Assembly (NCBI GenBank): GCA_026396835.1
Contig: JAPLWA010000004.1
Coordinates: 496,001 to 560,000 of the forward strand
From: Candidatus Falkowbacteria bacterium
Lineage (GTDB): Bacteria > Patescibacteriota > Patescibacteriia > Patescibacteriales > Patescibacteriaceae
Direction: 5' to 3'
Length of the DNA stretch: 64,000 nucleotides
Shown: positions 1-64,000 of the stretch, one piece after another
Layout of the letters: every line of letters begins with the position of its first letter
How positions within the stretch are numbered: the first letter of the stretch is position 1
The notes under the pieces: model-generated
The model's database searches: none
What the model saw: the letters and a program-made list of their open reading frames with translations, nothing else
Told to the model about the DNA's origin: nothing
Position numbers and translations under genes: made by a program

Positions 1-714
1 CTGATCAGAGTCAAGAGGATCACTTGGCCAGTCAGTGTCGTCGGTCTCGGTTGCAATGATTTGCGTTGCTGAGCCAACTAAGCTATCCGGATAATCAAAC
101 ATCCTTTGCTTAGCCATTAGAGCCAACTCAATATCTTCTACACATTGTCTTCGAGAATTTACACGAGACTTTTTAACATTATTAATAAAATCATCCAGCT
201 GCTTATTTATCTCAGCCTTCTCTTTGTAGGGTAAATTTTCCAAATCATAAAAACCCAAAATATCAAAAATACGACATCTATTAGCTCCATTCGGACTATG
301 CCAAATTAAATCCTGTCCTAAAATTTTAGATATGGAAGCAGCGGCCCCTTTTGGAAAACAATCATCTTTATCAAAAAAATGAACTTGATCATAAAAATCT
401 TTTAGAGTGCCTATTAAATTAAAAAGCTTCTCACTAGAACTAATGTTAGCCAGTCTTACATACTCGATTAGAGCCCCTGCCAAACTTGAGTTATCATCAT
501 ACATTGCCTGAGTCTTCATCTTGTCTATAAAAGAATCTCGATGATCTCTTGTGACATCATGCTCCAAGAACTCAGCATTAAAATAATTTACAAAATCAGA
601 AAGAAGAGCCCTGTCTTCTGAACTTAAGTCAGGAAATTTTCTAACAGCGCTTTCCAAAGCAATTTCTTTTTTAGGTTTTTCTAAGACGAGGGTGTCTTCT
701 GCAAGATGCTCCAT
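1..714 (-). CDS. Hypothetical protein, C-terminus outside window
   Basis: The reading frame starts at the ATG at 712-714 and stays open for 238 codons to the left edge, so the gene is cut by the window. The N-terminus begins MEHLAEDTLVLEKPKKEIAL. The visible part is charged, mostly helical-looking and has no membrane segment or signal peptide. An acidic stretch with several Asp and Glu lies near the cut. I recognise no family. It follows the CYTH gene after 9 nt and is probably co-transcribed with it. Coding status is supported by the long open frame in an AT-rich sequence. Confidence 0.7.
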   Translation of the reverse strand, partial: MEHLAEDTLVLEKPKKEIALESAVRKFPDLSSEDRALLSDFVNYFNAEFLEHDVTRDHRDSFIDKMKTQAMYDDNSSLAGALIEYVRLANISSSEKLFNLIGTLKDFYDQVHFFDKDDCFPKGAAASISKILGQDLIWHSPNGANRCRIFDILGFYDLENLPYKEKAEINKQLDDFINNVKKSRVNSRRQCVEDIELALMAKQRMFDYPDSLVGSATQIIATETDDTDWPSDPLDSDQ

Positions 715-723
715 ATATTAATA

Positions 724-1269
724 TTATTTTTTAGCCTCAAATCTTTTAACAAATTCAGCCAGCTCGTTATTAGACATTAGTTTCACGTCCAATTTTTGTG
801 CAAGTTCTTTTATCTTAAATTCTGCCTCTTCTCTCTCGCTTTCATTTTTAACCATAATTTCAAGTTCAAGATGATAACCCCAATCTTTACTATATTTCAA
901 AGATAGCTCAACTCCGTCTAATAAATAGTTATGGCGCTGCTGAAAAGATTCTATAACATGAGTATATCCAAGTTGTTTAAATAGCTCTATAGCCACCGGG
1001 ACCGAAGCTTTATCAACCGGAAACTCTATTTCTTTAAAAGCACTTCCCTGACCTATTTTTTCAAGTTTCAAAGTAATTTTAGCAGATTTTTTTGAAATAT
1101 TATCAGAAACTTTTAAAAGCTTATCAGATAAAATAAAAAAATAAACATTTTTATTGTCCTCACCTAAATCTTTAGCTTGGGCCTTAAGAATTTCTTCAAG
1201 CTCTTTGTATTTATTTTCATCAAACATTGACCTAAACTCAATTTCAATATTTTTTTCTAAATTATCCAT
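724..1269 (-). CDS. CYTH-domain protein (triphosphate-processing fold)
   Basis: This 181-residue protein looks like a CYTH domain, the fold shared by class IV adenylate cyclases and thiamine or inorganic triphosphatases. The N-terminal signature E-x-E-x-K appears as EIEFR (Glu9, Glu11, Arg13), with Arg in place of Lys. A central basic and aromatic stretch (RHNYLLDGVELSLKYSKDWG) and the later strand HLELEI fit the family's tunnel-shaped barrel. The substrate cannot be told from sequence. It sits between an immunity-like gene and an unknown gene with gaps of 6-9 nt. The Arg variant and divergent strands leave catalytic activity uncertain. Confidence 0.6.
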   Translation of the reverse strand: MDNLEKNIEIEFRSMFDENKYKELEEILKAQAKDLGEDNKNVYFFILSDKLLKVSDNISKKSAKITLKLEKIGQGSAFKEIEFPVDKASVPVAIELFKQLGYTHVIESFQQRHNYLLDGVELSLKYSKDWGYHLELEIMVKNESEREEAEFKIKELAQKLDVKLMSNNELAEFVKRFEAKK

Positions 1270-1275
1270 ATAATA

Positions 1276-1665
1276 TTATTTTTTAGCTAACAACTTAATT
1301 TTGCCAATATACCATTCGGCGGCTAAAGCATGATTTGGCACATGCCAAGTAGCAACAGCTTGTCCTGCTGCACGAGCTGCAAAACGCGCTGCGTCAGTTT
1401 TTGCTGCTCGAGCTGCGGCGTGAGCATCAAGTGATAATTTTCTCACGTCCGCCATACCTAAGTCCATTTTCCCCTGTCCCCAGGCTCTAATTGCCTCAAT
1501 CGCCAAACGAGGACGTTTATCTTTTGAATTTTCCATTTCAAATAAATTTAAAACTCTTTCTGTTAAACGTGCTATTTTTATTGCCAGTAACTTATGTTCG
1601 CGAGAATTACGGACAACTGATTTGTAGCCTTCGAGTTCGGAAATTTCTTTAGCTTTCATAGTCAT
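1276..1665 (-). CDS. Putative immunity protein (Imm-5-like, Ala-rich helical)
   Basis: A 129-residue soluble helical protein. Its core is Ala-rich (AHAAARAAKTDAARFAARAA) followed by GQAVATWHVPNHALAAEWYI, a pattern I associate with the Imm-5-like putative immunity proteins encoded as small single-domain genes in many bacteria. No toxin gene is visible next to it: the neighbours are glmS and a CYTH protein. A role against a toxin is therefore family knowledge only. Two Met codons lie close together at the start (MTMKAK) and either could be used. It follows glmS after 15 nt. Confidence 0.55.
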   Translation of the reverse strand: MTMKAKEISELEGYKSVVRNSREHKLLAIKIARLTERVLNLFEMENSKDKRPRLAIEAIRAWGQGKMDLGMADVRKLSLDAHAAARAAKTDAARFAARAAGQAVATWHVPNHALAAEWYIGKIKLLAKK

Positions 1666-1680
1666 GCTTGGATTAAATCT

Positions 1681-3525
1681 TTATTCAACCGTCACTGATT
1701 TAGCTAAATTACGCGGCTTATCCACATCGCAGCCTCTTAAAACCGCAACCTGATAAGATAAAAGCTGCAAAGGAATAGCAGCTAAAAACGGAACTAATAT
1801 TTCATCAATCTTAGGTATTTCGATAATGGTTTCGGAAACTGACTCTAATAAAGACTTAGTCCCCTCGCTCGCAATCGCAATTATCCTTGCGCCGCGTGCT
1901 TTCATTTCTTCCATGTTGCTAATCACTTTATCAAATGATTTACCTTCAGTCGCAATAAAAATAACTGGCATGCCTTCATCAATCAAAGCAATTGGTCCGT
2001 GTTTCATTTCTGCGGCTGGATAAGCTTCAGCATGAATGTATGAGATTTCTTTGAGTTTTAAAGCACCTTCTAAAGCTGTTGGAAAAGCAAAGCCGCGACC
2101 AAGATAAAAAACATCTTTAGCGGTAATAAAAGTTTTAGCTAATTCAAAAATATTACTTTTTTCTGCCAAAACTTTTTCCATCAAGTCCGGCACTGACATA
2201 AGCGACTTAAGTAAATCATTACTTCTTTTATCGTCTAATTGTTTATTTAACTTGCCCAATCGAACAGCTAGCAAAAGCAAAACTGATAACTGGGTTGTAA
2301 AAGCTTTGGTTGAAGCTACGCCAATTTCTTGACCAGCGTGAGTGTAAATCCCAGCATCTGCTTGACGCGCAATTGATGAACCAATTACATTACAGATACC
2401 AAGCACTGTGGCGCCCTTCTCCTTTGCTATCTCAATCGCGGCTAAAGTGTCGGCCGTTTCTCCAGATTGAGAAATTGCAATCACAATGTCATTTTCGTTA
2501 ATCACCGGATTACGATATCTGAACTCTGAAGCATATTCAACTTCTGCTGGAATGCGAGCTAGTTCTTCAACAAAATATTCACCAGTTAAAGCAGCGTGCC
2601 AAGAAGTTCCGCAAGCTACTAAGATTATTCGTTTAGCTTTAAGAAATTTTTCTTCATACTGACTTATACCACCAAGGATTACATCAGCTGCAGCTAAATT
2701 TATTCTCCCGCGAATACTGTCGGTAATTGCTCGTGGTTGTTCAAATATTTCTTTTAACATGAAATGATCAAAATCACCTTTTTCAATGGCTGTAATATCT
2801 AATTCCAAACTTTTAACTTCAGGATGCTTTATTTCATTGGCCATGCTGGTAACAGTGTAAACTCCATTTCTTTGTAAAATTGCTACATCGCCATCATCGA
2901 GATATATGACTTGCTTTGTATGTTCGATGATCGGCGCCGCATCAGAAGCCACAAAAAATTCTTTCTCGCCGATACCAATCACGATTGGCGAACCTTTACG
3001 CGCCACAATTAATTGGTCAGGTTCATCTTGACTGATAATCGCTAAACCATAAGCGCCGGTAACTTGAGTTAAAGCTAAACGCACGGCCTCAACAGTAGAA
3101 ATATTTTCTTTTTTAATACTTTCAATTAAATTGCTGATTACTTCTGTGTCGGTTTCGGATTTAAAAACATAACCGCGAGCTTCCAAAGCCTGTTTTAAAG
3201 CAGCATAATTTTCAATGATGCCGTTGTGGACTAAAACAATATTGCCACTTTGCGAAGCATGAGGATGAGAATTAACATCGCTTGGCGCACCGTGCGTTGC
3301 CCAACGCGTATGACCAATACCCAGATTATGATTAGTTCTATTTTCTTCGTCGACTAATTTTTTAAGATTCTCAACTTTACCACTTTTTTTGTAAACTAAA
3401 ATATTTTCATTATTATGCAAAGCCACCCCAGCGCTATCATAGCCGCGGTATTCTAATCGTTCTAAGCCTTTAAGAATAATTGGCCAAGCTTGTTTTTCTC
3501 CAATGTAACCGACAATGCCGCACAT
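1681..3525 (-). CDS. glmS: Glutamine--fructose-6-phosphate aminotransferase (isomerizing)
   Basis: GlmS makes glucosamine-6-phosphate from fructose-6-phosphate and glutamine, the first step to UDP-GlcNAc and peptidoglycan. The 614 residues match the usual length. It begins MCGIVGYIG, with the N-terminal nucleophile Cys2 of the class II glutamine amidotransferase domain (about residues 2-220, with GHTRWATHG and VHNGIIENY). Two SIS sugar-isomerase domains follow: about 290-420 with VACGTSWHAA and SQSGETADT, then about 460-600 with EAYPAAEMKHGPIALID. The C-terminus ends KSVTVE as in the family. It is intact and probably co-transcribed with the nucleotidyltransferase gene 3 nt upstream. No glmS ribozyme or riboswitch is visible. 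Confidence 0.97.
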   Translation of the reverse strand: MCGIVGYIGEKQAWPIILKGLERLEYRGYDSAGVALHNNENILVYKKSGKVENLKKLVDEENRTNHNLGIGHTRWATHGAPSDVNSHPHASQSGNIVLVHNGIIENYAALKQALEARGYVFKSETDTEVISNLIESIKKENISTVEAVRLALTQVTGAYGLAIISQDEPDQLIVARKGSPIVIGIGEKEFFVASDAAPIIEHTKQVIYLDDGDVAILQRNGVYTVTSMANEIKHPEVKSLELDITAIEKGDFDHFMLKEIFEQPRAITDSIRGRINLAAADVILGGISQYEEKFLKAKRIILVACGTSWHAALTGEYFVEELARIPAEVEYASEFRYRNPVINENDIVIAISQSGETADTLAAIEIAKEKGATVLGICNVIGSSIARQADAGIYTHAGQEIGVASTKAFTTQLSVLLLLAVRLGKLNKQLDDKRSNDLLKSLMSVPDLMEKVLAEKSNIFELAKTFITAKDVFYLGRGFAFPTALEGALKLKEISYIHAEAYPAAEMKHGPIALIDEGMPVIFIATEGKSFDKVISNMEEMKARGARIIAIASEGTKSLLESVSETIIEIPKIDEILVPFLAAIPLQLLSYQVAVLRGCDVDKPRNLAKSVTVE

Positions 3526-3528
3526 AAA

Positions 3529-4032
3529 TTATTTATTTAAATATTTTTTAATCGCTTCAATATCAATTGACTGATGCTCTCCGCCTAGCTCTTGTTTGTA
3601 TGATAATAAATCACGTGGATCCATAATAGAAACCATAAGGCCATTAATATTAGTCACAACAGCGTCATACAAACGTCTTTCTTTAACTTTTAGCCACTGA
3701 GTCTGATCTAAATTACTCATTAACAATGTATCAACATCAGTCATATCAATCTCTTGTCCATTATAATTAACAGACAAAGTATTACAATCCCACTTCTCGT
3801 TTAAGTAATGTTTTGGCCCGGCTGTAATAAAATCTGAGGCTTCGGCAATAATAGCATCAAAATATTTTCCAGACAAAGAAATATCTATGTCATTTACTTC
3901 TCGCTCTGATCCATAAACTTTAGCCGCCAAGCCACCACCAATTTTATAAGGCACATTATTCCTCTCAAGAATATCAACTATCCAACGTAAACCTTCTATT
4001 TTTTTTTCTTCCAACTTTATTTCCATAAACAA
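3529..4032 (-). CDS. Nucleotidyltransferase-fold protein
   Basis: A 167-residue protein with a minimal nucleotidyltransferase core. GGGLAAKVYGS is followed by the acidic metal motif NDIDISL, and a third acidic site is plausible at EIDMTDVD. This resembles single-domain transferases of the lincosamide-nucleotidyltransferase/AbiEii type and uncharacterised relatives. The substrate (nucleotide, antibiotic or tRNA) cannot be inferred. It lies just upstream of glmS with a 3-nt gap. The start MFMEIK offers two Met codons, and the second (MEIKLEEKK) is equally plausible. Confidence 0.6.
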   Translation of the reverse strand: MFMEIKLEEKKIEGLRWIVDILERNNVPYKIGGGLAAKVYGSEREVNDIDISLSGKYFDAIIAEASDFITAGPKHYLNEKWDCNTLSVNYNGQEIDMTDVDTLLMSNLDQTQWLKVKERRLYDAVVTNINGLMVSIMDPRDLLSYKQELGGEHQSIDIEAIKKYLNK

Positions 4033-4081
4033 TTATAACTTAGCTCTCTTTAGCGAAAAGATTGATAACTGATAATAAAAC

Positions 4082-4879
4082 CTAATTAACAAAATCAAGT
4101 ATAGTCTTAAAAGCAATTTCGTAATTTTCTTTTCGAATTGACTGTCGCTGCGTTCCTAGCAGCTCAAAAGACTCATCAGTAACCAATTGATTTTCAACCA
4201 GATTTTCAGCGGCAAACAATAGTGCGGCCGATGGAACATTAAAATGATTGGACACTGCAAAAATTGTTGAAGACTCCATATCAACCCCTACATAACCTTG
4301 CTCTGACCAATCATCAACATCCTCTTTGGTTTCAGCTAGCATGGCTTGAACAGTCATTAGCTTTCCTTCGTGAATCTTTTCTCGATGTTTAATCTTTTCT
4401 TTAATAGCATTAGATAAAACTATATCTGATTCATAAACAAAAGAATCATTGTCACGATTATACATTCGAGTTGAACTTTCATTACCATAACTTGCTGTAG
4501 GAATAATTGTGTCAGTTGTGACTATACCTTTTTGCAAAGCACCGCAACTGCCTATCAGAATATTAGCATCTGAGCCAAGCAAACAGGCAACATGAACTAA
4601 TTCGCTTAAATAAGCTGTGCCATAAGCCACGTCAAACCAAATACGTTTACCGTTAATTATGAAACATTTTATTTCATTAAAAAATTCATCATTAATTTTT
4701 TCTTCGCTGTAAGCTAGCCCTAATTTATCAAGCGCTTCGTGCAAATGACGATACCCTTTGGCTTTAGGATTTGTGCCTGAAACAATAAGACCGTCAACTC
4801 TATAAGTCGATTCAACTTTAAGAATTCTTTGAATATCTTGTCTAGTTAAACTCTTGTACATATTAAACAATTTATGCAA
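4082..4879 (-). CDS. Nucleoside phosphorylase family protein
   Basis: A 265-residue member of the PNP/UDP phosphorylase superfamily, which splits nucleosides with phosphate for base salvage. The motifs are GTAYLSELVHVACLLGSDAN followed by LIGSCGALQKG (phosphate and ribose site), and GVDMESSTIFAVSNHF, the family's Met-Glu-Ser/Thr nucleoside-binding signature. A nucleotide scavenger role fits an organism with reduced biosynthesis. The first Met (MHKLFN) or the seventh residue (MYKSLTRQD) may be the start. Specificity for purines or uridine cannot be assigned. Confidence 0.75.
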   Translation of the reverse strand: MHKLFNMYKSLTRQDIQRILKVESTYRVDGLIVSGTNPKAKGYRHLHEALDKLGLAYSEEKINDEFFNEIKCFIINGKRIWFDVAYGTAYLSELVHVACLLGSDANILIGSCGALQKGIVTTDTIIPTASYGNESSTRMYNRDNDSFVYESDIVLSNAIKEKIKHREKIHEGKLMTVQAMLAETKEDVDDWSEQGYVGVDMESSTIFAVSNHFNVPSAALLFAAENLVENQLVTDESFELLGTQRQSIRKENYEIAFKTILDFVN

Positions 4880-4909
4880 ATAAATTTTCCGATATTGTTA
4901 AAAAATAAC

Positions 4910-5530
4910 TTAGACGTCGTCTTCCTCTAATACATTATTTAGATCGGCAATACATTGCTCGGAGTTATTAAACAATACACTATTTATACCAAGAGAAAGT
5001 GCGCCCTCAACATTTTCTTTTAAATCATCAATAAAGACTGTCTCCTGCGGACTTACTTTGAGTTTCTCTAAGGTGTGTTGATAGATGCGCGGATCAGGTT
5101 TTCTCATTTTTACATCATAAGAACTGACAACAACATCGAACAAGCTAGAAATATTAAAAACTTCTTGTAAATACTTTTCTAGTCCTGAAGTGAAATTTGA
5201 CAGCAAGCCAATTTGATATTTTTTTTTCAATTCAACAATATATTTTTCTATTTCTGGACGAAGACTCATTAGTGAGTTAGCCTCATCGTAAATCATATTA
5301 AGTTCATCAAGGTTTAGACTAATAGCAGGCTTTGTTTTCTCAAAAAAGTCTGTTACTGAACTAAAATCACCCACCATAGCGCCTCGCGTATATGATTCAA
5401 ATAAATTATGTATAGCCCCGCTCTCTAGGCCTTTAAGTTCTTCGTATTTACTGTAAGTCTTTTCAAAGCCTTCTCTCCATTCCACGATAGGCCCACCAAA
5501 ATCAAATATAATAGCTTTTATCATAAACAT
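4910..5530 (-). CDS. HAD-superfamily hydrolase (HAD-IA type)
   Basis: A 206-residue haloacid-dehalogenase-fold hydrolase. Motif I is IIFDFGGPIV near the N-terminus, where the second Asp is replaced by Gly, as in several YihX/epoxide-hydrolase-like HAD proteins. Motif II is LLSNFTS, motif III is the Lys in KMRKPDPRIY, and motif IV is VFIDDLKENVEGA. The helical cap lies between residues 15 and 95. Likely substrates are small phosphorylated metabolites, not resolvable here. The two Met codons at the start (MFMIKAI) make the second one plausible. It is the last leftward gene before the rightward promoter at 5594. Confidence 0.75.
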   Translation of the reverse strand: MFMIKAIIFDFGGPIVEWREGFEKTYSKYEELKGLESGAIHNLFESYTRGAMVGDFSSVTDFFEKTKPAISLNLDELNMIYDEANSLMSLRPEIEKYIVELKKKYQIGLLSNFTSGLEKYLQEVFNISSLFDVVVSSYDVKMRKPDPRIYQHTLEKLKVSPQETVFIDDLKENVEGALSLGINSVLFNNSEQCIADLNNVLEEDDV

Positions 5531-5593
5531 TCATTATATGCGGGTTATTTTAACTCAATTTATAGGTCCTGTAAAGTTATCCACAGACAACGC

Positions 5594-5622
5594 TTGACGC
5601 TAAATTAAAACAAAGGTATATT
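5594..5622 (+). promoter_or_regulatory. Sigma-70-type promoter for membrane protein/XRE pair
   Basis: TTGACG (5594-5599), a 17-base spacer and TATATT (5617-5622) lie 55 bases before the ATG at 5677 on the same strand. Match and spacing are close to the consensus. The -10 box overlaps a palindrome. Confidence 0.65.
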
Positions 5623-5657
5623 AAATGTAATATATTTTTTACGTATAAAATATATTA
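5617..5657. promoter_or_regulatory. Overlapping AT-rich palindromes, candidate XRE operator
   Basis: TATATTA/TAATATA (5617-5623 and 5628-5634) covers the -10 box. A second palindrome has perfect 11-base arms TAATATATTTT and AAAATATATTA at 5628-5638 and 5647-5657. The position over and just after the promoter of a pair that ends in an XRE regulator suggests autoregulation. This is inference from position only. Confidence 0.45.
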
Positions 5658-5676
5658 CTATTATTAAGTAAACTAT

Positions 5677-6105
5677 ATGTTAGGAAAACCATCATGGTTC
5701 ATGCGCCGAAAATATACAGGTTGGGGCTTTACGCCTAGAACCTGGCAAGGTTGGGTTTATATTTTAGTCATGATTCTCCCCTTTATTCTAATTACCAAGC
5801 TTGGTGATTTTGGTAAACTCGGATTAACCTTCATGATTATTTGGGCCCTAATTTTTGCTTTTGATTTCATCCATATCTTATTAAACTTAAAAATGGACGA
5901 AAGAGAAAAAATTCATGAAGCTATTTCTGAGCGTAATGCACTTTGGATAATCATTCTTGTTTTGATCGCTGGACTTGGCTATCAGACTGCTATTGGTGTT
6001 GCCGCACAAAATACTTTGACTGCTGATCCAGTAATTTTAGCAGCCCTAGTTGCGGGAACGATTGCAAAAATTATTTCTAACATTTATCTTGATAGAAAAG
6101 ATTAA
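5677..6105 (+). CDS. Small integral membrane protein paired with XRE regulator
   Basis: A 142-residue protein with about four hydrophobic segments: two close together around 27-45 and 48-67, then about 90-108 and 118-135. A charged cytosolic-looking stretch KMDEREKIHEAISERNALW lies between the pairs. It starts with a basic N-terminus (MLGKPSWFMRRKY). It is followed by an XRE-type regulator after 9 nt, an arrangement often seen in bacteria where the regulator controls the membrane protein. Transport or stress function is unknown. It has its own promoter at 5594. Confidence 0.7.
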   Translation: MLGKPSWFMRRKYTGWGFTPRTWQGWVYILVMILPFILITKLGDFGKLGLTFMIIWALIFAFDFIHILLNLKMDEREKIHEAISERNALWIIILVLIAGLGYQTAIGVAAQNTLTADPVILAALVAGTIAKIISNIYLDRKD

Positions 6106-6114
6106 ATAAATAAC

Positions 6115-6309
6115 ATGGAAACTAATATCGCCTATTATCGCGAGAAGCTGGGTCTAACACAGGAAAAGTTAGCAGAAATTATTGGCGCAACTCGTCAAAC
6201 TATTATTTCCTTAGAACAAGGACGCTATAATCCTTCCCTGCTTCTGGCTCATAAAATTACCAAAGCCTTACAAAGAAAAAATATAGAAGAGGTTTTTATC
6301 ATAAAATAA
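6115..6309 (+). CDS. XRE-family helix-turn-helix regulator, minimal
   Basis: A 64-residue protein consisting of little more than a Cro/CI helix-turn-helix. It reads [20 protein letters not shown], then [25 protein letters not shown], which covers the classical five-helix DNA-binding domain. There is no effector domain, so it probably acts as a constitutive or dimer-regulated repressor of its own operon. The operator candidate overlaps the promoter at 5594-5622. A strong terminator follows 14 nt after the stop codon. Confidence 0.9.
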
Positions 6310-6322
6310 TAATTTCTATAAA

Positions 6323-6363
6323 ATAAAACGCCGCAAACCACGAAGGGTTTACGGCGTTTTATT
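6323..6363 (+). terminator. Rho-independent terminator after XRE gene
   Basis: A stem of AATAAAACGCCGCAAACC pairs with GGTTTACGGCGTTTTATT with one bulge and a short loop ACGAA. T-runs follow on the + strand and A-runs precede, so it can also act for leftward transcripts. Confidence 0.85.
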
Positions 6364-6372
6364 GTTTTTTAA

Positions 6373-7014
6373 TTATTTTAGCAATCTCTCACCTGACTGA
6401 TCTATTATTATTACTTCTCCATCGCTTAATGTTTTATACGGAATATTATTTTCTTGATAATATTCCACTTCTTTATCCGTACTAGCTGATTCAGGATGAT
6501 CTGATTTATAATGCACAGCCACGTTATAATCAATTAAGCCAAGTCCATCCCAACTAAATTCTTTTTCGTAAGACAGAGGAACAACATTAGGGTCATCTAC
6601 AATATCAACACCAAGCAGGGTCGGCGCCGCAAGACAAACAGCGGCGCTAAAACCAGCGTACACTATTTGATTATTCATAACAGCTTCTTTTATAGCTTTA
6701 CCAAAACCACTCTGTTTAAAAGCGCGCTGAAGAATAAAAGCATTGCCACCATGAATCCAAACAAGACCAAAATTTTTAAGATGCCTTTCTATTTACTCTG
6801 GCTTACTAAAATAATCACGCAAATCTAGCTCGCTAGCTTCAATTCCGAGTTCTAATAATTTTTCAATCTGATTTTGTGTGCTTAAGCTCCGACGCTCAGG
6901 GTCACCATAATCAACCGCATTCATAATAACAGCCGCTTTTTTATTTTCGCCCAGCAATTTAACTAACTCTTCAGGATGATTACCAAATTTATATGATGAT
7001 AAATAAAGTTTCAT
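6373..7014 (-). pseudogene. S51 peptidase E-like protein with in-frame stop
   Basis: One continuous frame of 214 codons is interrupted by a TAA at 6793-6795. The part before the stop (7014 to 6796) starts MKLYLSSYKFGNHPEELVKL. The part after it reads on as IERHLKNFGLVWIHGGNAF and then VYAGFSAAVCLAAP, the S51 strand and nucleophile elbow (Ser in GFSAA). The C-terminal half alone could start at the Met at 6678 but would lack the first domain half. A CAA-to-TAA change would explain it, but so would an assembly error. The family is peptidase E/cyanophycinase-like. Two more S51 genes lie upstream at 7032-7627 and 8067-8696. Confidence 0.7.
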
Positions 7015-7031
7015 AATCTTTGTATGCTAAT

Positions 7032-7627
7032 TTATTTTTCTATAACAATAAAGTCGCCTTCCTCTAGTGCATAAATAGGTAAAGATTTGTCACCATAAGA
7101 TTCAAGCTCCTTATAAGCTTTTTCCCATTCAATTACCCCGCGGGGATCGTCGTCTCCATAATTAGATTTATAATGAGAAATAAATTTAATTGGTAGAATT
7201 CCTAGACCATCCATATTTTTTCTCCAATCACAAGTCCAAAAATGCTTGACCATTACGTTTGATCCAGCTGAGTTTGTAACAATAACTTTATCCTTAAAAA
7301 CCTCAGATAAATTAAACTGTTTTAACCAATATTGGATAAGATGATCGTCGCCGCCTTTAATATTTATTACATCTGCATTTTTCACCTGTTCTTCAAAAGT
7401 ATCCGGCAAAGCCATCTGAAAGACAGGATTAATATCACTCGGAAATGAATTTTTAAAAGTAATCATATCATCTGTAAATTTCATTTCCCAGACCTCTCTG
7501 GCTTGAGCAAAATAACAAACAAGAAAACGCGGATTTTTATCTATCCCCTTAAAGACTTCTGAATAAAGAATTTTCGCCTTTTCAGGGTAGTTCCTTACTC
7601 CGCTAGAACTTAAGACATATTTGTCAT
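7032..7627 (-). pseudogene. S51 peptidase E-like protein, apparent 5' frameshift
   Basis: From the Met at 7484 a 150-residue protein is open, with VINIKGGDDHLIQYWL, the nucleophile elbow VIVTNSAGSNVM and the His of FISHYKSN. In the same frame upstream, homologous-looking sequence continues for about 49 codons (KYVLSSSGVRNYPEKAKIL, then FLVCYFAQAREVWE), which is the expected S51 N-terminus. It has no start codon and begins after a TAA at 7632. An ATG at 7625-7627 lies one frame off. Adding one A to the A-run next to it would give MTKYVLSSSG. The gene is therefore probably frameshifted, or a base is missing in the assembly. If translated from 7484 it would lack its first strands. Confidence 0.65.
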
Positions 7628-7653
7628 CTGATTATTATCTTATTTATAAATAT

Positions 7654-8046
7654 TTATACATTTTGTCTAATAAAAGCAGCTGGCTCTTCTAATGGTCTCT
7701 TCTCGTTGTCCCACAAAAAAGTCTTGATTCCAACTGAGCGAGCACTCTCAACCGCTTCAGGACTATGCTCGAAATAAACAACATCATCTGCTTTTAATTC
7801 AAAATGCCCTAGCATCTTCTTATAATATTCTGAATCTATTTTATCTGGATTATGTTTTAAGGTAAAAAATTCATACGGCATATTATTCAAACCATATTCT
7901 TCAAACTTTTCATCACTAGCGTTAGTAAGAATTATTTTCTTATTTGGAAACTCGTCCAACATTTGCCGCATAGGCTCAAAAATCTTAAAACCATCTTGGC
8001 TCTCGATAATAAAGGCAAATACTGCATCAACTAATATTGTTTTCAT
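7654..8046 (-). CDS. HAD-like protein with degenerate catalytic motifs
   Basis: A 130-residue HAD-fold protein. Motif I reads TILVDAVFAF, where the second Asp is Val. Motif II is IILTNAS. Motif III may be the Lys in LKHNPDKIDS. Motif IV reads VVYFEHSPEAVESARSVG, where the family has Asp-Asp and this has Phe-Glu. The cap domain is nearly absent. Loss of key acids suggests it binds but does not hydrolyse, or uses a different mechanism. It lies between two S51 genes with 20-27 nt gaps and probably belongs to the same transcript. Confidence 0.6.
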   Translation of the reverse strand: MKTILVDAVFAFIIESQDGFKIFEPMRQMLDEFPNKKIILTNASDEKFEEYGLNNMPYEFFTLKHNPDKIDSEYYKKMLGHFELKADDVVYFEHSPEAVESARSVGIKTFLWDNEKRPLEEPAAFIRQNV

Positions 8047-8066
8047 AATTTCTTTATTAAAATATT

Positions 8067-8696
8067 TTAATTTAAAATAATCTCCGGTCCACCGATAAAA
8101 GTTTCTTTACCGTCTTCTAAGAGGATAGCTTGTTCATCTGTTAGCAAACGAATCTTTTTACCTGTTTCTTCTATAATTTTTTTCAAATCATCATCCATAG
8201 TTTTTACATAATGCGGACGGACTAAATAAGGTACATAAGCGAATGCCGTAAAATCCGACACGCCATACCAATTTCTCCCCTTTTTCAAAGATGCAAGAAC
8301 GATACTCGGCGACATCAGATGTGAACCACTACTACAACCTACATAGATTAAACCTTTAGCCAATAAATCTTTTAAAATTTTTTCAAAGCCAGTTTCTCGG
8401 GCGTACTTAATTAAATAGAATGGATTTCCTCCCTCAACTTGAATTACATTCTTATCTTCAAAAAATTTATAGATCTCTTCCGTGGATTTATCTTTAATAT
8501 CCATTTCTTCAAAATAAATGCCTGCTTTTATCATCTCTTGCCTATACTCTTCCATATAGGCTTTGAAATTTTCATCCTGTGCGCCTTTAATAGCAGTAGT
8601 AATTCTGCCGATACGAAGCTTATCTTTAGGAATGCCTAAATGATTATATCCTTCTTTAATTAGAAATTTCTCCTTTGAAGCTAGCAATATTTTCAT
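8067..8696 (-). CDS. S51-family peptidase E-like protein (intact paralogue)
   Basis: A 209-residue class-I-glutamine-amidotransferase-like protein of the peptidase S51 family. It starts MKILLASKEKFLIKEG. VIQVEGGNPFYLIKYARE and VGCSSGSHLMSP mark the strand and nucleophile elbow (Ser in CSSGS), and RPHYVK carries the conserved His. S51 enzymes cleave Asp-X dipeptides or cyanophycin-type bonds; the substrate here is unknown. It is the only complete copy among three neighbouring S51 genes. It is the first gene of the leftward group and faces the rightward TPM gene across 224 nt. Confidence 0.8.
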   Translation of the reverse strand: MKILLASKEKFLIKEGYNHLGIPKDKLRIGRITTAIKGAQDENFKAYMEEYRQEMIKAGIYFEEMDIKDKSTEEIYKFFEDKNVIQVEGGNPFYLIKYARETGFEKILKDLLAKGLIYVGCSSGSHLMSPSIVLASLKKGRNWYGVSDFTAFAYVPYLVRPHYVKTMDDDLKKIIEETGKKIRLLTDEQAILLEDGKETFIGGPEIILN

Positions 8697-8786
8697 AGGT
8701 CTTCAATAGATTTAGGGCCAATTTATGACTATTTTTATACTAGCATAACAGGGCTTTTTAGACACTAGATAATATAAGCCAAATAG

Positions 8787-8815
8787 TTGACAAAAATCAA
8801 TATTTATGATATTTT
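8787..8815 (+). promoter_or_regulatory. Sigma-70-type promoter for TPM gene
   Basis: TTGACA (8787-8792) and TATTTT (8810-8815) are separated by 17 bases. The predicted RNA start near 8822 would put the hairpin at 8844-8900 in the leader of the gene starting at 8921. Confidence 0.65.
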
Positions 8816-8843
8816 ATTAAATCGCTTCTTTGAAAAAATGGTC

Positions 8844-8900
8844 ATTAAGTTGATTGTCTGTTGCCTCTTAAAGCAAGCGACTTCGGACAATCAACTTAAT
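8844..8900 (+). promoter_or_regulatory. Long leader hairpin before TPM gene
   Basis: Perfect 15-base arms (ATTAAGTTGATTGTC at 8844-8858 and its complement at 8886-8900) enclose a 27-base loop. It ends 20 bases before the ATG and is not followed by a T-run, so it is not a usual terminator. It could stabilise the mRNA or regulate translation. A similar hairpin precedes the gene at 46457-47221. Confidence 0.5.
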
Positions 8901-8920
8901 TTAAAACCAAAATAAAAAAC

Positions 8921-10912
8921 ATGAAAAAAATCATTGTTGTGTTACTTTGCGTTATTTGCATCGGTCTAAGCGGACAATTATTCGCTCAACCTGACTGTTC
9001 GAAACTTCCTTCTAAACATGTTCCGCCCTTGGCGGTTAATGATTTAGCAGGAATCATAGATCAGAACGTGCAACAATCTCTTGAAAAACAATTGTGTGAC
9101 TATTTTAATCAAACCACAATTGCCTTAGTGGTTGTTACGGTAACAAGTCTTAATGGTCAAGATATAGAATCCTACACTCAAGATTTATTTGACTGTTGGG
9201 GACCTGGCGGTAAAAACAACGCCGGAATTATTTTTCTAATTTCTTTAAAAGACCGTAAAGTAAGAATCCATACTGGTTATGGAATTGAAGGGACACTGAC
9301 AGATGCGGCTTGTAAAAAAGTTATCAGCGATATAACTCCCTTGCTTACAAAGGGAGATTATAGCTCAGGGACTGCTAAGTGCGTTAATGAGATACTCGCT
9401 ATTACCGGTCCGCAAAGTTGGGAACAGCGAATGGAAGCAGAAAAAATTAGAAAAGAAGAAAGAGAAAAAATGCTTGCTCAAAGTAAGGATACGGTTATCT
9501 TCGTATCCGTGATCTTAGTCTTAACTGTTATTATTTTCTTCGGCGTCAGAATGTTACTCAGGAAAATTAAAGTCAGTAAATTGCGCCAAGGAATCAAGCA
9601 AGGAATAAAAGAGCAAGAGAAAGAAATACAGAATGCTCACAAATTAATCAATGAGCTAAAAAATGATTATGAAAAAGCACCTTCATGGGCAAGAAATGAA
9701 GCTAATGAGCATATGAATAGTGCTAACAATAACCTTGAAATAGCTGAAAGATTACTAGTCGACGCTCAGTCTCTCATTATCGAAAATATTAACATGGCTG
9801 ATGACAGACTAATAGAAGCGCGCAGCCTAATTGATAAGGCTGAATATAATTTCAGTAAAACCAACGAGAGCCTGCGTCAAAAAATTGTAACCTTATCTAA
9901 GAAAGCCCCGGTAGTAGCTCAAGATGCTAAAAATGTTTTGTTAAAAAATATTGAGCATACTCAAATCTTAATTAGCCAGGGCTATCTATTTAACGAATTT
10001 CTAATAAGACAAGCCGAGCTTAATATATCTCTTAAAAAGAACATGGAGCATCTTGGCGATATAGAATATGCTCCTGTCATCTGCAGGGAAAGTGAGATTA
10101 TTATGAGAAAGTCGGATGAAATAATTAAGGCAATCGATAAAACTGTACAAATGCAGAAAGAAATCGATAGCAATCTTACAGGTAAAATTAAACAAGCGAC
10201 TGAGTTGCATAAAAAATCGAACGACTTAGAAAAAATTCTTAACAGCTATAAAGAAAAGTATCCTAAGAATGTCTGGCGAGAAACAGCTAATGCTTTCTCT
10301 ATTCTTAAAGAAGCTAGTACACCAGAAAAATTGAACTCGCTACTCGATAGTGTTGCCGAACTTAACAGCATGAAGAATCAGAGATTCAGCTTAGCGGCTA
10401 AAAACTACACCGATTTAACAGAGATGATAGATAGCACCAAGCTTATCTATAGTAAAATAAGCGAAATACAAAATTTACAAGAACGGTCCAGGAAAAACTA
10501 CAATGCAAAATATTCCGAGACCGAAAGCATGGTGGTTAAAGCATTAAACAAAATAAAAGACTCTGATGTTAGTAGCCGAACAAAAAGCGCAGCTAAAAAC
10601 AGCTCTGTACTATTAAGCAAAATTAAAATAGAAGCCGAGGCTTGTCTGGTTGATTGGCTATCACTGGTAAACGAACTCGATACTATTTACCAGCAAGCTG
10701 AAGACGCCTATAACCAAGCGGAGAATGAAATAGAAAAAGCGGAAAAAGAAAGAAAAAAAGAGGCCAAGAAAAAAGCAAAAGAAAGAGAATCTTCTTATTA
10801 CGCAAGCTCAAACTATTCATCTACCAATTCCGACTCTGGCGGCCTTAGCGGCGGCTTCGGTGGCTTTGGTGGCGGCATGAGCGGCGGCGGCGGAGCTTCT
10901 GGCGGTTTCTAA
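8921..10912 (+). CDS. TPM-domain membrane protein with long coiled coil and Gly-rich tail
   Basis: A 663-residue envelope protein. A signal peptide (MKKIIVVLLCVICIGLSGQL, then FAQ) leads into a TPM domain at about 35-165, with PPLAVNDLAGIID, WGPGGKNNAGIIFLISLKDR and VRIHTGYGIEGTLTDA. A membrane segment at about 190-212 is followed by some 400 residues of helical, coiled-coil-like sequence. The C-terminus is Lys/Glu-rich and then Gly-rich (SGGLSGGFGGFGGGMSGGGG). YgcG/TPM proteins share the N-terminal layout and Gly-rich end but lack such a long helical region. TPM domains have been linked to phosphatase activity and photosystem repair; the role here is unknown. It is transcribed alone, with its own promoter and terminator. 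Confidence 0.85.
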   Translation: MKKIIVVLLCVICIGLSGQLFAQPDCSKLPSKHVPPLAVNDLAGIIDQNVQQSLEKQLCDYFNQTTIALVVVTVTSLNGQDIESYTQDLFDCWGPGGKNNAGIIFLISLKDRKVRIHTGYGIEGTLTDAACKKVISDITPLLTKGDYSSGTAKCVNEILAITGPQSWEQRMEAEKIRKEEREKMLAQSKDTVIFVSVILVLTVIIFFGVRMLLRKIKVSKLRQGIKQGIKEQEKEIQNAHKLINELKNDYEKAPSWARNEANEHMNSANNNLEIAERLLVDAQSLIIENINMADDRLIEARSLIDKAEYNFSKTNESLRQKIVTLSKKAPVVAQDAKNVLLKNIEHTQILISQGYLFNEFLIRQAELNISLKKNMEHLGDIEYAPVICRESEIIMRKSDEIIKAIDKTVQMQKEIDSNLTGKIKQATELHKKSNDLEKILNSYKEKYPKNVWRETANAFSILKEASTPEKLNSLLDSVAELNSMKNQRFSLAAKNYTDLTEMIDSTKLIYSKISEIQNLQERSRKNYNAKYSETESMVVKALNKIKDSDVSSRTKSAAKNSSVLLSKIKIEAEACLVDWLSLVNELDTIYQQAEDAYNQAENEIEKAEKERKKEAKKKAKERESSYYASSNYSSTNSDSGGLSGGFGGFGGGMSGGGGASGGF

Positions 10913-10939
10913 AAGAACATTAAACAAAAGCACATGAAT

Positions 10940-10970
10940 AAACCCCTGAGATAAACTTCAGGGGTTTTTA
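10940..10970 (+). terminator. Rho-independent terminator after TPM gene
   Basis: AAACCCCTGA pairs with TCAGGGGTTT and a T-run follows. A-rich sequence on the other side lets it also serve the leftward gene that ends at 11001. Confidence 0.85.
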
Positions 10971-11000
10971 ATTTTTTCAGGAAAATATACATTTTTAATT

Positions 11001-12782
11001 TTACATTTTTCTACTACCTAAAATATAATCTTTATCAACAGAGCCCTTTATCTGAAATTCCGGCTTAAATGGCATGACAATATTATTGTCTAACAACTTC
11101 TTAATCCACTGAGGGAAGGGTTCTAAATCTACTAAGTGTTCAAAATTATAAATTCCATTATTAACACACTCCTCAATCGCAGCTTCATAATCCCCTTCGT
11201 ATTTATTAGCTAATAATAAAGCACTAGAATAATCAATGAAGTATTCAACATAGTCATTAAACTCTAAAACATGACGAGCATAAAAACTTCTATTACTTAT
11301 CGTGCTTACTGCATTATCATATAAGGCCACTCTAGTCTGAGACTGAATTTCGGGATTTTTCATGTCAAATTCATAAACAAAATCTCGTCCTGCTAGGAAA
11401 CTATCTGATTTTTTATTATGAGAGCTAAAAGCAAAAACTCGATTAAGCTTACCTAGCTCTTTATCGTTATTAAGGTGAGCTGAATTAACTTCGGAATTAT
11501 TATTACTAAGCTCTGCTTGAGTAGACTGAGGGTTTATTTTATCAATTTGAGATCCTCCAAAATGATAAACTGTTTCAAAAAATTTATGAGCAAAACTGCG
11601 AATAGTCTTGCGCATAGTTTCAAAATCATCCAGCGATATTTTCTCGTTCTTTAAAAAAACTAATATTACTTCACGTAATAAATCTAGGTTTTCTTTTGAT
11701 ACTTCAGGCGAGCCTTGCTCTAAATATGAATCAAGAGTTTTAACTTCATCTATTTTTGAAAAACTTCCGCCTAAGGCTGTACATATTTCCTCGATATTTA
11801 AATTGAGCGCTTCGGCATCATTATATAACCACATCTTGCCGCGAATAATTTTACCCTGAAATTTACTACCTAAGGTGGCTTTAATTTCCTGCTCAGCTAA
11901 ATCTTTATCTTTCAAAGTAACGGCAAAACTTTTTTGAGGAGTAAAATTTATTATTCCATCATGCCTAACATAAGCTGCCGACGAACCTGTTTTTAGCTCA
12001 TTATTCTGGTTAATAAGAACGCTACCATACTTAGTTTCAACTACCTTACCTTCCTTTTCCATCTTATCAAGCACAGCCATTGATTCATCAACTATTCCCT
12101 GTTGTTTCTTGGCCGCGTCTACTAAATCATATTGAGCAAACTCTTCCAGAGAAAGCTCGTCTGTTGCAGACTCATGATCTTTAAAATACTTTAAGATTGT
12201 TTCAAAAGTTAAGTCTCTTTGCAGGCCTAATATAGTTTTACCACTTTTTAAAAATTCAACTGCCGGCAATCTTCTGTTATCTATATCAGTTACAAATTTA
12301 ACTAGACGATCCATTGCCTCGGTCTTTTCAATAATTCCTAAATCAGACATCGCGCTATAAACTACTTCGGTTATTGAAGTCACATCTTTAGTATTCGGAT
12401 CATGATGATCAAAAAAAGCAGTGTCAGTTGCTTCGTCATAAACTGCACCAAATTTATCACCGGTATCAAGATTGATTGCTCCTGCCAAGAATTCACCTGG
12501 TTTAACATATTTTAGATTACTTACATCTACTCCGCAGGAATCTAGCAAGCTTAAAGCTGAGCGACCATCTAAATCAGTAAATGGTCTTAAAACTTGTTTC
12601 CCTTCTTTAGGGTCAAATTGCAAAACACCTGAAACAGCAAACTCTTTCCAAAGTTCTTTGGTTTTTTGGCTGAACTTTTCATTACCCTCTGCTTCAGTCA
12701 TGGCATTCAATTCTTCCCAGGAAGATATCTTGCCTAAAGTAATTTCAGCAGCAGATCTGGAATATTCTAAATTACTCTTCAT
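11001..12782 (-). CDS. DHH-like phosphoesterase-related protein
   Basis: A 593-residue cytosolic protein. Residues 69-73 (TDLDG) and 124-128 (FDHHD) resemble the first metal motif and the DHH motif of DHH-family phosphoesterases. KFVTDIDNRRLP near residue 165 may supply another acidic site. Residues 240-340 contain a plausible substrate-binding subdomain (GSSAAYVRHDGIINFTPQ). The C-terminal 250 residues are unlike any domain I know. Known DHH proteins cleave nanoRNA, c-di-AMP or pyrophosphate; the substrate here is open. The gene lies 21 nt downstream of a glycosyltransferase. The call rests on two short motifs. Confidence 0.5.
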   Translation of the reverse strand: MKSNLEYSRSAAEITLGKISSWEELNAMTEAEGNEKFSQKTKELWKEFAVSGVLQFDPKEGKQVLRPFTDLDGRSALSLLDSCGVDVSNLKYVKPGEFLAGAINLDTGDKFGAVYDEATDTAFFDHHDPNTKDVTSITEVVYSAMSDLGIIEKTEAMDRLVKFVTDIDNRRLPAVEFLKSGKTILGLQRDLTFETILKYFKDHESATDELSLEEFAQYDLVDAAKKQQGIVDESMAVLDKMEKEGKVVETKYGSVLINQNNELKTGSSAAYVRHDGIINFTPQKSFAVTLKDKDLAEQEIKATLGSKFQGKIIRGKMWLYNDAEALNLNIEEICTALGGSFSKIDEVKTLDSYLEQGSPEVSKENLDLLREVILVFLKNEKISLDDFETMRKTIRSFAHKFFETVYHFGGSQIDKINPQSTQAELSNNNSEVNSAHLNNDKELGKLNRVFAFSSHNKKSDSFLAGRDFVYEFDMKNPEIQSQTRVALYDNAVSTISNRSFYARHVLEFNDYVEYFIDYSSALLLANKYEGDYEAAIEECVNNGIYNFEHLVDLEPFPQWIKKLLDNNIVMPFKPEFQIKGSVDKDYILGSRKM

Positions 12783-12803
12783 ATTTTTATAAACTAAATC
12801 AAT

Positions 12804-13913
12804 TTAGCTACGGCTGAATCTAATTCCATTAATTAATTTTTCAATATTATCAATCAATTCCTTGCCGTTTTCCATCTCAATAATTTTGTTTTCATATTCC
12901 TTTAAAAGCTCGGGTGTAATAACTTGTCCTTTTACTTCAAGTGGTTTTGATAAATCAATTTGATCAAACACCTTCTTAAAAGACGCCGGGGTTCTATCAG
13001 AATCTCTAAGCGAGGTAACTACTTTTAATTCTTCTTTCATGCCTATAACTTTTTTATGATTATTATTTGCATAGTCTGATAAATCTTTTCCAAACCGAGG
13101 ATCCTCACCGGAGCTTGCATCAATTAATCCTCCAATCACTGCTGTTTCAAAACTTTTACTTATCATATTGGCGCCTGAAAAAGTTGTTTTCAACAAACCC
13201 GATTCTATCTTTCCTTTCTTTAAACTTCGATTAAAAAGTTCCCATTTTTTAAGCATAAGAAAGCGATTGATTTTCTCTTGTTGCTCTAATTTTTTATCAG
13301 GATCTTTTAAGTCTAAATCAACCTCATATACGAGCCCGCCAGCAATTCCAATAACATCTGGTGATTCTTTAAAAATGTTTTGCACTTTTATCAAATAGTC
13401 TGGATCATCAAAATGCGTATCAGCATCCGTCTGAATTAAAATTCCGTTTTTATTGTTTTCGTAGAATCGTTTACTAGCTTCCGCAACTCCTCTATTACGA
13501 GCCTTTCCGACATTACAATCTTCTATTTCATGACCTTTTGAACTTTTATCAATAACATAAACCGGAAGATCTTCAATCGAGCGCAGCATGTTTATAGTTT
13601 CCAAATTTTTTGCACGTATTAATTCATCGCCTAGATCTTCAGAAATTAAATCATTATTAACAACATAAAGAATTTCATACTTTGTTGAATCTATTGATTG
13701 TTTTCTAAAAGAATCAATTTGTTTTTCTAATCGTTCATTATCTTCATTATAAACTGGTACAACGATAGAAAACTCACAATCTTGATTTTGAGGCGAGCTG
13801 ATTCTTTCTTCGTTATTTAATTTAGAGTCCCAATATTCATTTGATTTCTTCAATTTTTCAATATCAGAAAATTCTTTATTCTCGTTATTTAGACTGATGA
13901 TAATTTCTTTCAT
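12804..13913 (-). CDS. Family 2-type glycosyltransferase (GT-A fold)
   Basis: A 369-residue enzyme. After a 45-residue N-terminal extension it shows FSIVVPVYNEDNERLEKQID (nucleotide-sugar-binding start of GT-A), then KARNRGVAEA and the DxD-type metal site LIQTDADTHFDDPDYL. GANMISKSFETAVIGG and SSGEDPRFGKDL follow as acceptor-site elements. No membrane segment is visible, so it is cytosolic or peripheral. Donor and acceptor are unknown; a surface-glycan role is the usual family role. It is adjacent to the DHH-like gene and a SET protein. Confidence 0.8.
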   Translation of the reverse strand: MKEIIISLNNENKEFSDIEKLKKSNEYWDSKLNNEERISSPQNQDCEFSIVVPVYNEDNERLEKQIDSFRKQSIDSTKYEILYVVNNDLISEDLGDELIRAKNLETINMLRSIEDLPVYVIDKSSKGHEIEDCNVGKARNRGVAEASKRFYENNKNGILIQTDADTHFDDPDYLIKVQNIFKESPDVIGIAGGLVYEVDLDLKDPDKKLEQQEKINRFLMLKKWELFNRSLKKGKIESGLLKTTFSGANMISKSFETAVIGGLIDASSGEDPRFGKDLSDYANNNHKKVIGMKEELKVVTSLRDSDRTPASFKKVFDQIDLSKPLEVKGQVITPELLKEYENKIIEMENGKELIDNIEKLINGIRFSRS

Positions 13914-13951
13914 AGTATACGCTAAGGCTACTTAATGTTATCGAAAATAAT

Positions 13952-14347
13952 TTAGCTAATAACACCCCTTCTCTTTAAATCACCTTCTGACTCAAATTCA
14001 AGATAATTCTGAGTTAATTCCTCTCCTGCTTTTACATCTTTAACTGCGACCAAATATGCATCACTATGGTTAGGATCCTGAGCGACTGTTCTATTGGTAG
14101 AATGATTAATAAAATGCGACACATCAAAATCTACATGCCATTTTTGAGTTGGTTCATCAAAAAAACCCCACCATCTGATTTCTGCTTTTTCTTTTTCGTC
14201 TAGAGAATCAAATTGTTCCTGAGTAATATTTACATCCAGCGCGGGACTAGGCGTATATATAAGCGCTCCTTTAATAATATCTTCGGCCGCAAAAAGACCT
14301 ATGCCATGCAGACTAGATTTATCAAGTCTATATTTAATATGTATCAT
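13952..14347 (-). CDS. SET-domain protein (putative protein lysine methyltransferase)
   Basis: A compact 131-residue SET domain. The hallmarks are LHGIGLFAAEDIIKGALI at the N-terminus, SHFINHSTNRT (the NHS cofactor and active-site motif) and AGEELTQNYLEFE with the catalytic-region Tyr. The length is that of a stand-alone SET core without post-SET cysteines. SET enzymes use S-adenosylmethionine to methylate lysine. In bacteria without histones the targets may be DNA-binding, ribosomal or pilus proteins. Neighbours give no clear substrate. A SAM synthase is encoded 7.5 kb away at 21702-22880. Confidence 0.85.
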   Translation of the reverse strand: MIHIKYRLDKSSLHGIGLFAAEDIIKGALIYTPSPALDVNITQEQFDSLDEKEKAEIRWWGFFDEPTQKWHVDFDVSHFINHSTNRTVAQDPNHSDAYLVAVKDVKAGEELTQNYLEFESEGDLKRRGVIS

Positions 14348-14357
14348 AAATTTATTT

Positions 14358-14396
14358 GCTGACTACCCTGAGCAAGAACCATAATCGGTAAAGCCC
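14358..14396. repeat. Direct repeat B, copy 1
   Basis: 39 bases beginning GCTGACTACCCTGAGCAAGA match 14884-14922 with about four differences. The two copies bracket the YunG-like gene. Confidence 0.75.
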
Positions 14397-14426
14397 AGCA
14401 AGGCTATTAATAAAACTTTTGCCTTA

Positions 14427-14810
14427 TTATTTTGATGATCCTTGGGCACTAATGAATCTTTCTTTAAGTAAATCAAATCTTCTTAACGTATCCGGGTAAT
14501 TCAATATTGAATCGCGAGAAGATATGGTTCCTGTTAAATCTTTGTAAGATAAATCATCGTACTGCTCTGCGGTAAAATCTATATCCTTATTATCAATTTT
14601 GTTCCAAATATGAGATTTAATATATGGATATTTAGTATTACCACTTATTGAACCTTTTACTAATTCTCCTCCAAATATTTCTTGTGCTAAAAGAGAAACA
14701 ACTGCACAATGACCCCATAGTGGGTTATCCAAATTCCATCCATTGGGATCAAAAGATGTTTCATCACTTGCCACTTCTTTTATAATTCTTAAAAATTCTT
14801 CTTGGTTCAT
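14427..14810 (-). CDS. YunG-like small protein
   Basis: A protein of about 127 residues starting MNQEEFLRIIKEVASDE. The core NPLWGHCAVVSLLAQEIFGG and SHIWNKIDNKDIDFTAEQY matches the pattern I associate with the YunG family (Cys near the N-terminus, then a His-Trp-Asn motif, then Asp-Phe-Thr). The Cys/His pair suggests a papain-like or transglutaminase-like arrangement, but no activity is established. The frame is open further upstream to 14924, but that extension is encoded by repeats A and B, so the Met at 14810 is preferred. Flanking repeats suggest a transferable single-gene unit. Confidence 0.65.
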   Translation of the reverse strand: MNQEEFLRIIKEVASDETSFDPNGWNLDNPLWGHCAVVSLLAQEIFGGELVKGSISGNTKYPYIKSHIWNKIDNKDIDFTAEQYDDLSYKDLTGTISSRDSILNYPDTLRRFDLLKERFISAQGSSK

Positions 14811-14829
14811 ATTTAATGACGTATCTCGT

Positions 14830-14922
14830 GCTAACTCAACTTGACTTGCAAATCCGGAGCCCGCCCTGAGCGGGCGAAAGATTGCTGACCACCCTGAGCA
14901 AGAACCATAATCGGTCAGGCCC
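14830..14922. repeat. Composite repeat A (14830-14888) plus B copy 2 (14884-14922)
   Basis: The A part (59 bases) is repeated at 15464-15522 with about four substitutions. It contains a CGCCCGCTCAGGGCG-type hairpin when read on the minus strand. The B part is repeated at 14358-14396. Both A copies end about 20 bases upstream of a start codon (YunG-like and NUDIX genes), so A may be a shared leader. Confidence 0.75.
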
Positions 14923-14976
14923 ATTAAGGTATTTTTTAATATTTATATTCTACCATAACGACGCCTTTTGAGCTTA

Positions 14977-15441
14977 TTATTGATTTTTAAGATTAGTACG
15001 CTCTCCTATTTCCCTGAGATAATCAAGAACTTTCTCTTGTTGTCTCCCTATTGCATCACTTAACTTTAAATATTCACTAAGTATCATTAAAAAAAATTCC
15101 TGACCCTCGTCTCCAAAAACAATATCACTTTCTTTTATATTTAATGGTTTGGTTACAATAAAATATGCTTCTTTGGTTGGATCTATGAAACTCATATACT
15201 GCTTGCCATATTCAATATCATTTTGATCAACTACCAATCCAAACTCCTCCTTCACTTCTCTACTGAAAGTATCAAAAGGAGATTCATTATTTTCCTTACC
15301 GCCTCCGGGCAAATCAATACATAATGGGAAATTACTCGTCTTATTGTCTCTTCTGTATACAAGTATTTTTTTACCAATAAAAACAAGTCCTTTAACACCA
15401 TGGAAATTTATATTAATATCAAAAATTCTTTGATCAATCAT
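14977..15441 (-). CDS. NUDIX hydrolase
   Basis: A 154-residue hydrolase of nucleoside-diphosphate-linked substrates. The NUDIX box is clear: GGGKENNESPFDTFSREVKE followed by EFGL, containing the metal-binding REVKEE. N-terminal strands VKGLVFIGKKILVYRRDNKT form the usual sheet. The substrate could be an oxidised nucleotide, a sugar nucleotide or a capped end; sequence does not tell. It starts at MIDQRIF, 22 bases after repeat A copy 2. It is preceded by a stretch of more than 200 nt without genes, so it is probably transcribed separately from the MBL gene. Confidence 0.9.
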   Translation of the reverse strand: MIDQRIFDININFHGVKGLVFIGKKILVYRRDNKTSNFPLCIDLPGGGKENNESPFDTFSREVKEEFGLVVDQNDIEYGKQYMSFIDPTKEAYFIVTKPLNIKESDIVFGDEGQEFFLMILSEYLKLSDAIGRQQEKVLDYLREIGERTNLKNQ

Positions 15442-15463
15442 GGTTTTATTAAATACTTTTTGT

Positions 15464-15522
15464 GCTAGCTCAACTTGACTTGCAATTCCGGAGCACGCCC
15501 TGAGCGGGCGAAAGATTGCTGA
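15464..15522. repeat. Repeat A, copy 2, with adjacent small hairpin
   Basis: 59 bases nearly identical to 14830-14888. Directly beside it CTCGGTT/AACCGAG (15527-15543) forms a 7-base stem. The remainder of the gap to 15650 shows no gene, only short direct repeats of an ATTAGACA motif. Confidence 0.75.
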
Positions 15523-15650
15523 ACACCTCGGTTTAGAACCGAGATTATATTAACATTATAAGGGGTTTTTGAAAGCTTGGCAAATAGGTTGTTTAACCCT
15601 CCTCAGACGAAGCAAAATTAGACAAATTAGACACTGCCTATGTTATAAGT

Positions 15651-16316
15651 TTAAAACTCATAAAACACAGCTTCTTCAGATGGTTTCTTGCCATTAATAA
15701 TAGCCCCCGAATGACCAGGTATTATAATATCAAAATTATACACAATCTCTTTTTTCGTTTTAATTAATGCGGAAACACTGAACGGCACAACATCAAAAGA
15801 TGTAATATTTTTGTAATCTTTATAGGTTTTGATTGCGTCTCCTGCCACTATACAATGTTTATTCTTCATTTTAAAAATTAAAGAAGAATGCCCTGAAGTG
15901 TGGCCTATGGTCTCTATGGCAGAAACATTTTTTGAAATATTAAATTCACCATTAAATAAAACTAAATTTTTTGAGGAAACTATGTTTTTAAAATATTTGA
16001 ATGTATATACATCTTCCTTCTTAATTTTATCTAAACATAGGAATTCTTTTTCATTAAGATATATCTTAATACCCTTCTTTACAAATAAATCAATATTCAA
16101 ACAATGATCATAATGTAAATGCGAGATAAAAACCTTATTTATTTTATATTTTTTTAACGTGTCAATAATTTTTTCTCTTACTGCATAGTGTCCAACATCA
16201 AAAAGAATAACATCCTTACCATCCTTAATTAAAGAAATTGAGCAGTAACCAATTCCACCAAATTTTGTTTTTAACGGAATGCCAGGAATAATAACTTTTA
16301 CTATAGGTTGTGACAT
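15651..16316 (-). CDS. Metallo-beta-lactamase-fold hydrolase
   Basis: The start is taken at the Met at 16316 (MSQPIVKVIIPG), because the longer frame to 16379 would overlap the upstream gene's end. The protein is 221 residues. The metal signature is ISHLHYDHCLN (HxHxDH), followed by TIGHTSGHSSLIF and VAGDAIK, with the last His in IIPGHSG. These residues form a two-metal site used for hydrolysis of lactones, thioesters, phosphodiesters and similar bonds. As the last gene of an operon with AroE and a dehydrogenase fusion, a lactonase-like step is possible. That is inference. Confidence 0.8.
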   Translation of the reverse strand: MSQPIVKVIIPGIPLKTKFGGIGYCSISLIKDGKDVILFDVGHYAVREKIIDTLKKYKINKVFISHLHYDHCLNIDLFVKKGIKIYLNEKEFLCLDKIKKEDVYTFKYFKNIVSSKNLVLFNGEFNISKNVSAIETIGHTSGHSSLIFKMKNKHCIVAGDAIKTYKDYKNITSFDVVPFSVSALIKTKKEIVYNFDIIIPGHSGAIINGKKPSEEAVFYEF

Positions 16317-16320
16317 ATCA

Positions 16321-18135
16321 TTAATTCTTTGTTGATTTATACAGAGCGTTAATAAAATTAGTTCGAGAATAGGCTTCATCGAATCGAACCAAGTTATGAT
16401 CTGCCCTTCCAGTTAAAATATATTTAGTAAGCTTATCTAACAGCATCTTATGACCATATAAGAATCCTGCTTCTTCGTTATACCGTAGCTCTACCTTAGA
16501 TGATCCCATTATTTCAGTCGTTAGTGACTCATTGAAAGCCATACCACCTATAACAGCTCTCCCTTTCTCAAAGATAAATAAGATATTACACCCCATATTG
16601 CTTGGGACTGAAGCCATTGTTACTTCAAGATTAAATAAAGTATTTTCAGATTTAAAATGCGCAAGAACTGTGTCTTCAGTGTCTAATGCTTTATGATAAA
16701 TTTTATCTTTATAAGAATTAATAATTTTGAAGCTTCTATCAACACTAAAATATTTCATAATAATATCAATCAAATGTATGCCTTGGTTAAATAAAATTCC
16801 GCCCTCATATTTCTTTTTACCCTGCCAAGAACCCAAATAATAGTCTTTATCCCTAAACCATCTCATACTTGCGGCCACATATAATAATTTTCCTACTTTA
16901 TTTTTTTTAATCCATTCTTCTAAATCCAATAACGGTTTATTAAAACGATTTTGATATACAATAAAGAGTTTGGACTGATAATTCTTATGCTTTTTTATCT
17001 TCTCCATCCCGTCTACAGACATAACTCCAGGCTTCTCGCAAAGACATATTTTATTATTTTTTAGAACATGATCAATCATATCAGCATGAGTATAATGTGG
17101 CGTACAAATAATCATAGCATCAACATCTTCTATTAAGGTGTCTAGATTCTGATATACTGGACAATCATATTTAGCAGTAATCCGCTCTAGTTGTTTTTTA
17201 CTGGTATCAAAAATCCCAGCTAACTCTGCATTTTGATTATTCTTAATTGAAATTAAGTGTTTTCTCACGCCCTTGCCACAACCAACCACGCCATACTTAA
17301 CTCTTTTACTAGATAAAATATTCCTTAACTCTTTAAGAGAGGCTAATGTGTTTTGCTCAGAGTCGCCACCTTTAACATGAGTTTCGAGCGAAAGATATGA
17401 TGGTTTTACATAATGATTCAACCATGAGATGAGATTTTTATAATTAATATCTCCGGCACCAAGAATTTCATATTTTTTATTGACGAGAGAATAATCTTTA
17501 AGATGAACATATAAGATATCCTTCGCAATACCCCGCAAACTATTAAAATCTAGACTTTCTCCCTGAAAATATAAATTACCAGGATCAAGTAAAATCTTAA
17601 CTCTTTCATTTTTAAACTTTTTTTTAAATTTCACTAAATCTTTTATAGTCCGTATATTACATACAGGTTCATTTTCAAGCAAAATAATTTTCTTATACCT
17701 TTCAGCTAAATCAACTAAAGCGTTTATATCTTTAGACAAATCCGAAAAAGAAAAGTTTTTGTACCTTAGATATGAAAATATTCTAATATTTGGTGCCTTA
17801 AAAATTTCCGCTATTTTAAAAACCTTTTCAAATTCTTCGCTTTTATTTTTAAAATCAAAGGAATCAACTTTTAATTTTCCTTTATTTTTTTCCACTATAT
17901 CTTCCGGATACCACTTAAGAATCGGAGAGGCTATACACGAAACTTTAACATTATTTTTAGAAAGATATGCCGCGTATTTTTTTAAATCAGATAACTTAAT
18001 ATTAAAAATATTTTCTCCATTAATCGACCTGAGTTCAATAAATTTGATTGAATTTTTTTTCAAAAAACGAACGGCCTCCTTCAAATCTCGATTAATCTCA
18101 TCATTAATGATTGAAATGTTGTTCATATTAAGCAA
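16321..18135 (-). CDS. Fusion: TIM-barrel sugar isomerase-like plus Gfo/Idh/MocA oxidoreductase
   Basis: 604 residues in two enzymes. Residues 1-275 resemble the xylose-isomerase-like/AP-endonuclease-2 TIM barrel: IILLENEP near 151-157, ILLDPGN near 181-187, YVHLKDY near 209-215 and SLETHVKGG near 249-257 give the Glu-Asp-His-Glu metal set. Residues 279-604 are a Gfo/Idh/MocA NAD(P)-dependent oxidoreductase with KYGVVGCGKGVRKHL (Rossmann Gly motif), IICTPHYTHADM and the catalytic Lys in CLCEKPGVMS. Such pairs act on inositols, keto-sugars or dehydroshikimate. A single chain suggests two consecutive steps. It overlaps aroE by 8 nt. Confidence 0.8.
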   Translation of the reverse strand: MLNMNNISIINDEINRDLKEAVRFLKKNSIKFIELRSINGENIFNIKLSDLKKYAAYLSKNNVKVSCIASPILKWYPEDIVEKNKGKLKVDSFDFKNKSEEFEKVFKIAEIFKAPNIRIFSYLRYKNFSFSDLSKDINALVDLAERYKKIILLENEPVCNIRTIKDLVKFKKKFKNERVKILLDPGNLYFQGESLDFNSLRGIAKDILYVHLKDYSLVNKKYEILGAGDINYKNLISWLNHYVKPSYLSLETHVKGGDSEQNTLASLKELRNILSSKRVKYGVVGCGKGVRKHLISIKNNQNAELAGIFDTSKKQLERITAKYDCPVYQNLDTLIEDVDAMIICTPHYTHADMIDHVLKNNKICLCEKPGVMSVDGMEKIKKHKNYQSKLFIVYQNRFNKPLLDLEEWIKKNKVGKLLYVAASMRWFRDKDYYLGSWQGKKKYEGGILFNQGIHLIDIIMKYFSVDRSFKIINSYKDKIYHKALDTEDTVLAHFKSENTLFNLEVTMASVPSNMGCNILFIFEKGRAVIGGMAFNESLTTEIMGSSKVELRYNEEAGFLYGHKMLLDKLTKYILTGRADHNLVRFDEAYSRTNFINALYKSTKN

Positions 18136-18979
18136 TCTTATTAATAAGCTCTCTATTGATTCTTTCTACATTAACATTCTTAAGTGAAACACCTGTCCAT
18201 AATTTAAAAGCTTCAATCCCTTGAAAAATCATCATATACATTCCCGAACAAACCTTTCCACCTCTTTTCTCTGCATTAATTAAGAAATTGGTTTTATAAG
18301 GATTAAAAATTGCATCAAAAAAATATTTACCCCTAGCTGAATTCTTAACAAATATATCCTTGCTAACTATTTCCTGCTTATTGTTTGGGTGCATCCCTAC
18401 TGGCGTTGCGTTAACAATAATATTACTATCCTTAAAATATACGCTAATATTTTTGACACTTAAGTTCTCAACTTGAATCTTTCCCCCACTAACATCTAAT
18501 GATAGCTTCTTAGCTTCTCCAATGTTTTTATTAAGAATAACAATGTTTCTAGTTTTTGAGTATAAAGCATAAACAATAGCTCGAGCTGCACCCCCTGCTC
18601 CCAAGATAAGAACCTTATCATTCTTATTCAATTTTTTTAGTTTTGTCTCAATCGCACGTAACGCTCCTATGGCATCGGTATTATAACCTACAATTGTATG
18701 ATTTCTAAAAACCACGGTATTTACTGCACCTATTTTTGCAGCGCTAGGACTTATGACATCTAAACATCTAATAATATCTAATTTATAAGGCAATGTAACA
18801 TTGACACCGCAAAAACCCAAAAACCGTAATTGATAAAGTGTATTTTTTAAATCACGTTTTGATTTTACTCTAATTTTAAGGTGACTATACTCTATGCGAG
18901 CATAATCAGCCAAAAGATAAAACAGAGTAGGAGAAACACTATGTTCAACTGGATCTCCGATAAGTGCTGAATATTGCAT
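18128..18979 (-). CDS. aroE: Shikimate dehydrogenase family protein
   Basis: 283 residues, normal for AroE. The substrate site shows HSVSPTLFY (Ser-x-Ser), NVTLPYK with catalytic Lys66, AVNTVV, and GYNTDA with Asp102. The NADP-binding motif is ILGAGGAARAIVYAL near 125-139. The C-terminal IFQGIEAFKLWTG with Gln is conserved. AroE converts 3-dehydroshikimate to shikimate; relatives act on quinate or aminoquinate. No other shikimate-pathway gene is seen, and its partners are a TIM-barrel/dehydrogenase fusion and a glycosyltransferase. It may therefore serve a special product and not aromatic amino acids. It overlaps the downstream gene and lies 4 nt from the upstream one. Confidence 0.88.
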   Translation of the reverse strand: MQYSALIGDPVEHSVSPTLFYLLADYARIEYSHLKIRVKSKRDLKNTLYQLRFLGFCGVNVTLPYKLDIIRCLDVISPSAAKIGAVNTVVFRNHTIVGYNTDAIGALRAIETKLKKLNKNDKVLILGAGGAARAIVYALYSKTRNIVILNKNIGEAKKLSLDVSGGKIQVENLSVKNISVYFKDSNIIVNATPVGMHPNNKQEIVSKDIFVKNSARGKYFFDAIFNPYKTNFLINAEKRGGKVCSGMYMMIFQGIEAFKLWTGVSLKNVNVERINRELINKIA

Positions 18980-18983
18980 AAAT

Positions 18984-20126
18984 TTATATTTTCATTTTAA
19001 CTATGAATTTTTTTCGAGTTAATTTCGCTTGCCTTCGAATAATTTTTTCTATTACCAGTGGATTTCCCCCGATAACTTGTTCCCAAAAACTAATTGCTCT
19101 AATTACGAATATAGGTAACAACTCTTCGGAGAGCTTAGAACTATTATGCTTTTTGCCTCTATTCGAAAGAGCGTAGCTGAGCCAAGAGGATAAAATATCG
19201 GCCCAAACAATTTCATTAATAGGTTTTTTGCTGTTAACAATAACGGATAATTTTGTTTTTAATTCTTTTTCTAGCCAACGGAATCTATCTAAATTATCAC
19301 TTACATATAAAAATTTTTCCATTAGCAACTTTTGTGCTAATTTTCTATGCACGAATTTTTGACTCTTTGTAATACTTACAAAATTAATAGAATAAACCTT
19401 TGAAGATAATACTAATTTTTTCATTCTAGTAGCATCTAATACGGCAGATGCTGGCTGAGGAAGTATCTCAAGATTAGAGAAACTTGGCTTATGAATCTTT
19501 TTTCCTAATTTAATTTGAGTTAATTGTGAAAAATGTAAAACCGCCTGAAGAGATAAAAAAATATCAATACCATAATAATACGCTCCTTTTGGTTTTGATA
19601 AATGAGATATTTTTTTTACGAACTTTTTACTAAAAGCAAAATCACCAGCAATTGGTTGCCGTATATCCCTGCCACTTAGTGTATAAATAATTGGATAAGC
19701 AAAGTGATTTGTAGTGCTACCTTCAAAGCGACTGCGCTCATACAAAGGCCAAACAAAATCACATTTTCTGCGAATAATCGGACTGATAAGTTTTTCTATC
19801 CAGTCAACTTTAATACTTTTTAAATCCGCATCTAACATAACAAAAATATCAAATTGTTCTTGATATTTTTTTAAAAAAAATAGTATGTTTTTCCCTTTAC
19901 CTGGTTTACCCTTGGTGATAAATGATATTTTACTATTTTTAGTTTTTACTTTTCTGAAAATTTCACTGGTTTTATCGGGACTTGAACTATCTATATTAGC
20001 AATCACTACTTTTTTAATTTCAGGAAACTTAACTTGAACCGCCATTAAGCCCTTGTCAATTATTTTAGTAACAAATGCAATGTTATTTGCTTCCTGATAT
20101 GACGGTAGAATAACAGCGATATTCAT
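18984..20126 (-). CDS. GT-A glycosyltransferase, GpgS/mannosylglycerate-synthase-like
   Basis: 380 residues. MNIAVILPSYQEANNIAFVT starts the GT-A fold, KGKPGKGKNILFFL and FVMLDADLKSIKVDWI give the metal DxD site. IRQPIAGDFAFSKKFV plus YYYGIDIFLSLQAV resemble the acceptor region of glucosyl-3-phosphoglycerate and mannosylglycerate synthases. Those enzymes attach a sugar to a small carboxylated acceptor such as phosphoglycerate. A similar small-molecule acceptor would fit an operon that also makes keto-acid or shikimate-like compounds. The donor is unknown. The C-terminal 120 residues are helical and Lys-rich. Confidence 0.7.
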   Translation of the reverse strand: MNIAVILPSYQEANNIAFVTKIIDKGLMAVQVKFPEIKKVVIANIDSSSPDKTSEIFRKVKTKNSKISFITKGKPGKGKNILFFLKKYQEQFDIFVMLDADLKSIKVDWIEKLISPIIRRKCDFVWPLYERSRFEGSTTNHFAYPIIYTLSGRDIRQPIAGDFAFSKKFVKKISHLSKPKGAYYYGIDIFLSLQAVLHFSQLTQIKLGKKIHKPSFSNLEILPQPASAVLDATRMKKLVLSSKVYSINFVSITKSQKFVHRKLAQKLLMEKFLYVSDNLDRFRWLEKELKTKLSVIVNSKKPINEIVWADILSSWLSYALSNRGKKHNSSKLSEELLPIFVIRAISFWEQVIGGNPLVIEKIIRRQAKLTRKKFIVKMKI

Positions 20127-20148
20127 AAAAACTTTTTTGGGTTAATTT

Positions 20149-20694
20149 TTACTCAAACTGAATTCTGCTTTCCTCAACCTTAGAACTTTCATACAAATCT
20201 TTCCAAACAGGTTCTGATCCTATTTGATCTTTCGAAAATTCTAAAAAATATTCTAATTTCTTTACTAAACTAATCTGTATTTCATTGCCCTCGGCAAACT
20301 TAATGTAATGACTATTAATATACAAGTCAGCACATTTAACAATTAAAGCTTCAAAGCCAAATTTCTTAGTTCGATTAAACATCTCCCGATATCGATCTTC
20401 TTTGTTCTTAATAGAAACATCAAAAGAAACTGAATCAACTAACTCAGCAATTTTATTACCGAAAACAGAATCTATATCATTCTTTGTTACGTCACTATCC
20501 TCTATTAAATCATGCAAAATTGCACCCATAATAATGTCTAAGTTGTAATTATAAGAGAATAAATAGTACGCAACCTGTAAACTATGAAAAATTACCGGCT
20601 TATCATTATGACCGGATTTCTCATAGTTATTAACAAGAAAAACAATTGCTTCATGCAAAGCATGTCCCTCTTTAGGTGTAATATCTTTAAACAT
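20149..20694 (-). CDS. HD-domain hydrolase (RelA/SpoT-like HD)
   Basis: The start is placed at the Met at 20694 (MFKDITPKEGHALHEA), since the open frame upstream to 20742 runs through the terminator of the previous gene. That gives 181 residues. VIFHSLQVAYYL supplies the first His, GAILHDLIEDSDVT the His-Asp pair with the ED motif of SpoT-type hydrolases, and IVKCADLYINSHYI the last Asp. Family members hydrolyse ppGpp or related nucleotides. It may act in this operon as a nucleotide hydrolase or be a stand-alone small alarmone hydrolase. It opens a five-gene leftward run. Confidence 0.75.
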   Translation of the reverse strand: MFKDITPKEGHALHEAIVFLVNNYEKSGHNDKPVIFHSLQVAYYLFSYNYNLDIIMGAILHDLIEDSDVTKNDIDSVFGNKIAELVDSVSFDVSIKNKEDRYREMFNRTKKFGFEALIVKCADLYINSHYIKFAEGNEIQISLVKKLEYFLEFSKDQIGSEPVWKDLYESSKVEESRIQFE

Positions 20695-20699
20695 ATATT

Positions 20700-20720
20700 C
20701 TAGTTTTAGCATAAAACTAG
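20700..20720. promoter_or_regulatory. Perfect hairpin in leader of HD gene
   Basis: CTAGTTTTA and TAAAACTAG enclose three bases and end six bases before the ATG at 20694. It may limit initiation or mark a processing site; no T-run follows. Confidence 0.4.
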
Positions 20721-20724
20721 AAAT

Positions 20725-20756
20725 AAAAAAAGGTCGACACATGATATGCGCCGACC
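20725..20756 (-). terminator. Rho-independent terminator after HPr-kinase-like gene
   Basis: On the minus strand GGTCG and CGACC pair, with further pairs toward a short loop, and seven T follow. It separates the cofE-mat-kinase operon from the HD-led operon. Confidence 0.75.
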
Positions 20757-20762
20757 ATTTAA

Positions 20763-21689
20763 CTATTTAACAATATAGTCTGTTATCTGATTTACGGGTC
20801 CAGAAATATAGTTAAGTCCCGATATTATCCTGTTAGCCAGATCTTTCCTAAACGTATGGAAAGAAATCTGATCATAAGAAGGGATAAATCCTAACTCCTC
20901 AAACCGTTCGCCGCCTAATACATTGATACAGCTACCTCTTATATATCTTGAAAAATTTTCAATCAAGAATAATTTAGTTGATAGATTGTTATCTTTCTTA
21001 ACATAAATTGAAGATAGATTGTTATCAACGTGAACCAGAAAAGAACTATAAATTTTCACCGAAGAATTTTCTTTGTTGATTAATAATTCATCGGGGTTAA
21101 TCTTTTTTTTGCATAACCAGGTTTCTTCGGGGTTATCAGGAAAAAACTTTAGTAAATCAGGAAGACCTCTTTTAATAGATTCATAACGCAGATAAAAAAA
21201 CTTTGTACCTGCTTTTGCATATATACCATCTTTCTGTATCCCCAAAATAACTAAATCATTTCCAATAATTTTTGCTTTATACCTAATGCACATATCCAAG
21301 GCAACCGAGGTTTTACCTGCACCAGATTTACCAAGAAGCAATATACCTCTTCCATCCAAAGATACGGCTGCCGAATAGGCTGTTAGCCAACTGTGCACCT
21401 GACGTTGAGCTTCTAAGAATGGGTATGCTGCGTAAAGTAGTGTTTCACCGTTATTCATCAACTTCCAAGGATATTTTATATAACAAACATTCTCAGTGTA
21501 AACAATAGACTTAACAGTAGAATCAGAATACTCTACTCGGAATTGAGACGAAGGAGTTGTCTTAGAAATGCTAAAAGCAATATGATCTCTTAATAAAGAC
21601 GGAGATTCTAAGCAACTCATTAGGTTTGCTTTGTCGCTAAAAAAATCGACCGTCTCACCTGCTGACGATAATGAACATATATAATTCAT
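20763..21689 (-). CDS. HPr-kinase-like P-loop protein
   Basis: 308 residues. The C-terminal half contains ILLLGKSGAGKTSVALDM (Walker A at 120-127) and IIGNDLVIL, an order typical of the HprK/PckA-like P-loop kinases. HprK proper has an N-terminal domain and a capping loop for phosphorylase activity that I do not recognise here. Free-serine and other small-molecule kinases share this fold. The N-terminal 110 residues resemble the helper domain seen in HprK-related proteins of peptide-modification clusters. The start is fixed by a strong ribosome site AGGAGGG overlapping the mat stop codon. The phosphorylated substrate is unknown. Confidence 0.65.
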   Translation of the reverse strand: MNYICSLSSAGETVDFFSDKANLMSCLESPSLLRDHIAFSISKTTPSSQFRVEYSDSTVKSIVYTENVCYIKYPWKLMNNGETLLYAAYPFLEAQRQVHSWLTAYSAAVSLDGRGILLLGKSGAGKTSVALDMCIRYKAKIIGNDLVILGIQKDGIYAKAGTKFFYLRYESIKRGLPDLLKFFPDNPEETWLCKKKINPDELLINKENSSVKIYSSFLVHVDNNLSSIYVKKDNNLSTKLFLIENFSRYIRGSCINVLGGERFEELGFIPSYDQISFHTFRKDLANRIISGLNYISGPVNQITDYIVK

Positions 21690-21696
21690 TTTAATG

Positions 21697-21703
21697 CCCT
21701 CCT
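21697..21703 (-). promoter_or_regulatory. Strong Shine-Dalgarno before HPr-kinase-like gene
   Basis: AGGAGGG lies 7 bases before the ATG at 21689 and overlaps the stop codon of the mat gene. Most other starts I inspected in this window have no such motif. Confidence 0.7.
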
Positions 21704-22880
21704 AACGAACCTGCTTATCTCTCAATAAACCGGCAACGTAATCTATTTCTAAAATATTTTTAGTAACTAATCTTTCTATGTCTTTCTTATCTACGGTAAT
21801 CCCCGTGCTAATTGACAAAAGATATGGAGGAATTAATGTACTACCATTCTTTGTCATTGCTATCACGCTGTTTTTCACACCAAGTTCATCATAAATTGCT
21901 TTTGATAAAATTGTCACCAGATAGTTCATAACTCTACCTGTATGATATTTTGGATTTTTACCTGACGGAGCTTCTGTAGAATGAGGTCTAAACATAGAGA
22001 TAAGACCACTAGATGAATTTCCTCTTCCAACAACACCCTCTTCACCGCACTCAATACAACTTCCGATACCCAACATATATGGTTTATTAGCATTTACTTC
22101 AAGATTAATCCTGTATTTATCACCAACAAGTTCATTGGCAAATAAAGATAGATCTTTTTGAGCCTGAGCCACTATATCATTATATGCATTTTTATCAGGA
22201 GCAAATGTAGAAATAACAGGAACACGAACGCCAATATTAACAGCATTACCATTACGGTAAGCCATGACTTTTATGTCCTGTCCAAAACACTTAAATCGTG
22301 GACTAGGAAAAAACTCTTCCTTGTTCCAGAAATACTCTTCGAGAGAATAAACTAAATCTTCACAGGTAGTAAGTGGATAGCTTGCAACGCAAACCGCATT
22401 ATCATTAGCTGTTAACTTTGAATATTCTGGAAGATCTTCAATCCCACGCGGTTGAAACCAGTATGGGATCTGAGAATTCTGAGTAACATTAGAATTGATA
22501 ACTACATCTGTACTAGCGAGGTTAGGTAATACAGCCTGCAAATAACTTAATATAGTTTTTCTTTGAAGAACATCTACGTTAATCTGATGCCCACCGAATG
22601 AGTCGCTCATGCGCCCATTAATAAATACTTGTACCGGTTTAATTTTTTCAACAAATCCGAACCCTGACTTGAAGAAACCGGCACCGATATAGAACTTGTC
22701 TACATTATGATGCAATACATATCCGAAATTATCTATACAATATTTAGAATATTCCATAGAAATTAGTTCGGCTAAAGCATCTGCTAATGTGTCAGGGTGT
22801 CCCAACCCTTTTCTTTCAACAATTTCTGTGTCCATGTTTTCAGGATCCAGAAAGTTGGTCTTCAAATCCAAGAAGTTCAT
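21702..22880 (-). CDS. Archaeal-type S-adenosylmethionine synthetase
   Basis: About 392 residues, the usual size of archaeal methionine adenosyltransferase. Signatures include EIVERKGLGHPDTLADALAE near the N-terminus, VLHHNVDKFYIGAG, DSFGGHQINVD and the C-terminal NYLVTILSKAIYDELG. It makes S-adenosylmethionine from ATP and methionine, but belongs to the family that is unrelated in close sequence to bacterial MetK. A ribosome site GGAGG at 22886-22890 points to the Met at 22880, not the one at 22892. It lies between cofE and the kinase-like gene, with the start region overlapping the cofE stop. Being archaeal-type in a bacterial context, it suggests horizontal transfer. Confidence 0.85.
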   Translation of the reverse strand: MNFLDLKTNFLDPENMDTEIVERKGLGHPDTLADALAELISMEYSKYCIDNFGYVLHHNVDKFYIGAGFFKSGFGFVEKIKPVQVFINGRMSDSFGGHQINVDVLQRKTILSYLQAVLPNLASTDVVINSNVTQNSQIPYWFQPRGIEDLPEYSKLTANDNAVCVASYPLTTCEDLVYSLEEYFWNKEEFFPSPRFKCFGQDIKVMAYRNGNAVNIGVRVPVISTFAPDKNAYNDIVAQAQKDLSLFANELVGDKYRINLEVNANKPYMLGIGSCIECGEEGVVGRGNSSSGLISMFRPHSTEAPSGKNPKYHTGRVMNYLVTILSKAIYDELGVKNSVIAMTKNGSTLIPPYLLSISTGITVDKKDIERLVTKNILEIDYVAGLLRDKQVR

Positions 22881-22891
22881 GATAGCCTCCA

Positions 22892-23626
22892 TTAAAATAA
22901 AATATTTGTAATTTTTGATTTATTACTTTTAGAATATACTGCACCTCGTATTAGAACCACCGGAACCCCCTCATTAGCTTGCCCCATAAGAATAGATCCA
23001 GCAGCGGCCATTTCATCAATTAAAGCGATTCTACTTTGTGAAAGATTAGAATAAAGATCACTCTGACTTCTTATTTCCAAAGCAGAGATCCCCGCTATAC
23101 CAATAGCCATACCGACTGAACCATCGCGATCCTTTCGACCGCACGAATCATTGATAATAACTGCAACGTTTTTACCACTAAGTCTTTTAAGACTATTTTT
23201 TATTCTTCGTGCACTTAAATCAGGATTTTTAGGCAATAAAACCACTACCTCTCTTGAATGTGGCGCTATATTAGAACGGTCAACACCTGAGCTGGACATA
23301 ATAAATCCGAGTCTGTGCCTTGTAATCACCATCCTGCCTTTAATATAAAGTAATTCCGACGCTTCATTAAGATATACTTGTACAAGTCGTGGATCACGAC
23401 CTGTTTTTTTCGCAATTCTAGAAGCTTTTACTGTTGGCGTTATTGTTTTCAAATCAACTACCGCCCCTTCTGCCTTAGAAATAATCTTTTGGGCAATAAC
23501 AAAGATGTCATTATCCTGTAAAAAAACATTATTTCTCTCACAGTACCCCATAATAAGATTGGCTATCTTACTTCCTCTTTCCACTAACGGCAAGCCTACT
23601 AAAGGCATTAATTTTATTGTTTTCAT
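22892..23626 (-). CDS. CofE-like gamma-glutamyl ligase
   Basis: 244 residues resembling coenzyme F420-0:L-glutamate ligase CofE. It starts IKLMPLVGLPLVERGSKIA. It then shows DIFVIAQKIISKAEGAVVDL, TGRDPRLVQVYLNEASELL, NDSCGRKDRDGSVGMAIGIA and a C-terminal AAAGSILMGQANEGVPVVLI, all at positions expected for the family. CofE uses GTP to add glutamate through an amide bond. No other F420 gene (cofC, cofD, cofG, cofH) is seen, so it may link glutamate or another amine to a different carboxylic acid. It is the first gene of the three-gene operon with a promoter at 23679-23707. Confidence 0.8.
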   Translation of the reverse strand: MKTIKLMPLVGLPLVERGSKIANLIMGYCERNNVFLQDNDIFVIAQKIISKAEGAVVDLKTITPTVKASRIAKKTGRDPRLVQVYLNEASELLYIKGRMVITRHRLGFIMSSSGVDRSNIAPHSREVVVLLPKNPDLSARRIKNSLKRLSGKNVAVIINDSCGRKDRDGSVGMAIGIAGISALEIRSQSDLYSNLSQSRIALIDEMAAAGSILMGQANEGVPVVLIRGAVYSKSNKSKITNILF

Positions 23627-23678
23627 TTTTGTTTTTTATTTGTTTTTTGATAAATTTTTTATGTACATTTAACTATTT

Positions 23679-23707
23679 AATCTAATACAATATTAACAAT
23701 TTGTCAA
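23679..23707 (-). promoter_or_regulatory. Promoter of cofE-mat-kinase operon
   Basis: On the minus strand TTGACA (23702-23707), 17 bases, then TAGATT (23679-23684), 53 bases before the ATG at 23626. The rest of the gap to the tRNA is AT-rich and shows no gene. Confidence 0.55.
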
Positions 23708-23817
23708 GATAATAAAAATAACTACATTTCACGGTAGCTATTATAGCTATCTAAATTATAAGTTAATATGAATATTATCCTAAATTCCTATCCTTTCGTT
23801 TTGTCATATTTTATTTT

Positions 23818-23844
23818 ATAGGTTCCTCGGTCACCAGAACCTAT
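23818..23844. repeat. Hairpin just downstream of tRNA-Gln
   Basis: ATAGGTTC and GAACCTAT form an 8-base stem around 11 bases, beginning 11 bases after the tRNA 3' end on the minus strand. No T-run follows, so it may be a processing signal and not a terminator. Confidence 0.45.
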
Positions 23845-23854
23845 CTCAAGGATG

Positions 23855-23925
23855 CTGCGGGACCTGGATTCGAACCAAGATACTCGCCTCCAGAGGGCGA
23901 TGTCCTACCATTAGACGATCCCGCA
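23855..23925 (-). tRNA. tRNA-Gln (anticodon CUG)
   Basis: The acceptor stem pairs TGCGGGA with TCCCGCA, followed by discriminator G and no encoded CCA. The anticodon stem TCGCC/GGCGA encloses loop CTCTGGA, so the anticodon is CTG. The T arm reads CTTGG-TTCGAAT-CCAGG. The U1-A72 pair and the G discriminator are typical of tRNA-Gln. Confidence 0.92.
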
Positions 23926-23930
23926 AGAAC

Positions 23931-24040
23931 AATTTCAAATTATAAATTTTAAATTTCAAAATAAATAAAACAAATTTTTAATTCTTAAAAGCTGTCGCAG
24001 ACAGCTACATGCATTTGAAATTTAGAATTTGAAATTTGAA
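23931..24040. repeat. AT-rich inverted repeat with central hairpin beside tRNA-Gln
   Basis: Runs of AATTTCAAATTATAAATTTT at one end pair with AATTTGAAATTTGAAATT at the other. The centre holds AGCTGTC-GCA-GACAGCT near 23989-24005. Related elements lie at 33133-33243 and 55055-55175, each also touching a tRNA. Confidence 0.7.
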
Positions 24041-24041
24041 A

Positions 24042-25706
24042 TTAACTAACTACTCTCCCCCCAAAAGTCTTCAATAAATTATCGATGACTGACGAATCTA
24101 TCTCAGCAGCGGCTACCGCGGCGCCCGCCACGCTGGCGGCTGAAGGGGCCGTGGCATCAACTGCCACCGAGGCTATATTTTCTACTAAAACTAGATTTGG
24201 GTCAAGCGTTGTTTCCACAACAATCCTACGACCCATAATTTCACCCAATAAATTCTCAACTAATTGGCGTATTGCCGGTTCATTAATCCGGTCATGATGA
24301 AACTTATGCTTAAAGGCCAATTTTAGCCCAGAACCCTCTATGCCCATAAATTGACAGGATTTAAGCACAAAAGACAAGGAATGGTTATGTTGCTTAACTC
24401 GCACTAAAAGCTCTTGCCAGGCGCCTTTTATGGCCTCTGGGTCAGCATTAACAGCAATAGGCTCTTCTGGCCCGGCTTTTGGTCTAGAAACAGGGGCGGC
24501 AGCGATATTAGCAGTCGGACGGCGCAAAGGCGCGGCCACTGGGTTGGGGCGTGGGGCTAAAGGCGCAATAACTGAGTCGCTGGAAAATAAACGCCCATAA
24601 CACAAATCGACAATCGCCAACTCTAAAGGCAGCTGAGCAAAAGGCGCATCTTTAATTTCTTTACCAGCGTTTATAAAGCGTTCAATTGAAGCCGATAAAA
24701 AGTCAGGTTCTAATTTTGAAAGTAAAGGCTCAATTCGATTCTGAATTGCTTCTCCAAGTTCTTGGCCTAAATTAGCGCCAAGCTCTGGACTAATTTTTGT
24801 AATCAATAAACGTCTAATCAAAGTAACAAGTTCAGCTGAAAAAACTTTTAGATCAGCTCCATTATCAGATAAACGATTAACATAAGTCACGGCCGCACCA
24901 GCTTCTTTATTAGCAAGATATTCCAGCATTTCAACAGCTTCAGTTACATAGCTACGAGGAATAATTAATTCTGCTTCATCTAAAGTAATTTCTTTGCCTT
25001 TGAGAGAGTTCTCACTACCAGCCAAAGAAATAACTTGTCCCATCAAACTTTCAGCATCACGCATATGTCCATTAGCATGACGTGCGATAGCTTCTAAAAC
25101 GCCTGGACCAACTTTAATTTTTTCTTCGCGTACGATACGTGATAATTTTGTAATTATTTCAACCACGCCAATTTTTTTAAAATCAAAACGCTGACAACGA
25201 GAAATAATTGTTGGCGGAACTTTATGCGCTTCAGTTGTACAAAGAATAAAAATAACATGCGCTGGTGGTTCTTCCATTGTCTTAAGCAAAGCATTCCAAG
25301 CGCTAGTTGATAACATATGCGCTTCATCAATTATGAAAATTTTATAACGACCAGCTGATGGTGCTAAGCGAGCTGAGGCAATAATCGCTTCACGAACATT
25401 ATCAACGCTAGTGTTAGAAGCGGCGTCGATCTCGGCTACATCCATCGAACGGCTCTCAGTTATTTCTGAACATGACTGACATTTGTTACAAGGATCGGCG
25501 CTATCTTCTTTGCGGTTCGGACAGTTCATGGCCTTCGCAAGTAAACGAGCCACCGTAGTTTTACCAATCGCGCGTGGACCACAAAACAAATAGGCATGAG
25601 CAACTTGCTTAGCCTTAATTTCGTAAGACAAAGTTAATTTAACATGTTCCTGTCCAGCAATTTCACTAAAAGTTTGTGGGCGATATTTACGGTAGAGGGT
25701 AGGCAT
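24042..25706 (-). CDS. dnaX: DNA polymerase III subunit gamma/tau
   Basis: 554 residues. DnaX is the ATPase of the clamp loader. It begins MPTLYRKYRPQTFSEIAGQE. Walker A is GPRAIGKTTVARLLAKAMNC (slightly unusual Ala-Ile instead of Gly-Thr). The zinc site shows CPNR, then CNKCQSC. Walker B is FIIDEAHMLS, the SRC motif is TIISRCQRFDF, and domain III follows. After residue 370 there is a Pro/Ala-rich linker, then a tau-like C-terminal domain (about 420-510) and an Ala-rich tail. No frameshift signal for a gamma form is obvious. It is a single gene with its own surroundings, next to tRNA-Gln. Confidence 0.95.
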   Translation of the reverse strand: MPTLYRKYRPQTFSEIAGQEHVKLTLSYEIKAKQVAHAYLFCGPRAIGKTTVARLLAKAMNCPNRKEDSADPCNKCQSCSEITESRSMDVAEIDAASNTSVDNVREAIIASARLAPSAGRYKIFIIDEAHMLSTSAWNALLKTMEEPPAHVIFILCTTEAHKVPPTIISRCQRFDFKKIGVVEIITKLSRIVREEKIKVGPGVLEAIARHANGHMRDAESLMGQVISLAGSENSLKGKEITLDEAELIIPRSYVTEAVEMLEYLANKEAGAAVTYVNRLSDNGADLKVFSAELVTLIRRLLITKISPELGANLGQELGEAIQNRIEPLLSKLEPDFLSASIERFINAGKEIKDAPFAQLPLELAIVDLCYGRLFSSDSVIAPLAPRPNPVAAPLRRPTANIAAAPVSRPKAGPEEPIAVNADPEAIKGAWQELLVRVKQHNHSLSFVLKSCQFMGIEGSGLKLAFKHKFHHDRINEPAIRQLVENLLGEIMGRRIVVETTLDPNLVLVENIASVAVDATAPSAASVAGAAVAAAEIDSSVIDNLLKTFGGRVVS

Positions 25707-25827
25707 TTTTAGGAATTAAAGTATATTAAGACGGCTTTATTTTAGACAAATATTAACAATAAAGCAAATGGCAAAAAATTTCTGATTATTGGTTAGAAGC
25801 TATCGTCAATTAACAAACAAAAGAGAT

Positions 25828-26421
25828 CTATTTTATGAATTCAAAAGTTTTAATAATGCTGGAAATTTCTTTCATTCTAGCAACAATCTCATCATTAGCC
25901 GCATCCTGAGCTCCAGAATAAGCAAAAACATATTTACTATTTTCTGCTATATAATTTGGTTTTGGACCTTGATCAGCTTGAACATTTTGCCATTGCTTTT
26001 TAGTATGGATACTAATATTAAACAATGAGTCTTGACCACCATAAGCGAAATCAATTGAATCACCAGTTCCATTAGTCCCCCAGTTTAGCTTTCTACTAGC
26101 CACAGAATATCCTTTCCAAGTAGCAGGTAGTGTTAGTTTAAAACCATAAACAGAATTATTATAAACAATTGAATCTTCTACAACTGTTTCAGTTTCCTGC
26201 ATCTCAAAAGTGCTCTCTACCTGAGAATCTTTATTAACAGTATCTAATTTGTCCTGAAGTCTAGTAAATTGTGACTGCATTGTAGCCAATCTATAATCTA
26301 GTGAGCTAATTTGTTTATTACTGCTGTTTTGTTGAATATAAAAAGCTCCGCCTAATAAAATTATTACAAGACAAGCTCCAACAACTACCTGCATGTTTAT
26401 AGAATTATTTTTATCACTCAT
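25828..26421 (-). CDS. Membrane-anchored extracytoplasmic protein
   Basis: 197 residues. One N-terminal membrane segment (MQVVVGACLVIILLGGAFYI) anchors a short coiled-coil stretch (about 35-65) and a C-terminal globular domain starting VYNNSVYGFKLTLPATWKGY. This phrase resembles PsbP-like/surface domains that I often see in small Patescibacteria membrane proteins. No catalytic residues stand out. It lies 14 nt after the next gene upstream, so both are probably co-transcribed. Function unknown. Confidence 0.65.
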   Translation of the reverse strand: MSDKNNSINMQVVVGACLVIILLGGAFYIQQNSSNKQISSLDYRLATMQSQFTRLQDKLDTVNKDSQVESTFEMQETETVVEDSIVYNNSVYGFKLTLPATWKGYSVASRKLNWGTNGTGDSIDFAYGGQDSLFNISIHTKKQWQNVQADQGPKPNYIAENSKYVFAYSGAQDAANDEIVARMKEISSIIKTFEFIK

Positions 26422-26435
26422 ATTATTAAGTTAGA

Positions 26436-27008
26436 TTAAGTTTTTTTAAAAATATGTTCAACGGCTGCCCAGCGAGATTGCCCTGTCTTTGGAACTAAAA
26501 TTATAACTTCATCGCCCATCTCGCCCTTAAAGTAAGTTACGCTAGCGCCTAATATCTTAAAACGTTTACCATTAACCGTAACTGTCCAATCCCCCGTATC
26601 TGATTGTTCAAGATTACCAGTTAAACGTAAACGATCAATTGGTTGAATCTGTTTATAAATCATTGTGCCTTGATCAGTCACTGATAATTTTAATAAATCA
26701 CCTTCAACTAATTTTGACTTAGAAGCATAGTTGACCGGCACTGCATACTGTTTACCGTCGGAGCCAATCATCTTTTCGCCATCAAAAACACCTTCGATAG
26801 TTTTTTCAATATGAGCTGCCGAGCTCATGGCAGCCGGCGTAAAAGCGCCTTCAAAGCCTGACATGCCAGAAATAAAATCACTCAAAGCTTCACTAGCTTG
26901 ATGTAGATTAGCAACTAATGAGCGCAGAGCCATTAATTTCTGTTTTGAAACAACAACAGCTTCTGTTTTTGAATCATCCTCCTCGTTTAAATTTTTGTTT
27001 TCTTCCAT
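26436..27008 (-). CDS. Conserved hypothetical protein, helical N-term and beta C-term
   Basis: 190 residues. An acidic start (MEENKNLNEEDDSKTE) precedes two helices, then a beta-rich segment from about 80 (GSDGKQYAVPVNYASKSKLV, then EGDLLKLSVTDQGTMIYKQI). GDEVIILVPKTGQ follows near the end. The beta part looks like a small barrel of the kind seen in RNA-binding or transcription-associated domains, but no named family is certain. It lacks membrane segments. The gene is followed by the membrane-anchored protein gene and preceded by a GC-rich palindrome. Confidence 0.6.
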   Translation of the reverse strand: MEENKNLNEEDDSKTEAVVVSKQKLMALRSLVANLHQASEALSDFISGMSGFEGAFTPAAMSSAAHIEKTIEGVFDGEKMIGSDGKQYAVPVNYASKSKLVEGDLLKLSVTDQGTMIYKQIQPIDRLRLTGNLEQSDTGDWTVTVNGKRFKILGASVTYFKGEMGDEVIILVPKTGQSRWAAVEHIFKKT

Positions 27009-27022
27009 ATTTTTATTTTGTC

Positions 27023-27042
27023 ATCCCCGCGAAGGCGGGGAT
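27023..27042. repeat. REP-like GC palindrome
   Basis: ATCCCCGC-GAAG-GCGGGGAT in a gap between two genes. This type of palindrome (GTCATCCCCGCGAAGGCGGG) is a common dispersed repeat in bacteria. It may act as a weak terminator on either strand. Confidence 0.6.
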
Positions 27043-27059
27043 TATTTTTAAATTTTTAA

Positions 27060-28295
27060 TTAAGCTTCTTCTAAAACATAGTCCGGGAAAGCTTCTTTTA
27101 TTATTTGCTTACAGTATTCTCTTGGAGCCTGTCCAAATTTTTGACTAGTTCCAAATATTTTTATTGTCTTATTGGCTTGATCTAAGCTTAACCAACCTCC
27201 TCCACTAACTTTTAAATTATATTTTTGAGCCATATCATTATGCTCTCCTAATGTTGCATCGAAGACAAGATTTTTTTCTGCCTTATTATCTTCACCCAGA
27301 ACAAACTTACCCTTACAAATAGCATCTTTTATCTGACCGATAATTAACAACCTCACTTTCTCGCCATTGATATCAATATTTTTCTCTGTTTCTATTCTCT
27401 CATCTTTAGGAATATTTAAATAATCAAGATAGTTCATTTTTATAACATCAGCGTAAGTTATTTTTGAACCATGTTCCTTAGCTAATTCAAAAGATTTTCC
27501 CCTAGCCATATCGGCGTGTCCGGCACCAGTATTATGTATTAGGTCTATATATATTTTCTCAGTATCAATTTCTACGTCACTCTTTTTTGCTAATTCACTA
27601 ATTCGATTAAACTCACTATTACTAGCAGATCCATCATCTATACACTTACGAAGGTAGATATTTTCAAAAAGCTCTTTTCGAATATTATATTCAGCATCTT
27701 TAATATCTAGCTCCACTCCTCTCTCTGTAGCGTAATCAACTAAATCAAAAGAAATATTCCCGCTCGCCAATCCTTGTTTATAAGCTTTTTTCAATAAACT
27801 CTCGTCTGGCTCACCCAGTCTAATGCCCTCTGCCCCTGCTTGCTCTTCAATATATTTTAAACTTTTTATCGACTGTCTAAATAACAGCGATGTGTTAAAT
27901 GCTTGTTCAAAAACACTAGCATCTACTTGTATTTCAAAGCCTTTTTCTTTAGCTTGAGCCTTTGCGGTATCATAAGTGCCCGTACCAATAGAATTTTCGC
28001 ATTTATTCTTTAAAAATTCTAGACTAGGATCGATTTTATTGTTAATCTCCTCTTTTTTTATTTCTTCAATTTTTTTATTTATATCATCATCTTTATCTAA
28101 TTCTATATTCTCTTTTTTTACGTAATTTTCGAATACTGTTAATGTTTGTATACTCTTCTTTTCTAACAATGCCTCATAAATATCTTGATAAATATTTTTA
28201 TCAACAACGAGCTTAATCCTATCTATTTTAGCTCGCATCTTTAAAGCGTCAATATTATCTTCAATATGCAAAAATCGAAGAGGCATAAAGAACAT
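27060..28295 (-). CDS. Helical-repeat protein with Janus/Ocnus-like (PHPT1) C-terminal domain
   Basis: 411 residues from the Met at 28295. Residues 1-300 are helical with repeat-like blocks (AKAQAKEKGFEIQVD, KKAYKQGLASGNISFD, FELAKEHGSKITY), perhaps ankyrin-like. Residues 305-411 look like a Janus/Ocnus domain (phosphohistidine phosphatase PHPT1): DATLGEHNDMAQKYN carries the His, followed by SGGGWLSLDQANKTIKIFGT, QKFGQAPREYC and FPDYVLEE, in the same order as PHPT1. In-frame upstream sequence from an ATG at 28386-28388 reads 15 codons, then a TAA at 28341-28343, then 15 more codons to this Met. The original gene was probably longer and is now restarted here, or the stop is a sequencing error. 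Confidence 0.6.
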   Translation of the reverse strand: MFFMPLRFLHIEDNIDALKMRAKIDRIKLVVDKNIYQDIYEALLEKKSIQTLTVFENYVKKENIELDKDDDINKKIEEIKKEEINNKIDPSLEFLKNKCENSIGTGTYDTAKAQAKEKGFEIQVDASVFEQAFNTSLLFRQSIKSLKYIEEQAGAEGIRLGEPDESLLKKAYKQGLASGNISFDLVDYATERGVELDIKDAEYNIRKELFENIYLRKCIDDGSASNSEFNRISELAKKSDVEIDTEKIYIDLIHNTGAGHADMARGKSFELAKEHGSKITYADVIKMNYLDYLNIPKDERIETEKNIDINGEKVRLLIIGQIKDAICKGKFVLGEDNKAEKNLVFDATLGEHNDMAQKYNLKVSGGGWLSLDQANKTIKIFGTSQKFGQAPREYCKQIIKEAFPDYVLEEA

Positions 28296-28415
28296 ACTCT
28301 TGAAGTCTTCTTGAAGTTCTTTTTCGGCTAGCTCTTTTCTTTATTTAGATTCATCTATATTTAATTTTTCAAATTCATTTTCTGACATATTTAATATAAA
28401 GCGGACTAAACTTAA

Positions 28416-31010
28416 TTAAATACTTGGTCTTAACGGCGGCTTTGGCGTAACTGGCAGTATCTTAGTTCTTTCTAAAATAGCTGCCTCCACGTCAGCTCTA
28501 TCTTGACCATATTTTAAGCGACTTAAGTGTTTTAACTTGCCCGGCATATCTTCCCTCTTCTCGCCACACAAAGGCCAAGGTGTGGCCATTGAAAACGGAC
28601 GACTAGTTGTATTATCAATTAATAGCTTAACATAAGCTGTGTATTTTTCAACATTGATTAAATCATATTCATTAAAGACTGGGGCAAATTCTTTTTTCAA
28701 ATATTCGGCGTCTTCCGAACCAATCTTAAAAGTAACCATTGTACCGACGTTACCAAAAACCGCATCTTTAATTGTTGTGTCATTATTTTTTGATAACTGA
28801 CCAATATATTGGTGAGCAATAACCAAACCTAAACCATATTTACGAGCTTCAGATAAAATCTGAGCGATTGAATCAGTCGTAAAATTTTGGAACTCGTCAA
28901 TGTACAAATAAAAATCTTTTCTTGACTTAGCCTCAGAATCGGCGCGCGATAAAGCGGCCATTAAAATTTTACCAACAATAATCATACCCAAAAGATAGGC
29001 GTTCATTTCACCAACAATACCTTTTGGTAAATTAATCAACAAAATTTTTCCCTCATCCATGACATCACGTAAATTGAAAGAACTTTTTTGCTGACCAATA
29101 ATTGGTCGCATCATGTCATTGGAAATAAATGAAGTTAACTTAGAAGTAATATAAGGCACAACGTTGGCGAGCGCCGCATCACCACCAGCTTTTTCAGCTT
29201 CTTTACGCCAGAAATCAACTACCGTTGGATCACTACAACGTGATAACTTAAGATTTCTAAAAGCCGTATCTGATAAGACTTTAGGAATTTCCATCAAGGT
29301 TGAACCAGACGCTGGATCGCTCATGATTAACAGCATGGCGTTACGCATATACTGTTCAAAGATTGGTCCACCAGTGGCTTTCAAATCATACAACTTATCA
29401 AAGATACCGATCATTTCGTTGATCACGAAAGTTTTTTGTTCTGGATAACGCGGATCAAATTCTAATAAGTTGATTGACATTGGTCGTTCAATATCAGATG
29501 GCGAGAAAATAACAACATCATCAGCGCGTTCTGGTGGAACATGCGTCAAAACATCTTCAATCAAATCGCCGTGTGGATCAATCATGCAAATACCATGACC
29601 ATTGATAACATCTTGGATTGCCATATTGGCGAGTAGAACAGATTTACCAACACCGGATTTACCAATAATATAAGTGTGTCGCAAACGATCGGCCTGTTTT
29701 ATTCGGACATCTTTTTTAACGCCGCGATAAGTATTGGTACCTAGCAATAAACCTTCAGCTGGCAAATTAACTGGCGCAGCTGATTGACGAGCGGTTAACC
29801 ATAAAATATTTGGCGTCTCAGCATTTTTTAATGGGAAATGGAAAAGACTTGCTAATTCTTCTGTATTCAAAATTGAAGCAGCCTTATGATAAAAACGGCG
29901 GAAAATAAAATCACGCACATTTTTATTGTGGTAAAAAAATTCCTTTATCATTTTCTTATAACGACGTTGAGTTACTTGGGTAAAAGAATTACCATATTCG
30001 TAATAGTTATAACGACTAAAGCTGCCACCTAGATGCCATAAATTAGCGTCGGCCCGGTCTTTAGTTGGCGCACTAGCAATTAACCTGATATTAACTTCCA
30101 TTCCGGCTTTAGAGTTTTTTTCTTCAATACCTTTAACCGCTTCCTCTTCTTTAGGTGATAAACGCTTAAAACCTTTTTGCTGTTCTTGGTGTTGTGATTT
30201 CGGACCACTAACGGCGTCCCCGGCGTCGCCCGCGAATTTCATTAGCTCCTTAGAAAATGAACTGCCCGACAAACCTTCAGATAAAGAATAAGTTTCATTG
30301 GCTTTCTTAACAACGCGACGAGAAGTTTTATGCCAATCTTTTTCTGCACTTCTAACAATATACTGAATCGCCATGCCTTCGTCAGGCCCAATTTTTGACA
30401 TGACGTTAATCAAAGAATTTAATGGATCAGTATCTTCTTTTAAATAAGTCTTTATCGGCAAAACAAAACTTAGCTTAGTCTTGATCGTCGCCGCGGCGAC
30501 TTTCCCGGCTGGGCTGAAAATATTATAGTCAATCACTTCTTCAATTAATGACTCAGGATAGTTAGCCTGAATTTGTTCTTGAATATAATCAGCGTGCTGA
30601 CGCGGCACAGCAATGTAGAAAGAAATTAATTTATTATAAGCTACAATCTCAAAAGAATAATGGTCGGTTCGTCCGAAGAACCAACGCTTTAAACCATGCT
30701 GCGCTTTAAAACCACCGATTGAAGAAAAGACAGCTTCCATTTTAGCAATTTCTTCACGTAGCTGTTGCACAGTAAATTCTTTTGACTGATCCTCTGGTCT
30801 TTCTTTCGGTAATTTAATTAAATAAACCACGTGCTGAATTAGCGCGCGGTTAACTAAAATTCTTCTTAAAATCATTAAGGCAACCACAGCAATAACAACC
30901 AGGCCTAAAATAATTATATAGCCAAAATCAAAAGTCGGTGTAGTGATTGGAATTTGTGTACTAAAATCAGTTGTCTGATATTGATTAATTTGGTTCTGCC
31001 CGTAGTCCAT
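28416..31010 (-). CDS. TraD/VirD4-like type IV secretion ATPase
   Basis: 864 residues. One membrane segment at about 29-47 (YIIILGLVVIAVVALMILRR) is followed by a 380-residue variable region and a RecA-like motor. HTYIIGKSGVGKSVLLANMA is Walker A near 456-463. ICMIDPHGDLIEDVL and YIDEFQNFTTDSIAQIL (Walker B) follow, then VIAHQYIGQL. Order and size fit the coupling-protein/DUF87-type ATPases found in Patescibacteria envelope secretion systems. They probably pump protein or DNA across the membrane. It is co-transcribed with the small upstream gene (1-nt gap). Its partners VirB4, PrgI and pilin are elsewhere in the window. Confidence 0.8.
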   Translation of the reverse strand: MDYGQNQINQYQTTDFSTQIPITTPTFDFGYIIILGLVVIAVVALMILRRILVNRALIQHVVYLIKLPKERPEDQSKEFTVQQLREEIAKMEAVFSSIGGFKAQHGLKRWFFGRTDHYSFEIVAYNKLISFYIAVPRQHADYIQEQIQANYPESLIEEVIDYNIFSPAGKVAAATIKTKLSFVLPIKTYLKEDTDPLNSLINVMSKIGPDEGMAIQYIVRSAEKDWHKTSRRVVKKANETYSLSEGLSGSSFSKELMKFAGDAGDAVSGPKSQHQEQQKGFKRLSPKEEEAVKGIEEKNSKAGMEVNIRLIASAPTKDRADANLWHLGGSFSRYNYYEYGNSFTQVTQRRYKKMIKEFFYHNKNVRDFIFRRFYHKAASILNTEELASLFHFPLKNAETPNILWLTARQSAAPVNLPAEGLLLGTNTYRGVKKDVRIKQADRLRHTYIIGKSGVGKSVLLANMAIQDVINGHGICMIDPHGDLIEDVLTHVPPERADDVVIFSPSDIERPMSINLLEFDPRYPEQKTFVINEMIGIFDKLYDLKATGGPIFEQYMRNAMLLIMSDPASGSTLMEIPKVLSDTAFRNLKLSRCSDPTVVDFWRKEAEKAGGDAALANVVPYITSKLTSFISNDMMRPIIGQQKSSFNLRDVMDEGKILLINLPKGIVGEMNAYLLGMIIVGKILMAALSRADSEAKSRKDFYLYIDEFQNFTTDSIAQILSEARKYGLGLVIAHQYIGQLSKNNDTTIKDAVFGNVGTMVTFKIGSEDAEYLKKEFAPVFNEYDLINVEKYTAYVKLLIDNTTSRPFSMATPWPLCGEKREDMPGKLKHLSRLKYGQDRADVEAAILERTKILPVTPKPPLRPSI

Positions 31011-31011
31011 A

Positions 31012-31482
31012 CTAGAAATTATCTTTTATTTTTATAATTTCGTCAGTTTTTAATTTTGCTTCTTGCTCTAAGAAAAAACGATTAACGCCAGGAATGAGTA
31101 AAAGCCAATTTCTAATAAGCTTTATAATTTTCTGGACTTTAATTTTAGTAGATGACAATAGCGTATTTATTTCTATAGCAGTTTCTTCGCCCTGAAGTCT
31201 AAACTTTTCCTTTTCTACTTCTGGTAAATTAAAATATACATTAGATAAGTCATCTTCAAGGATTCTTTCAATCTCTGCTACGCGCTCAACTTCCGGTGTC
31301 AGTGCATTAGCCGTTTGAGTTTGGGCAGCGGGAGTAGCCAAAAAATCGCCTGCTTTTTCATCAGTTGCCTTATTGCCGCTTTCTATTTTTTGTTCTGGCG
31401 CACTTGGAGCCTCTGGTCTAATTGGTTGATTAGCTAAAGGCTTTTCAATACTTGGCTCCAGTATTTTTTCTTTTTCACTCAT
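31012..31482 (-). CDS. Small protein with low-complexity N-term, paired with secretion ATPase
   Basis: 156 residues. The first 85 are Pro/Ala/Glu-rich and probably disordered (PLANQPIRPEAPSAPEQKIE). The rest reads VERVAEIERILEDDLSNVYF and ends in a short amphipathic or membrane-touching segment (IIKLIRNWLLLIPGVNRFFL). It sits directly upstream of the TraD-like ATPase gene with a 1-nt gap, so it may be an accessory or targeting factor for that machine. No family recognised. Confidence 0.6.
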   Translation of the reverse strand: MSEKEKILEPSIEKPLANQPIRPEAPSAPEQKIESGNKATDEKAGDFLATPAAQTQTANALTPEVERVAEIERILEDDLSNVYFNLPEVEKEKFRLQGEETAIEINTLLSSTKIKVQKIIKLIRNWLLLIPGVNRFFLEQEAKLKTDEIIKIKDNF

Positions 31483-31568
31483 AAGTCAAAAATTCCGTAG
31501 GTAAACGGATAATAATATACTCTTATTATAGTAAAATATAGGCTAAAACACAACATAAACTAACCGAC

Positions 31569-31680
31569 CTCACCCCTGCCCCCTCTCCATTCGCAAGCGA
31601 ACAGAGAGGGGAACTAAATTAAGACGTGAATACAAGCCACCCCTCTCTACGCTTTAGCGTGGAGAGGGGCTGGGGGTGAG
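31569..31680. repeat. Long GC-rich inverted repeat between secretion operon and cysS
   Basis: Arms of 20 bases (31569-31588 and 31661-31680, CTCACCCCTGCCCCCTCTCC type) pair with two mismatches. Inside, two smaller hairpins carry GAGAGGGG/CCCCTCTC arms. It is of the dispersed palindrome type seen in many bacteria, and fills most of a 214-nt gene-free gap. Confidence 0.8.
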
Positions 31681-31696
31681 TAATGTTTAAGTAAAA

Positions 31697-33103
31697 TTAT
31701 TTCTTAAAACGAATCATAGTACCTGCCGTTGCATCTTCAACAATAAAGCCTAGGGCTTCAATATCATTTCGTAATTTGTCAGAAGCTGCCCAATCCTTGT
31801 TCATTCTGGCTTGTTCTCGCTCGGCAGCTAAGGCCTGAATCTCTAAGGGTAATTCTTCTGGAATAAGACCTAAACCTAGAACATGATCAAAATCTGCTAC
31901 AGTCGCATACTTAACATTCGACTCAAGCTCTGACTTTAATAATCCCTGTAAAACCGCAATAGCTTGTGGCATGTTCAAATCATCATTTATAGCTTCCATA
32001 AACTTCGTTTTATAATCCTGATCTACCGCAGCAGCTGCTTTATCTAAAACTGAGACAGCGCGTTTAATGGCTTCTAGACCGTTTTGCGCCTGTTCTAGAG
32101 CTTCTGGTTTATAGTTTATGGCTTTGCGATAATGAGTCATAAAGCACAAATACCTAAAAGCTAAAGGATCAATCCCCTTTTTAGTAGTTTCTAAATCAAG
32201 CGTTAAAAAATTGCCAGTACTCTTTGCCATTTTTTCGCCCTCACCTAAATTAAGATGTTCGCCGTGTAACCAATAATTAAAAAATGGTTTCCCAGTTGAG
32301 GCTTCAGATTGCGCTATCTCATTAGTGTGATGAATATTAATATGGTCAACGCCACCGCAATGAATATCTAAGTTATCTTTCAAAAATTCAAGACTCATGG
32401 CTGAGCACTCAATATGCCAGCCAGGAAAACCAATACCCCAAGGCGATTCCCATTCCATTTGTCGTTTAGCCGGGGACTTGCCCTCCGAAGCTCCGTCAGG
32501 AGCGTAGGATGGGGAAAATTTCCACAAAGCAAAATCAGTTGAATTTTTCTTTTCATCATTTTTCTCAACTCGAGCGCCTTCTTTGAGTTCATCTAACTTA
32601 AGATGGCTTAGTTTATTATAATCAGGGAATTTTGCAGTATCAAAATAAAGCCCGTCCGATGTTTTATAAACAAATCCTTTTTTATCTAAATCAGCAATCA
32701 AATCAATTTGTTCTTTAATATGATCTGTTGCCTTACACCAAATTTTCGGTTCAATGATATTTAATTCAACTAAGCTCTTTTTAAAAGCTTCTAAATAAAA
32801 TTCGGCAATTTCCCAGGCAGTTTTATTTTCTAAAGCTGCTTCTTTTTCAATCTTGTCTTCGCCCATGTCTCTGTCCCCTGTTAAATGGCCGACATCAGTT
32901 ACATTCATAACATGTTTCACTTCAAAACCATTATAAACTAAAACACGTTTGAGAATATCTTCAAAAACATAAGTACGAAGATTACCTATATGAGCATAAT
33001 GATAAACCGTTGGGCCACAAGTATAAAGACCAACAGCGGCGCTGCTGATTGGCTTAAAAATCTCCTTGGTACGAGTTAAAGTATTATAAAGCAATATATC
33101 CAT
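31697..33103 (-). CDS. cysS: Cysteinyl-tRNA synthetase
   Basis: 468 residues, normal size. CysRS charges tRNA-Cys. It starts [20 protein letters not shown], with [17 protein letters not shown] carrying the zinc ligand Cys29 and the HIGH motif as HIGN (38-41). [13 protein letters not shown] and [20 protein letters not shown] give further zinc and active-site residues, and [11 protein letters not shown] is the KMSKS loop. The C-terminal helical domain ends [10 protein letters not shown]. Residues about 195-220 carry an insert with [13 protein letters not shown]. Complete and apparently monocistronic. Confidence 0.97.
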
Positions 33104-33132
33104 ACATCATTAGTATAAAGCAGTGCCGCTGA

Positions 33133-33243
33133 ATTTTCAATTTCAAATTTCAAATTTTCAAATAATGCTTTAATTTTCAATGTTTTAAAATTACAACATT
33201 TAAAATTGTTTTGAAATTTATAATTTAAAATCTGAAATTGTGT
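33133..33243. repeat. AT-rich inverted repeat beside tRNA-Thr
   Basis: TTTCAATTTCAAATTTCAAA at the left end faces TTGAAATTTATAATTTAAAA at the right. The centre AATGTT/AACATT can pair. Same kind as the elements at 23931 and 55055; more decayed. Confidence 0.6.
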
Positions 33244-33248
33244 ATTGG

Positions 33249-33321
33249 AGCCGCCTTAGGGATTCGGACCCTAGACCTACGGTTTACAAAACCGTTGCTC
33301 TACCAGCTGAGCTAAGGCGGC
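33249..33321 (-). tRNA. tRNA-Thr (anticodon UGU)
   Basis: Acceptor GCCGCCT pairs with AGGCGGC. The D arm contains AGCTCAGCTGGTAGAGC. Anticodon stem ACGGT/ACCGT with loop TTTGTAA gives TGT, and the T arm reads TAGGG-TCCGAAT-CCCTA. No encoded CCA. Confidence 0.93.
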
Positions 33322-33415
33322 TTAAATAGTAAAAAGTTATAAAGCCTAAGCTTTACAACCTTTGACTATATATTTAATATCATTATTTAGATAAAAAATC
33401 AAGACTTCAGGCGAT

Positions 33416-33787
33416 TTATAAACTTTCTTGTATCTTTTTAACTAAATCTTCTATTGTAGTATCGGTTTTAACAATATATTCAAAGCTGTTATGTAACATA
33501 GCATCAGCGATCTTCTCGGTTCCACTTAGGTTAGTTAACATAATAACTCTAACGTCTTTGCCCCATGAATCTTCGCGTAATTTTTCTAACATAGCCAAAC
33601 CATCCATCTTAGGCATGACAATATCCAACAAAATCAAATCGGGATGATGTTCTAACGCCATAGCAAGACCTTCTTCGCCATCATGAGCTGAAAGTACCTC
33701 ATAGCCAAACTGGGCTAACTTAACAGACAAAATTCTTTGGTATTCAGCCGTATCCTCTACGACTAAAATAATTTTTTTCTTTTCCAT
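33416..33787 (-). CDS. Response regulator, receiver domain only
   Basis: 123 residues forming one CheY-like receiver. KKIILVVEDTAEYQRIL starts with the acidic pocket Glu/Asp, HPDLILLDIVMPKMDG carries the phospho-acceptor Asp near residue 55, VIMLTNLSG the switch Thr and FEYIVKTD the Lys. No output domain, so it acts by protein contact. It follows the ferredoxin-reductase/histidine-kinase fusion after 18 nt, and is probably its cognate regulator. Confidence 0.92.
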   Translation of the reverse strand: MEKKKIILVVEDTAEYQRILSVKLAQFGYEVLSAHDGEEGLAMALEHHPDLILLDIVMPKMDGLAMLEKLREDSWGKDVRVIMLTNLSGTEKIADAMLHNSFEYIVKTDTTIEDLVKKIQESL

Positions 33788-33805
33788 ATAAATTTTATTA
33801 AATAA

Positions 33806-36064
33806 TTAGGTTAATTTTTTCTCACCCTCTTTCTTAATCATACCAGAAATCGGGAAAGAAATATAAAAAATTGTATCTTTGCCTTCTTCAGATTCAAACC
33901 AGACTTTGCCTCCGCCGTTCTCTACAATGGCTTTAACTAAGTATAATCCCAAGCCCGTACCATCAGTATCTTGTTTTTGAGCATTACTGGCTCTAAAAAG
34001 CTTAGAGAATATCTTGTTTTGCTCATCTTTAGGGATTGGCTCTCCGTTATTAGCCACGGAAATAATAATATCATTATACTCTATTTTAATGCCAATCGTC
34101 ACCCTACCATGGTCAGGGGTGTATTTTATGGCATTTGATATAAAATTCTGGAAAATAATGCGCAATAGATTAGGATCAGCTGGAACTAGCGGCAGATCTT
34201 TGCCATAATTCTTGATTATTTCATGGCCCTTAGCAATTATCCTAGGCTTCATCTCATTCAAAACATCTTCACAGACTTTAGTAAAATCAATTGGTGTCGG
34301 ATCAATAATAAAGACGCCCAAATCAATACGTGAAACATTTAATAAGCCATCAATTAGTTCTTTCATTCTTCTATTGGACTGATAAATCTCACTAATAACT
34401 TCTTTTTGCTTTGGATCAACTGCGCCATAGTCACCGCTAAGTAACATTTCAGCATTCCAGCTAATAGAACCGATTGGTGTTTTTAATTGATGTGAGGCCA
34501 AAGAAACAAACTCAGTTTTTTCTTGGTCAACTATTTTTTCTTTTGTTATATCTCTGGCGACGCCCACCATACGAACAACTTCACCGGCTTCGTTTAAAAT
34601 AAGTTCTTTCTTATCGAAGATCCATAAAATCTCATTATCTTTTCTCACAATACGATATTCTTCTTCGTAAGAAGTTTTATTAATAACAAAATTATTAAAT
34701 GCTTCAAGAACTCTGGCGGCATCATCTTTATGGATACAATCTAACCAAGCTCTTGGGTTATCGTAAAGAGTTTTCTCTTCAAGCCCCCAGAGTTTATTAA
34801 AAGCCGGACTAACATAAGTAACTTTCTCAATCGGTTCCATTTCAATAGTTAAAAACACTTCAGAAATATTATTAGCTAGCTCAATAAAACGCTGTTCATT
34901 ATTCTTAGCTTTACTTTCAGAAGATCTAATATAAGTAATATCTTCTTCTGTACCAATAAAGCCAACAACAGTTCCAGTCTCGTTTTTTATTGGCGCTATG
35001 TGAGCCATAACAGTATAAAGCGCGTCATCCTTGCGACGATTAACTATCTCTTCATTCACAGTACCACCAGACATTTTAATCTCCCAAGTTTTTTCATAAA
35101 AATCTTGAGGCATCATTCCGCCCCACAAGCGAGGAGTTTGTCCTTCCATTTCGTCAAAGGTATAGCCAGTGGTTTCTTGCGCAGCCTTGTTAGCAAAAAC
35201 AATATTACCGTTAATATCAGTCACGACTATATGTTGCGAAGAGCTTTCAATTGTTAAAAGTAAAATATCATGATCGTTTTGATAAAACTCGAGATCTGAG
35301 TCTTCTTTATTTTCGCCCGATGAAAAAACTTTTTTAAGATAAGCCGAAGACGGATCAGTTGGATAAAAATTTTCAAATCTTAGCTGATGCTTGAAGATTC
35401 CGTTCTTAGATAAAATTTCATTAACACTATCAACAAAACCTTGACTGCCAGAAATATAAAATAAAGCTTTGTCCAAATTCTTAATTGACTTAAGCAAATC
35501 AAAAGAAAATTTTTCATAAAAAACCGAACCTGAACAATTGCTTTGCTGAGAACAAAAATTATTTATTTCATCGACATAAACTGACATTTCCGCTGACTCA
35601 TCAAAATAAAGCAAATTAATAGGGGCTTTTATTTTTTTAGCTACATAATGGCGAGTAATACTTAAGAATGGAGCAATACCAACTCCGCCGCCAAGTAAAA
35701 CTAAAGGTGTTTTTGGATTTTCAGGCAAACAGAAAGATGTGCCAAAAGGACCAATAACTTTAAGCTCTTGGCCTTCTTCTAGTTCAAGTAAAGTCTTATT
35801 AAAACCACTTTCGCTCTTTCTAAGTAAAATGCAAATCTCGCCTTTATCATTAGGAATGTTGGTAATAGAAAAAGCTCGACGGTCGCCGCGCTTATCAGGG
35901 TAACTTAAATTATATAACCTTAGCCAAACATATTGTCCTGACTCAAAATCTAGATGATCTTCAGTCTTAAAACAAAACTCAAAAGTGTTTTTGGCAACTT
36001 CGGTCTTTTTAGATAGCTTGGCTAGATGAACTCTATTATCAGTAATTGTATCCATAAAAATCAT
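33806..36064 (-). CDS. Ferredoxin-reductase/PAS/PAS/histidine-kinase fusion
   Basis: 752 residues. Residues 1-235 form an FAD/NAD(P)-binding ferredoxin-reductase module: GQYVWLRLYNL, RAFSITN (63-69, the FAD-binding RxxS motif), LLGGGVGIAPFLSI (NAD site) and FYISGSQGFVDSV. PAS domain 1 is at about 270-380 (IVVTDINGNIVFANKAAQET) and PAS 2 at about 390-510. The kinase core starts at 515 with SLASHQLKTPIG (His525), with NFISNAIKYTPDHG and DGTGLGLYLVKAIVENGGG as ATP sites. No membrane segment, so it is cytosolic. It could sense redox state through flavin or NAD(P)H and pass phosphate to the receiver 18 nt downstream. A control role over the neighbouring pilus locus is inference. Confidence 0.85.
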   Translation of the reverse strand: MIFMDTITDNRVHLAKLSKKTEVAKNTFEFCFKTEDHLDFESGQYVWLRLYNLSYPDKRGDRRAFSITNIPNDKGEICILLRKSESGFNKTLLELEEGQELKVIGPFGTSFCLPENPKTPLVLLGGGVGIAPFLSITRHYVAKKIKAPINLLYFDESAEMSVYVDEINNFCSQQSNCSGSVFYEKFSFDLLKSIKNLDKALFYISGSQGFVDSVNEILSKNGIFKHQLRFENFYPTDPSSAYLKKVFSSGENKEDSDLEFYQNDHDILLLTIESSSQHIVVTDINGNIVFANKAAQETTGYTFDEMEGQTPRLWGGMMPQDFYEKTWEIKMSGGTVNEEIVNRRKDDALYTVMAHIAPIKNETGTVVGFIGTEEDITYIRSSESKAKNNEQRFIELANNISEVFLTIEMEPIEKVTYVSPAFNKLWGLEEKTLYDNPRAWLDCIHKDDAARVLEAFNNFVINKTSYEEEYRIVRKDNEILWIFDKKELILNEAGEVVRMVGVARDITKEKIVDQEKTEFVSLASHQLKTPIGSISWNAEMLLSGDYGAVDPKQKEVISEIYQSNRRMKELIDGLLNVSRIDLGVFIIDPTPIDFTKVCEDVLNEMKPRIIAKGHEIIKNYGKDLPLVPADPNLLRIIFQNFISNAIKYTPDHGRVTIGIKIEYNDIIISVANNGEPIPKDEQNKIFSKLFRASNAQKQDTDGTGLGLYLVKAIVENGGGKVWFESEEGKDTIFYISFPISGMIKKEGEKKLT

Positions 36065-36098
36065 TATAAAGCTAATAACATTATAGCAAAAACGCCAA

Positions 36099-36127
36099 TA
36101 AGGCGTAAGCTTTTAACTCACGCCTTA
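36099..36127 (-). terminator. Hairpin terminator after pilin genes
   Basis: TAAGGCGTAAG and CTCACGCCTTA pair in 10 of 11 positions around 7 bases. On the minus strand a T-rich stretch follows after a few bases. It lies just past the stop of the pilin gene at 36151. Confidence 0.6.
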
Positions 36128-36150
36128 CATAATTCATCTAATATAAGTAA

Positions 36151-36594
36151 TTATCTTGTAGCAGTAATAATAACACCTTGTTCAGCACTACCAGCCGAAA
36201 CAGTAACTCGATTATTAGCACTCTTATTTATTTGATAGCCAGTTCCGTTAGTTGAAGCTCCGTTTGGATCAAATGGCATGCTTGTTAAATATTTCTCATT
36301 ATCAGTTAAGACACTAAGATCAACAAATACTGAGCAGTTAGCTCCGGTTTTACAAATTTCACCTTGGCTAGTACCAATGCTTGATGGAAGATGACCAGTA
36401 TCAATCGAATATTGATAAACTGCGTTCAAAATAGTATTTACATCAGCGTGACGTTGTGCGTTACGTGTGTCACCTAATTGCTTATTTGGGTTTATGGCCA
36501 AAATAACAATGCCAGCTAAAATCGCAATTGCTGCAACAACCAAAAGAATTTCAATCAAAGTAAATCCTTTTTTTGAAAACTTAAGATATTTCAT
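36151..36594 (-). CDS. Type IV major-pilin-like protein (pilin 3)
   Basis: 147 residues. The class III prepilin signal is KKGFTLIEILLVVAAIAILA, with cleavage expected after Gly and the conserved Glu5 of the mature protein. The N-terminal helix continues to INPNKQLGDTRNAQRHADVN. The globular part has four-strand character with two Cys (CKTGANC) that may form a disulfide. It is one of three tandem paralogues (36151, 36621, 37210) almost identical over the first 60 residues. The last of the three in transcription order. Confidence 0.9.
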   Translation of the reverse strand: MKYLKFSKKGFTLIEILLVVAAIAILAGIVILAINPNKQLGDTRNAQRHADVNTILNAVYQYSIDTGHLPSSIGTSQGEICKTGANCSVFVDLSVLTDNEKYLTSMPFDPNGASTNGTGYQINKSANNRVTVSAGSAEQGVIITATR

Positions 36595-36620
36595 AAAATT
36601 ATTATAAATTAATATTTTAA

Positions 36621-37088
36621 TTATCTGGTTACAGTAATAGTTGCACTTTGCTCGGCGCTAGGAGAGCAAACCGTAACACGACCATTAGCACTCTTTGCAA
36701 TATAATAGCCAGTACCATCAGTTGATGAAGTAGTAGGATCAATTGGCAAGCTAGTTACATATTTTTCACTAGCCGTAAGAACAGACAAGGCAACACCAGT
36801 CGAACATGTTCCAGTGGCGGCGGCTTTACAAATTTGATTAGCAGCCACTAGAGCACAAGAACCGGTTGGAATAGTTGGTAAAGTACCATTATTATCAATC
36901 GCATATTGATAGACTGCATTCAAGATTGTATTAACATCAGCACGGCGTTGTGCGTTACGTGTCTCACCTAACTGTTTAGTTGGGTTGATGGCGAAAATAA
37001 CAATGCCGGCTAAAATAGCAATCGCAGCGACGACCAAGAGGATTTCGATTAATGTAAATCCTTTTTTTGAAGACTTTAGGTACTTCAT
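36621..37088 (-). CDS. Type IV major-pilin-like protein (pilin 2)
   Basis: 155 residues with the same prepilin leader KKGFTLIEILLVVAAIAILA and helix as its neighbours. The globular domain differs: it holds four cysteines (SCALVAANQICKAAATGTCS, and VTVCSPSAEQ), suggesting two disulfides and a stiffer surface. Tandem duplication with the genes at 36151 and 37210 is evident from the shared N-terminal half at protein and DNA level. It is separated from pilin 1 by a terminator. Confidence 0.9.
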   Translation of the reverse strand: MKYLKSSKKGFTLIEILLVVAAIAILAGIVIFAINPTKQLGETRNAQRRADVNTILNAVYQYAIDNNGTLPTIPTGSCALVAANQICKAAATGTCSTGVALSVLTASEKYVTSLPIDPTTSSTDGTGYYIAKSANGRVTVCSPSAEQSATITVTR

Positions 37089-37160
37089 AAAATTAAGATA
37101 AAGTTAATAATGTTACCTCGTTAGACGGGGTTATATATTCATATTATAGCAAGTAATCAA

Positions 37161-37194
37161 AAAAGACGTAAGGTTATTATTCCCTACGTCTTTT
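37161..37194 (-). terminator. Terminator after pilin 1
   Basis: AAAAGACGTA and TACGTCTTTT pair around 14 bases, and on the minus strand the T-run follows. It would let pilin 1 be made at a higher level than the genes downstream. Confidence 0.8.
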
Positions 37195-37209
37195 ACATAC
37201 AAAATCAAC

Positions 37210-37656
37210 TTATCTAGTAGCGCTAATCGTTGCGCTTTGTTCAGCACCTGGTGCTACAACAGTAATTCTATTATTAGCCGTCTTTTTTATTTCATAGCCA
37301 GTTGAGTTGACGGTTGAAGTACTCGGGTCAAAAGGCATGCTGGTTAAATACTTCTCAGAAGCAGTCAAAACCGAAAGGTCAATTAAGCCAGTGCAGGTTC
37401 CGCCAGTCTTACAAATTCCAGTTTGAGTGGTGGTTATGCTTGCTGGGACAGTTCCATTATTATCAATTGCATATTGATAAACTGCATTCAAGATTGTGTT
37501 AACATCAGCGCGGCGTTGTGCGTTGCGTGTCTCGCCAAGTTGTTTAGTTGGGTTAATGGCGAAAATAACAATACCGGCTAAAATAGCAATCGCAGCGACG
37601 ACCAAGAGGATTTCAATTAACGTGAATCCTTTTTTTGAAGATTTAAAAAATCTCAT
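37210..37656 (-). CDS. Type IV major-pilin-like protein (pilin 1)
   Basis: 148 residues. The prepilin leader is MRFFKSSKKGFTLIEILLVV, with cleavage after Gly10. The mature helix continues to QLGETRNAQRRADVNTILNA. The globular part has GICKTGGTCTGLIDLSVLT with a Cys pair. Its position first among three tandem pilins and the terminator just after it suggest it is the main subunit. It follows the minor pilin gene 37710 by 53 nt, where AT-rich sequence may hold a promoter. Confidence 0.9.
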   Translation of the reverse strand: MRFFKSSKKGFTLIEILLVVAAIAILAGIVIFAINPTKQLGETRNAQRRADVNTILNAVYQYAIDNNGTVPASITTTQTGICKTGGTCTGLIDLSVLTASEKYLTSMPFDPSTSTVNSTGYEIKKTANNRITVVAPGAEQSATISATR

Positions 37657-37709
37657 AAAATTATAATAAAATTAGTAACTAATTATAAATAATTATAACA
37701 TTGAAAAAA

Positions 37710-38138
37710 CTAGTTAGCAACTTCCTGCCAAGAGCTAATAACTAGTTTAGGATTTAAAGCTGTAATACTGATAGCTGACCGACGAATCATTGTGCCGACT
37801 GTACCCGAAGCTGTAACAGAGCGAGTTGTTCCGCCTGTATTAGTTACTGTGTAAGAACATGTCCCCTGGCCTAATGTTAGATTACCTGTTCCGGTATAAG
37901 CGCTAGAACTACGAATTTGCTGCAGAGCCTCTTCGGCGCAAGCATTAGCTAGACCCCAGGCTTGATCAGACTGTTCATCAGCGAAGCTTGAACGTGAAGA
38001 ACCAATACCTAACCAAATCACCGATATAACTACAGCTGTTCCTATTGCACCAATAACTAAAACACTAATCAAGGTAATATAACCATTGAAATTATTTTTA
38101 TTTTTACCGGTCAATTGTTTTATAAAATTAAATTTCAT
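37710..38138 (-). CDS. Pilus-associated membrane protein (PilX-like)
   Basis: 142 residues. The N-terminus is NFNGYITLISVLVIGAIGTA, similar in position to a prepilin helix but lacking FTxxE. The rest has Cys in LANACAEEALQQIR and TCSYTVTNTGG, a pattern common to PilX-like minor components. It overlaps none but is spaced 2 nt from the next gene, clearly in the pilus operon. Its exact role is not known. Confidence 0.65.
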   Translation of the reverse strand: MKFNFIKQLTGKNKNNFNGYITLISVLVIGAIGTAVVISVIWLGIGSSRSSFADEQSDQAWGLANACAEEALQQIRSSSAYTGTGNLTLGQGTCSYTVTNTGGTTRSVTASGTVGTMIRRSAISITALNPKLVISSWQEVAN

Positions 38139-38140
38139 AA

Positions 38141-38665
38141 CTATGGGAATCTAAGTGTAGCGCTCGTATAAAAAGTTTTACTATAATTATATTGGTTTTG
38201 ACCGCTAGGATTATTATAAGTAACTGTAAATTGGATACGAACAGTTCCTGGCGAGCTAACAGCTGACAAATTAGTAAAAGTTAAACCAGAAACTGTTACT
38301 CTACTATTAGTTAAATTAACTGCTGGGTTAGCTGCCTCTGTGATTTGCAAAATACCTGAACTTAAATTAAAAACTGTTGGGCTATTAGGCGAAGCTACAA
38401 CTAAAGATAGGCTTGAAGCACTGGAACCAGCAGTTGGTGAAGTCACTGAGTCAGCATTACGAATAGTTTGCGAAATAACCTGCATAACCCTTAACCCCTG
38501 CTGCTCAACATCAGAAATTGTTTGATTCTTAATACGTACTTCTACTAAAGTTGTAGCAAAAAATGAAACTGTCATCATCATAATCGACATTAAACTAACG
38601 TAAAGCAAAAGCTCGATTAGAGTAAAGCCCTGATTGTAATTATTGTTTCGATTTAGTATGTTCAT
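38141..38665 (-). CDS. Minor pilin, PilW-like
   Basis: 174 residues. The prepilin signal NQGFTLIELLLYVSLMSIMM (cleavage after Gly, Glu5 conserved) leads a helix that continues to QQGLRVMQVISQTIRNADSV. The C-terminal domain is Ser/Thr-rich beta structure ending YNYSKTFYTSATLRFP. It belongs to the minor pilins that prime assembly or sit at the tip. It lies between the beta-propeller pilin and the PilX-like gene with 2-3 nt gaps. Confidence 0.8.
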   Translation of the reverse strand: MNILNRNNNYNQGFTLIELLLYVSLMSIMMMTVSFFATTLVEVRIKNQTISDVEQQGLRVMQVISQTIRNADSVTSPTAGSSASSLSLVVASPNSPTVFNLSSGILQITEAANPAVNLTNSRVTVSGLTFTNLSAVSSPGTVRIQFTVTYNNPSGQNQYNYSKTFYTSATLRFP

Positions 38666-38668
38666 AAA

Positions 38669-40450
38669 TTAATTTCTCCAGAAAGCAAACCCGAATGGAC
38701 TGCTGATATTTTGTGGCAAAGTTACTTCTAATGGTGCCCCATCAGAATTTGTCCAGGTAAAAACTGGAGTAGCGGTCATTACTAGACGCTTAGCAAATAA
38801 ATCCAAAGAAGCATCAGCCAAAACAAACATCAACTGATCTCTAGCAAGAGCATCCATTTGTATATCGTAATAACCATTAGGATTATTTGGTAGCGGAGAG
38901 ACAACCATATCAGCTTGCTTTGTAAAAACTCCTAAATTACCTACATACCAGTCAATATTGTTTGAATTCTGGTCAGCATAAGTAATAACTGAACGAGCTG
39001 TAGCTCCAGAAATAAGCCAGCCAGTGCTAACTAACTTTGACCCTGCAAATGGAGTGTTACAAGAAGTGTCAGCGTTGGCTGTATTGGTCCAAGTTGAACC
39101 ACTCCAGTAGCCAAGTTGAAGGTCGCTTTGATTAGCGCCAATTGAAGCAAAAACCATTTCATCAGTGCTAGGGTTAGCTGATATATCTAGCGTTGTAGCG
39201 TCATCATTAAAAGTTGGCGGAGTTATTACGGAAGACCAAGTACAGCTGGCTATGCCACCATTGCAGGTACGGTATCTAACACCATTTGCGTTATTGCCGA
39301 CTGTAGAGCCCCAGATCATCATCACGTCTCCAGACAATGATTCATATTCGATGTCCATATCTTCTAAGTCATGAGATATACTAACCATCTCAACGTTAGT
39401 GTCAGAAACAGTTGAGGGTTCATTAGTCCAAGCAGAGCCATTCCAAATAGCCCCTGATAAATCATCGTTTATATCTACCCAGGTAGCAGCAATTAAGTTT
39501 TGTCCTGTACGCCTATCCCAGGCTAGACGAATATAGTTAATTATATTAGAGGTTCTAAGAGCGTCTAAATTCGCCGGGGCTGCCCAGTTAGCAGAGCCAC
39601 AACCGGATCCACCTAATTTAGTTCTGTAAGCTAACTCATTTGTTGTAGCTGTATTAGTGCTGTATAAAACCATAACATCGCCAGAAGCAGTTTCGTAAGC
39701 AATATCAAACCTGCGACCAGCTCCTGTGCCTCCAACCGTAGCTGTCCATTCTTGAGACCAAGTTGATCCGTTATAACACATAACATTTAAAACTCCGGCA
39801 GCAGTATAGAAGCCAGCAATTGCTTCTGACTTATTAGGTGAAGTTCTTATAATAAAGTTTGGGGCAACGGAATTTGTCAGAGCACTAGTTTCGGCACTAA
39901 AAACATTAGTCGCTGAATCATAGGTTCTATATTTAGGAATATTTGTTCCGTCACCGTATATAATCAAAGCACCGCTAACGCTAGAGGCAACCGTCGCAAT
40001 CCAATTCGTTAAACGAGTCACCAAAGAAACTGAGCCAGCCCTCTGAGTATTTTGTTGCCAGTTAACAGTTGAGACAACATTTTTTCTATTAGCATCAACT
40101 GTTGAAATAGTTACTGAGCGAGTAAAATTATCTAGTACGTCTTGCGTACCAGATAAAATCCATTTACCACCAGAAATAGCCAAGCCATAAGTTCCATCAG
40201 TTAAATTAGCAAAAGCTGAATCGCGCATATTTTGCACAGCCTCTAAACCTTCCTGAGCCAGTAAATCAGCCCGCGTCCTACCACCCGCCATAGCCGATGC
40301 TTCTTGGCCATACAAATAAACACCGCTAAAAGCCGTGACTAATAAAGCAAAAATAGCGACTGCTAATAATATTTCAACAATAGTAAAAGCTGACTTATTT
40401 TTAGTAGCTGATTGTACCTTTCGCGTTAATTGCGATAGTCCTAGTTTCAT
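38669..40450 (-). CDS. Minor pilin with large beta-propeller-like C-terminal domain
   Basis: 593 residues. The prepilin-like start KNKSAFTIVEILLAVAIFAL has Ala instead of Gly before the cleavage site. After the N-terminal pilin part (to about 150) follow roughly six or seven similar blocks with the motif SGDVMVLYSTN, SGDVMMIWGST, TDEMVFASIG and QLMFVLADAS. Trp-rich linkers (NGSTWSQEW, NGSAWTNEP, SGSTWTNTA) alternate with them. This reads as a beta-propeller. Such a size is far above ordinary pilins (about 150-200) and suggests a pilus-tip adhesin. It overlaps the next gene upstream by 50 nt. Confidence 0.7.
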   Translation of the reverse strand: MKLGLSQLTRKVQSATKNKSAFTIVEILLAVAIFALLVTAFSGVYLYGQEASAMAGGRTRADLLAQEGLEAVQNMRDSAFANLTDGTYGLAISGGKWILSGTQDVLDNFTRSVTISTVDANRKNVVSTVNWQQNTQRAGSVSLVTRLTNWIATVASSVSGALIIYGDGTNIPKYRTYDSATNVFSAETSALTNSVAPNFIIRTSPNKSEAIAGFYTAAGVLNVMCYNGSTWSQEWTATVGGTGAGRRFDIAYETASGDVMVLYSTNTATTNELAYRTKLGGSGCGSANWAAPANLDALRTSNIINYIRLAWDRRTGQNLIAATWVDINDDLSGAIWNGSAWTNEPSTVSDTNVEMVSISHDLEDMDIEYESLSGDVMMIWGSTVGNNANGVRYRTCNGGIASCTWSSVITPPTFNDDATTLDISANPSTDEMVFASIGANQSDLQLGYWSGSTWTNTANADTSCNTPFAGSKLVSTGWLISGATARSVITYADQNSNNIDWYVGNLGVFTKQADMVVSPLPNNPNGYYDIQMDALARDQLMFVLADASLDLFAKRLVMTATPVFTWTNSDGAPLEVTLPQNISSPFGFAFWRN

Positions 40451-40844
40451 TGTTAGTTGAAGTTAAAATAGTGCTTCCAGTTGCGACTGGATAGCCAGTA
40501 AATTTTGAAAAAATATATTCCTGGGTGCCTGTTACAGTAATACCGTTTGTTGTATCAAAAAATTCGTCAAACGTAGTATCACGAGCAGCATAACTGGCGC
40601 CTTTAAAAATTGTAATATTTGACGCCGCCACATAAACTCCCCAAGTAGAATCGCCATCAACGCCGCGCGCTAAAACTTCGGCGCGATAAAGACTATTAAC
40701 TAATACCACCGCGGCGACATCCAAGCTATTTCTATTTTGAAAAGACTGGTAAATTGGTACACCAATACCAGCCAACAAAGCAATCAAAGCGACTGACAAT
40801 AAAACTTCAATCAAAGTAAAGCCCAAGCTTTTTTTCATGATCAT
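40401..40844 (-). CDS. Minor pilin, GspH/FimT-like
   Basis: 147 residues. Prepilin start MIMKKSLGFTLIEVLLSVAL with cleavage after Gly8 and Glu5 of the mature form. Helix continues to YQSFQNRNSLDVAAVVLVNS, followed by a beta domain (STWGVYVAASNITIFKG). GspH/FimT proteins prime the growing fibre. It overlaps the propeller pilin by 50 nt and precedes it in the operon, so the two are translationally linked. Confidence 0.85.
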   Translation of the reverse strand: MIMKKSLGFTLIEVLLSVALIALLAGIGVPIYQSFQNRNSLDVAAVVLVNSLYRAEVLARGVDGDSTWGVYVAASNITIFKGASYAARDTTFDEFFDTTNGITVTGTQEYIFSKFTGYPVATGSTILTSTNNETRTIAINAKGTISY

Positions 40845-40846
40845 AA

Positions 40847-41956
40847 TTAATAACCTGTTTGTAGACCACCAATCAAACTATAAATTGGCAAAATAACAGC
40901 TAGGGCAACGGCGACAACACCCAACCAAACAATAACCAACAAAATTGGTTCTAAAACAACCATTAAATCCTTGGTTGAAGAATCGGTTTTAGCTTCATAC
41001 TCCTCACCAATCCTTGATAATGTTTCAGGTAAATTACCAGACTGTTCTCCGGCAATAATAAGTTGTTGAACCGTAACCGGCAAAAGACTATTAGTTTTTT
41101 TATATAAAGCAAAACTTTTCTTAAATGAATTTCCTTCAGTAACACTATCACTTAAAAAAGTATAAAACCTTCTATAACGAGAAAACATGCTGGCTTTAGC
41201 CAAAGAGTCTAGCGATTCCATTGGTGACAAACCAGTAGAGATAAGAGCGCCTAATAGATAGCCTAAACGAGCGATCTCAGATTGTTTAACGAGGTCTTTT
41301 AAGCCAGGAAATCTAAAAATAATAAACTCACCAATTAATTTAGTTTTAGAGAATGAAAAAATTAAATAAATCAAAAGCACAAAAACGATAATAAATATCG
41401 GCACAGCATAAATACCGTATTGACCCAAGAACAAACCAAAATCAATCAAAATTTTTGTGACAACTGGCAACTTTACTTTTAGCTGCGAGAAAACAGTAGC
41501 TAATTTAGGCAAAATAAACCAAGCAATCCCAATACCAATAAAAAGTGTTAACACTAAAACAAACAAAGGATACATGGCCGCGGAACGAAGTTTTGATTTT
41601 AGAACACGTTCTTTTTTTTCTTCACTCGCAATAACCTTAAGATTCTCAACTAAACGCCCTGACTTTTCTCCAATTCTAATCAAAGAATAAACGTGAGGTG
41701 AAAACAGACCTGTTCTTTCTAGTGATTCTGACAAAGAACGACCAGAATCAATATCTTGAGCTAAGTTATTAGTAATACGCTTCAAACGTCGAGAACGCAT
41801 TTCTTCGTTAATCGCATTAATCGCACTAACAATCGGAATGCCCGAAGACAATAATGAACTAAGATTTTCTATAAAAAAATCTCTTTCTTCGCCTAAACCA
41901 AAATTATATAGAAAAGCTAGCTTCTCTTTTCGGTCATTATTATTGGCCTGTTTCAT
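40847..41956 (-). CDS. pilC: Type IV pilus inner membrane platform protein
   Basis: 369 residues, GspF/PilC size. Two GspF domains (about 20-140 and 225-345), each with membrane segments: FVLVLTLFIGIGIAWFILP near 130, YAVPIFIIVFVLLIYLIFSF near 180 and VVLEPILLVIVWLGVVAVAL near 330. The motif SGIPIVSAINAINEEM and its counterpart TGLSPMESLDSLAKAS are typical. It forms the base on which pilins are extruded by PilB. Intergenic gap to pilB is only 5 nt. Confidence 0.92.
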   Translation of the reverse strand: MKQANNNDRKEKLAFLYNFGLGEERDFFIENLSSLLSSGIPIVSAINAINEEMRSRRLKRITNNLAQDIDSGRSLSESLERTGLFSPHVYSLIRIGEKSGRLVENLKVIASEEKKERVLKSKLRSAAMYPLFVLVLTLFIGIGIAWFILPKLATVFSQLKVKLPVVTKILIDFGLFLGQYGIYAVPIFIIVFVLLIYLIFSFSKTKLIGEFIIFRFPGLKDLVKQSEIARLGYLLGALISTGLSPMESLDSLAKASMFSRYRRFYTFLSDSVTEGNSFKKSFALYKKTNSLLPVTVQQLIIAGEQSGNLPETLSRIGEEYEAKTDSSTKDLMVVLEPILLVIVWLGVVAVALAVILPIYSLIGGLQTGY

Positions 41957-41961
41957 AAAAA

Positions 41962-43608
41962 CTATTTATTTGGTTCAGCTACACGCAAAAGTTCTTCCAT
42001 GGTAGTTTCACCACTCATAACTTTTTCAATTCCATCTTCGAATAAAGTTTTAGCACCTTGCTCCATGGCTAATTTCCAAATTTCTTGAGTGGCTGGATTT
42101 TTCAAAATAAGCTCTTCCATCTCTGGTGTAATATTAATTATTTCAAAAATAGCGGTTCGACCATGATAACCAGAGTTAGCACAAACAGTGCAACCCTTAC
42201 CTTCATAAAGTGTATATTCATCTTCAGTGAAAAATTTCTTTAATTCAACTCTCTTACCAATAATTTCTTTAGAAGATTTAATAATACTAGCACGACAGTG
42301 AGTACAAATTCTTCTAACCAAACGCTGAGCTACAACCAGTTCTAAAGTCGAGGCCAATAAGAATGGTTCAATGCCCATATCGAGAAGACGAGGAATAACA
42401 GTCGCGGCGTCGTTCGCGTGGAATGTTGATAATAGCAAATGACCGGTTAATGCCGCGTTAACAGAAATTTCAGCAGTTTCTTCGTCACGAATTTCTCCGA
42501 CTAAAATAATATCAGGGTCCTGACGAACGATTGAACGTAAACCTTTAGCAAAACTTAAATTAGTAGCAGCGTTTACTTGAATTTGATTTACGCCACGCAT
42601 CTTATATTCAACTGGATCTTCAATTGTCGTAATGTTAATGCCTGAATCATTAAGCAACTTAAGCAAAGCATATAAAGTAGTGGTTTTACCCGAACCAGTT
42701 GGTCCAGCAACCAAAATCATACCGAATGGTTTATCAGCTGAATTATTAATCTTCTCTTGGTTAGCTTCTGATAAGCCTAATTCACTAAGCTGCAAACCTT
42801 GGACATAAGAACCAAGAATACGTAAAACAACTTTTTCACCTTCAACTGTTGGAACAATTGAAGTACGTAAATCTACTACTACAGATTCTTTTCTAAATTG
42901 CATGGCTCCGTCTTGAGCTGAATAGTGTTCATCTAGACGAATGCCGCTTTGTACCTTTATTCTATTTAAAATGTTTTCATAATATTCAGTCGGAATATGA
43001 CCGGCATCTCTTAAAACGCCATCAATACGAAAACGCAGCAAAACGTCATCGGCGCCGGGTTCAAAGTGAATATCACTAGCATGCAAATCAATAGCATCAA
43101 CAAAAATAGTATCTAATATTTCTGGAGCAATACGTGCGCCAGATTCAATAATCTTAGAAAAACGAGTTTCTAGATTTTTCTGATAACTAGTCAAAATAAC
43201 ATTAATATCTTCAGGCAAAGAAAAGGCTATTAGAACTTTTCTATCAGTGAACAGTTTACTCAATTCTAATAAAAGATTTGCCTGTGCTGGATCATCAGTA
43301 CAAACCATAACTGAAGTTTTTTTAACAGAGAAAACTACAGCCCTGAATTTTTTGGCTAATTCTTCTGGAATAAGCAGAACCTGCTCCTTACTCGGAGGGT
43401 TAGAACCTAAATCAGCAAAGGGTACCTTCATTGATTCAGCAATCGCCTGGCCTAAAGTTTCTTTATTGATTAAACCTTCAGTCAATAAATAATCTACTAA
43501 ACCAATACGGTGAGTTTTAGAAAATTCTTCAGCTGTTTTAATATCATCCTCAGAAACGTAGCTTCCTGATAATAATATTTTTTTTATAAATACTTCGTCG
43601 AGTTTCAT
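41962..43608 (-). CDS. pilB: Type IV pilus assembly ATPase
   Basis: 548 residues. N-terminal GspE-II domain, then a secretion ATPase with VAGPTGSGKTTTLYALLKLL (Walker A), TTIEDPVEYKMRGVNQIQV (Asp box), DPDIILVGEIRDEETAEI (Walker B), and LLSTFHANDAATV (His box). The zinc site CTHCRAS...CTVCANSG lies near residue 440. It powers pilus extension. No PilT is visible in the window, so retraction depends on genes elsewhere or is absent. Confidence 0.95.
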   Translation of the reverse strand: MKLDEVFIKKILLSGSYVSEDDIKTAEEFSKTHRIGLVDYLLTEGLINKETLGQAIAESMKVPFADLGSNPPSKEQVLLIPEELAKKFRAVVFSVKKTSVMVCTDDPAQANLLLELSKLFTDRKVLIAFSLPEDINVILTSYQKNLETRFSKIIESGARIAPEILDTIFVDAIDLHASDIHFEPGADDVLLRFRIDGVLRDAGHIPTEYYENILNRIKVQSGIRLDEHYSAQDGAMQFRKESVVVDLRTSIVPTVEGEKVVLRILGSYVQGLQLSELGLSEANQEKINNSADKPFGMILVAGPTGSGKTTTLYALLKLLNDSGINITTIEDPVEYKMRGVNQIQVNAATNLSFAKGLRSIVRQDPDIILVGEIRDEETAEISVNAALTGHLLLSTFHANDAATVIPRLLDMGIEPFLLASTLELVVAQRLVRRICTHCRASIIKSSKEIIGKRVELKKFFTEDEYTLYEGKGCTVCANSGYHGRTAIFEIINITPEMEELILKNPATQEIWKLAMEQGAKTLFEDGIEKVMSGETTMEELLRVAEPNK

Positions 43609-43620
43609 AGGATGAAATTA

Positions 43621-43980
43621 TTATTTTAAAATGGAGTTAACTAAATTGATAACTTCGGCAATCGAGACACTGGATTTGCCAAGAAATTCTTTAGCGCCTA
43701 ACTCACGAACTCTTTTTTCATCATCCGCTTGACTGAGGTTAGATAGAACAATAACCGGAACATTCAAACCCTGTGTTTTGATTGCCTCTAGAACAGCGAA
43801 ACCATCCATTTTCGGCATAATCAAATCCAACAATAAGAGATCAAACTTATCTCTATTCAGAGCAGCTATAGCTTCCTCACCGTTTTCAACACTACTAGCT
43901 TCATAACCGTTATGTTGTAATTTTAGAACCAGAGCTTTGGAATATGGCTTTTCATCTTCTGCAATCAGTATCTTTTTCAT
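43621..43980 (-). CDS. Response regulator, receiver domain only, in pilus operon
   Basis: About 119 residues from the Met at 43980 (MKKILIAEDEKPYSKAL); the frame is open further upstream to 44022 but that part is not domain-like. KFDLLLLDLIMPKMDG carries the phospho-acceptor Asp, VIVLSNLSQ the switch Ser, AKEFLGKSSV the Lys. Single receiver, no output domain. It lies 12 nt before pilB and probably controls assembly of pili, perhaps with the kinase at 33806. Confidence 0.88.
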   Translation of the reverse strand: MKKILIAEDEKPYSKALVLKLQHNGYEASSVENGEEAIAALNRDKFDLLLLDLIMPKMDGFAVLEAIKTQGLNVPVIVLSNLSQADDEKRVRELGAKEFLGKSSVSIAEVINLVNSILK

Positions 43981-44049
43981 AGTTTCATTAACTGTAAAAT
44001 ATGCTCTTATTATACCAAACATTTATGGTTCATGAAAGATTTTATGATT

Positions 44050-44436
44050 TTATAAACAAAAAAGCAGGTCAAAGACCTGCTTATAATAGTGCGCCGTGTT
44101 TACCCCGCCCCTTTTGGGCGGGGCAGGATTCGAACCCCGCAGAGCGGGGCAAGCCTGCGACCATCTCCTTAAGAGGAGAACAGCGCTAAAACTTTTGCCT
44201 AAAGACAATTTCGATTTAAATTGACGGCTCTTCTTCTTTAACCATTTCTCATGTTTTCTTGCCTGAATGTAGTTACAATATTTTTTATAATACACCAAAT
44301 GATAAGGTCTGTGACTAATGATTATTTTTGATTTACCACTATTGTGTTCTTCGAGCCTTTTGTCAACATCTTTTGTTATTCCCGTATAATAACTACCATC
44401 AAAACTTTGTATAAGATATACAAAAATTCCCTCCAT
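44050..44436 (-). CDS. GIY-YIG nuclease domain protein with abnormal C-terminus
   Basis: 128 residues. The first 70 are a small GIY-YIG (UPF0213-like) domain: GIFVYLIQSFDGSYYTGIT, DKRLEEHNSGKS, IIISHRPYHLVYYKKY and ARKHEKWLKKKS. The rest (about 82-128) is translated from a tRNA-Lys-derived, palindrome-bearing copy and then from a terminator, so it is probably not native. The gene is bracketed by 76-bp direct repeats (44089-44164 and 44463-44538) made from the 3' part of tRNA-Lys. A GIY-YIG nuclease beside split tRNA copies suggests a mobile cassette. Catalytic Arg (DVDKRLEEH) and Glu of KHEKWLKK are present. Confidence 0.75.
   Translation of the reverse strand: MEGIFVYLIQSFDGSYYTGITKDVDKRLEEHNSGKSKIIISHRPYHLVYYKKYCNYIQARKHEKWLKKKSRQFKSKLSLGKSFSAVLLLRRWSQACPALRGSNPAPPKRGGVNTAHYYKQVFDLLFCL
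44056..44082 (-). terminator. Rho-independent terminator
   Basis: AAGCAGGTC and GACCTGCTT pair around AAA, and on the minus strand T-rich sequence follows. It lies inside the 3' end of the GIY-YIG open frame, which supports the view that the frame's tail is accidental. Confidence 0.75.
44089..44187 (-). pseudogene. tRNA-Lys remnant with GC-rich palindromic inserts (copy 1)
   Basis: Compared with the intact tRNA at 44549-44624 it keeps the acceptor and T-arm sequence and part of the anticodon arm. A 25-base palindromic insert (TTTACCCCGCCCCTTTTGGG type) lies before the T stem, and a CCCCGCAGAGCGGGG-type insert lies after the T loop. The D arm is deleted. It cannot fold as a tRNA. Confidence 0.8.
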
Positions 44437-44462
44437 ATGATTTAGTTATAGTATCTCAGTTT

Positions 44463-44538
44463 GTGCGCCGTGTTTACCCCGCACCTTGTGGGCGGGGCAG
44501 GATTCGAACCCCGCATAGCGGGGCAAGCCTGCGACCAT
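44463..44538 (-). pseudogene. tRNA-Lys remnant with GC-rich palindromic inserts (copy 2)
   Basis: 76 bases nearly identical to 44089-44164 (about three substitutions), with the same two palindromic inserts around the T loop. It stops at the anticodon arm and is followed after 10 bases by the intact tRNA-Lys. Confidence 0.8.
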
Positions 44539-44548
44539 TCGATATTTT

Positions 44549-44624
44549 GTGCGCCGTGCAGGATTCGAACCTGCGACCATCTCCTTAAAAGGGAGCTGCT
44601 CTACCGGGCTGAGCTAACAGCGCA
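44549..44624 (-). tRNA. tRNA-Lys (anticodon UUU)
   Basis: Acceptor TGCGCTG pairs with CGGCGCA. The D arm contains AGCTCAGCCCGGTAGAGC. The anticodon loop is CTTTTAA, giving TTT. The T arm is GCAGG-TTCGAAT-CCTGC. No encoded CCA. One mismatch at the top of the anticodon stem. It lies between a 3'-half remnant and a 5'-half remnant of itself. Confidence 0.9.
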
Positions 44625-44647
44625 TTATTATTCTGTTTTAAAATTTT

Positions 44648-44725
44648 AGCTGCTTTACTTTACCCCGCCCCTTGTGGGCGGGGCGGGCTGACCCCGCCGG
44701 CAGGCGGGGTAAAGCTAACAGCGCA
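44648..44725 (-). pseudogene. tRNA-Lys 5' remnant with nested GC-rich palindromes (copy 3)
   Basis: It keeps AGCTGCT and AGCTAACAGCGCA (D stem and acceptor). The D loop is replaced by about 58 bases of palindromes: CCCCGCCCCTTGTGGGCGGG, then CCCCGCCGGCAGGCGGGG, inside outer arms CTTTACCCC/GGGGTAAAG. The gap from here to 44825 holds no gene. Confidence 0.75.
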
Positions 44726-44825
44726 TATTTTAAAAGCTATAAAGAGAATCAAGTATCTGCTTTATAACTTTACAGCCTAAATATTATTAACATTTTTTCG
44801 AGAAATAATCAAGCACTTACCTATT

Positions 44826-45179
44826 CTATCCTCCTGTTGCTGTCTTTATAACGAAGGTAACCAAGGCGTAAGACATGAAAATAACAACTAAACCTAGTGA
44901 TGCCCAGATTAAAGTTGTTTTACCTTTTTCAACCATTTTCTCATTACCAGCCGACAACATCCACATAAAGCCACCGTAAACAAACATTAACAAAGCAAGC
45001 GATCCTACTATACCCAAAACGCCCGTAATAACGTTACCAATTAGCTGAGGCACGCTTGTAACTCCCTTAAGTGGATTATCAAGGACGGTTGATGAAGCAG
45101 GCTCACTCTCGGCAGATACATAAGATAGAGGCAGAAGAATAAATGCCAATAAATACCAAAGATTTATTTTCTTAAACAT
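44826..45179 (-). CDS. Type IV secretion pilin-like protein (VirB2-like)
   Basis: 117 residues. A signal-like N-terminus (MFKKINLWYLLAFILLPLSY, then VSA) precedes two membrane segments: IGNVITGVLGIVGSLALLMF and TTLIWASLGLVVIFMSYALV, joined by GGFMWMLSAGNEKMVEKGK. This is the layout of the T4SS pilin family widespread in Patescibacteria. It would be the fibre or channel subunit for the VirB4/PrgI system at 56.7-64 kb. It is transcribed alone, with a terminator just upstream belonging to the previous operon. Confidence 0.85.
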   Translation of the reverse strand: MFKKINLWYLLAFILLPLSYVSAESEPASSTVLDNPLKGVTSVPQLIGNVITGVLGIVGSLALLMFVYGGFMWMLSAGNEKMVEKGKTTLIWASLGLVVIFMSYALVTFVIKTATGG

Positions 45180-45230
45180 ATATTAAAAATTATATGCTTT
45201 TATTATACCACTAAAAGAAATATGGGTAAA

Positions 45231-45265
45231 TAAAAAGGGGCAGCCGTAAGTTTTACGACTACCCC
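45231..45265 (-). terminator. Terminator after the unknown membrane-protein gene
   Basis: GGGGCAGCCGTAA and TTACGACTACCCC pair (two wobble pairs) around three bases, and five T follow on the minus strand. It ends the transcript of the genes at 45282-47221. Confidence 0.85.
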
Positions 45266-45281
45266 ATGAGTATGTTTATTA

Positions 45282-46433
45282 TTAAGCACGAGTTCTACGG
45301 ATTGTCACATTACCGTATTCTTTAGCTTTTATTCTCACGCCTTTTTTACCGGTGTATCTATGATCAGCGTAGCCTGATATAGGATACCACTGAGACAAGC
45401 CCTCTGTGTAGAATGTTGCAGTAGGATTAATGTATTCAATCCTATCACCTTCTTTAAAGTCTAGAGGAACTTTTTTTGGAGAACCTGGACCAAATGCAAA
45501 CGGTATTTCTTCAACGTTTGAGACAAACTGTTTAACATGGTCATCATGATAAATACCTGTTCTTTCTTTTGTGTCGTTTCCATCATAATTTTTAATGAAA
45601 CGAACAGAAACCAGAACTTCTTCTCCATACAAATACATGTTGTTGTTATCTGGAAGAATTAGCTTATTGAAATCTTCCTTTGTCTTGTCATAACATTCAT
45701 AACTCATGTACTTAGCAATTATATCCGAATTTACTGTCCTTATAGGTTTGAAGTCTTTGGTGTATAAAGTTGCACCAGACATAATAACTTTAAGACTGTT
45801 TGTCTGACCAGCCTGATTGATACTAGAAGACACCATTTCACTAAACGACCTACCCCAACCTGTTACAGGACGAACCTGATTCGGAAGAACAACGTTCTCA
45901 ACTAATAACCAGGCTACAATTATTGCCATCCAAAGCTCTAGTTTATTTGTTCTTGATTTACGAACAAAGGTATAGAAGATGGTATAGAAGGTTCCTGCAG
46001 CAAGCGAGATAGCAATTAGCTTCAGAGTTATGAACTCAGTTCCATTCATCATAACCACGCAAGCTATGAAAGAAAAAATTAAAGATATCACTATTAGCGG
46101 ATTTAACACTTTTTCTATTCCGTCAATTACCAAGGTAGTCACTTTCCTTCTACCTAATAGCACTATATCAGCTATGGCTGCTAAGGCAGCTAAGGCTGCC
46201 TCTGAAGACACATAGCAGAATATAATTATTACTGAAGAAAGAAAAGCTATCAAGAAAGAGCCTGCAACCCAGTTAAACATTACCATCGCAAAGGTTAAGA
46301 CTGAGAACAGGATAACCAGACAGTACTCAATAACTATTACTCCAGTTATTTTATCAGCAGCTGAACTACTAATGTCAGAAATTCTTGCCCAAATAGAAAC
46401 AAGAAAGTTTTCAATATTTCTATAAATATTCAT
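45282..46433 (-). CDS. Unknown integral membrane protein with extracytoplasmic tail
   Basis: 383 residues. Five or six membrane segments in the first 190 residues (for example IEYCLVILFSVLTFAMVMFN and WMAIIVAWLLVENVVLP) are followed by a soluble C-terminal region of about 190 residues. That region is beta-rich (YLYGEEVLVSVRFIKNYDG and DHRYTGKKGVRIKAKEYGN). No family recognised. A ribosome site GGAG precedes the start, unlike most genes here. It follows the gene at 46457 by 23 nt and ends at a strong terminator, so the two form an operon. Confidence 0.75.
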   Translation of the reverse strand: MNIYRNIENFLVSIWARISDISSSAADKITGVIVIEYCLVILFSVLTFAMVMFNWVAGSFLIAFLSSVIIIFCYVSSEAALAALAAIADIVLLGRRKVTTLVIDGIEKVLNPLIVISLIFSFIACVVMMNGTEFITLKLIAISLAAGTFYTIFYTFVRKSRTNKLELWMAIIVAWLLVENVVLPNQVRPVTGWGRSFSEMVSSSINQAGQTNSLKVIMSGATLYTKDFKPIRTVNSDIIAKYMSYECYDKTKEDFNKLILPDNNNMYLYGEEVLVSVRFIKNYDGNDTKERTGIYHDDHVKQFVSNVEEIPFAFGPGSPKKVPLDFKEGDRIEYINPTATFYTEGLSQWYPISGYADHRYTGKKGVRIKAKEYGNVTIRRTRA

Positions 46434-46456
46434 TTACAACTCCTTTTGTTTTGGTT

Positions 46457-47221
46457 TTAGAAAAGTTTTAGCACTTTTGTGTTAACAAAGTGCCCGATTT
46501 TTTCAACGAAACCTTTTTTTTCTCTTGGTTTAGGCTTTATTACATCGTTGAAAAAATTGTTAATCTTTGTATCAAGTGCTGTACCTGGTGCAAGCTTATC
46601 GTCAAGCGACTTAAGACTTGAACCAATCTTAGTCAGATTCTCCATAATAGCGGCTAAAGACGATTGCTCTTTGCCCGGAGCTCCGATGATAAGAAGAATA
46701 AATTTATCTCTGTGAGGCTTATCCATTCTAAGCAGAGACAAAAGTGCCTCTGGCCTTAAGGAATTGATAAACTCGATCAGGTTGTGATGTTGATGATGTG
46801 TTGTTGCCAAAGAAAAGACATCAACGTAGTTATCAAGTATCACATTCTTGTCAGCCTCGTTACTCAATATATCAAGTAAGCTGGCGCGAATTTCACGCTC
46901 AGTTTTTGAGGTTAACTCGCCAGATTCTCTACGTACAATTTCTTGATTAACTTCTTGAAAGAAGTCAGTCATCATTTGATCGTAAACAGGTTTAAATTTT
47001 GTCAGACGCCTGATAGCAAAGGGAATCGCAACCGTGGCTGCTTCCCATAGCTTTTTTTGGTCTGATACAACTGACTGCCACTTATCTCTTGGGATTACAT
47101 TCAAGAAAATTTTTGCCACGAAAGGCATAACGAACTGAATTATAATCTCAATCAAGTCATCACCCATACTCTTATTTAGAGTTTCGCCCTGATCTTTGTT
47201 ATTTTTATTGTTCTTTTCCAT
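46457..47221 (-). CDS. Unknown helical protein, partner of the membrane protein
   Basis: 254 residues. The sequence is helical and soluble after a hydrophobic patch IIIQFVMPFVAKIFLNVIP. It contains IRASLLDILSNEADKNVILD and LRPEALLSLLRMDKPHRDK, then a linker and a basic C-terminus (KPKPREKKGFVEKIGHFVNT). No family recognised. It may assemble at the membrane with the gene product that follows. Its leader holds a long hairpin at 47244-47299. Confidence 0.7.
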   Translation of the reverse strand: MEKNNKNNKDQGETLNKSMGDDLIEIIIQFVMPFVAKIFLNVIPRDKWQSVVSDQKKLWEAATVAIPFAIRRLTKFKPVYDQMMTDFFQEVNQEIVRRESGELTSKTEREIRASLLDILSNEADKNVILDNYVDVFSLATTHHQHHNLIEFINSLRPEALLSLLRMDKPHRDKFILLIIGAPGKEQSSLAAIMENLTKIGSSLKSLDDKLAPGTALDTKINNFFNDVIKPKPREKKGFVEKIGHFVNTKVLKLF

Positions 47222-47243
47222 TTTCTGTATTTTTATTTTATAA

Positions 47244-47299
47244 GTTTGTTATTTAAGCAAAATCTCGTATTTCTCAAGTATCTTGCTTAAATAACAGAC
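47244..47299 (-). promoter_or_regulatory. Long leader hairpin before the 46457-47221 gene
   Basis: 17-base arms (GTTTGTTATTTAAGCAA and its complement with one mismatch) enclose 22 bases. It ends 23 bases before the ATG. Layout is like the TPM leader hairpin at 8844-8900 but the sequence differs. The rest of the gap to recG holds a terminator and repeats. Confidence 0.5.
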
Positions 47300-47372
47300 T
47301 CTTTTTCAAGGTTCTAGCAATATATTATTATATCACACTAGTGTTGTATTGTCAATAGTAAGACAAAATAAC

Positions 47373-47395
47373 AAAAAAGCCCTAAAACAGGGCTT
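47373..47395 (-). terminator. Terminator after recG
   Basis: AAGCCCT and AGGGCTT pair around five bases, and on the minus strand TTTTTT follows. Confidence 0.8.
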
Positions 47396-47410
47396 ATATT
47401 AGCTAAAACT

Positions 47411-47500
47411 TGTAGTCCTACGCCTTGGCGTAGGACTAATTTATAGTTCCGAAGCCTTGGCGTAGGACTAATTTATAGTTCCGAAGCCTTGGCGTAGGAC
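47411..47500. repeat. Tandem palindromic repeats at the recG 3' end
   Basis: A palindrome (TAGTCCTACGCC and GGCGTAGGACTA) is followed by two copies of a 32-base unit with TTCCGAAGCCTTGGCGTAGG. They reach up to the TAG stop codon of recG. A related element with an extra palindrome in its loop lies at 50743-50792. Confidence 0.8.
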
Positions 47501-49578
47501 TATTCTAGGTGAGCGCGCTCTTCCCAGTCTCCTAATTCTTGCTTAAGCGCCGGCAAATTAGACAGCTTTTCGTCTTCTTTTAGCACTAAAATAGCCGCTT
47601 CTCTAGCTTTCTTAATCAAATCAGTGTCGTAAAAATTAGCCATTTTTAGTTCTGGAAAGCCCTTTTGCACTAAACCATAAACTTCACCTGGACCTCGAAA
47701 GGCAAGATCAGCCTTAGCTAAATCAAAACCATTATCAAACTTAGTCATTGCTTCTAAACGATGATTCGTTGCTTCAGTCGGATTATTGGACATTAAAAAA
47801 CAAAAACCTTGATCATTGCGGCGCCCAACACGGCCGCGGTATTGATGCAGTTGCGCCAAACCAAAACGATCAGCCTCCTCAACCATCATCACAGTAGCAG
47901 AAGGAATATCAATACCAATTTCAATAATTGAAGTTGCGACTAAAATATTTATTTTATTATCCGTTAAGTCAGCTAAAATCTTTTCTCGCTCCGCACTTTT
48001 AAGTCGACCGTGTAACAAAGCAATCTTGTAATCTTTAAATACTCCATTGCTCAATCTTTCGTATTCAGCTTTAACTGATTTAATTCCTAGTTTGTCAGAC
48101 TCATCGATTAAGGGACAAATGACAAAAGCTTGATGACCTTGATTTAATTCTTTAATTATAAAATCATAAGCTGCCTGCCGCTTATCTTCAGCAACAACTT
48201 TAGTTAAAACTTTTTTACGACCCAGCGGCATTTCTCTAATTTGGGAAACGTCTAAATCACCGTAGATCGCCAAGGCTAGACTACGCGGGATCGGCGTCGC
48301 GGTCATAGACAAAAGATGCGGCGCTGTTCCTGTTTTTACTTTTTGTGTTAGGAGCTGGCGTTGTTCAACACCAAAACGGTGCTGCTCATCAACCACAGCT
48401 AAGGCTAAATTATCAAATTCAATATTTTTTTGAATCAAAGCTTGTGTGCCAATGATAATATCAATTTCACCACTGGCCAATAATTTAAGAATTTCTTTTT
48501 TATTACTAACCATAGCTTCGCTCCCCTCTCTTGTAATTAGGAATTGGTAACCACTGGTCAATAAAGCCAAACTAATTTTTTCTTTCGCAAACAAGGCTGT
48601 TAAAGTCTTAAAATGCTGTAATGCTAAAATCTCAGTTGGCGCCATAAAGGCTGACTGCTTTTTAGCTAAGGCCACATTAAGCATTGCTAGACAAGCCACT
48701 ACGGTCTTACCAGAACCAACGTCACCCTGCAACAAACGAAGCATTGGCTTATTTGTTGCCATGGCTTGAATAATTTCCCAGGCCGAGCTTTTCTGGCTGG
48801 CTGTTAAATCAAAAGGTAAATTAGTAACAAACTTTTTAGTCGCCTGCTCATTAAACTTTATTGGCTCAGCCATTAATTTCTCTGAGGCTTTTTTCTGCTG
48901 CTGTGCCCGCAATTGCATTAAAAACAATTCATTAAAACCAAGGCGTTGCTTAGCTTGATCTAAGCTTAATTTATCTTTAGGAAAATGAATCTCCCTAACA
49001 GCTTTTTTAAGCGGCGCTAATTTATAGTCATAAACAATCTTAGTCGGCAACCAATCATTAATTGTTTCGGCAAAATTTATTACACGAGAAATGTTGGAAC
49101 GTAAAACCTTTTGCGTTAAAGTTGAAGTTAAATGATAAATCGGCACTATACCCTCAGTATGAATAGCCTGCAATGTAACTTTTTCATACTGCGGCGAACT
49201 CATAAGCAAGCCGAGATAATCTTCGGTTATTCTACCGGCCAAAGATATTTGGTCACCACTTCTTAGGTTGTGTGTTAGAAAAGGCTGATTAAACCACAAA
49301 ACTCTTAATGTATCAGTGCCGTCATTCACTAAACATTCAGTTATATACATTCGTCGCTTTGGACTACGCTTGTTTTGAATCAATTCAATTTGACCATTTA
49401 GATGAACAACTTCACCAACTTTTAATTCAGAAATTTTCGAAGTCTTACTAAAATCATCATAACGGAAAGGAAAATAATACAATAAATCCTGGATAGTTTT
49501 AATATCCAGTTGCTTAAAATTTCTTGTTGTAATGCTGCCAACACCTTTGAGATCAGAAATTGGTGTTGATAATAACAT
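47500..49578 (-). CDS. recG: ATP-dependent DNA helicase RecG
   Basis: 692 residues, normal size. RecG remodels stalled forks and Holliday junctions. It has an N-terminal wedge/OB region (about 1-240, with VVHLNGQIELIQNKRSPKRR), then RecA-like domains: LLQGDVGSGKTVVACLAMLN (motif I), MAPTEILA, LAVVDEQHRFGVEQR (motif II, DEQH) and SMTATPIPRSLALAIYGDLD (motif III). ATSIIEIGIDIPSATVM and HQYRGRVGR are motifs V and VI. It starts at MLLSTPISDL after the tRNA-Arg gene by 19 nt and ends beside repeats and a terminator. Confidence 0.96.
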   Translation of the reverse strand: MLLSTPISDLKGVGSITTRNFKQLDIKTIQDLLYYFPFRYDDFSKTSKISELKVGEVVHLNGQIELIQNKRSPKRRMYITECLVNDGTDTLRVLWFNQPFLTHNLRSGDQISLAGRITEDYLGLLMSSPQYEKVTLQAIHTEGIVPIYHLTSTLTQKVLRSNISRVINFAETINDWLPTKIVYDYKLAPLKKAVREIHFPKDKLSLDQAKQRLGFNELFLMQLRAQQQKKASEKLMAEPIKFNEQATKKFVTNLPFDLTASQKSSAWEIIQAMATNKPMLRLLQGDVGSGKTVVACLAMLNVALAKKQSAFMAPTEILALQHFKTLTALFAKEKISLALLTSGYQFLITREGSEAMVSNKKEILKLLASGEIDIIIGTQALIQKNIEFDNLALAVVDEQHRFGVEQRQLLTQKVKTGTAPHLLSMTATPIPRSLALAIYGDLDVSQIREMPLGRKKVLTKVVAEDKRQAAYDFIIKELNQGHQAFVICPLIDESDKLGIKSVKAEYERLSNGVFKDYKIALLHGRLKSAEREKILADLTDNKINILVATSIIEIGIDIPSATVMMVEEADRFGLAQLHQYRGRVGRRNDQGFCFLMSNNPTEATNHRLEAMTKFDNGFDLAKADLAFRGPGEVYGLVQKGFPELKMANFYDTDLIKKAREAAILVLKEDEKLSNLPALKQELGDWEERAHLE

Positions 49579-49597
49579 AAGTAAAGATTTTTATCTG

Positions 49598-49669
49598 TGC
49601 TCTCGCTAGGAATCGAACCTAGATTTAGAGATCCGCAATCTCTCGTCCTATCCATTGAACGACGAAAGC
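49598..49669 (-). tRNA. tRNA-Arg (anticodon GCG)
   Basis: Acceptor GCTTTCG pairs with CGAGAGC, discriminator A, no CCA encoded. Anticodon stem AGAGA/TCTCT with loop TTGCGGA gives anticodon GCG. T arm CTAGG-TTCGATT-CCTAG. A damaged second copy lies 45 bases upstream. Confidence 0.9.
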
Positions 49670-49713
49670 CAATTGTATAAAATACTTGTAAACTCAAACA
49701 ACGATTTAAATCA

Positions 49714-49797
49714 ATCTCTCGCTAGCCCGCCGACTCGGCGGGGAACCTAGATTTAGAGATCCGCAATTTCTCGTCCTATCCATTGAACGACGAAAGC
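49714..49797 (-). pseudogene. tRNA-Arg copy with GC palindrome in T loop
   Basis: The sequence matches tRNA-Arg except that the T loop carries about 17 bases CCCGCCGACTCGGCGGG in place of the normal loop. One anticodon-stem base and part of the acceptor end also differ. The palindrome itself is a perfect hairpin with a short loop. It is unlikely to work as a tRNA. The remainder of the 282-nt gap is AT-rich and shows no gene. Confidence 0.8.
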
Positions 49798-49860
49798 AAT
49801 TTAGCTAGTATAACGATTTACTATAAAAAAAGCAAGACAGTAAAAGACTATTAAAAGTAG

Positions 49861-50280
49861 CTATTTAGCTAACCCAGTACAGCGCCAATTAATCTCTCCT
49901 AGTCTAGTTTCTTCGCTAACGACACAGGCAGGATTACAGCCATTACGTGTTGAATTTAAGTTAGCATCAAACCACCAAGTCTTCGAGCTTGAATTATATA
50001 TTCCAGGCTCCAGGGCTTCACCTCCCTTTACACAATACTTAACTGCGATAGCTTCGGCTTCAGCTTCGGTCATTTTATCACCAGCTTTAGGACATTGTGC
50101 AAAAGCACAATCCGGACCAGATCTACCCACAGAGGAACCGTCCGGGCAAAGTTTGGCCTCCATTGTGCAAGCATAGTGAATGTCATCATTAGTAAAATTA
50201 AACTTATAAACACCCAAGGCAATAACACACAAAAGACCAAGGGTGATTAAAATAAAAAATCCTATAATGACTTTTTTCAT
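49861..50280 (-). CDS. Small membrane-anchored Cys-rich protein
   Basis: 139 residues. One N-terminal membrane segment (IIGFFILITLGLLCVIALGV) and a secreted part with ACTMEAKLCPDGSSVGRSGP followed by DCAFAQCP, then YCVKGGEAL and CNPACVV. The six to eight cysteines suggest disulfides. The CPDGS/GPDC phrase is one I associate with small secreted proteins of Patescibacteria. No enzyme motif. It follows tspO by 1 nt, so the two are co-transcribed. Confidence 0.7.
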   Translation of the reverse strand: MKKVIIGFFILITLGLLCVIALGVYKFNFTNDDIHYACTMEAKLCPDGSSVGRSGPDCAFAQCPKAGDKMTEAEAEAIAVKYCVKGGEALEPGIYNSSSKTWWFDANLNSTRNGCNPACVVSEETRLGEINWRCTGLAK

Positions 50281-50281
50281 A

Positions 50282-50713
50282 TTAACGATTTAAATATGTT
50301 ACCGTTAACTGAAGAGTTGTCGCAAAGCAGACCCACAATAAATATGGAATTTGCATATAGGTTACCCACTTAACGTAAGGGTAGATAGCGACCATGCCCC
50401 AAATTATTGTCACTAAAACCAATATAATATCTATCGCTGCTAAAAAATTATTTTTAAGACCAAACTGTAAATATGTAAAAATGAAATTAAAAAACAAGTT
50501 TAGGATAAAAGGTAGCGCTACTAAAAAAGGCAATCTCTTTTGCCAAAGCATAATAAATACCTTAGAGAAAGAAATAGCAATCAAGGCGTAAAGAAAGGTC
50601 CAAGCAGGCCCAAATAACCAGGAAGGAGGAGCCCAGCTTGGTTTTATTAATTGTGAATACCAATTATCAGCAGTCATAAATTTAATGATTAAAAGTTTTA
50701 ATAAAATAGCCAC
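50282..50713 (-). CDS. tspO: TspO/MBR family protein
   Basis: 143 residues, five predicted membrane segments. The TspO signatures are SQLIKPSWAPPSWLFGPAWT followed by FLYALIAISF, then LNLFFNFIFTYLQFG, and the C-terminal IPYLLWVCFATTLQLTVTYL with family Trp and Asn. TspO proteins bind porphyrins, cholesterol-like ligands and heme intermediates, often in stress response. No tetrapyrrole genes are nearby. The second Met (MTADNWYSQL) may be the true start. Confidence 0.88.
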   Translation of the reverse strand: MAILLKLLIIKFMTADNWYSQLIKPSWAPPSWLFGPAWTFLYALIAISFSKVFIMLWQKRLPFLVALPFILNLFFNFIFTYLQFGLKNNFLAAIDIILVLVTIIWGMVAIYPYVKWVTYMQIPYLLWVCFATTLQLTVTYLNR

Positions 50714-50742
50714 TTAAACTCTTGGCTGGCAATACTTGACTA

Positions 50743-50792
50743 CTTGTAGACCGAAGCCGCTGCCTGCCGGCAGGCAGGTTGGCGTAGGTCTA
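50743..50792. repeat. Palindrome nested in a palindrome at the MFS gene end
   Basis: Outer arms TAGACCGAAGCC-type and TTGGCGTAGGTCTA are of the same kind as the repeats next to recG. Between them sits a perfect palindrome GCTGCCTGCCGGCAGGCAGG. The TAG stop of the MFS gene lies in the right arm. Confidence 0.7.
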
Positions 50793-51986
50793 AATTATTG
50801 TTTGATCATTTAAGGTTTCAAGCTCTGGAGCGAAGTTATTTTGTGCCTTTCTATTATAATACAAAATTATAAAAGCAACGAAAGACAAAATACTGCTAAT
50901 GATAAATGGCCATTTATCGTGTGTAACAAATAATGCGCCGGCCATTAGTGGGCCAATAATCATAGCCAAAGACATCATTGAGGCCATGGCGCCAAGCACT
51001 TCGCCTTTTCTATCTAAGTTGTTTCCAACAATATTAGAAGTCAGCAGGACTCGCAAAATAGATTGGCCAAAAGTCAGACCAATTAAACCAGCAATAAAGA
51101 TCCCTAAAATCGAAGTACTTAAGAGAATAAAACCAATAACAAAAACAGCCATCATAAAAATTTCTAAATTACGTTCCTTAAACTTCTTTAACCAAAATTT
51201 TGGTAAAAGAAAACCTTGATTCAATACAATAAGTACGCCAACACCTGTCATGAATAAACCAGCTGCAAAAGAACCAAAGGAAAAAACTTTACCTAAATAA
51301 AGAGCAAATACGGCTTGCTGAATTGCCACTGCTAGACCAAATAAAAACCAAACTGAAAATCCGGGTAGCATTTTCTTATCTTTAAATATTCTTAGGATAG
51401 GAGTTAAGGGGTTAAAAGAAATTTTACGATCTTTATGTTTATTAAGATGCGACTCTGGTAAATAAAAATAAGCATTAATAACATTTAATACCGCCAAAAA
51501 TCCTACACACCAAAAAGGAAAGGTTGGAGAAACGCGAGTTAATAGACCACCTATACCAGGTCCAATCACGAAAGCAATACCGAAGACAGCACCAATTATT
51601 CCTAAATTTTTAGTACGCTCAGCCTCATCTTTAGCAATGTCAGTTAAATAACTTTGCGCAGTTGAAAAGTTGCCGGCCGCGAGACCATCGATAATGCGAC
51701 CTAAAAATAAAAACCAAATACTAGTTGCGCTAGCAAAAACTAACCAACCAATAGCAGTACTCAGTATACTAACGAGCATTATTGGACGGCGACCAATTTT
51801 ATCAGACAATGAACCTAAAAATGGTGCGGAGAAAAATGAGAAAAATGCAAAAATACCAAACAACAAAGTAACAACAAAAGCAGAAACTCCGAAAGACTGA
51901 ACGTAAAAAGGCAAAGTTGGAATAATAATACCCATGCCAAGAACATCAATAAAAACCGTGGCAATAATAACAAATTTTTTGTTCAT
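50790..51986 (-). CDS. MFS transporter, TetA-like drug exporter
   Basis: 398 residues with about 12 membrane segments. The start MNKKFVIIATVFIDVLGMGI and motif A GSLSDKIGRRPIMLVS are close to the DHA1/TetA type. GIGGLLTR after segment 5 is the antiporter-type motif C region (GPGIGG). Such proteins export drugs or metabolites in exchange for protons. Substrate unknown; it is not evidence of resistance. Transcribed alone; the stop codon is inside a palindromic element. Confidence 0.82.
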   Translation of the reverse strand: MNKKFVIIATVFIDVLGMGIIIPTLPFYVQSFGVSAFVVTLLFGIFAFFSFFSAPFLGSLSDKIGRRPIMLVSILSTAIGWLVFASATSIWFLFLGRIIDGLAAGNFSTAQSYLTDIAKDEAERTKNLGIIGAVFGIAFVIGPGIGGLLTRVSPTFPFWCVGFLAVLNVINAYFYLPESHLNKHKDRKISFNPLTPILRIFKDKKMLPGFSVWFLFGLAVAIQQAVFALYLGKVFSFGSFAAGLFMTGVGVLIVLNQGFLLPKFWLKKFKERNLEIFMMAVFVIGFILLSTSILGIFIAGLIGLTFGQSILRVLLTSNIVGNNLDRKGEVLGAMASMMSLAMIIGPLMAGALFVTHDKWPFIISSILSFVAFIILYYNRKAQNNFAPELETLNDQTII

Positions 51987-52055
51987 AACTATGCTAGTTA
52001 TATTATAAAAACTCTACCTTACCTAGAATAGTTTTTTTGCGGCTAAAAAATTAAG

Positions 52056-54032
52056 TTAATCTTTAATACAGCGAACATTTAACCCATAAGATTTTATCCC
52101 TCTATCACGAGTTATAGTGCTACTGTCTAGTGTCCATTCTCTCGTCCAAGCATAAAATGGATCACCTGAAAAATAAGTTTGTTCACTGGCCCATATATCA
52201 GCGATATTGTTCTTACCAAAAATCACTCCATTGTCCCATCTACGATAACCATTTAATAATAAACTAAAACCAACTAAATCATCCCCGGCGCCGTTACCAG
52301 ATCCTTGACCAACTGCCTTTAATGACTTACCAGCACCGTGAGATCCTCCTTGTTGAGTGCCATTATCATCAGCACAGCGTTTATGCCAGTAGGTATCATA
52401 ATTGCTGAATGCACCACAAGGATATTGAGTATTCGGACTCGCTATCTTTTCTACCGTTCGCTGCTCAAGAGTTGATAATTCAGCATCAGTTGGAATATGC
52501 CAACCTGTCGGACAAATTCCTTGATGAGGACTAGTAATCTGAGCCGAACAATCACTATTCACACAACTAGCCGGCAAAGCCATGGCTTCTTGCCATTCAT
52601 ACAAGCCTCCGTCCGTAGCACAATTAGCTACATTATTACCAAAACAATATTTTTCAATTTTTGTATCATCATTTTGACAAGACCAATAATGGGTCAAGGG
52701 ATCTCCAGGAGATTGATAATCAGTACAAGGAGCTGTAACTTTACTTTGAACAAAAGTACCAATCTTCAAGTTTTCTTTCATCCAACACTGGGAACCAATT
52801 TTTACAACATTATAAAGGTTGTCTTCCGTATCATTAACAGTTGTCGCGCCACAAGTCATGACTTCATTGCCATAAGTCGTACCGGCAGAGTTCGTAGCAT
52901 AAGATCTAACATAGTAAATAGCTTCAGGATCTGAGACTGTAACACTGCTAGTAAACTCAGCCTTGCCTCCACCTTCATTACTGCAGCTATCATTTAAAGT
53001 TGGATTATTAGATGTGCTCCAACAAATACCTTTTGAAGTTATTTGACCAAAACCATCATTGCTAATAATTCCACCAGAGGATAATGAGCTGACTCCGGTT
53101 ATTGATAACGCAGCAGTACTAACACTAGGTAAAACAACAGTGGGAGCTGATCCTCCGGCAGCTGGTTTATACATTATGAATTTCTCTTCATTGCCGTAAA
53201 ATGTTTTACCTTCCGCTAAAGCATATGCTTTAACATAGTAGGTTGCATCCGCCTTTATGTCATCAATATTAGCTACAAAATTATTTCCCTCATCCAAAGA
53301 TTTGATGACACCAATATTTTCTTCTAAGCTTGGATTAGGAGATAAGCCCCAAACAAAACCTTTCTCACTAATAATTAAATTATTTTCATTAGTAATAGTA
53401 GCAGCGACTTCTTTAATCTTAGAAAATCCATCACTTTTTTTAATAGGCTGAGTCGTAATAGTTAAATTATTTAAAATTATGTCTTTTATTTCAACAACAG
53501 ACTTATTATCTTCAACCACAACAGCGTTGTCTTGCGGTGTTGTTTTCTGTCGTTCTTCTGCTAAAGGATTATTTAACTTAATATTTGATTTATCTTTACT
53601 GAGCCTAAAACCATTTTCTCTAAAAACTAATAAAGCAAAATTAGGCTGTCCTAAAAAATGACCGCTTAAATCTAGAGCTGAAACATAATAGGCCTGACCC
53701 CTGGCTTCAACATCCAGTAAAACCTTGCCGGCTAAATTTTTAGGGAAGCCGCTTTTTAAATATTTATGCAATGTCGAATGCTTAATACCAACACCAAACT
53801 TTTTCATAACCCTTAATGCACTAAGTGGTTCAGTCAAGACGATCTTCTCTTTAGTTCCCGGGTTAATATACCAGGCTGGTTCGTAGTCATTGACTGGGAC
53901 CATCACGCCAATATTAGGATTCTTATTAACCCCAACAGCACTAGCATAAGTCGCAGCAAAGGCAAAAAGAGCTAATAAAATTACTAGGCCTTTTTTACTA
54001 TTTAAAAATTGTATATATTTACTTAATTTCAT
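52056..54032 (-). CDS. Secreted FISUMP-domain surface protein
   Basis: 658 residues. A signal segment (GLVILLALFAFAATYASAVG) precedes an N-terminal domain (about 45-150). Two beta-sandwich repeats then follow (about 190-285 and 295-390, with YYVKAYALAEGKTFYGNE and YYVRSYATNSAGTTYGNE, resembling fibronectin-type modules). The C-terminal 260 residues are a FISUMP domain: YNVVKIGSQCWMKENLKIGT, GICPTGWHIPTDAELSTLE and the ending GLNVRCIKD. Many Cys suggest a disulfide-rich fold. Probably a cell-surface or secreted protein; function unknown. Confidence 0.8.
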   Translation of the reverse strand: MKLSKYIQFLNSKKGLVILLALFAFAATYASAVGVNKNPNIGVMVPVNDYEPAWYINPGTKEKIVLTEPLSALRVMKKFGVGIKHSTLHKYLKSGFPKNLAGKVLLDVEARGQAYYVSALDLSGHFLGQPNFALLVFRENGFRLSKDKSNIKLNNPLAEERQKTTPQDNAVVVEDNKSVVEIKDIILNNLTITTQPIKKSDGFSKIKEVAATITNENNLIISEKGFVWGLSPNPSLEENIGVIKSLDEGNNFVANIDDIKADATYYVKAYALAEGKTFYGNEEKFIMYKPAAGGSAPTVVLPSVSTAALSITGVSSLSSGGIISNDGFGQITSKGICWSTSNNPTLNDSCSNEGGGKAEFTSSVTVSDPEAIYYVRSYATNSAGTTYGNEVMTCGATTVNDTEDNLYNVVKIGSQCWMKENLKIGTFVQSKVTAPCTDYQSPGDPLTHYWSCQNDDTKIEKYCFGNNVANCATDGGLYEWQEAMALPASCVNSDCSAQITSPHQGICPTGWHIPTDAELSTLEQRTVEKIASPNTQYPCGAFSNYDTYWHKRCADDNGTQQGGSHGAGKSLKAVGQGSGNGAGDDLVGFSLLLNGYRRWDNGVIFGKNNIADIWASEQTYFSGDPFYAWTREWTLDSSTITRDRGIKSYGLNVRCIKD

Positions 54033-54089
54033 CTATACTATGGTATTTATATTAATATTATAGCAAAATTTATCAAAAGCGTCGACTTT

Positions 54090-54659
54090 CTATGTAAAAG
54101 TAATATTCCCTCTTTTTAGCTCACTTCTTAAGGCCGCAAAATCTGGAACTATTTCAGAAACTAAATTCCAGAACTTTTTAGAGTGATTAAATTCCTTTAA
54201 ATGACAAAATTCGTGAACAATTATATAATCAGCTAATCTTTTCGGCAAAATAGCGATTTTATAGTTAAAATTTAAATTACCTTTTCTAGAACAGCTGCCC
54301 CAGCGAGTTGCCTGATTCTTGATACTAATTTTGTTAAATTTAAAGCCATGTAGACTACTGAGTTGATCAACTCGCCTTTGCGCTAAAACTAAAGCTGAGT
54401 CTTTATATTTTAGATAATCATGCTTATCTCCCTTGGCGTAAATATTGCCTGGATTATTTTTGAAGTGTTCTAATCTATCGATTATCCATCGAGCCTTACT
54501 GGTAATAAAGTTTTCGATAACGTCTAGAGCAATATATCTTGGCGCGCTAACTAATAAACTACCATCATGACGAATAGATAAACAAACCCTTCTGGATCGC
54601 TTAATGATCCTTAAATCATATTCAACGGTTTGTGTATTTAATATTATTTGTTTTTTCAT
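54090..54659 (-). CDS. YgjP-like metallopeptidase family protein
   Basis: 189 residues of the WLM/YgjP (DUF45) type. The zinc site is IIVHEFCHLKEFNHSKKFWN (HExxH seen as HEFCH, and a third His). Upstream QATRWGSCSRKGNLNFNYKI is the family hallmark. N-terminal strands begin KKQIILNTQTVEYDLRIIKR. Often adjacent to restriction or repair genes in other genomes, but not here. The function of this family is not settled. Confidence 0.88.
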   Translation of the reverse strand: MKKQIILNTQTVEYDLRIIKRSRRVCLSIRHDGSLLVSAPRYIALDVIENFITSKARWIIDRLEHFKNNPGNIYAKGDKHDYLKYKDSALVLAQRRVDQLSSLHGFKFNKISIKNQATRWGSCSRKGNLNFNYKIAILPKRLADYIIVHEFCHLKEFNHSKKFWNLVSEIVPDFAALRSELKRGNITFT

Positions 54660-54740
54660 TTTAATATCTTTTCTTAGATTAAGAATAACATAAGAAACGA
54701 CTTTAGATAGGCATGCGCCAGTTCATTGATATACTATTAT

Positions 54741-54773
54741 AAAATAAAACGCCCAAAATGGGTATTTTATTTT
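54741..54773. terminator. Bidirectional hairpin
   Basis: AAAATAAAACGCCCA faces TGGGTATTTTATTTT with two wobble pairs around three bases. T-runs on both strands allow either direction. Confidence 0.7.
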
Positions 54774-54818
54774 ATATACAGAGATAAGGATTTCCGCGCT
54801 CGCTTGCCCAGGGTTGCA

Positions 54819-54847
54819 GATGAACGCCCCCTTGAATCGCGTTCATC
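54819..54847. repeat. Palindrome in a gene-free stretch
   Basis: GATGAACGC and GCGTTCATC enclose 11 bases. The surrounding 54774-54926 region shows no gene. A phrase CCAGTTCGAATCCC near 54900 looks like a T-arm remnant but no tRNA folds around it. Confidence 0.5.
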
Positions 54848-54929
54848 TTCGCTCGATTATTCGTCGTCGCTTCCGCTACTCCTCATATCTCGCTCGCAAC
54901 CAGTTCGAATCCCTTTACAAATCAATAAT

Positions 54930-54962
54930 AACAAAAAATAGCCCTATGGGCTACTTTTTGTT
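54930..54962 (-). terminator. Terminator after tRNA-Ser(GCU)
   Basis: AACAAAAAATAGCCC and GGGCTACTTTTTGTT pair around TAT with one mismatch; T-run on both sides. It starts six bases after the tRNA end on the minus strand. Confidence 0.75.
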
Positions 54963-54967
54963 ATTAG

Positions 54968-55054
54968 CGGAGAGAGAGGGATTCGAACCCTCGAGGCTCG
55001 TTAAAGCCTAACACCTTAGCAGGGTGCCCCTTTCAACCACTCAGGCATCTCTCC
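54968..55054 (-). tRNA. tRNA-Ser (anticodon GCU)
   Basis: Acceptor GGAGAGA pairs with TCTCTCC, discriminator G. Anticodon stem GCACC/GGTGT with loop CTGCTAA gives GCT. A long variable arm (AGGCTTTAACGAGCCT) and T arm GAGGG-TTCGAAT-CCCTC are typical for tRNA-Ser. No encoded CCA. Confidence 0.93.
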
Positions 55055-55175
55055 AATAAACAATTTTAAATTTCAAATTATAAATTTCAAAATAATTTTT
55101 AATACTTTAATTTTCAAAGATGCCACAGGCATCTACAAACATTTATCATTTAAAATTTAAAACTTGAAATTGTAC
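55055..55175. repeat. AT-rich inverted repeat with central hairpin between two tRNA-Ser
   Basis: TTTAAATTTCAAATTATAAA at one end faces TTTAAAATTTAAAACTTGAA at the other. The centre holds AGATGCC-ACA-GGCATCT. In the element at 23931 the centre is AGCTGTC-GCA-GACAGCT: different bases, same pairing. Confidence 0.7.
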
Positions 55176-55178
55176 GTG

Positions 55179-55265
55179 CGGAGAGGGCGAGATTCGAACT
55201 CGCGAGCCGCTTTCACGGCTGACAGTTTTCAAGACTGTTCCATTCAACCACTCTGGCACCTCTCC
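55179..55265 (-). tRNA. tRNA-Ser (anticodon UGA)
   Basis: Acceptor GGAGAGG pairs with CCTCTCC, discriminator G. The anticodon loop is CTTGAAA, giving TGA. Long variable arm AGCCGTGAAAGCGGCT and T arm GCGAG-TTCGAAT-CTCGC. No encoded CCA. Confidence 0.93.
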
Positions 55266-55379
55266 ATTAAAATCAAGTGAATTAGCCCATAAAAAAGGGC
55301 TATCTAAATAAATGGCCTTCAGGGGTTTTTACTACTTGCTTGTTTTATGATAAAATAAATATACAAGAAAGATAGCTAA

Positions 55380-55895
55380 GTGTCAATTATGGACAACCAG
55401 GAACTAGAACAAGAGAATACTCCGATAATGGAGATAATAAGCTGGGAAATACCAGAGTACCAAAAGCATTCTCGCAGCAAACTGTGGTACATATTGGCTA
55501 GCGTTGTTGCGATCGCTATGTTAATTTATGCTGTTTCAACAGTTAATTTTCTTTTTGCAGCCATTATTATAATAAGCGGGCTAATCTTGATAATCAATGA
55601 TGCCAGAAACCCTCAAGGAGTATTGGTCACAATTGCCAATGAAGGAGTTATGGTTGGCAGAAGATTTTATGACTATGATGAATTAAGCACCTTCTCCATT
55701 GTCTATAAGCCCAATATTGGTGTAAAAAAAATCTACTTTTCTTTTAAGAGTAAAACTAAACACCATCTAGCGATACCCTTACTCGATGTTAATCCTCTAT
55801 TTTTGAGAGATAACTTAAATAACTATCTCGAAGAAGATCTTGAAAGAACTGACGAAACTGCTACTGAGTCTATTTCCAAGATGCTTAAGCTCTAA
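55380..55895 (+). CDS. Small membrane protein, two segments plus PH-like tail
   Basis: 171 residues. Two hydrophobic segments at about 35-70 (LWYILASVVAIAMLIYAVST and FLFAAIIIISGLILIIN) are followed by a soluble beta-rich domain (GVLVTIANEGVMVGRRFYDY, then LSTFSIVYKPNIGVKKIYFS). The tail resembles PH-like domains seen in small membrane proteins of Patescibacteria. The start at ATG after GTGTCA is uncertain; a second Met (MDNQELEQE) lies three residues on. Transcribed rightward against most of the window. Function unknown. Confidence 0.75.
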   Translation: MSIMDNQELEQENTPIMEIISWEIPEYQKHSRSKLWYILASVVAIAMLIYAVSTVNFLFAAIIIISGLILIINDARNPQGVLVTIANEGVMVGRRFYDYDELSTFSIVYKPNIGVKKIYFSFKSKTKHHLAIPLLDVNPLFLRDNLNNYLEEDLERTDETATESISKMLKL

Positions 55896-55910
55896 TTACT
55901 AAACTCTCCG

Positions 55911-55943
55911 CCGCTTGGGTCAAATGACTCGAGCGGTTTTTAT
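55911..55943 (+). terminator. Terminator after small membrane-protein gene
   Basis: CCGCTTGGGTCA and TGACTCGAGCGG pair in 12 positions with two wobbles around AA, followed by TTTTTA. Confidence 0.8.
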
Positions 55944-56672
55944 TTAACCTTTAGCGATTGCTAAAACCAAAATCTCTTCTGCGCCTTGAGCCCGTAAAAC
56001 CTTAGCACATTCATTAACTGTTGCAGCGGTTGTAATTACATCGTCAACCAAAATAACTTTAGCCGGTGCCGTGCCATTAAAATTAAAACAACCTTGCAAG
56101 TTGTTTAGGCGCTTCGCTTCGCTTAACTTAGCCTGAGGTTTTTTGTGAATCAAGCGTCTAAGATCAGAATTAAAATTGAGACCAAAATATTGTGCTACAA
56201 CTTTTGCTATAACTTCTGCTTGATTAAAGCCTCGCCATTTTTGCCTACGTTTGCTTAAAGGTACGGCGATAACAGTGGCATCGAAGAAGTTGTTAAAAAA
56301 AATATTTTTAGAAACCATTAATTCTTTTTCTAAATGTTTGGCAATAAATAAACCAAGAATTTGCGCTAACTCTTTAACAAAATGATATTTATAAGCCTGA
56401 ATCAAAGAGCTAATAATTCTATCCTCATAGTCACTGGCACATAATAAACCATCAAAAAAATATAGGGACTTACAATCTTCACACAAACTTAAATCCGCTA
56501 CATTATTGTGACATTTAAAACAATTTTTATCCCAAGTTAAAATATCTTTAGTCTGACAAACTTCGCAAAAATAGCTCCCCTCTTTCTCACAAATAACACA
56601 ATATTTAGGAAAAATAATATCAAAAAAACATTGCTTAATATTACAAACAATGTTTTTTGCCCCTCCAAGCAT
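55944..56672 (-). CDS. comF: ComF-family phosphoribosyltransferase-like protein
   Basis: 242 residues. The N-terminal zinc-finger region shows YCVICEKEGSYFCEVC and CFKCHNNVADLSLCEDC. The PRTase core has AVPLSKRRQKWRGFNQAEVI and the PRPP loop VILVDDVITTAATVNECAK. ComF takes part in DNA uptake after the competence pilus brings DNA in. With the pilus genes at 36-44 kb it supports natural transformation in this organism. Confidence 0.88.
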   Translation of the reverse strand: MLGGAKNIVCNIKQCFFDIIFPKYCVICEKEGSYFCEVCQTKDILTWDKNCFKCHNNVADLSLCEDCKSLYFFDGLLCASDYEDRIISSLIQAYKYHFVKELAQILGLFIAKHLEKELMVSKNIFFNNFFDATVIAVPLSKRRQKWRGFNQAEVIAKVVAQYFGLNFNSDLRRLIHKKPQAKLSEAKRLNNLQGCFNFNGTAPAKVILVDDVITTAATVNECAKVLRAQGAEEILVLAIAKG

Positions 56673-56727
56673 AAAGAATTAATTTCAAATTATAAATTTC
56701 AAATTTTAAAAAATTTGATTTTTTCCA

Positions 56728-57312
56728 TTATTTCCAGGTAACTGAATCAACTTTCCATTCAGTGCCAACTTTCTTAAGGCTAATTGCTAGATTCTGATCA
56801 TAAGAACTAGTTTTGCCATCAGTCTCAGTTTTAAGGCGCTTTGTCTTAACCACTCCCTCGGCTGTCCCAGCGGTCTCATTATAGCTCGTAAAGTCAACTA
56901 CGGCAGCTTTGGTCACGATTGACTTATATGACCCGTCAGTGGCCTTATTTCTCTCTGTAGCAATGAATTTGCTAGTTGCAGAAGCAAGGCTGTCAGTCAT
57001 AAACACCTGAGAATCAGTTAAATTACTAAAATCAGCCTGACTTGAAGAAGTGCCGTAACGTTCGGCAAAAAAGATGGCTAGCTGAGTAGCGTTATCTCGG
57101 CTCTGGTCAGCTTCAGTTCGTTTTTCAGCTGTCCTAGTTACTGGTGCGCTTTTAGTAACGACGGGCGTTGCTGGACCATTCTGTTGCGTAGAAGTTGTGT
57201 CAGTTGGAGTTTGATTTTTTTGTCCAGAAAAATCATAAATAAAAATAAAGTAAAAAATGGCAACTAGAATAACTAGACCACCAACGATTAAAGCTAGAGC
57301 TTTTTTATTCAT
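56728..57312 (-). CDS. Membrane-anchored protein at the end of the T4SS-like operon
   Basis: 194 residues. One N-terminal membrane segment (KALALIVGGLVILVAIFYFI) and a Thr/Pro-rich linker lead to a domain of about 110 residues that looks like an NTF2/VirB8-type cone (DNATQLAIFFAERYGTSSSQ, and ending ISLKKVGTEWKVDSVTW). The VirB8 idea is weak: it rests on layout and operon position after virB4. It lies 69 nt after the virB4 gene, separated by a palindromic repeat. Confidence 0.6.
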   Translation of the reverse strand: MNKKALALIVGGLVILVAIFYFIFIYDFSGQKNQTPTDTTSTQQNGPATPVVTKSAPVTRTAEKRTEADQSRDNATQLAIFFAERYGTSSSQADFSNLTDSQVFMTDSLASATSKFIATERNKATDGSYKSIVTKAAVVDFTSYNETAGTAEGVVKTKRLKTETDGKTSSYDQNLAISLKKVGTEWKVDSVTWK

Positions 57313-57315
57313 ATA

Positions 57316-57378
57316 AATAAAATATTAGTTGTTAGTTGTTAGTTGTTAGTGACCTAACAACCAGCAACCAGCAACAAA
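57316..57378. repeat. GTTGTTA-type inverted repeat
   Basis: Tandem TTAGTTGTTAGTTG units face CTAACAACCAGCAACCAGCA. The TAGTAG stop of virB4 begins at its edge. Related copies at 61852-61893 and 62276-62346. Confidence 0.7.
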
Positions 57379-57381
57379 CTA

Positions 57382-59322
57382 CTACATCGGCTTTCCGCTT
57401 GCCAGCTGATCAGCCATTTGTTTTTTAGCTTCTTCAATTTCGATTAGCTGACGAGGATCAGATGTAATCAATTGATCTTCAACGTATGAAGCAACGATCT
57501 TGATCGCCGCGTGCTTATTGCCGGCAAAGAAAATACCTTCACCGACGCCGCACTCCAAAAGCAAGTACTTTTCACTTTCTGTTAAAATAAAGGTTTTCTG
57601 AATAAGATCAATCGCAGCCGGAGATTGTTTCAAAAGAATTTGCAAAGATGAGTTGGTTACAATCGCCTGACCATAAGGTGAGCGCAAAAAGTCGTTAACG
57701 TCCTGCGTGATTGTTGTAACGCCTAAATAATATTTACGGCAACGTTTTACTAAAGCGTAAATAAATTTAGCACTATCTTCTTGCTGCATCATCCACCAGG
57801 CTTCATCAATAACCAAAATACGTTTTCTAACTTGCGAGCGAACGTCATTCCAGATGTAGTTAATAATAGTATAAATCGCCATTGGTCTTAACTCATCTTC
57901 TAGGTCACGAACCGAGAAACAAATCAATTGATTGTCCATCTGCACATTAGTCGGACTATTAAATAGACCGGCAAAAGTTCCTTCGGTATATTTCTTCATA
58001 CGCGTCGATAGCGTAGCGCCGCCATCCATACCTTCAAGAATTTCTTGAAAATCTTGCATGATCGGTGGCTCAACGGTGGCTAAATCAGCGTCAGGCGTAA
58101 TATCTTTACGAGCGTAGGTTTCTAGTAAGGCGCGGTCAACAACAGAGTCTTCTTCATAAGTTAATTGACCAATCATTAATCTAACCAAGCCTTTTAAAGT
58201 AATAACAGCCGAGCGAATAATGTCTTCAATCTTTGTTTGATCACCAACCGCTTTAGGCAAATCAAATGGATTGATTTTACTTTGTGAAGCAAGAGAAATA
58301 CTAATATAGGTTCCACCAACCGCTTCGGCTAAATGCTTATATTCATATTCTGGGTCAATAACAATAACTTCAGTGCCCATCATTAAACTACGCAGAATTT
58401 CTAATTTAATGGCATAACTTTTACCAGCACCAGAAGTAGCAAACACAACGCTGTTAGCATTCTGTAAACTAAAGCGATCAAATAGAATCAAGCTGTTATT
58501 ATGACGGTTGATACCGTATAAAATACCATTATCTGAGGTTAATTCACTGGAAACAAATGGAAATGATGAAGCAACCGGAGATGAATTCATGTTAAAAGCA
58601 ATGTAAAGTTCATCATTATTTAATGGCAAAGTAGAATTAAAACCTTGTTCAGCTTGGTAATAAACACGTTTAGAATAAACCAAACGAGCACCAAACATAT
58701 CCTCAATTGTATCCGATAAACGATCTAGCTCCTCTAAAGTATCAGTGTAGAGAGTAACGTAAAGAGCAAATTGGAAGAATTTCTCAGTACCTTGAGTTAA
58801 GGAGTCACGCAAAGATTCAATGTCACGCAAAGCTGTTTCACGTAAAGGATCGCGCGGTGAACCTTTTTCAGCGTCGGAAATAATTTGTGCCTCAAGTGCA
58901 CCAACTTTCTTTTTTAATTGCTTTAGAATTATGGCGCTCTTTACGGGATAAAAATACATGGCAATATCAAAAGTGGAGTTCAGGTTAATAACCGGAGCAA
59001 ACCAACCAACGCTAATATAACGTGGATATGACACTACAAAAATAGTTCGTAAAAACTTACCACCCAATCTTAGATGATGAGGTGAAATCTCCATGCTTTC
59101 CGGAGCAATCAACTCGTTAATAGAAATAAGACCACGACGGAAAGTTTTTTCTTCGCTAACAATTTCTTCGGCAACCTTTGTTTCTTTTTCAAACTGTTCT
59201 ATTTTTTCTAGCCCTGGAATATTTTGTTTACCTTCTTGACCCGGCGTAGTTAAAACAGCCTCCTCTATATCGGTTGCCTCTGGTGTTTTTTTATTCAAAA
59301 ATAAATCAAATAACTTAGACAT
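57382..59322 (-). CDS. virB4: VirB4/TraC-type secretion ATPase
   Basis: 646 residues. The ATPase core shows SVVFATSGAGKSYAIKLEIL (Walker A near 290), EVIVIDPEYEYKHLAEAVGG and RILVIDEAWWMMQQEDSAKF (Walker B), then GVTTITQDVNDFLRSPYGQA and QSPAAIDLIQKTF. These are the signatures of VirB4/TraC ATPases that energise T4SS pilus and channel assembly. The protein is somewhat short because an N-terminal TraC-like part is encoded separately by the previous gene (59324-60007, 1-nt gap). Confidence 0.92.
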   Translation of the reverse strand: MSKLFDLFLNKKTPEATDIEEAVLTTPGQEGKQNIPGLEKIEQFEKETKVAEEIVSEEKTFRRGLISINELIAPESMEISPHHLRLGGKFLRTIFVVSYPRYISVGWFAPVINLNSTFDIAMYFYPVKSAIILKQLKKKVGALEAQIISDAEKGSPRDPLRETALRDIESLRDSLTQGTEKFFQFALYVTLYTDTLEELDRLSDTIEDMFGARLVYSKRVYYQAEQGFNSTLPLNNDELYIAFNMNSSPVASSFPFVSSELTSDNGILYGINRHNNSLILFDRFSLQNANSVVFATSGAGKSYAIKLEILRSLMMGTEVIVIDPEYEYKHLAEAVGGTYISISLASQSKINPFDLPKAVGDQTKIEDIIRSAVITLKGLVRLMIGQLTYEEDSVVDRALLETYARKDITPDADLATVEPPIMQDFQEILEGMDGGATLSTRMKKYTEGTFAGLFNSPTNVQMDNQLICFSVRDLEDELRPMAIYTIINYIWNDVRSQVRKRILVIDEAWWMMQQEDSAKFIYALVKRCRKYYLGVTTITQDVNDFLRSPYGQAIVTNSSLQILLKQSPAAIDLIQKTFILTESEKYLLLECGVGEGIFFAGNKHAAIKIVASYVEDQLITSDPRQLIEIEEAKKQMADQLASGKPM

Positions 59323-59323
59323 A

Positions 59324-60007
59324 TCAATTATTATCTTCTAAGCGCAATTTCTCAACTTCAACTAGATGCTCATTAGCGGCCGTAACCGGGTTATAAGTAT
59401 TATAATATAGTTCAATTAAACTTTGCGTATCTAACTCAATTGTATTAAGACCAATTGAACTTAGACCAGAAATAACTGTATCAACGCGGCGTGTTAATTC
59501 TTTACGCAAGTTAAAAAATTTCTCTTCTTTCATCTTAACCAAAGAAGCTGGACTAAATGTTTCAGTTAAACGTGTAAAAAAGTTTTTCTTCTTATCAGAT
59601 AGTGGGTTATAAGGTACAATAACATAAAAACGTTTATTCATGATCTTACTCAAAGATATTAGCTCTTTAATATAGCTAATATATTCTGTAATTTGCATCT
59701 TTAGCAGCTCATTGGTTTGTTCTTTTTCTTTTTGCTTGAGTTGATTCAAATAAGCTTCGATATTAAGTTCACGCGATTGAATAACAATTTGTACCGGAAA
59801 GCTAATATTGTTCAGGAAGCTAACATAAGCAGAGATAATAGCATTCTGTTCGTCTTCATTTTTCAAAGCAAAGTTAATACTAGATACCATAATAACTGAC
59901 CGCAAATCGCCGTCTTTCATAATGACAGTATCTTGACGAATACCAGCAATATCAAGAAATTTCAGAGTCGAAGGATGAATTGGAGTTGGTTTTTTAGCCA
60001 TAAACAA
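59324..60007 (-). CDS. TraC/VirB4 N-terminal-domain protein (split component)
   Basis: 227 residues. The order LKFLDIAGIRQDTVIMKDGD, LRSVIMVSSINFALKNEDEQ and later KRFYVIVPYNPL and LGLNTIEL-like strands resemble the N-terminal domain of TraC-type VirB4 proteins. Here it ends with its own stop codon, 1 nt before virB4. The two proteins likely form one ATPase complex. No Walker motif is present, as expected. Start MFMAKKPTP offers two Met codons. Confidence 0.75.
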   Translation of the reverse strand: MFMAKKPTPIHPSTLKFLDIAGIRQDTVIMKDGDLRSVIMVSSINFALKNEDEQNAIISAYVSFLNNISFPVQIVIQSRELNIEAYLNQLKQKEKEQTNELLKMQITEYISYIKELISLSKIMNKRFYVIVPYNPLSDKKKNFFTRLTETFSPASLVKMKEEKFFNLRKELTRRVDTVISGLSSIGLNTIELDTQSLIELYYNTYNPVTAANEHLVEVEKLRLEDNN

Positions 60008-60481
60008 TTATGAAAAATCAGCGGGAATATCCTTGTGCAGTTGAATTACAACGTCATCAGATGATTCACCTTGATAAGAACCTTGAGTGTCAACAATTAA
60101 GGATAATTCATTAAGGCGACTTTGAGAATATTGCCTGCCTGAAGCAACAACTGGCGCCAAAACAGGAAGAGTATCAAACTCCACGCCTGTTCTTAGTGTA
60201 TCATCTTTATACCAAACACGTAAGCCAGGTTTTTTTAAAGTCTCGATTAAATTAAGCACAAAGTAATGAAATGGAGCGCCATTAATCCTAACAAAAGCAA
60301 AAATTGTACCGACTGAAAATAAAAATAGTCCTAGAACAATAAACAAACTAAAATCAAATAAACGATAGCAAAGCGCGATTAAAAGAGCGGTAACTAATTC
60401 AATCACAAATTGGCGGACAGTGATTGGACCAAAAATTTTATCTTCAACATCAATAAATTGTGGAACTGTAAACTGCATCAT
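60008..60481 (-). CDS. PrgI-family membrane protein
   Basis: 157 residues. The N-terminus QFTVPQFIDVEDKIFGPITV is the PrgI pattern, followed by two membrane segments (IELVTALLIALCYRL and FSLFIVLGLFLFSVGTIFAF) and VRINGAPFHYFVLNLIETLK. PrgI corresponds in position to VirB3 of type IV secretion systems. It is directly followed by the TraC-like and VirB4 genes (0-1 nt), the usual order in Gram-positive and Patescibacteria T4SS loci. Confidence 0.88.
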   Translation of the reverse strand: MMQFTVPQFIDVEDKIFGPITVRQFVIELVTALLIALCYRLFDFSLFIVLGLFLFSVGTIFAFVRINGAPFHYFVLNLIETLKKPGLRVWYKDDTLRTGVEFDTLPVLAPVVASGRQYSQSRLNELSLIVDTQGSYQGESSDDVVIQLHKDIPADFS

Positions 60482-60484
60482 AAA

Positions 60485-61846
60485 CTAAAACTTCAAAACA
60501 TGGTTAAGAGAAATAATTGCCGATAATTCTTCTGGTTTTAGCGAACTAGGTTCGTTACTTAATTCTTCTTGGAGAATATCGGTTACTGGCTTGCCGACTT
60601 CTAGGGCGCGGCGACAAACCGTTAAATACATTTTATTTAGCGGGCTTTCTTGCCAAGCCACAATCCCCTGAATTTTTTTAGAATAGTCATCACGGCCCAA
60701 AAATTCTAGTTTCTCTTTTATTTTATCAGTTGCTTTAATTGGATCTGGATTTAAACGACGAAAAGTTTTCAAAGACATATAACGCAACTCATCAACCGGG
60801 CTTAAAACTTGAGGCGTAAAACGTATGTCATCCATTTTAACTTTACCACTGGAAGATAACTTTAAATTAACGACTGGGGCCTTAGTTTTAGTTTGATCAG
60901 CCAAGCGACGCAAATCGGGCTTATCAATCGGCTTATTATTAACTAAAGCATCCTTGATAATTTTTCTTGCCACTGGCGTTACTGGTGCAATCGAATCTTC
61001 AACCTTTACTTTAGGTTGTTCAATAATTACTGGCACTGGCGGTGCTAATTCATGACTAGCGTCCATAATAGGCTCTGGCGCTTTATTTATCTTAAGTTTA
61101 CCCTCTGCCTTAAGACTAGCTTCTAAATTATACTCGGCTTCTCTGGTAATTCGATTAAATGGATTGGCTAGCTCGGATTTAGGTGGCACTACGTGCTTAT
61201 CTTCAGGTACAGGAATTTTAAGCTTAGGCGTGCTTGATATTTTTTTAAGTTCATTAAGCTCGGCATCAGCTATAGACATTGCTCTATCAACCGCGTCGCG
61301 GCTTAAAGCTACGCCGCCTAACTCACTTGCCTTGCTTAAAGCTTCAACTGTAGCAATTTTGTCACGTGTTAAACGCAAATAAGTTTTAATAACCTGACGG
61401 AATTTAGCATTCATAATAGGATCAGTTAGACTAATCCTAGATTTCTGCAAAACTCGGACAACCGCCTCTTCAATCGCAGCATCAAAATCAACAGTTTTGA
61501 CAGGCTGAGCATTCTCTTTAACTTCTTTTTCGTCTGCTTCGGAGAAGACTAACTTTGGACCAGCACTAGCACCTAACAAATAATCGATTACTGTGTTAAA
61601 AATATATTTTCTTAAATCCTTTTCTAGCAAACGTGCTTTTTCAAGTGGTAGATTATTTTGATTAACAAAATAAGCACCTAAGCCATCTAAAGTAATTTCC
61701 TTGACCATTACTTTCATTATAGTCGTAGCTAAATCAAGACCATACTGCTGACCAATAGTAGCAATACGAGCCGCTGCTTCATTCGATGCAACGGCCGCTT
61801 TAATTTCTTTAGGCAAATCATTAAATTTTTGTAAGTAGGACAGCAT
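60485..61846 (-). CDS. Conserved unknown protein of the T4SS-like operon
   Basis: 453 residues. N-terminal helical domain (LSYLQKFNDLPKEIKAAVAS, GLDLATTIMKVMVKEITLDG), a linker rich in Lys, Pro and Val (about 215-330), and a C-terminal helical part (SPVDELRYMSLKTFRRLNPD, then RDDYSKKIQGIVAWQESPLN). No membrane segment. It lies 3 nt before prgI, so it is probably a cytosolic component or substrate-related factor. Family not recognised. Confidence 0.75.
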   Translation of the reverse strand: MLSYLQKFNDLPKEIKAAVASNEAAARIATIGQQYGLDLATTIMKVMVKEITLDGLGAYFVNQNNLPLEKARLLEKDLRKYIFNTVIDYLLGASAGPKLVFSEADEKEVKENAQPVKTVDFDAAIEEAVVRVLQKSRISLTDPIMNAKFRQVIKTYLRLTRDKIATVEALSKASELGGVALSRDAVDRAMSIADAELNELKKISSTPKLKIPVPEDKHVVPPKSELANPFNRITREAEYNLEASLKAEGKLKINKAPEPIMDASHELAPPVPVIIEQPKVKVEDSIAPVTPVARKIIKDALVNNKPIDKPDLRRLADQTKTKAPVVNLKLSSSGKVKMDDIRFTPQVLSPVDELRYMSLKTFRRLNPDPIKATDKIKEKLEFLGRDDYSKKIQGIVAWQESPLNKMYLTVCRRALEVGKPVTDILQEELSNEPSSLKPEELSAIISLNHVLKF

Positions 61847-61851
61847 GGGAA

Positions 61852-61893
61852 AGTAGTTGTTAGTAGTTGGTAACTAGGTGTTAGTTGACCATT
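61852..61893. repeat. GTTAGTTG-type repeat, left of four-helix-bundle gene
   Basis: AGTTGTTAGTAGTTGGTAAC and GTGTTAGTTGACC lie between the operon gene at 60485 and the gene at 61895. The right side of that gene has a similar repeat. Confidence 0.6.
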
Positions 61894-61894
61894 A

Positions 61895-62269
61895 TCAATA
61901 TTTTAATTGTTTAGTTGTTCTAATAATAGCATTCAGCCTTATCGGTAAACTCATAAGCGACAGATACATTTTAACATAATCAGATTTATTTATAATATCG
62001 CGCCGATAGCACTTTTCTAACCAATCCAATGATTCATACACAGAGCCTCTAGCATAAATATAAAAACGAATTTTTTCTTTTTTCGTGCTCCTTCCAAAAC
62101 CTTCAGCTATATTAGCTGATATCGAGTCAACTGATCTTATAAATTGTGGGCCAATAGTTTGTTTAATTAAATAATTATGTTGATTAATTATTTTCCAAAC
62201 ATGATTCGATAAAGAAAAACTTTCGTTATAAATTTTTAAATTACCTAATTTTAAACTTTTTCCCTCCAT
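61895..62269 (-). CDS. Four-helix-bundle (S23-like) protein
   Basis: 124 residues. The order is LKIYNESFSLSNHVWKIINQ (start pattern of the family), QTIGPQFIRSVDSISANIAE, then GFGRSTKKEKIRFYIYARGS, then VYESLDWLEKC. This is the four-helix bundle first known from 23S rRNA intervening sequences and also related to Avd of diversity-generating retroelements. Many genomes carry them as scattered single genes. Here it interrupts the T4SS-like operon and is flanked on both sides by GTTAGTTG repeats. No reverse transcriptase is visible. Confidence 0.9.
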   Translation of the reverse strand: MEGKSLKLGNLKIYNESFSLSNHVWKIINQHNYLIKQTIGPQFIRSVDSISANIAEGFGRSTKKEKIRFYIYARGSVYESLDWLEKCYRRDIINKSDYVKMYLSLMSLPIRLNAIIRTTKQLKY

Positions 62270-62275
62270 AAAGTT

Positions 62276-62346
62276 TATTAGTTAATTGTTAGTTACTGGA
62301 ATTTAGTTGTCAGAGCTTTTCTAACAACTGTCAACCAACAACTAAC
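62276..62346. repeat. GTTAGTTG-type inverted repeat, right of four-helix-bundle gene
   Basis: TTAGTTAATTGTTAGTTACT on one side and CTGTCAACCAACAACTAACC on the other. The TAG stop of the gene at 62342 lies within it. Confidence 0.65.
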
Positions 62347-63424
62347 CACTTTTCTTCTTTATTTCCTCTTCGATTGCAGCTCTTTCTAGACTACCAGCAG
62401 GATATTGCAATAACATATTTCTAAGTTCAACTAAGTCCTCTTCATCCCCTGTTTCAGCTAAAGGCTTAACTGGCTCAACAATCTTTGCAGGAACCGGAGC
62501 TGGAGCTAGAGGTGGAAGCGATGGACTAATAGTTTTTAGCTCGGTTTTATTCGCGGGTTTATTCGGTAAAGGCACTTCATGTAAAATTACTTTTAGCTTC
62601 TCCTCAGCTAATTCAGTAGTCTCTTCACTAAAATCCCTCTCTGAGTCTGGCATCACTTCAATCTCATAAGGAATTATTTGCCAGTCTTCACCATTATCCG
62701 AAGGCATACTATCAGGGAAAAATTTAATGTTAGTATAAATTTTTATAACATCGGCTAATTTAGCTCTATCTTCAGCAGATAGTTTTTTACCATTATCAGA
62801 GTTTACCAAAAACGAAGAAACACTAACACTGTTATAACTTTGACTACCATAATGAGCAATAAAATCTTTTAGCCAATTACTAATAGTGGCAGGCTGTTCT
62901 CTACCGTCAATCATAATTGACTGACTTGTTAAAAGCTCAACATTGTCATACATTGATTGTTCTAATCTTCTTCTATAATCAGCATCACGCGCTAAAATAA
63001 AGAACAAACGACGATTAACAGCATCTTTAACAATTGGATCATAATTCAATTCAGCTAAGATTCCTTTTTTAAATATATTTTCTACATAATACTTTTCCTG
63101 CTCAAGCGTCATTTCTTTTTCTGGATGATCATTCAAAAAGTTTATACGATCAAAGAGAGGCTTAAAAATTTTATCTTGAATTTCCGATGCTAAAACAGCA
63201 GCTTTCTTTTCTTCGAAAGAAAATTCATTTTCAATATAGGTTATCAAATCATCACCAACCACCTCACCTAATACAAAAAGTATTAGTAAGGGTGATAAGG
63301 TAATACCATATCGCTCTTCTATTTCTTCCAAAGGTTTTAAGACAAAATCAGCCTCACAGCTTAATTGAACTTCTTCGGGTATTTCGCGATTAAATTTTTC
63401 AATGGCTTCGTCAATGGTAAGCAT
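62342..63424 (-). CDS. Conserved unknown protein of the T4SS-like operon
   Basis: 360 residues. It begins MLTIDEAIEKFNREIPEEVQ and is helical to about residue 230, with TLEQEKYYVENIFKKGILAE. After that come an acidic region, a Pro/Ala linker (SLPPLAPAPVPAKIVEPVKP) and a short C-terminal helix (ERAAIEEEIKKKSG). No membrane segment or enzyme motif. Operon position suggests a cytosolic partner of the secretion machine. Family not recognised. Confidence 0.75.
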   Translation of the reverse strand: MLTIDEAIEKFNREIPEEVQLSCEADFVLKPLEEIEERYGITLSPLLILFVLGEVVGDDLITYIENEFSFEEKKAAVLASEIQDKIFKPLFDRINFLNDHPEKEMTLEQEKYYVENIFKKGILAELNYDPIVKDAVNRRLFFILARDADYRRRLEQSMYDNVELLTSQSIMIDGREQPATISNWLKDFIAHYGSQSYNSVSVSSFLVNSDNGKKLSAEDRAKLADVIKIYTNIKFFPDSMPSDNGEDWQIIPYEIEVMPDSERDFSEETTELAEEKLKVILHEVPLPNKPANKTELKTISPSLPPLAPAPVPAKIVEPVKPLAETGDEEDLVELRNMLLQYPAGSLERAAIEEEIKKKSG

Positions 63425-63432
63425 ATATTAAA

Positions 63433-63975
63433 TTAGGTTTTCTTTTTTGGACCAAAATCTTCAACTCTTATCCAGCCCTTATCATGACCCGTATCAAAAT
63501 TATTTAATTCACTCATAATGGATTGTAAAGCAGCTGCCTCACCAGGTTTTTCAGCCTGGAAATAAGCAAAGCCTTTTTTCATATCATGAATCATTCCTTT
63601 TTGAGCCGATGATAGATTGGCGGAATTTGCTTTCATATCCTTAAGGCCTTTAACCATGTTATTTATGGCTTTCTTAGCATCTTCACCCGCACCAGATAAT
63701 TCCTTAAACATCTTCGTTTGCTCAGAGGTTAGGCCCTTACCAGTAGCAAAGTCGTTTCCCTTGAAACTACCCACATCACTCACACCTAGCTGGTAAACCG
63801 TATCCTTAGCGTTCTTTAATTCCTTAGCTCCGGCTTCAGCCGCTTTGATACTTACTCTATTAGGCTGATATTTTTCAACATAGTTACCAGTGGCATCTAG
63901 GCCCCTGCTAATACGTCTCTTTAACTGCGAGGCTTCGGCTGGTACATCTTTATAACGGAAATTAAGATCTTCCAT
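63433..63975 (-). CDS. Helical protein, possible C-terminal part of a larger gene
   Basis: 180 residues from the Met at 63975 (MEDLNFRYKDVPAEASQLKR). It is charged and helical with GSFKGNDFATGKGLTSEQTK, and no membrane segment. The same frame is still open upstream through 63976-64000 with no stop, so the Met may be internal and the protein may be the tail of a larger one, for instance a VirB6-type channel protein (inference from operon position). It precedes the gene at 62342 by 8 nt. Confidence 0.65.
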   Translation of the reverse strand: MEDLNFRYKDVPAEASQLKRRISRGLDATGNYVEKYQPNRVSIKAAEAGAKELKNAKDTVYQLGVSDVGSFKGNDFATGKGLTSEQTKMFKELSGAGEDAKKAINNMVKGLKDMKANSANLSSAQKGMIHDMKKGFAYFQAEKPGEAAALQSIMSELNNFDTGHDKGWIRVEDFGPKKKT

Positions 63976-64000
63976 TTTTTTCTGATGACTCTCGTTAATC

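Follow-up and report, generated by a model that had tools for sequence, protein, structure and literature searches.

A conserved, patchily distributed biosynthetic gene cluster of Patescibacteria, Streptomyces and a haloarchaeon that may make a glycosylated 2-hydroxy-acid derivative

Eight consecutive genes occupy positions 15651-23626 on the minus strand of the 64,000-nucleotide stretch of a Candidatus Falkowbacteria genome that we analysed (the window). All eight open reading frames proposed by an earlier sequence-only reading were confirmed, and in order of increasing position they encode a metallo-beta-lactamase-fold hydrolase (MBL), a fusion of a TIM barrel to a Gfo/Idh oxidoreductase, an AroE-family dehydrogenase, a GT2/GpgS-like glycosyltransferase (GT), a RelA/SpoT-type HD hydrolase, an HprK-like P-loop protein, an archaeal-type S-adenosylmethionine (SAM) synthetase (MAT) and a CofE-like ligase. 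Alignments with homologues place the probable start sites of MBL (16316), TIM/Gfo (18126) and HD (20694) inward of the longest open reading frames, which begin at 16379, 18135 (TTG) and 20742, respectively. Neighboring genes abut or overlap, with the sole exception of a gap downstream of hprK that contains an 11-bp hairpin and T-tract resembling an intrinsic terminator (20756-20732, minus strand). This hairpin, together with a similar terminator at the matching site between hprK and HD in another patescibacterial genome (G570), supports a predicted division into two leftward operons (i.e., cofE-mat-hprK and HD-GT-aroE-TIM/Gfo-MBL), as the earlier reading had proposed; a weaker hairpin is found in a third genome (G308). 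A promoter-like TTGACA-17-TAGATT lies upstream of cofE (23679-23707, minus strand), a consensus match only, since sites of this kind are no commoner than in shuffled sequence. An Rfam search for an upstream riboswitch returned, besides a tRNA, just one L20-leader match, which was below threshold and overlay the terminator hairpin. Four genes at 12804-15441 (NUDIX, YunG, SET and a second GT2) were not counted as part of the cluster because no cluster homologue adjoins them elsewhere.

Three of the enzymes belong to families with well-known cellular roles, and all three serve the cluster specifically. The GTP-dependent amide ligase (CofE, 244 aa, 22892-23626) matches PF01996 at 211 bits and TIGR01916 at 222 bits (cut-off 180.65), has CofE structures 7uld and 2phn as its nearest solved relatives (E 4e-59) and is 40-60% identical to the CofEs of other clusters. 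It passes the F420-synthesis model, yet family searches found no CofD (PF01933) in the window genome, 4% of which is missing, or in G308 and G095, and an F420 identity was thus rejected. MAT (396 aa, 21702-22892) is a full-length match to PF01941 (235 bits) that keeps the invariant motifs ERKG, GHPD, GRGN and GKNP and has relatives among solved structures. It is the second SAM synthetase of a genome that also encodes a bacterial-type MetK (G000:C6:109915-110307), and a housekeeping role was rejected there. G308 likewise has a bacterial MetK, and no PF02773 match was found in G082, G095, G077 or G029. AroE (283 aa, 18128-18979) scores 223 bits against TIGR00507 (cut-off 200.2) and retains the catalytic Lys and Asp (NVTLPYK, NTD). 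Chorismate synthase (PF01264), present in all 14 control genomes, was absent from all nine genomes searched, including this one, and a shikimate-pathway role was likewise rejected. Further cofactor genes of the window genome were checked through family searches. The presence of MetK and the absence of chorismate synthase and CofD indicate that MAT, AroE and CofE are dedicated to the cluster.

The HprK-like protein (308 aa, 20763-21689) has a Walker A motif (GKSGAGKT) and falls below the cut-offs for HPr(Ser) kinase/phosphatase (24 versus 240 bits for TIGR00679; 22 versus 33 for PF07475). Its AF2 model (pLDDT 82.5) matched PEPCK (E 2e-8) and HPr kinase (E 2e-6) in Foldseek, which places it by predicted fold in the HprK/PEPCK superfamily, and it is probably a small-molecule kinase. 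A weaker relative in G367 (L020) has no adjoining MAT, so the broader kinase family reaches beyond the cluster set. Scans of genome contigs with the HprK-like protein matched two relatives, both already found, and nothing further. The HD protein (20149-20694) is of the SpoT/RelA/Mesh1 type (HD_4, PF13328; solved RelA/SpoT hydrolases, E 5e-18), and its gene is common to the G308, G570 and G602 clusters. A defence function was rejected after a negative search of the cluster with PADLOC anti-phage models, where the sole match was a weak one between the HD protein and pAgo.

The glycosyltransferase (380 aa, 18984-20126; PF00535) is a predicted GT-A enzyme whose top Foldseek match is mannosylglycerate synthase (MgS) with lactate (2y4j; E 4e-12, TM 0.7), from a model of modest confidence (pLDDT 77, lower near the acceptor loop). 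R131 and T139 align with the MgS residues of the same numbers and are conserved in all eight cluster GTs; T139 contacts the acceptor carboxylate in both MgS and GpgS (PMC2581804). The protein scores 55.8 bits against the glucosyl-3-phosphoglycerate synthase equivalog, whose cut-off is 262. By fold and acceptor-carboxylate residues, then, the enzyme appears to be MgS-like. The families named in the sequence-only reading held for all eight genes with two refinements: the GT fold lies nearer MgS than GpgS, and the "HPr kinase" is a superfamily protein below the curated HprK thresholds. The fusion (16321-18126) joins a xylose-isomerase-like TIM barrel (PF01261, 65.5 bits) to a Gfo/Idh/MocA oxidoreductase (PF01408, 86 bits) nearest to 3q2k and 3q2i (E 2e-35); it is also present in G602 (46% identical) and split into separate genes in Streptomyces and Halorussus. 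MBL (15651-16316; PF00753) carries an HxHxDH motif, matches AiiA-type lactonases (E 1e-7) and has a counterpart in the G602 cluster neighborhood (55% identical).

A gene order unique to this genome had been named beforehand as the outcome that would tell against a joint function, and we found instead that the order recurs. The related patescibacterial genome G602 carries the whole set, with seven genes in identical order and the HD gene alongside, and shorter versions occur in at least seven other Patescibacteria. These include cofE-mat-hprK-HD-GT in G570, the same five families plus aroE in G308, and mat/hprK/cofE/GT in G082, G095 and G526, with a SAM decarboxylase added in G095. G077 and G029 have mat/hprK with a GT4 enzyme instead of the MgS-like GT, and the two CofE genes of G077 lie on a separate contig next to radical SAM genes. 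Outside the phylum, plasmids of Streptomyces NBC_00708, NBC_01601 and NBC_01304 carry TIM-Gfo-MAT-HprK-GT-CofE (the latter two also AroE), while a plasmid of the haloarchaeon Halorussus has most of the set (TIM, Gfo, AroE, MAT, GT and HprK-like), with no CofE seen in the stretch examined. The 13 cluster-linked MATs from Patescibacteria, Streptomyces and Halorussus form one clan (100/98.8). Among 380 sampled genomes of the phylum, archaeal-type MAT occurs in 11 and a strong HprK-like match in six; all six have MAT (Fisher p = 1e-10), with mat and hprK adjacent or one gene apart in each, which is not chance. The constant core is MAT, HprK-like, CofE and GT, and the sugar-oxidising genes are optional (TIM, Gfo and AroE are absent from several core clusters). 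These results support the view of the earlier reading that the eight genes act as one unit, and the set represents a real, conserved and patchily distributed biosynthetic cluster family. The reading's remark that cell-symbiont genomes usually lack such biosynthesis agrees with the rarity of the set in them (6 of 380), but the set is not special to such genomes, being cross-domain and plasmid-borne as well.

Recurrence of the core in distant relatives, on Streptomyces plasmids and on an archaeal plasmid argues for a real pathway that has apparently been transferred horizontally. A tRNA-Gln(CTG) gene (23854-23925, minus strand) between dnaX and the cluster is a possible insertion hot spot. G203 retains dnaX-tRNA-Gln without the cluster, which is suggestive of integration at this tRNA, but G203 offers no clean empty site, and the window contains no att-like repeat of the tRNA end and no integrase. 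A phage or viral origin was rejected, since MAT had no match in a phage collection and a pattern scan of viral contigs detected neither MAT nor HprK.

We tentatively propose, at somewhat under an even chance, that this is a horizontally acquired cluster whose product is a small 2-hydroxy-acid derivative carrying a sugar and an amide bond. In this model, AroE, the TIM/Gfo fusion and the lactonase-like MBL would oxidise, epimerise and open a polyhydroxylated unit, a step whose genes are present in the window and G602, partial in Streptomyces and Halorussus and optional elsewhere. The GT would move a sugar onto the hydroxyl of a small lactate- or glycerate-type 2-hydroxy acid; the HprK/PEPCK-fold kinase would phosphorylate a small carboxylate or alcohol intermediate, and the HD protein could strip phosphate or pyrophosphate. 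CofE would then activate a carboxylate with GTP and couple an amino acid. The precedent is CofE itself, in which an acyl phosphate made with GTP on a lactyl carboxylate is attacked by L-glutamate (PMC10861534). The dedicated MAT would feed SAM to a methyl or aminocarboxypropyl step, catalysed by an enzyme outside the cluster or by one of those listed. The model builds on the conserved set, the dedicated enzymes, their folds and the residues with which the GT binds a carboxylate. From these we infer substrates, step order and product, the substrates by analogy of fold and residues at 13-20% identity. A carboxylated, glycosylated and perhaps amidated or phosphorylated product, as first suggested, would be consistent with the enzyme folds. 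In G526, a LarA-family 2-hydroxyacid racemase is inserted between GT and cofE, which we counted in favor of a hydroxy-acid pathway. Counted against it were the GT4 replacement in G077 and G029, the separate contig of the G077 cofE genes, the Halorussus stretch in which CofE was not seen, the frequency of TIM, Gfo and MBL families in catabolism and a core set that includes no methyltransferase or aminocarboxypropyl transferase to account for MAT.

The last of these points also fits a different scheme, in which SAM or adenosine is itself the scaffold: MAT would supply it, Gfo/Idh oxidise the ribose, TIM epimerise or eliminate, the P-loop protein phosphorylate, GT glycosylate and CofE amidate the carboxylate of methionine, so that a nucleoside-type antibiotic or signal would result. 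MAT and the kinase are the most constant genes although the core has no SAM-using transferase, G095 adds a SAM decarboxylase, and related MAT+TIM+Gfo clusters (Streptomyces NBC_01334 and NBC_00015, and a Megaera plasmid) have NUDIX, nucleotidase, thymidylate-kinase-like or carbamoyltransferase genes. However, the GT fold and residues indicate a hydroxy-acid acceptor, and several core clusters lack TIM, Gfo and AroE; we consider this scheme unlikely, though less so than the other alternatives. Resemblance of TIM, Gfo and MBL to inositol dehydrogenase, DgpA and lactonase families would suit an island devoted to the catabolism or salvage of a host-derived cyclitol, quinate or glycoside (AroE, IolG/IolE/DgpA-like TIM and Gfo, and lactonase), with the other genes as unrelated neighbors. 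This is improbable, because the sugar-oxidising genes are the optional ones and CofE, MAT and GT are anabolic.

Lasso peptide clusters are known to include HprK-like kinases, and by analogy with phosphorylated lasso peptides the substrate of the kinase might instead be a peptide, to which CofE would add an amino acid in a RiPP-like pathway. Radical SAM/SPASM genes close to the G077 cofE genes and a Parageobacillus MAT with PqqD and an HprK-like gene nearby point that way, but the window cluster contains no precursor-like open reading frame, protease or cyclase and its abutting genes leave no space for one, making a peptide product a shade more improbable still. The CofE score would also allow a relic or altered version of the F420 or folate tail pathway, but this reading is very improbable given that CofD is missing from three genomes and no F420 gene is found among the neighbors. 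Finally, low GC (0.29-0.31 at 16-21 kb) and the adjoining tRNA could signify a passive island of chance neighbors without joint function; recurrence in many distant genomes and plasmids refutes this, and we give it almost no credence.

A full-text search of open-access papers (subscription papers and preprints were outside its scope) found no description of the gene set, in agreement with the earlier statement that no known pathway combines these genes, and the recurrent trio of SAM synthetase, HprK/PEPCK-like kinase and CofE has no described chemistry. It is an even call whether the clusters represent an undescribed natural-product (or cofactor-like) pathway family of Patescibacteria, Actinobacteria and Haloarchaea, largely borne on plasmids and islands, that is defined by a dedicated archaeal-type MAT, a small-molecule kinase of HprK/PEPCK type, an amide ligase of CofE type and a GT acting on hydroxy acids, and that yields a chemically new compound. 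Patescibacteria are regarded as metabolically stripped; some of them nevertheless have a dedicated multi-gene biosynthetic set in common with Streptomyces and a haloarchaeon, and if the proposal is true, even reduced symbiont-type bacteria could make a specialised metabolite. The Streptomyces carriers grow in culture and might be accessible to genetic manipulation, so that a product from a lineage that is otherwise unculturable can be searched for directly.

The closest known systems share some features with the cluster and differ in others. The plasmid clusters of Streptomyces NBC_01334 and NBC_00015 (GT, MAT, TIM, Gfo/Idh, P-loop ATPase, carbamoyltransferase and NUDIX) and of Megaera polyxenophila likewise have an archaeal-type MAT beside TIM, Gfo/Idh and a kinase-like gene, but their MATs fall outside the clan and they have no CofE and no HprK-like gene of this family; descriptions of their products were not found. 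F420 tail synthesis shares a CofE above the family cut-off and a precedent for amide bonds made with GTP on a lactyl carboxylate, whereas cofE is here linked to MAT, kinase and GT in a genome without CofD. Shikimate/quinate dehydrogenases share the TIGR00507 match and catalytic residues of AroE, whereas aroE belongs here to the set in the window, G308, G602, two Streptomyces plasmids and Halorussus, with no chorismate synthase in the window genome. MgS (GT78) and GpgS (GT81) share with the GT a DxD motif and the acceptor-carboxylate residues R131/T139 of MgS and, for MgS, a full-length GT-A fold (TM 0.7), but identity is 13-20% and the linkage is to CofE, MAT and kinase rather than to a compatible-solute phosphatase. 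Members of the HPr kinase/PEP carboxykinase superfamily share the P-loop core and predicted fold of the HprK-like protein, which fails the HprK cut-offs, has no known HPr substrate and belongs to a family of its own, with members 22-41% identical and tied to MAT.

The eight genes lie on the minus strand at 15651-23626, and Pfam and NCBIfam assign each to the family named for it in the sequence-only reading: cofE (22892-23626), the archaeal-type S-adenosylmethionine (SAM) synthetase gene mat (21702-22892), an hprK-like gene (20763-21689), HD (20149-20694), an MgS/GpgS-like glycosyltransferase (GT, 18984-20126), aroE (18128-18979), a TIM/Gfo fusion (16321-18126) and a metallo-beta-lactamase-fold hydrolase (MBL, 15651-16316). 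ORF starts were adjusted by comparison with homologues, which set those of HD, TIM/Gfo and MBL. Upstream of cofE come a promoter-like site (23707-23679), tRNA-Gln and dnaX, in that order. Between hprK and HD, an 11-bp hairpin is followed by a T-tract; this junction holds a perfect terminator in the relative G570 and a weaker hairpin in G308. Thus, the two leftward operons proposed earlier are likely, as cofE-mat-hprK and HD-GT-aroE-TIM/Gfo-MBL. NUDIX, YunG-like, SET-domain and second GT2 genes adjoin the cluster (12804-15441); nothing indicates that they are part of it.

In a 380-genome sample of the phylum, identified as Patescibacteria from the assignments of G029 and G082, strong HprK-like matches were found in six (the window genome, G308, G077, G095, G082 of Andersenbacteria and G029 of candidate division WWE3). 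An archaeal-type MAT, present in only 11 of the 380, adjoins the HprK-like gene or lies one gene apart in all six (Fisher p = 1e-10 for co-occurrence). Five of these six genomes, and no others in the sample, have close CofE homologues (E < 1e-50; CofE-HprK, Fisher p = 9e-11); a distant homologue of lower similarity is found in about 70 of the 380. Surveying 381 genomes of the window's class added three cluster genomes. G602 has the window's order (cofE-mat-hprK-GT-aroE-TIM/Gfo-MBL, with a divergent HD gene adjoining), and its TIM/Gfo and MBL are 46% and 55% identical to the window's, while G570 carries cofE-mat-hprK-HD-GT and G526 hprK-mat-GT-LarA-cofE. In G602, two ORFs (stretch L117, 10423-11562) make up the GT gene of an otherwise complete cluster, owing to a frameshift or assembly error. 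The distribution is patchy: two class-survey genomes of the window's own genus lack the cluster, and so does the majority of genomes in the G308 and G082 classes.

A plasmid search with MAT as query revealed the order TIM - Gfo/Idh - MAT - hypothetical - hypothetical - CofE on plasmids of Streptomyces sp. NBC_00708, NBC_01601 and NBC_01304, the latter two also encoding AroE. The two hypothetical genes, likewise in NBC_01304, match the patescibacterial HprK-like and GT profiles (E about 1e-20 and 1e-26). A Halorussus salilacus plasmid carries TIM, Gfo/Idh, AroE, MAT, GT and HprK-like genes within about 14 kb. The cluster therefore spans phyla and domains. Of 26 MATs placed in a tree, the 13 encoded in such clusters (Patescibacteria, Streptomyces and Halorussus) fall on one side of a branch (support 100/98.8), set apart from the remaining patescibacterial MATs and from those of haloarchaea and proteobacteria. 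MAT tracks the cluster and not the host. The only SAM-using enzymes seen within patescibacterial clusters of this MAT clan are a SAM decarboxylase, which exceeds the TIGR03330 cut-off, and a C-methyltransferase; in G095 the two interrupt the stretch from GT to MAT (L017, 7963-8379 and 8294-9586).

Bacterial-type MetK is also encoded in the window genome and G308, so MAT gives these two an additional SAM synthetase; MetK was not found in G082, G095, G077 or G029, where MAT may therefore also serve the cell. None of the nine genomes tested encodes chorismate synthase, and the cluster AroE is thus not for chorismate. The window genome, G308 and G095 lack CofD, so CofE is unlikely to be an F420 enzyme in these three. 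Two CofE copies in G077 (stretch L070, G077:C20, 5832-6641 and 11063-11842) lie near radical SAM/SPASM, nucleotidyltransferase and transposase-fragment genes, on a different contig from MAT-HprK. Many Sinorhizobium meliloti pSymA-type megaplasmids (L097) carry a CofE homologue that shares 45% identity with that of the window and is unannotated in the record examined.

The GT model (pLDDT 77) best matches mannosylglycerate synthase (top match, lactate complex 2y4j; E 4e-12, TM about 0.7), as do sequence profiles. In GpgS/MgS, Thr187/Thr139 hold the acceptor carboxylate (PMC2581804); counted along the profile alignment, window T139 and R131 correspond to MgS T139 and R131, and both are kept in 8/8 cluster GTs, even those of Streptomyces, which are divergent. 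CofE activates the lactyl carboxylate of its substrate as an acyl phosphate before coupling L-glutamate (PMC10861534), and the G526 cluster has a LarA-family gene (nickel-dependent hydroxyacid racemase or epimerase; stretch L116, 12718-13917) between GT and cofE. All three hints, which are independent, indicate a 2-hydroxy acid. The HprK-like model (pLDDT 82.5; PEPCK E 2e-8, HprK E 2e-6) predicts an HprK/PEPCK-superfamily fold, with Walker A intact. The TIM part keeps the E-D-H-E residues typical of its family; the solved dehydrogenases nearest the Gfo part are 3q2k/3q2i, followed by DgpA and inositol dehydrogenases. MBL is lactonase-like, and the HD protein, of SpoT/Mesh1 type, retains the HD and ED residues.

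The set is conserved, with dedicated paralogues and recognizable folds. In the pathway we propose, GT would transfer a sugar to a lactate- or glycerate-like acid, CofE would amidate, the HprK-like kinase would phosphorylate, and AroE, TIM, Gfo and MBL would tailor a polyol unit. Since the core lacks both a methyltransferase and an aminocarboxypropyl-transferase, these steps do not account for the use of SAM. The main rival is a product derived from SAM or adenosine.

Other plasmids carry MAT in different company. A second Streptomyces cluster (NZ_CP130719.1 and NZ_CP108307.1), behind a large regulator gene, has GT, archaeal-type MAT, TIM, Gfo/Idh, P-loop ATPase, carbamoyltransferase and NUDIX genes; its MATs fall outside the window MAT's clan. 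A Candidatus Megaera polyxenophila plasmid (AP017966.1) has consecutive MAT, TIM, NUDIX, four oxidoreductase, thymidylate-kinase-like and bisphosphate nucleotidase genes, another biosynthetic-looking orphan set in a rickettsial cell symbiont. On a Parageobacillus caldoxylosilyticus plasmid (NZ_CP040554.1), MAT accompanies genes for myo-inositol-1-phosphate synthase, HAD, SDR, PqqD and a DegT-type aminotransferase (divided between two ORFs), together with a remote HprK-like relative (E 1e-10), which again pairs MAT with HprK-like in an aminocyclitol-like cluster. Each enzyme family in the window cluster is known already; full-text searches of open-access papers turned up no description of the combination, and we put at even odds that it represents a new natural-product family across domains.

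Follow-up and report, generated by a model that had tools for sequence, protein, structure and literature searches.

The window, by which is meant the whole 64,000-nucleotide stretch that was analysed, carries on its minus strand an operon of three genes, cofE, MAT and a kinase-like gene. Following it 3' on the same strand is a second unit encoding an HD_4 protein, a GT2 glycosyltransferase, an AroE homolog and a TIM-Gfo/Idh fusion, and then a metallo-beta-lactamase-fold hydrolase and a NUDIX protein. The features, in order along the minus strand, are:

23854-23925, minus: tRNA-Gln(ctg); the stretch downstream differs among relatives
23679-23707, minus: promoter-like site TTGACA-17-TAGATT upstream of cofE, 10/12 matches
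22892-23626, minus: cofE-like amide ligase (PF01996, 2.7e-62), 244 aa, the operon's first gene
21702-22880, minus: archaeal-type methionine adenosyltransferase (MAT; PF01941), 392 aa, ATG at 22880 with Shine-Dalgarno GGAGG
20763-21689, minus: P-loop kinase-like protein with a possible HprK/PEPCK fold, 308 aa (PF07475 22.4 bits, cut-off 33.3)
20732-20756, minus: intrinsic terminator-like hairpin at the end of the cofE-MAT-kinase operon, 11-bp stem, 7 T
20149-20694, minus: HD_4 protein, SpoT/MESH1 hydrolase-like, with homologs in L022 and L033
18984-20126, minus: GT2 glycosyltransferase, glucosyl-3-phosphoglycerate synthase/mannosylglycerate synthase-like, with homologs in other module loci
18128-18979, minus: shikimate-dehydrogenase family protein (AroE; TIGR00507 223 bits, cut-off 200)
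16321-18135, minus: fusion of an AP_endonuc_2 TIM barrel and a Gfo/Idh/MocA oxidoreductase, the same fusion being found in L034 and L035
15651-16379, minus: metallo-beta-lactamase-fold hydrolase, of uncertain module membership; not seen in other module loci
14977-15441, minus: NUDIX protein, of uncertain membership; NUDIX also lies near MAT in L115 and L116

Gene calls and predicted proteins

The MAT reading frame ends at 21702 on the minus strand and, in its longest form, starts at 22892 (396 aa); since GGAGG precedes the ATG at 22880, the start given in the first-pass annotation is the better one. The 396-aa form served as query in the searches and in the active-site alignment, and residue numbers below are those of the 392-aa form. 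The assignment to the archaeal MAT family rather than to MetK, which that annotation had based on two motifs, holds: both motifs (including NVDKFYIGAG) are present, PF01941 matches over profile positions 13-358 of 395 with 235 bits (cut-off 27; E = 1.7e-69), and all six PDB matches are named S-adenosylmethionine synthase, the best being 7p82 at E = 3e-48. So does the tight placement described between cofE, 11 nt upstream, and the HprK-like gene, 12 nt downstream. The terminator-like hairpin lies directly 3' of the kinase gene, while promoter-like sites number 45 across the region and 47 in shuffles, i.e. show no excess. For the HD_4 protein, comparison with L033 indicates the ATG at 20694 as the likely start, the longest reading frame running from 20742.

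The CofE-like ligase scores 222 bits with TIGR01916 (cut-off 181) and shares with the CofE/FbiB F420-0:gamma-glutamyl ligases a full-length PF01996 domain above the curated cut-off. The kinase-like protein has the P-loop of HPr kinase/phosphorylase and PEP carboxykinase and, according to Foldseek, possibly an HprK/PEPCK-like fold, the top matches of its model (pLDDT 77) being PEPCK and HprK with E about 1e-6 and TM about 0.4. It differs from HPr kinase in lying below the PF07475 cut-off and in that TM-score; the likeness is one of predicted structure, and HPr need not be its substrate. The nearest matches for the HD protein are (p)ppGpp hydrolase/synthetase chains, the nearest family for GT2 is glucosyl-3-phosphoglycerate synthase, and the nearest structure for AroE is shikimate dehydrogenase 1nvt. 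In the fusion protein, the Gfo/Idh half is nearest to 3q2k, with DgpA among the matches, and the TIM half matches MJ1311 weakly. Both domains are thus those of the pairs of Gfo/Idh and xylose-isomerase-like TIM proteins (DgpA-type glycoside dehydrogenases; 3q2k), though in the window they are fused into one protein; such DgpA-type pairs carry out 3-oxidation and elimination. A scan of nine cluster proteins of the window annotated no methyltransferase or other SAM user. A defence system was considered and rejected, PADLOC giving no convincing match in 7 proteins and, for the HD protein, one weak match to pAgo (16.7 bits).

The module in other genomes

The conserved module is larger than two genes. 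It consists of MAT, the CofE-like ligase, the HprK-like kinase and GT2; AroE, TIM/Gfo-Idh and an HD protein of SpoT type are variable members, absent from several module loci. MAT and CofE, the two genes named in the first-pass annotation, do belong, but the set is bigger and its most constant partner is the HprK-like kinase. In same-phylum genomes from other families, CofE, HprK, HD, GT and AroE genes surround MAT in G307 (locus L022), and in G082 (L023) and G095 (L024) it is accompanied by CofE, HprK and GT; in G077 (L025) and G029 (L026) only HprK lies near it, with a HAD-like gene in between in L025. Among the best 80 of 585 relatives are L033 (CofE, HprK, HD and GT up to the contig end), L034 of Shapirobacteria (HprK, GT, CofE, AroE, the TIM-Gfo fusion and a partial HD match), L035 of the cyanobacterium Moorena (AroE, the TIM-Gfo fusion, HprK and CofE), L036 of an actinomycetote (CofE, on a short contig), and L042 of Sphaerimonospora and L049 of Nocardia wallacei (separate TIM and Gfo, HprK, GT and CofE). 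MetK adjoins L034, as judged from the sequence and a match at G437:C17. A plasmid of Streptomyces NBC_00708 carries TIM, Gfo, MAT, HprK, GT and CofE, and one of Halorussus salilacus carries TIM, Gfo, AroE, MAT, GT and a weak HprK (53 bits) with no CofE. The window kinase sequence found no plasmid match; the HprK-like profile does detect the kinases of L113 and L114, both of them plasmid loci. At L037 and L055, which belong to the module clade described below, no module partner was found in these searches, and the MAT of L055 is split into two ORFs.

Within the 95-row MAT set, an HprK-like gene lies near MAT at 13 of 16 module-clade loci against 0 of 79 others, and CofE at 11 of 16 against 1 of 79; flank lengths differ among loci, so that these presences are lower bounds. 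Across 379 Patescibacteria genomes (the sample taken of the host phylum, which genome size and kin indicate to be Patescibacteria) the HprK-like profile is strong in six, all of them among the 11 carriers of PF01941 and with the kinase close to MAT (hypergeometric 1e-10; the same six genomes helped build the profile). It matches in 6 of 346 Actinomycetota genomes, only one of them a known module carrier (G439, the centre of the sample) and the other five weak, at 36-45 bits. In the sister cluster L024, a SAM decarboxylase, SpeD (TIGR03330, 77.4 against 75.65 bits), and a C-methyltransferase lie between GT and MAT, and in L113 a methyltransferase adjoins GT. No description of such a module was found in the open-access literature searched (including PMC8727953, PMC3853416, PMC1282579 and PMC8498797), which is weak evidence of absence.

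A second conserved PF01941 cluster was also seen, in which MAT stands with a SerRS-like protein, a 379-aa weakly AlaRS-like protein, a histidine phosphatase and APH-type kinases. The SerRS-like family occurs in 17 loci and the 379-aa family in 21; the cluster's loci, which belong to the second bacterial PF01941 group, include L028, L029, L039, L041, L044-L048, L050, L051 and others, and its hosts are Streptomyces, Nocardia, Bacilli, same-phylum genomes and a Nanoarchaeota bin. On plasmids of a Rickettsiales endosymbiont (L115, 9941-16705) and of Streptomyces (L116, 8967-16114) MAT is accompanied by xylose-isomerase-like and oxidoreductase genes and NUDIX, the latter plasmid also carrying a carbamoyltransferase. 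At L027 (4728-5903) a reverse-transcriptase-domain gene lies directly upstream of another same-phylum MAT.

Shared history, donor and arrival

Trees of ten loci were built for MAT, CofE and HprK. The window groups with L022 and L033, and L042 with L049 and L114, in all three, and the pairs L023 with L024 and L034 with L035 are resolved in the MAT and HprK trees and uncontradicted by CofE. Gene-tree distances correlate between MAT and HprK (r = 0.88, 0 of 20000 permutations), CofE and HprK (r = 0.88, 1 of 20000) and MAT and CofE (r = 0.64, 5 of 20000). With the actinomycete triple cut to one, the MAT-CofE correlation is weaker (r = 0.36, 2237 of 40320), while MAT-HprK (0.74, 36 of 40320) and CofE-HprK (0.83, 44 of 40320) hold. 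The AU test does not reject a monophyletic group of patescibacterial copies (p 0.058 for MAT, 0.34 for CofE and 0.073 for HprK), so that the pairing of Shapirobacteria with Moorena is not firm.

In a quick MAT tree of 95 rows, the window MAT falls in a mostly bacterial clade of 16 rows (SH-aLRT 99), here called the module clade. A second, mostly bacterial group, clade II, has 29 rows, one of which is from Nanoarchaeota; a node with support of 90 unites 27 of the 29. Clade III (50 rows, SH-aLRT 100) unites 35 archaea, with the housekeeping archaeal MATs, and 15 bacteria from Brocadia, Chloroflexota, Nitrospirota and two same-phylum genomes; the window MAT does not branch there. The CofE tree of 37 rows divides 11 module and 3 orphan CofEs from 23 of F420 type (archaeal, FbiB, chloroflexal and proteobacterial), the split being supported at 96/98, and in a smaller, earlier tree three actinomycete genomes (Sphaerimonospora, N. 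wallacei and a bog genome) each have a module CofE that is separate from their second, FbiB-type copy. That smaller tree, made without proteobacterial and orphan CofEs, had placed the 11 module CofEs in one clade (99/97). That exact clade is rejected once these are added (AU 2e-8; five reference rows, L130, L133, L137, L139 and L141, were left out of the enlarged tree), because the 3 orphans, from Streptomyces and Lactobacillus plasmids, fall inside it; the wider non-F420 group stands. The orphans, which have no F420 genes listed nearby, are L187 5989-6714, L188 7956-8696 and L190 6953-7681.

The first-pass annotation had proposed joint transfer of MAT and CofE as a module, here taken to mean transfer from an archaeon. 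The two do travel together as a module, which looks to have been acquired in the host genus, but a common archaeal source now seems very improbable. Both families are widespread in archaea, as control searches show, and the haloarchaeal plasmid has the MAT-AroE-TIM/Gfo-GT-HprK set; that plasmid, however, lacks CofE and is a single row among bacterial ones, and both proteins lie outside the housekeeping archaeal clades, MAT in its mostly bacterial 16-row clade and CofE with 13 other non-F420 CofEs, an archaeal donor being rejected on these two trees. Since the trees are unrooted, they would still accommodate a very old archaeal source. Synthesis of F420 or of an F420-like deazaflavin by the operon is scarcely credible, in spite of the score above the TIGR01916 cut-off. 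According to PMC8498797, CofE adds glutamate to F420-0. No CofD was found in the host genome (96% complete; as a control, the CofD model matches in 10 of 14 genomes), nor in G307, G095, G436 and G437; since the model also matches controls such as E. coli, a CofD match elsewhere is no proof of F420. With CofD lacking, F420 synthesis is rejected, and the window CofE is not making F420. It differs from CofE/FbiB also in its grouping with orphan CofEs, the module CofEs standing apart from all 23 F420-type ones, and the three actinomycete genomes hold an FbiB-type CofE besides the module one.

As to how the module came into the host genome, PF01941 was not found above cut-off in any of 60 relatives searched, including 3 members of the genus and another 9 from the family, though three genomes belonging to the order give weak matches below cut-off. 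The surroundings of dnaX were read in four relatives, for 4 of the 16 dnaX loci found; in each, tRNA-Gln(ctg) comes next after dnaX, with non-module genes beyond it. Past the tRNA, two of these contigs extend by more than 10 kb and the others by 1.8 kb and by 0.2 kb, which makes the test of module absence a strong one in two cases. What lies beyond dnaX and tRNA-Gln(ctg) differs among the four relatives, so that this may be a variable spot, and it is there that the module probably arrived. A tRNA-integrated island was considered and rejected, as no repeat of the tRNA's 3' end was found in the window, and phage transport likewise, with no MAT in 50,697 phage records; in viral contigs, the single MAT protein as query found nothing and the MAT alignment found four distant matches of 23-50% identity. 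The GC content of the cofE-MAT-kinase operon (0.357) is that of the window mean (0.355), while that of the second unit (0.300) is below all 295 sampled stretches of the same length, so that each half may have come in on its own.

A predicted second SAM synthetase and its proposed pathway

The host genome also encodes a MetK (PF02773, E = 4e-38 at C6:109915, an uninterrupted 323-aa ORF), so that the archaeal-type MAT is a predicted second SAM synthetase. The first-pass annotation had named two circumstances that would speak against its reading, a MAT that is the sole SAM synthetase for want of MetK and one long resident in Patescibacteria. Neither applies, MetK being present and PF01941 occurring in only 11 of the 379 genomes, in one of which (G066) it is a fragment with a stop. 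The host MetK (L002 1495-2466) has CHPDK for GHPDK and, at 323 aa, is a short form; similar lengths are common among PF02773 matches in the phylum.

Residue roles were transferred by alignment to 6s81. In TkMAT, according to PMC3853416, His33 is catalytic, His62, Asn64 and Asn161 bind the methionine carboxylate, and Asp283 touches the ribose hydroxyls and the methionine amino group; a PfMAT residue list in PMC8727953 served as a second source. In the alignment, the window MAT keeps the catalytic histidine (H28), the carboxylate residues (H57, N59 and N159), Y268 for adenine stacking and D202 for the ribose, but has E280 at the position of Asp283. At this position 13 of the 16 rows of the module clade have Glu, and all 29 rows of clade II and all 50 of clade III have Asp. 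The lid loop of the module clade has an insertion with W-[FY]-x-P, followed mostly by R, in 15 of 16 rows, L055 being the one row with a gap there. An AlphaFold model of MAT has a pLDDT of 86. With the archaeal MATs of PF01941 (TkMAT, PfMAT, MjMAT) the window MAT has in common its family, the GHPD catalytic histidine, the methionine-carboxylate contacts and most nucleotide contacts; it differs from them in its separate clade, the Asp to Glu change at a substrate contact, a longer lid loop, and its placement in a gene cluster with MetK elsewhere in the genome.

We think it reasonably probable that MAT is a second, pathway-dedicated SAM synthetase within a horizontally spread biosynthetic cluster, in which CofE has been reused as an amino-acid ligase. 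The same set of enzyme genes is clustered in unrelated genomes, as expected of a biosynthetic gene cluster. A housekeeping back-up, that is, a spare or replacement SAM synthetase with its neighbours there by chance, appears improbable. MetK was found in 153 of the 379 Patescibacteria genomes and is missing from 226; among the 11 PF01941 carriers 2 (the host and G307) have it and 9 lack a match, so that MAT may be the sole SAM synthetase in some, but the contrast with 151 of 368 other genomes does not reach significance (Fisher p = 0.21), MetK is present in the host, G307 and G437, and the neighbour genes are conserved across phyla. Somewhat unlikely, too, is a neofunctionalised MAT, which would keep the reaction type but use another sulfur amino acid or nucleotide, the resulting SAM analogue forming the backbone of the product. 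The Glu at the Asp283 position, set against Asp throughout the housekeeping archaeal clade, and the longer lid with its inserted W-[FY]-x-P-R element make an altered substrate possible, and MetK is also in the genome; the catalytic His, the His/Asn pair and Asn for the methionine carboxylate, the adenine-stacking Tyr/Phe and the second ribose Asp are nevertheless kept, and D149-L150 of the window MAT, by its sequence, may be the equivalent of the archaeal lid pair Asp-Leu (TkMAT Asp144-Leu145, in contact with adenine and methionine). Clade II has a similar loop insertion and yet keeps Asp, so that the loop alone is no mark of a new substrate.

In the pathway that we propose for a dedicated SAM synthetase, MAT would convert methionine and ATP to SAM, to be used in the product or built into it. 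AroE and the TIM/Gfo-Idh protein would build or modify a cyclic polyol or keto-sugar moiety; a shikimate-type ring acid, at a guess, could offer a carboxylate to CofE and a hydroxyl to the glycosyltransferase. The CofE-like ligase would use GTP to join an amino acid to the carboxylate of a non-F420 intermediate, GT2 would glycosylate a small molecule and the HprK-like kinase would phosphorylate one. Most likely the pathway draws its SAM from MAT and ends in a product bearing an amino acid joined by CofE. The SAM-using genes of sister clusters L024 and L113 count for such a supply, while the lack of an annotated SAM user in the window leaves room for SAM or an analogue as substrate. More tentatively, the loci may represent an undescribed family of mobile clusters in Patescibacteria, cyanobacteria, actinomycetes and a haloarchaeal plasmid, in which SAM or a MAT-made analogue is a building block and not only a methyl donor, Gfo/Idh-TIM and AroE rework a ring, and the CofE relative adds an amino acid, GT2 a sugar and the HprK-like kinase a phosphate.

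The genomes of Patescibacteria are reduced and few of their metabolites are known, and it is telling that a small-genome bacterium devotes about 7 kb to a cluster whose SAM synthetase is redundant. The module offers a defined, testable non-F420 role for CofE, and a MAT gene adjoining one for an HprK-like kinase gives a handle for finding more such clusters.
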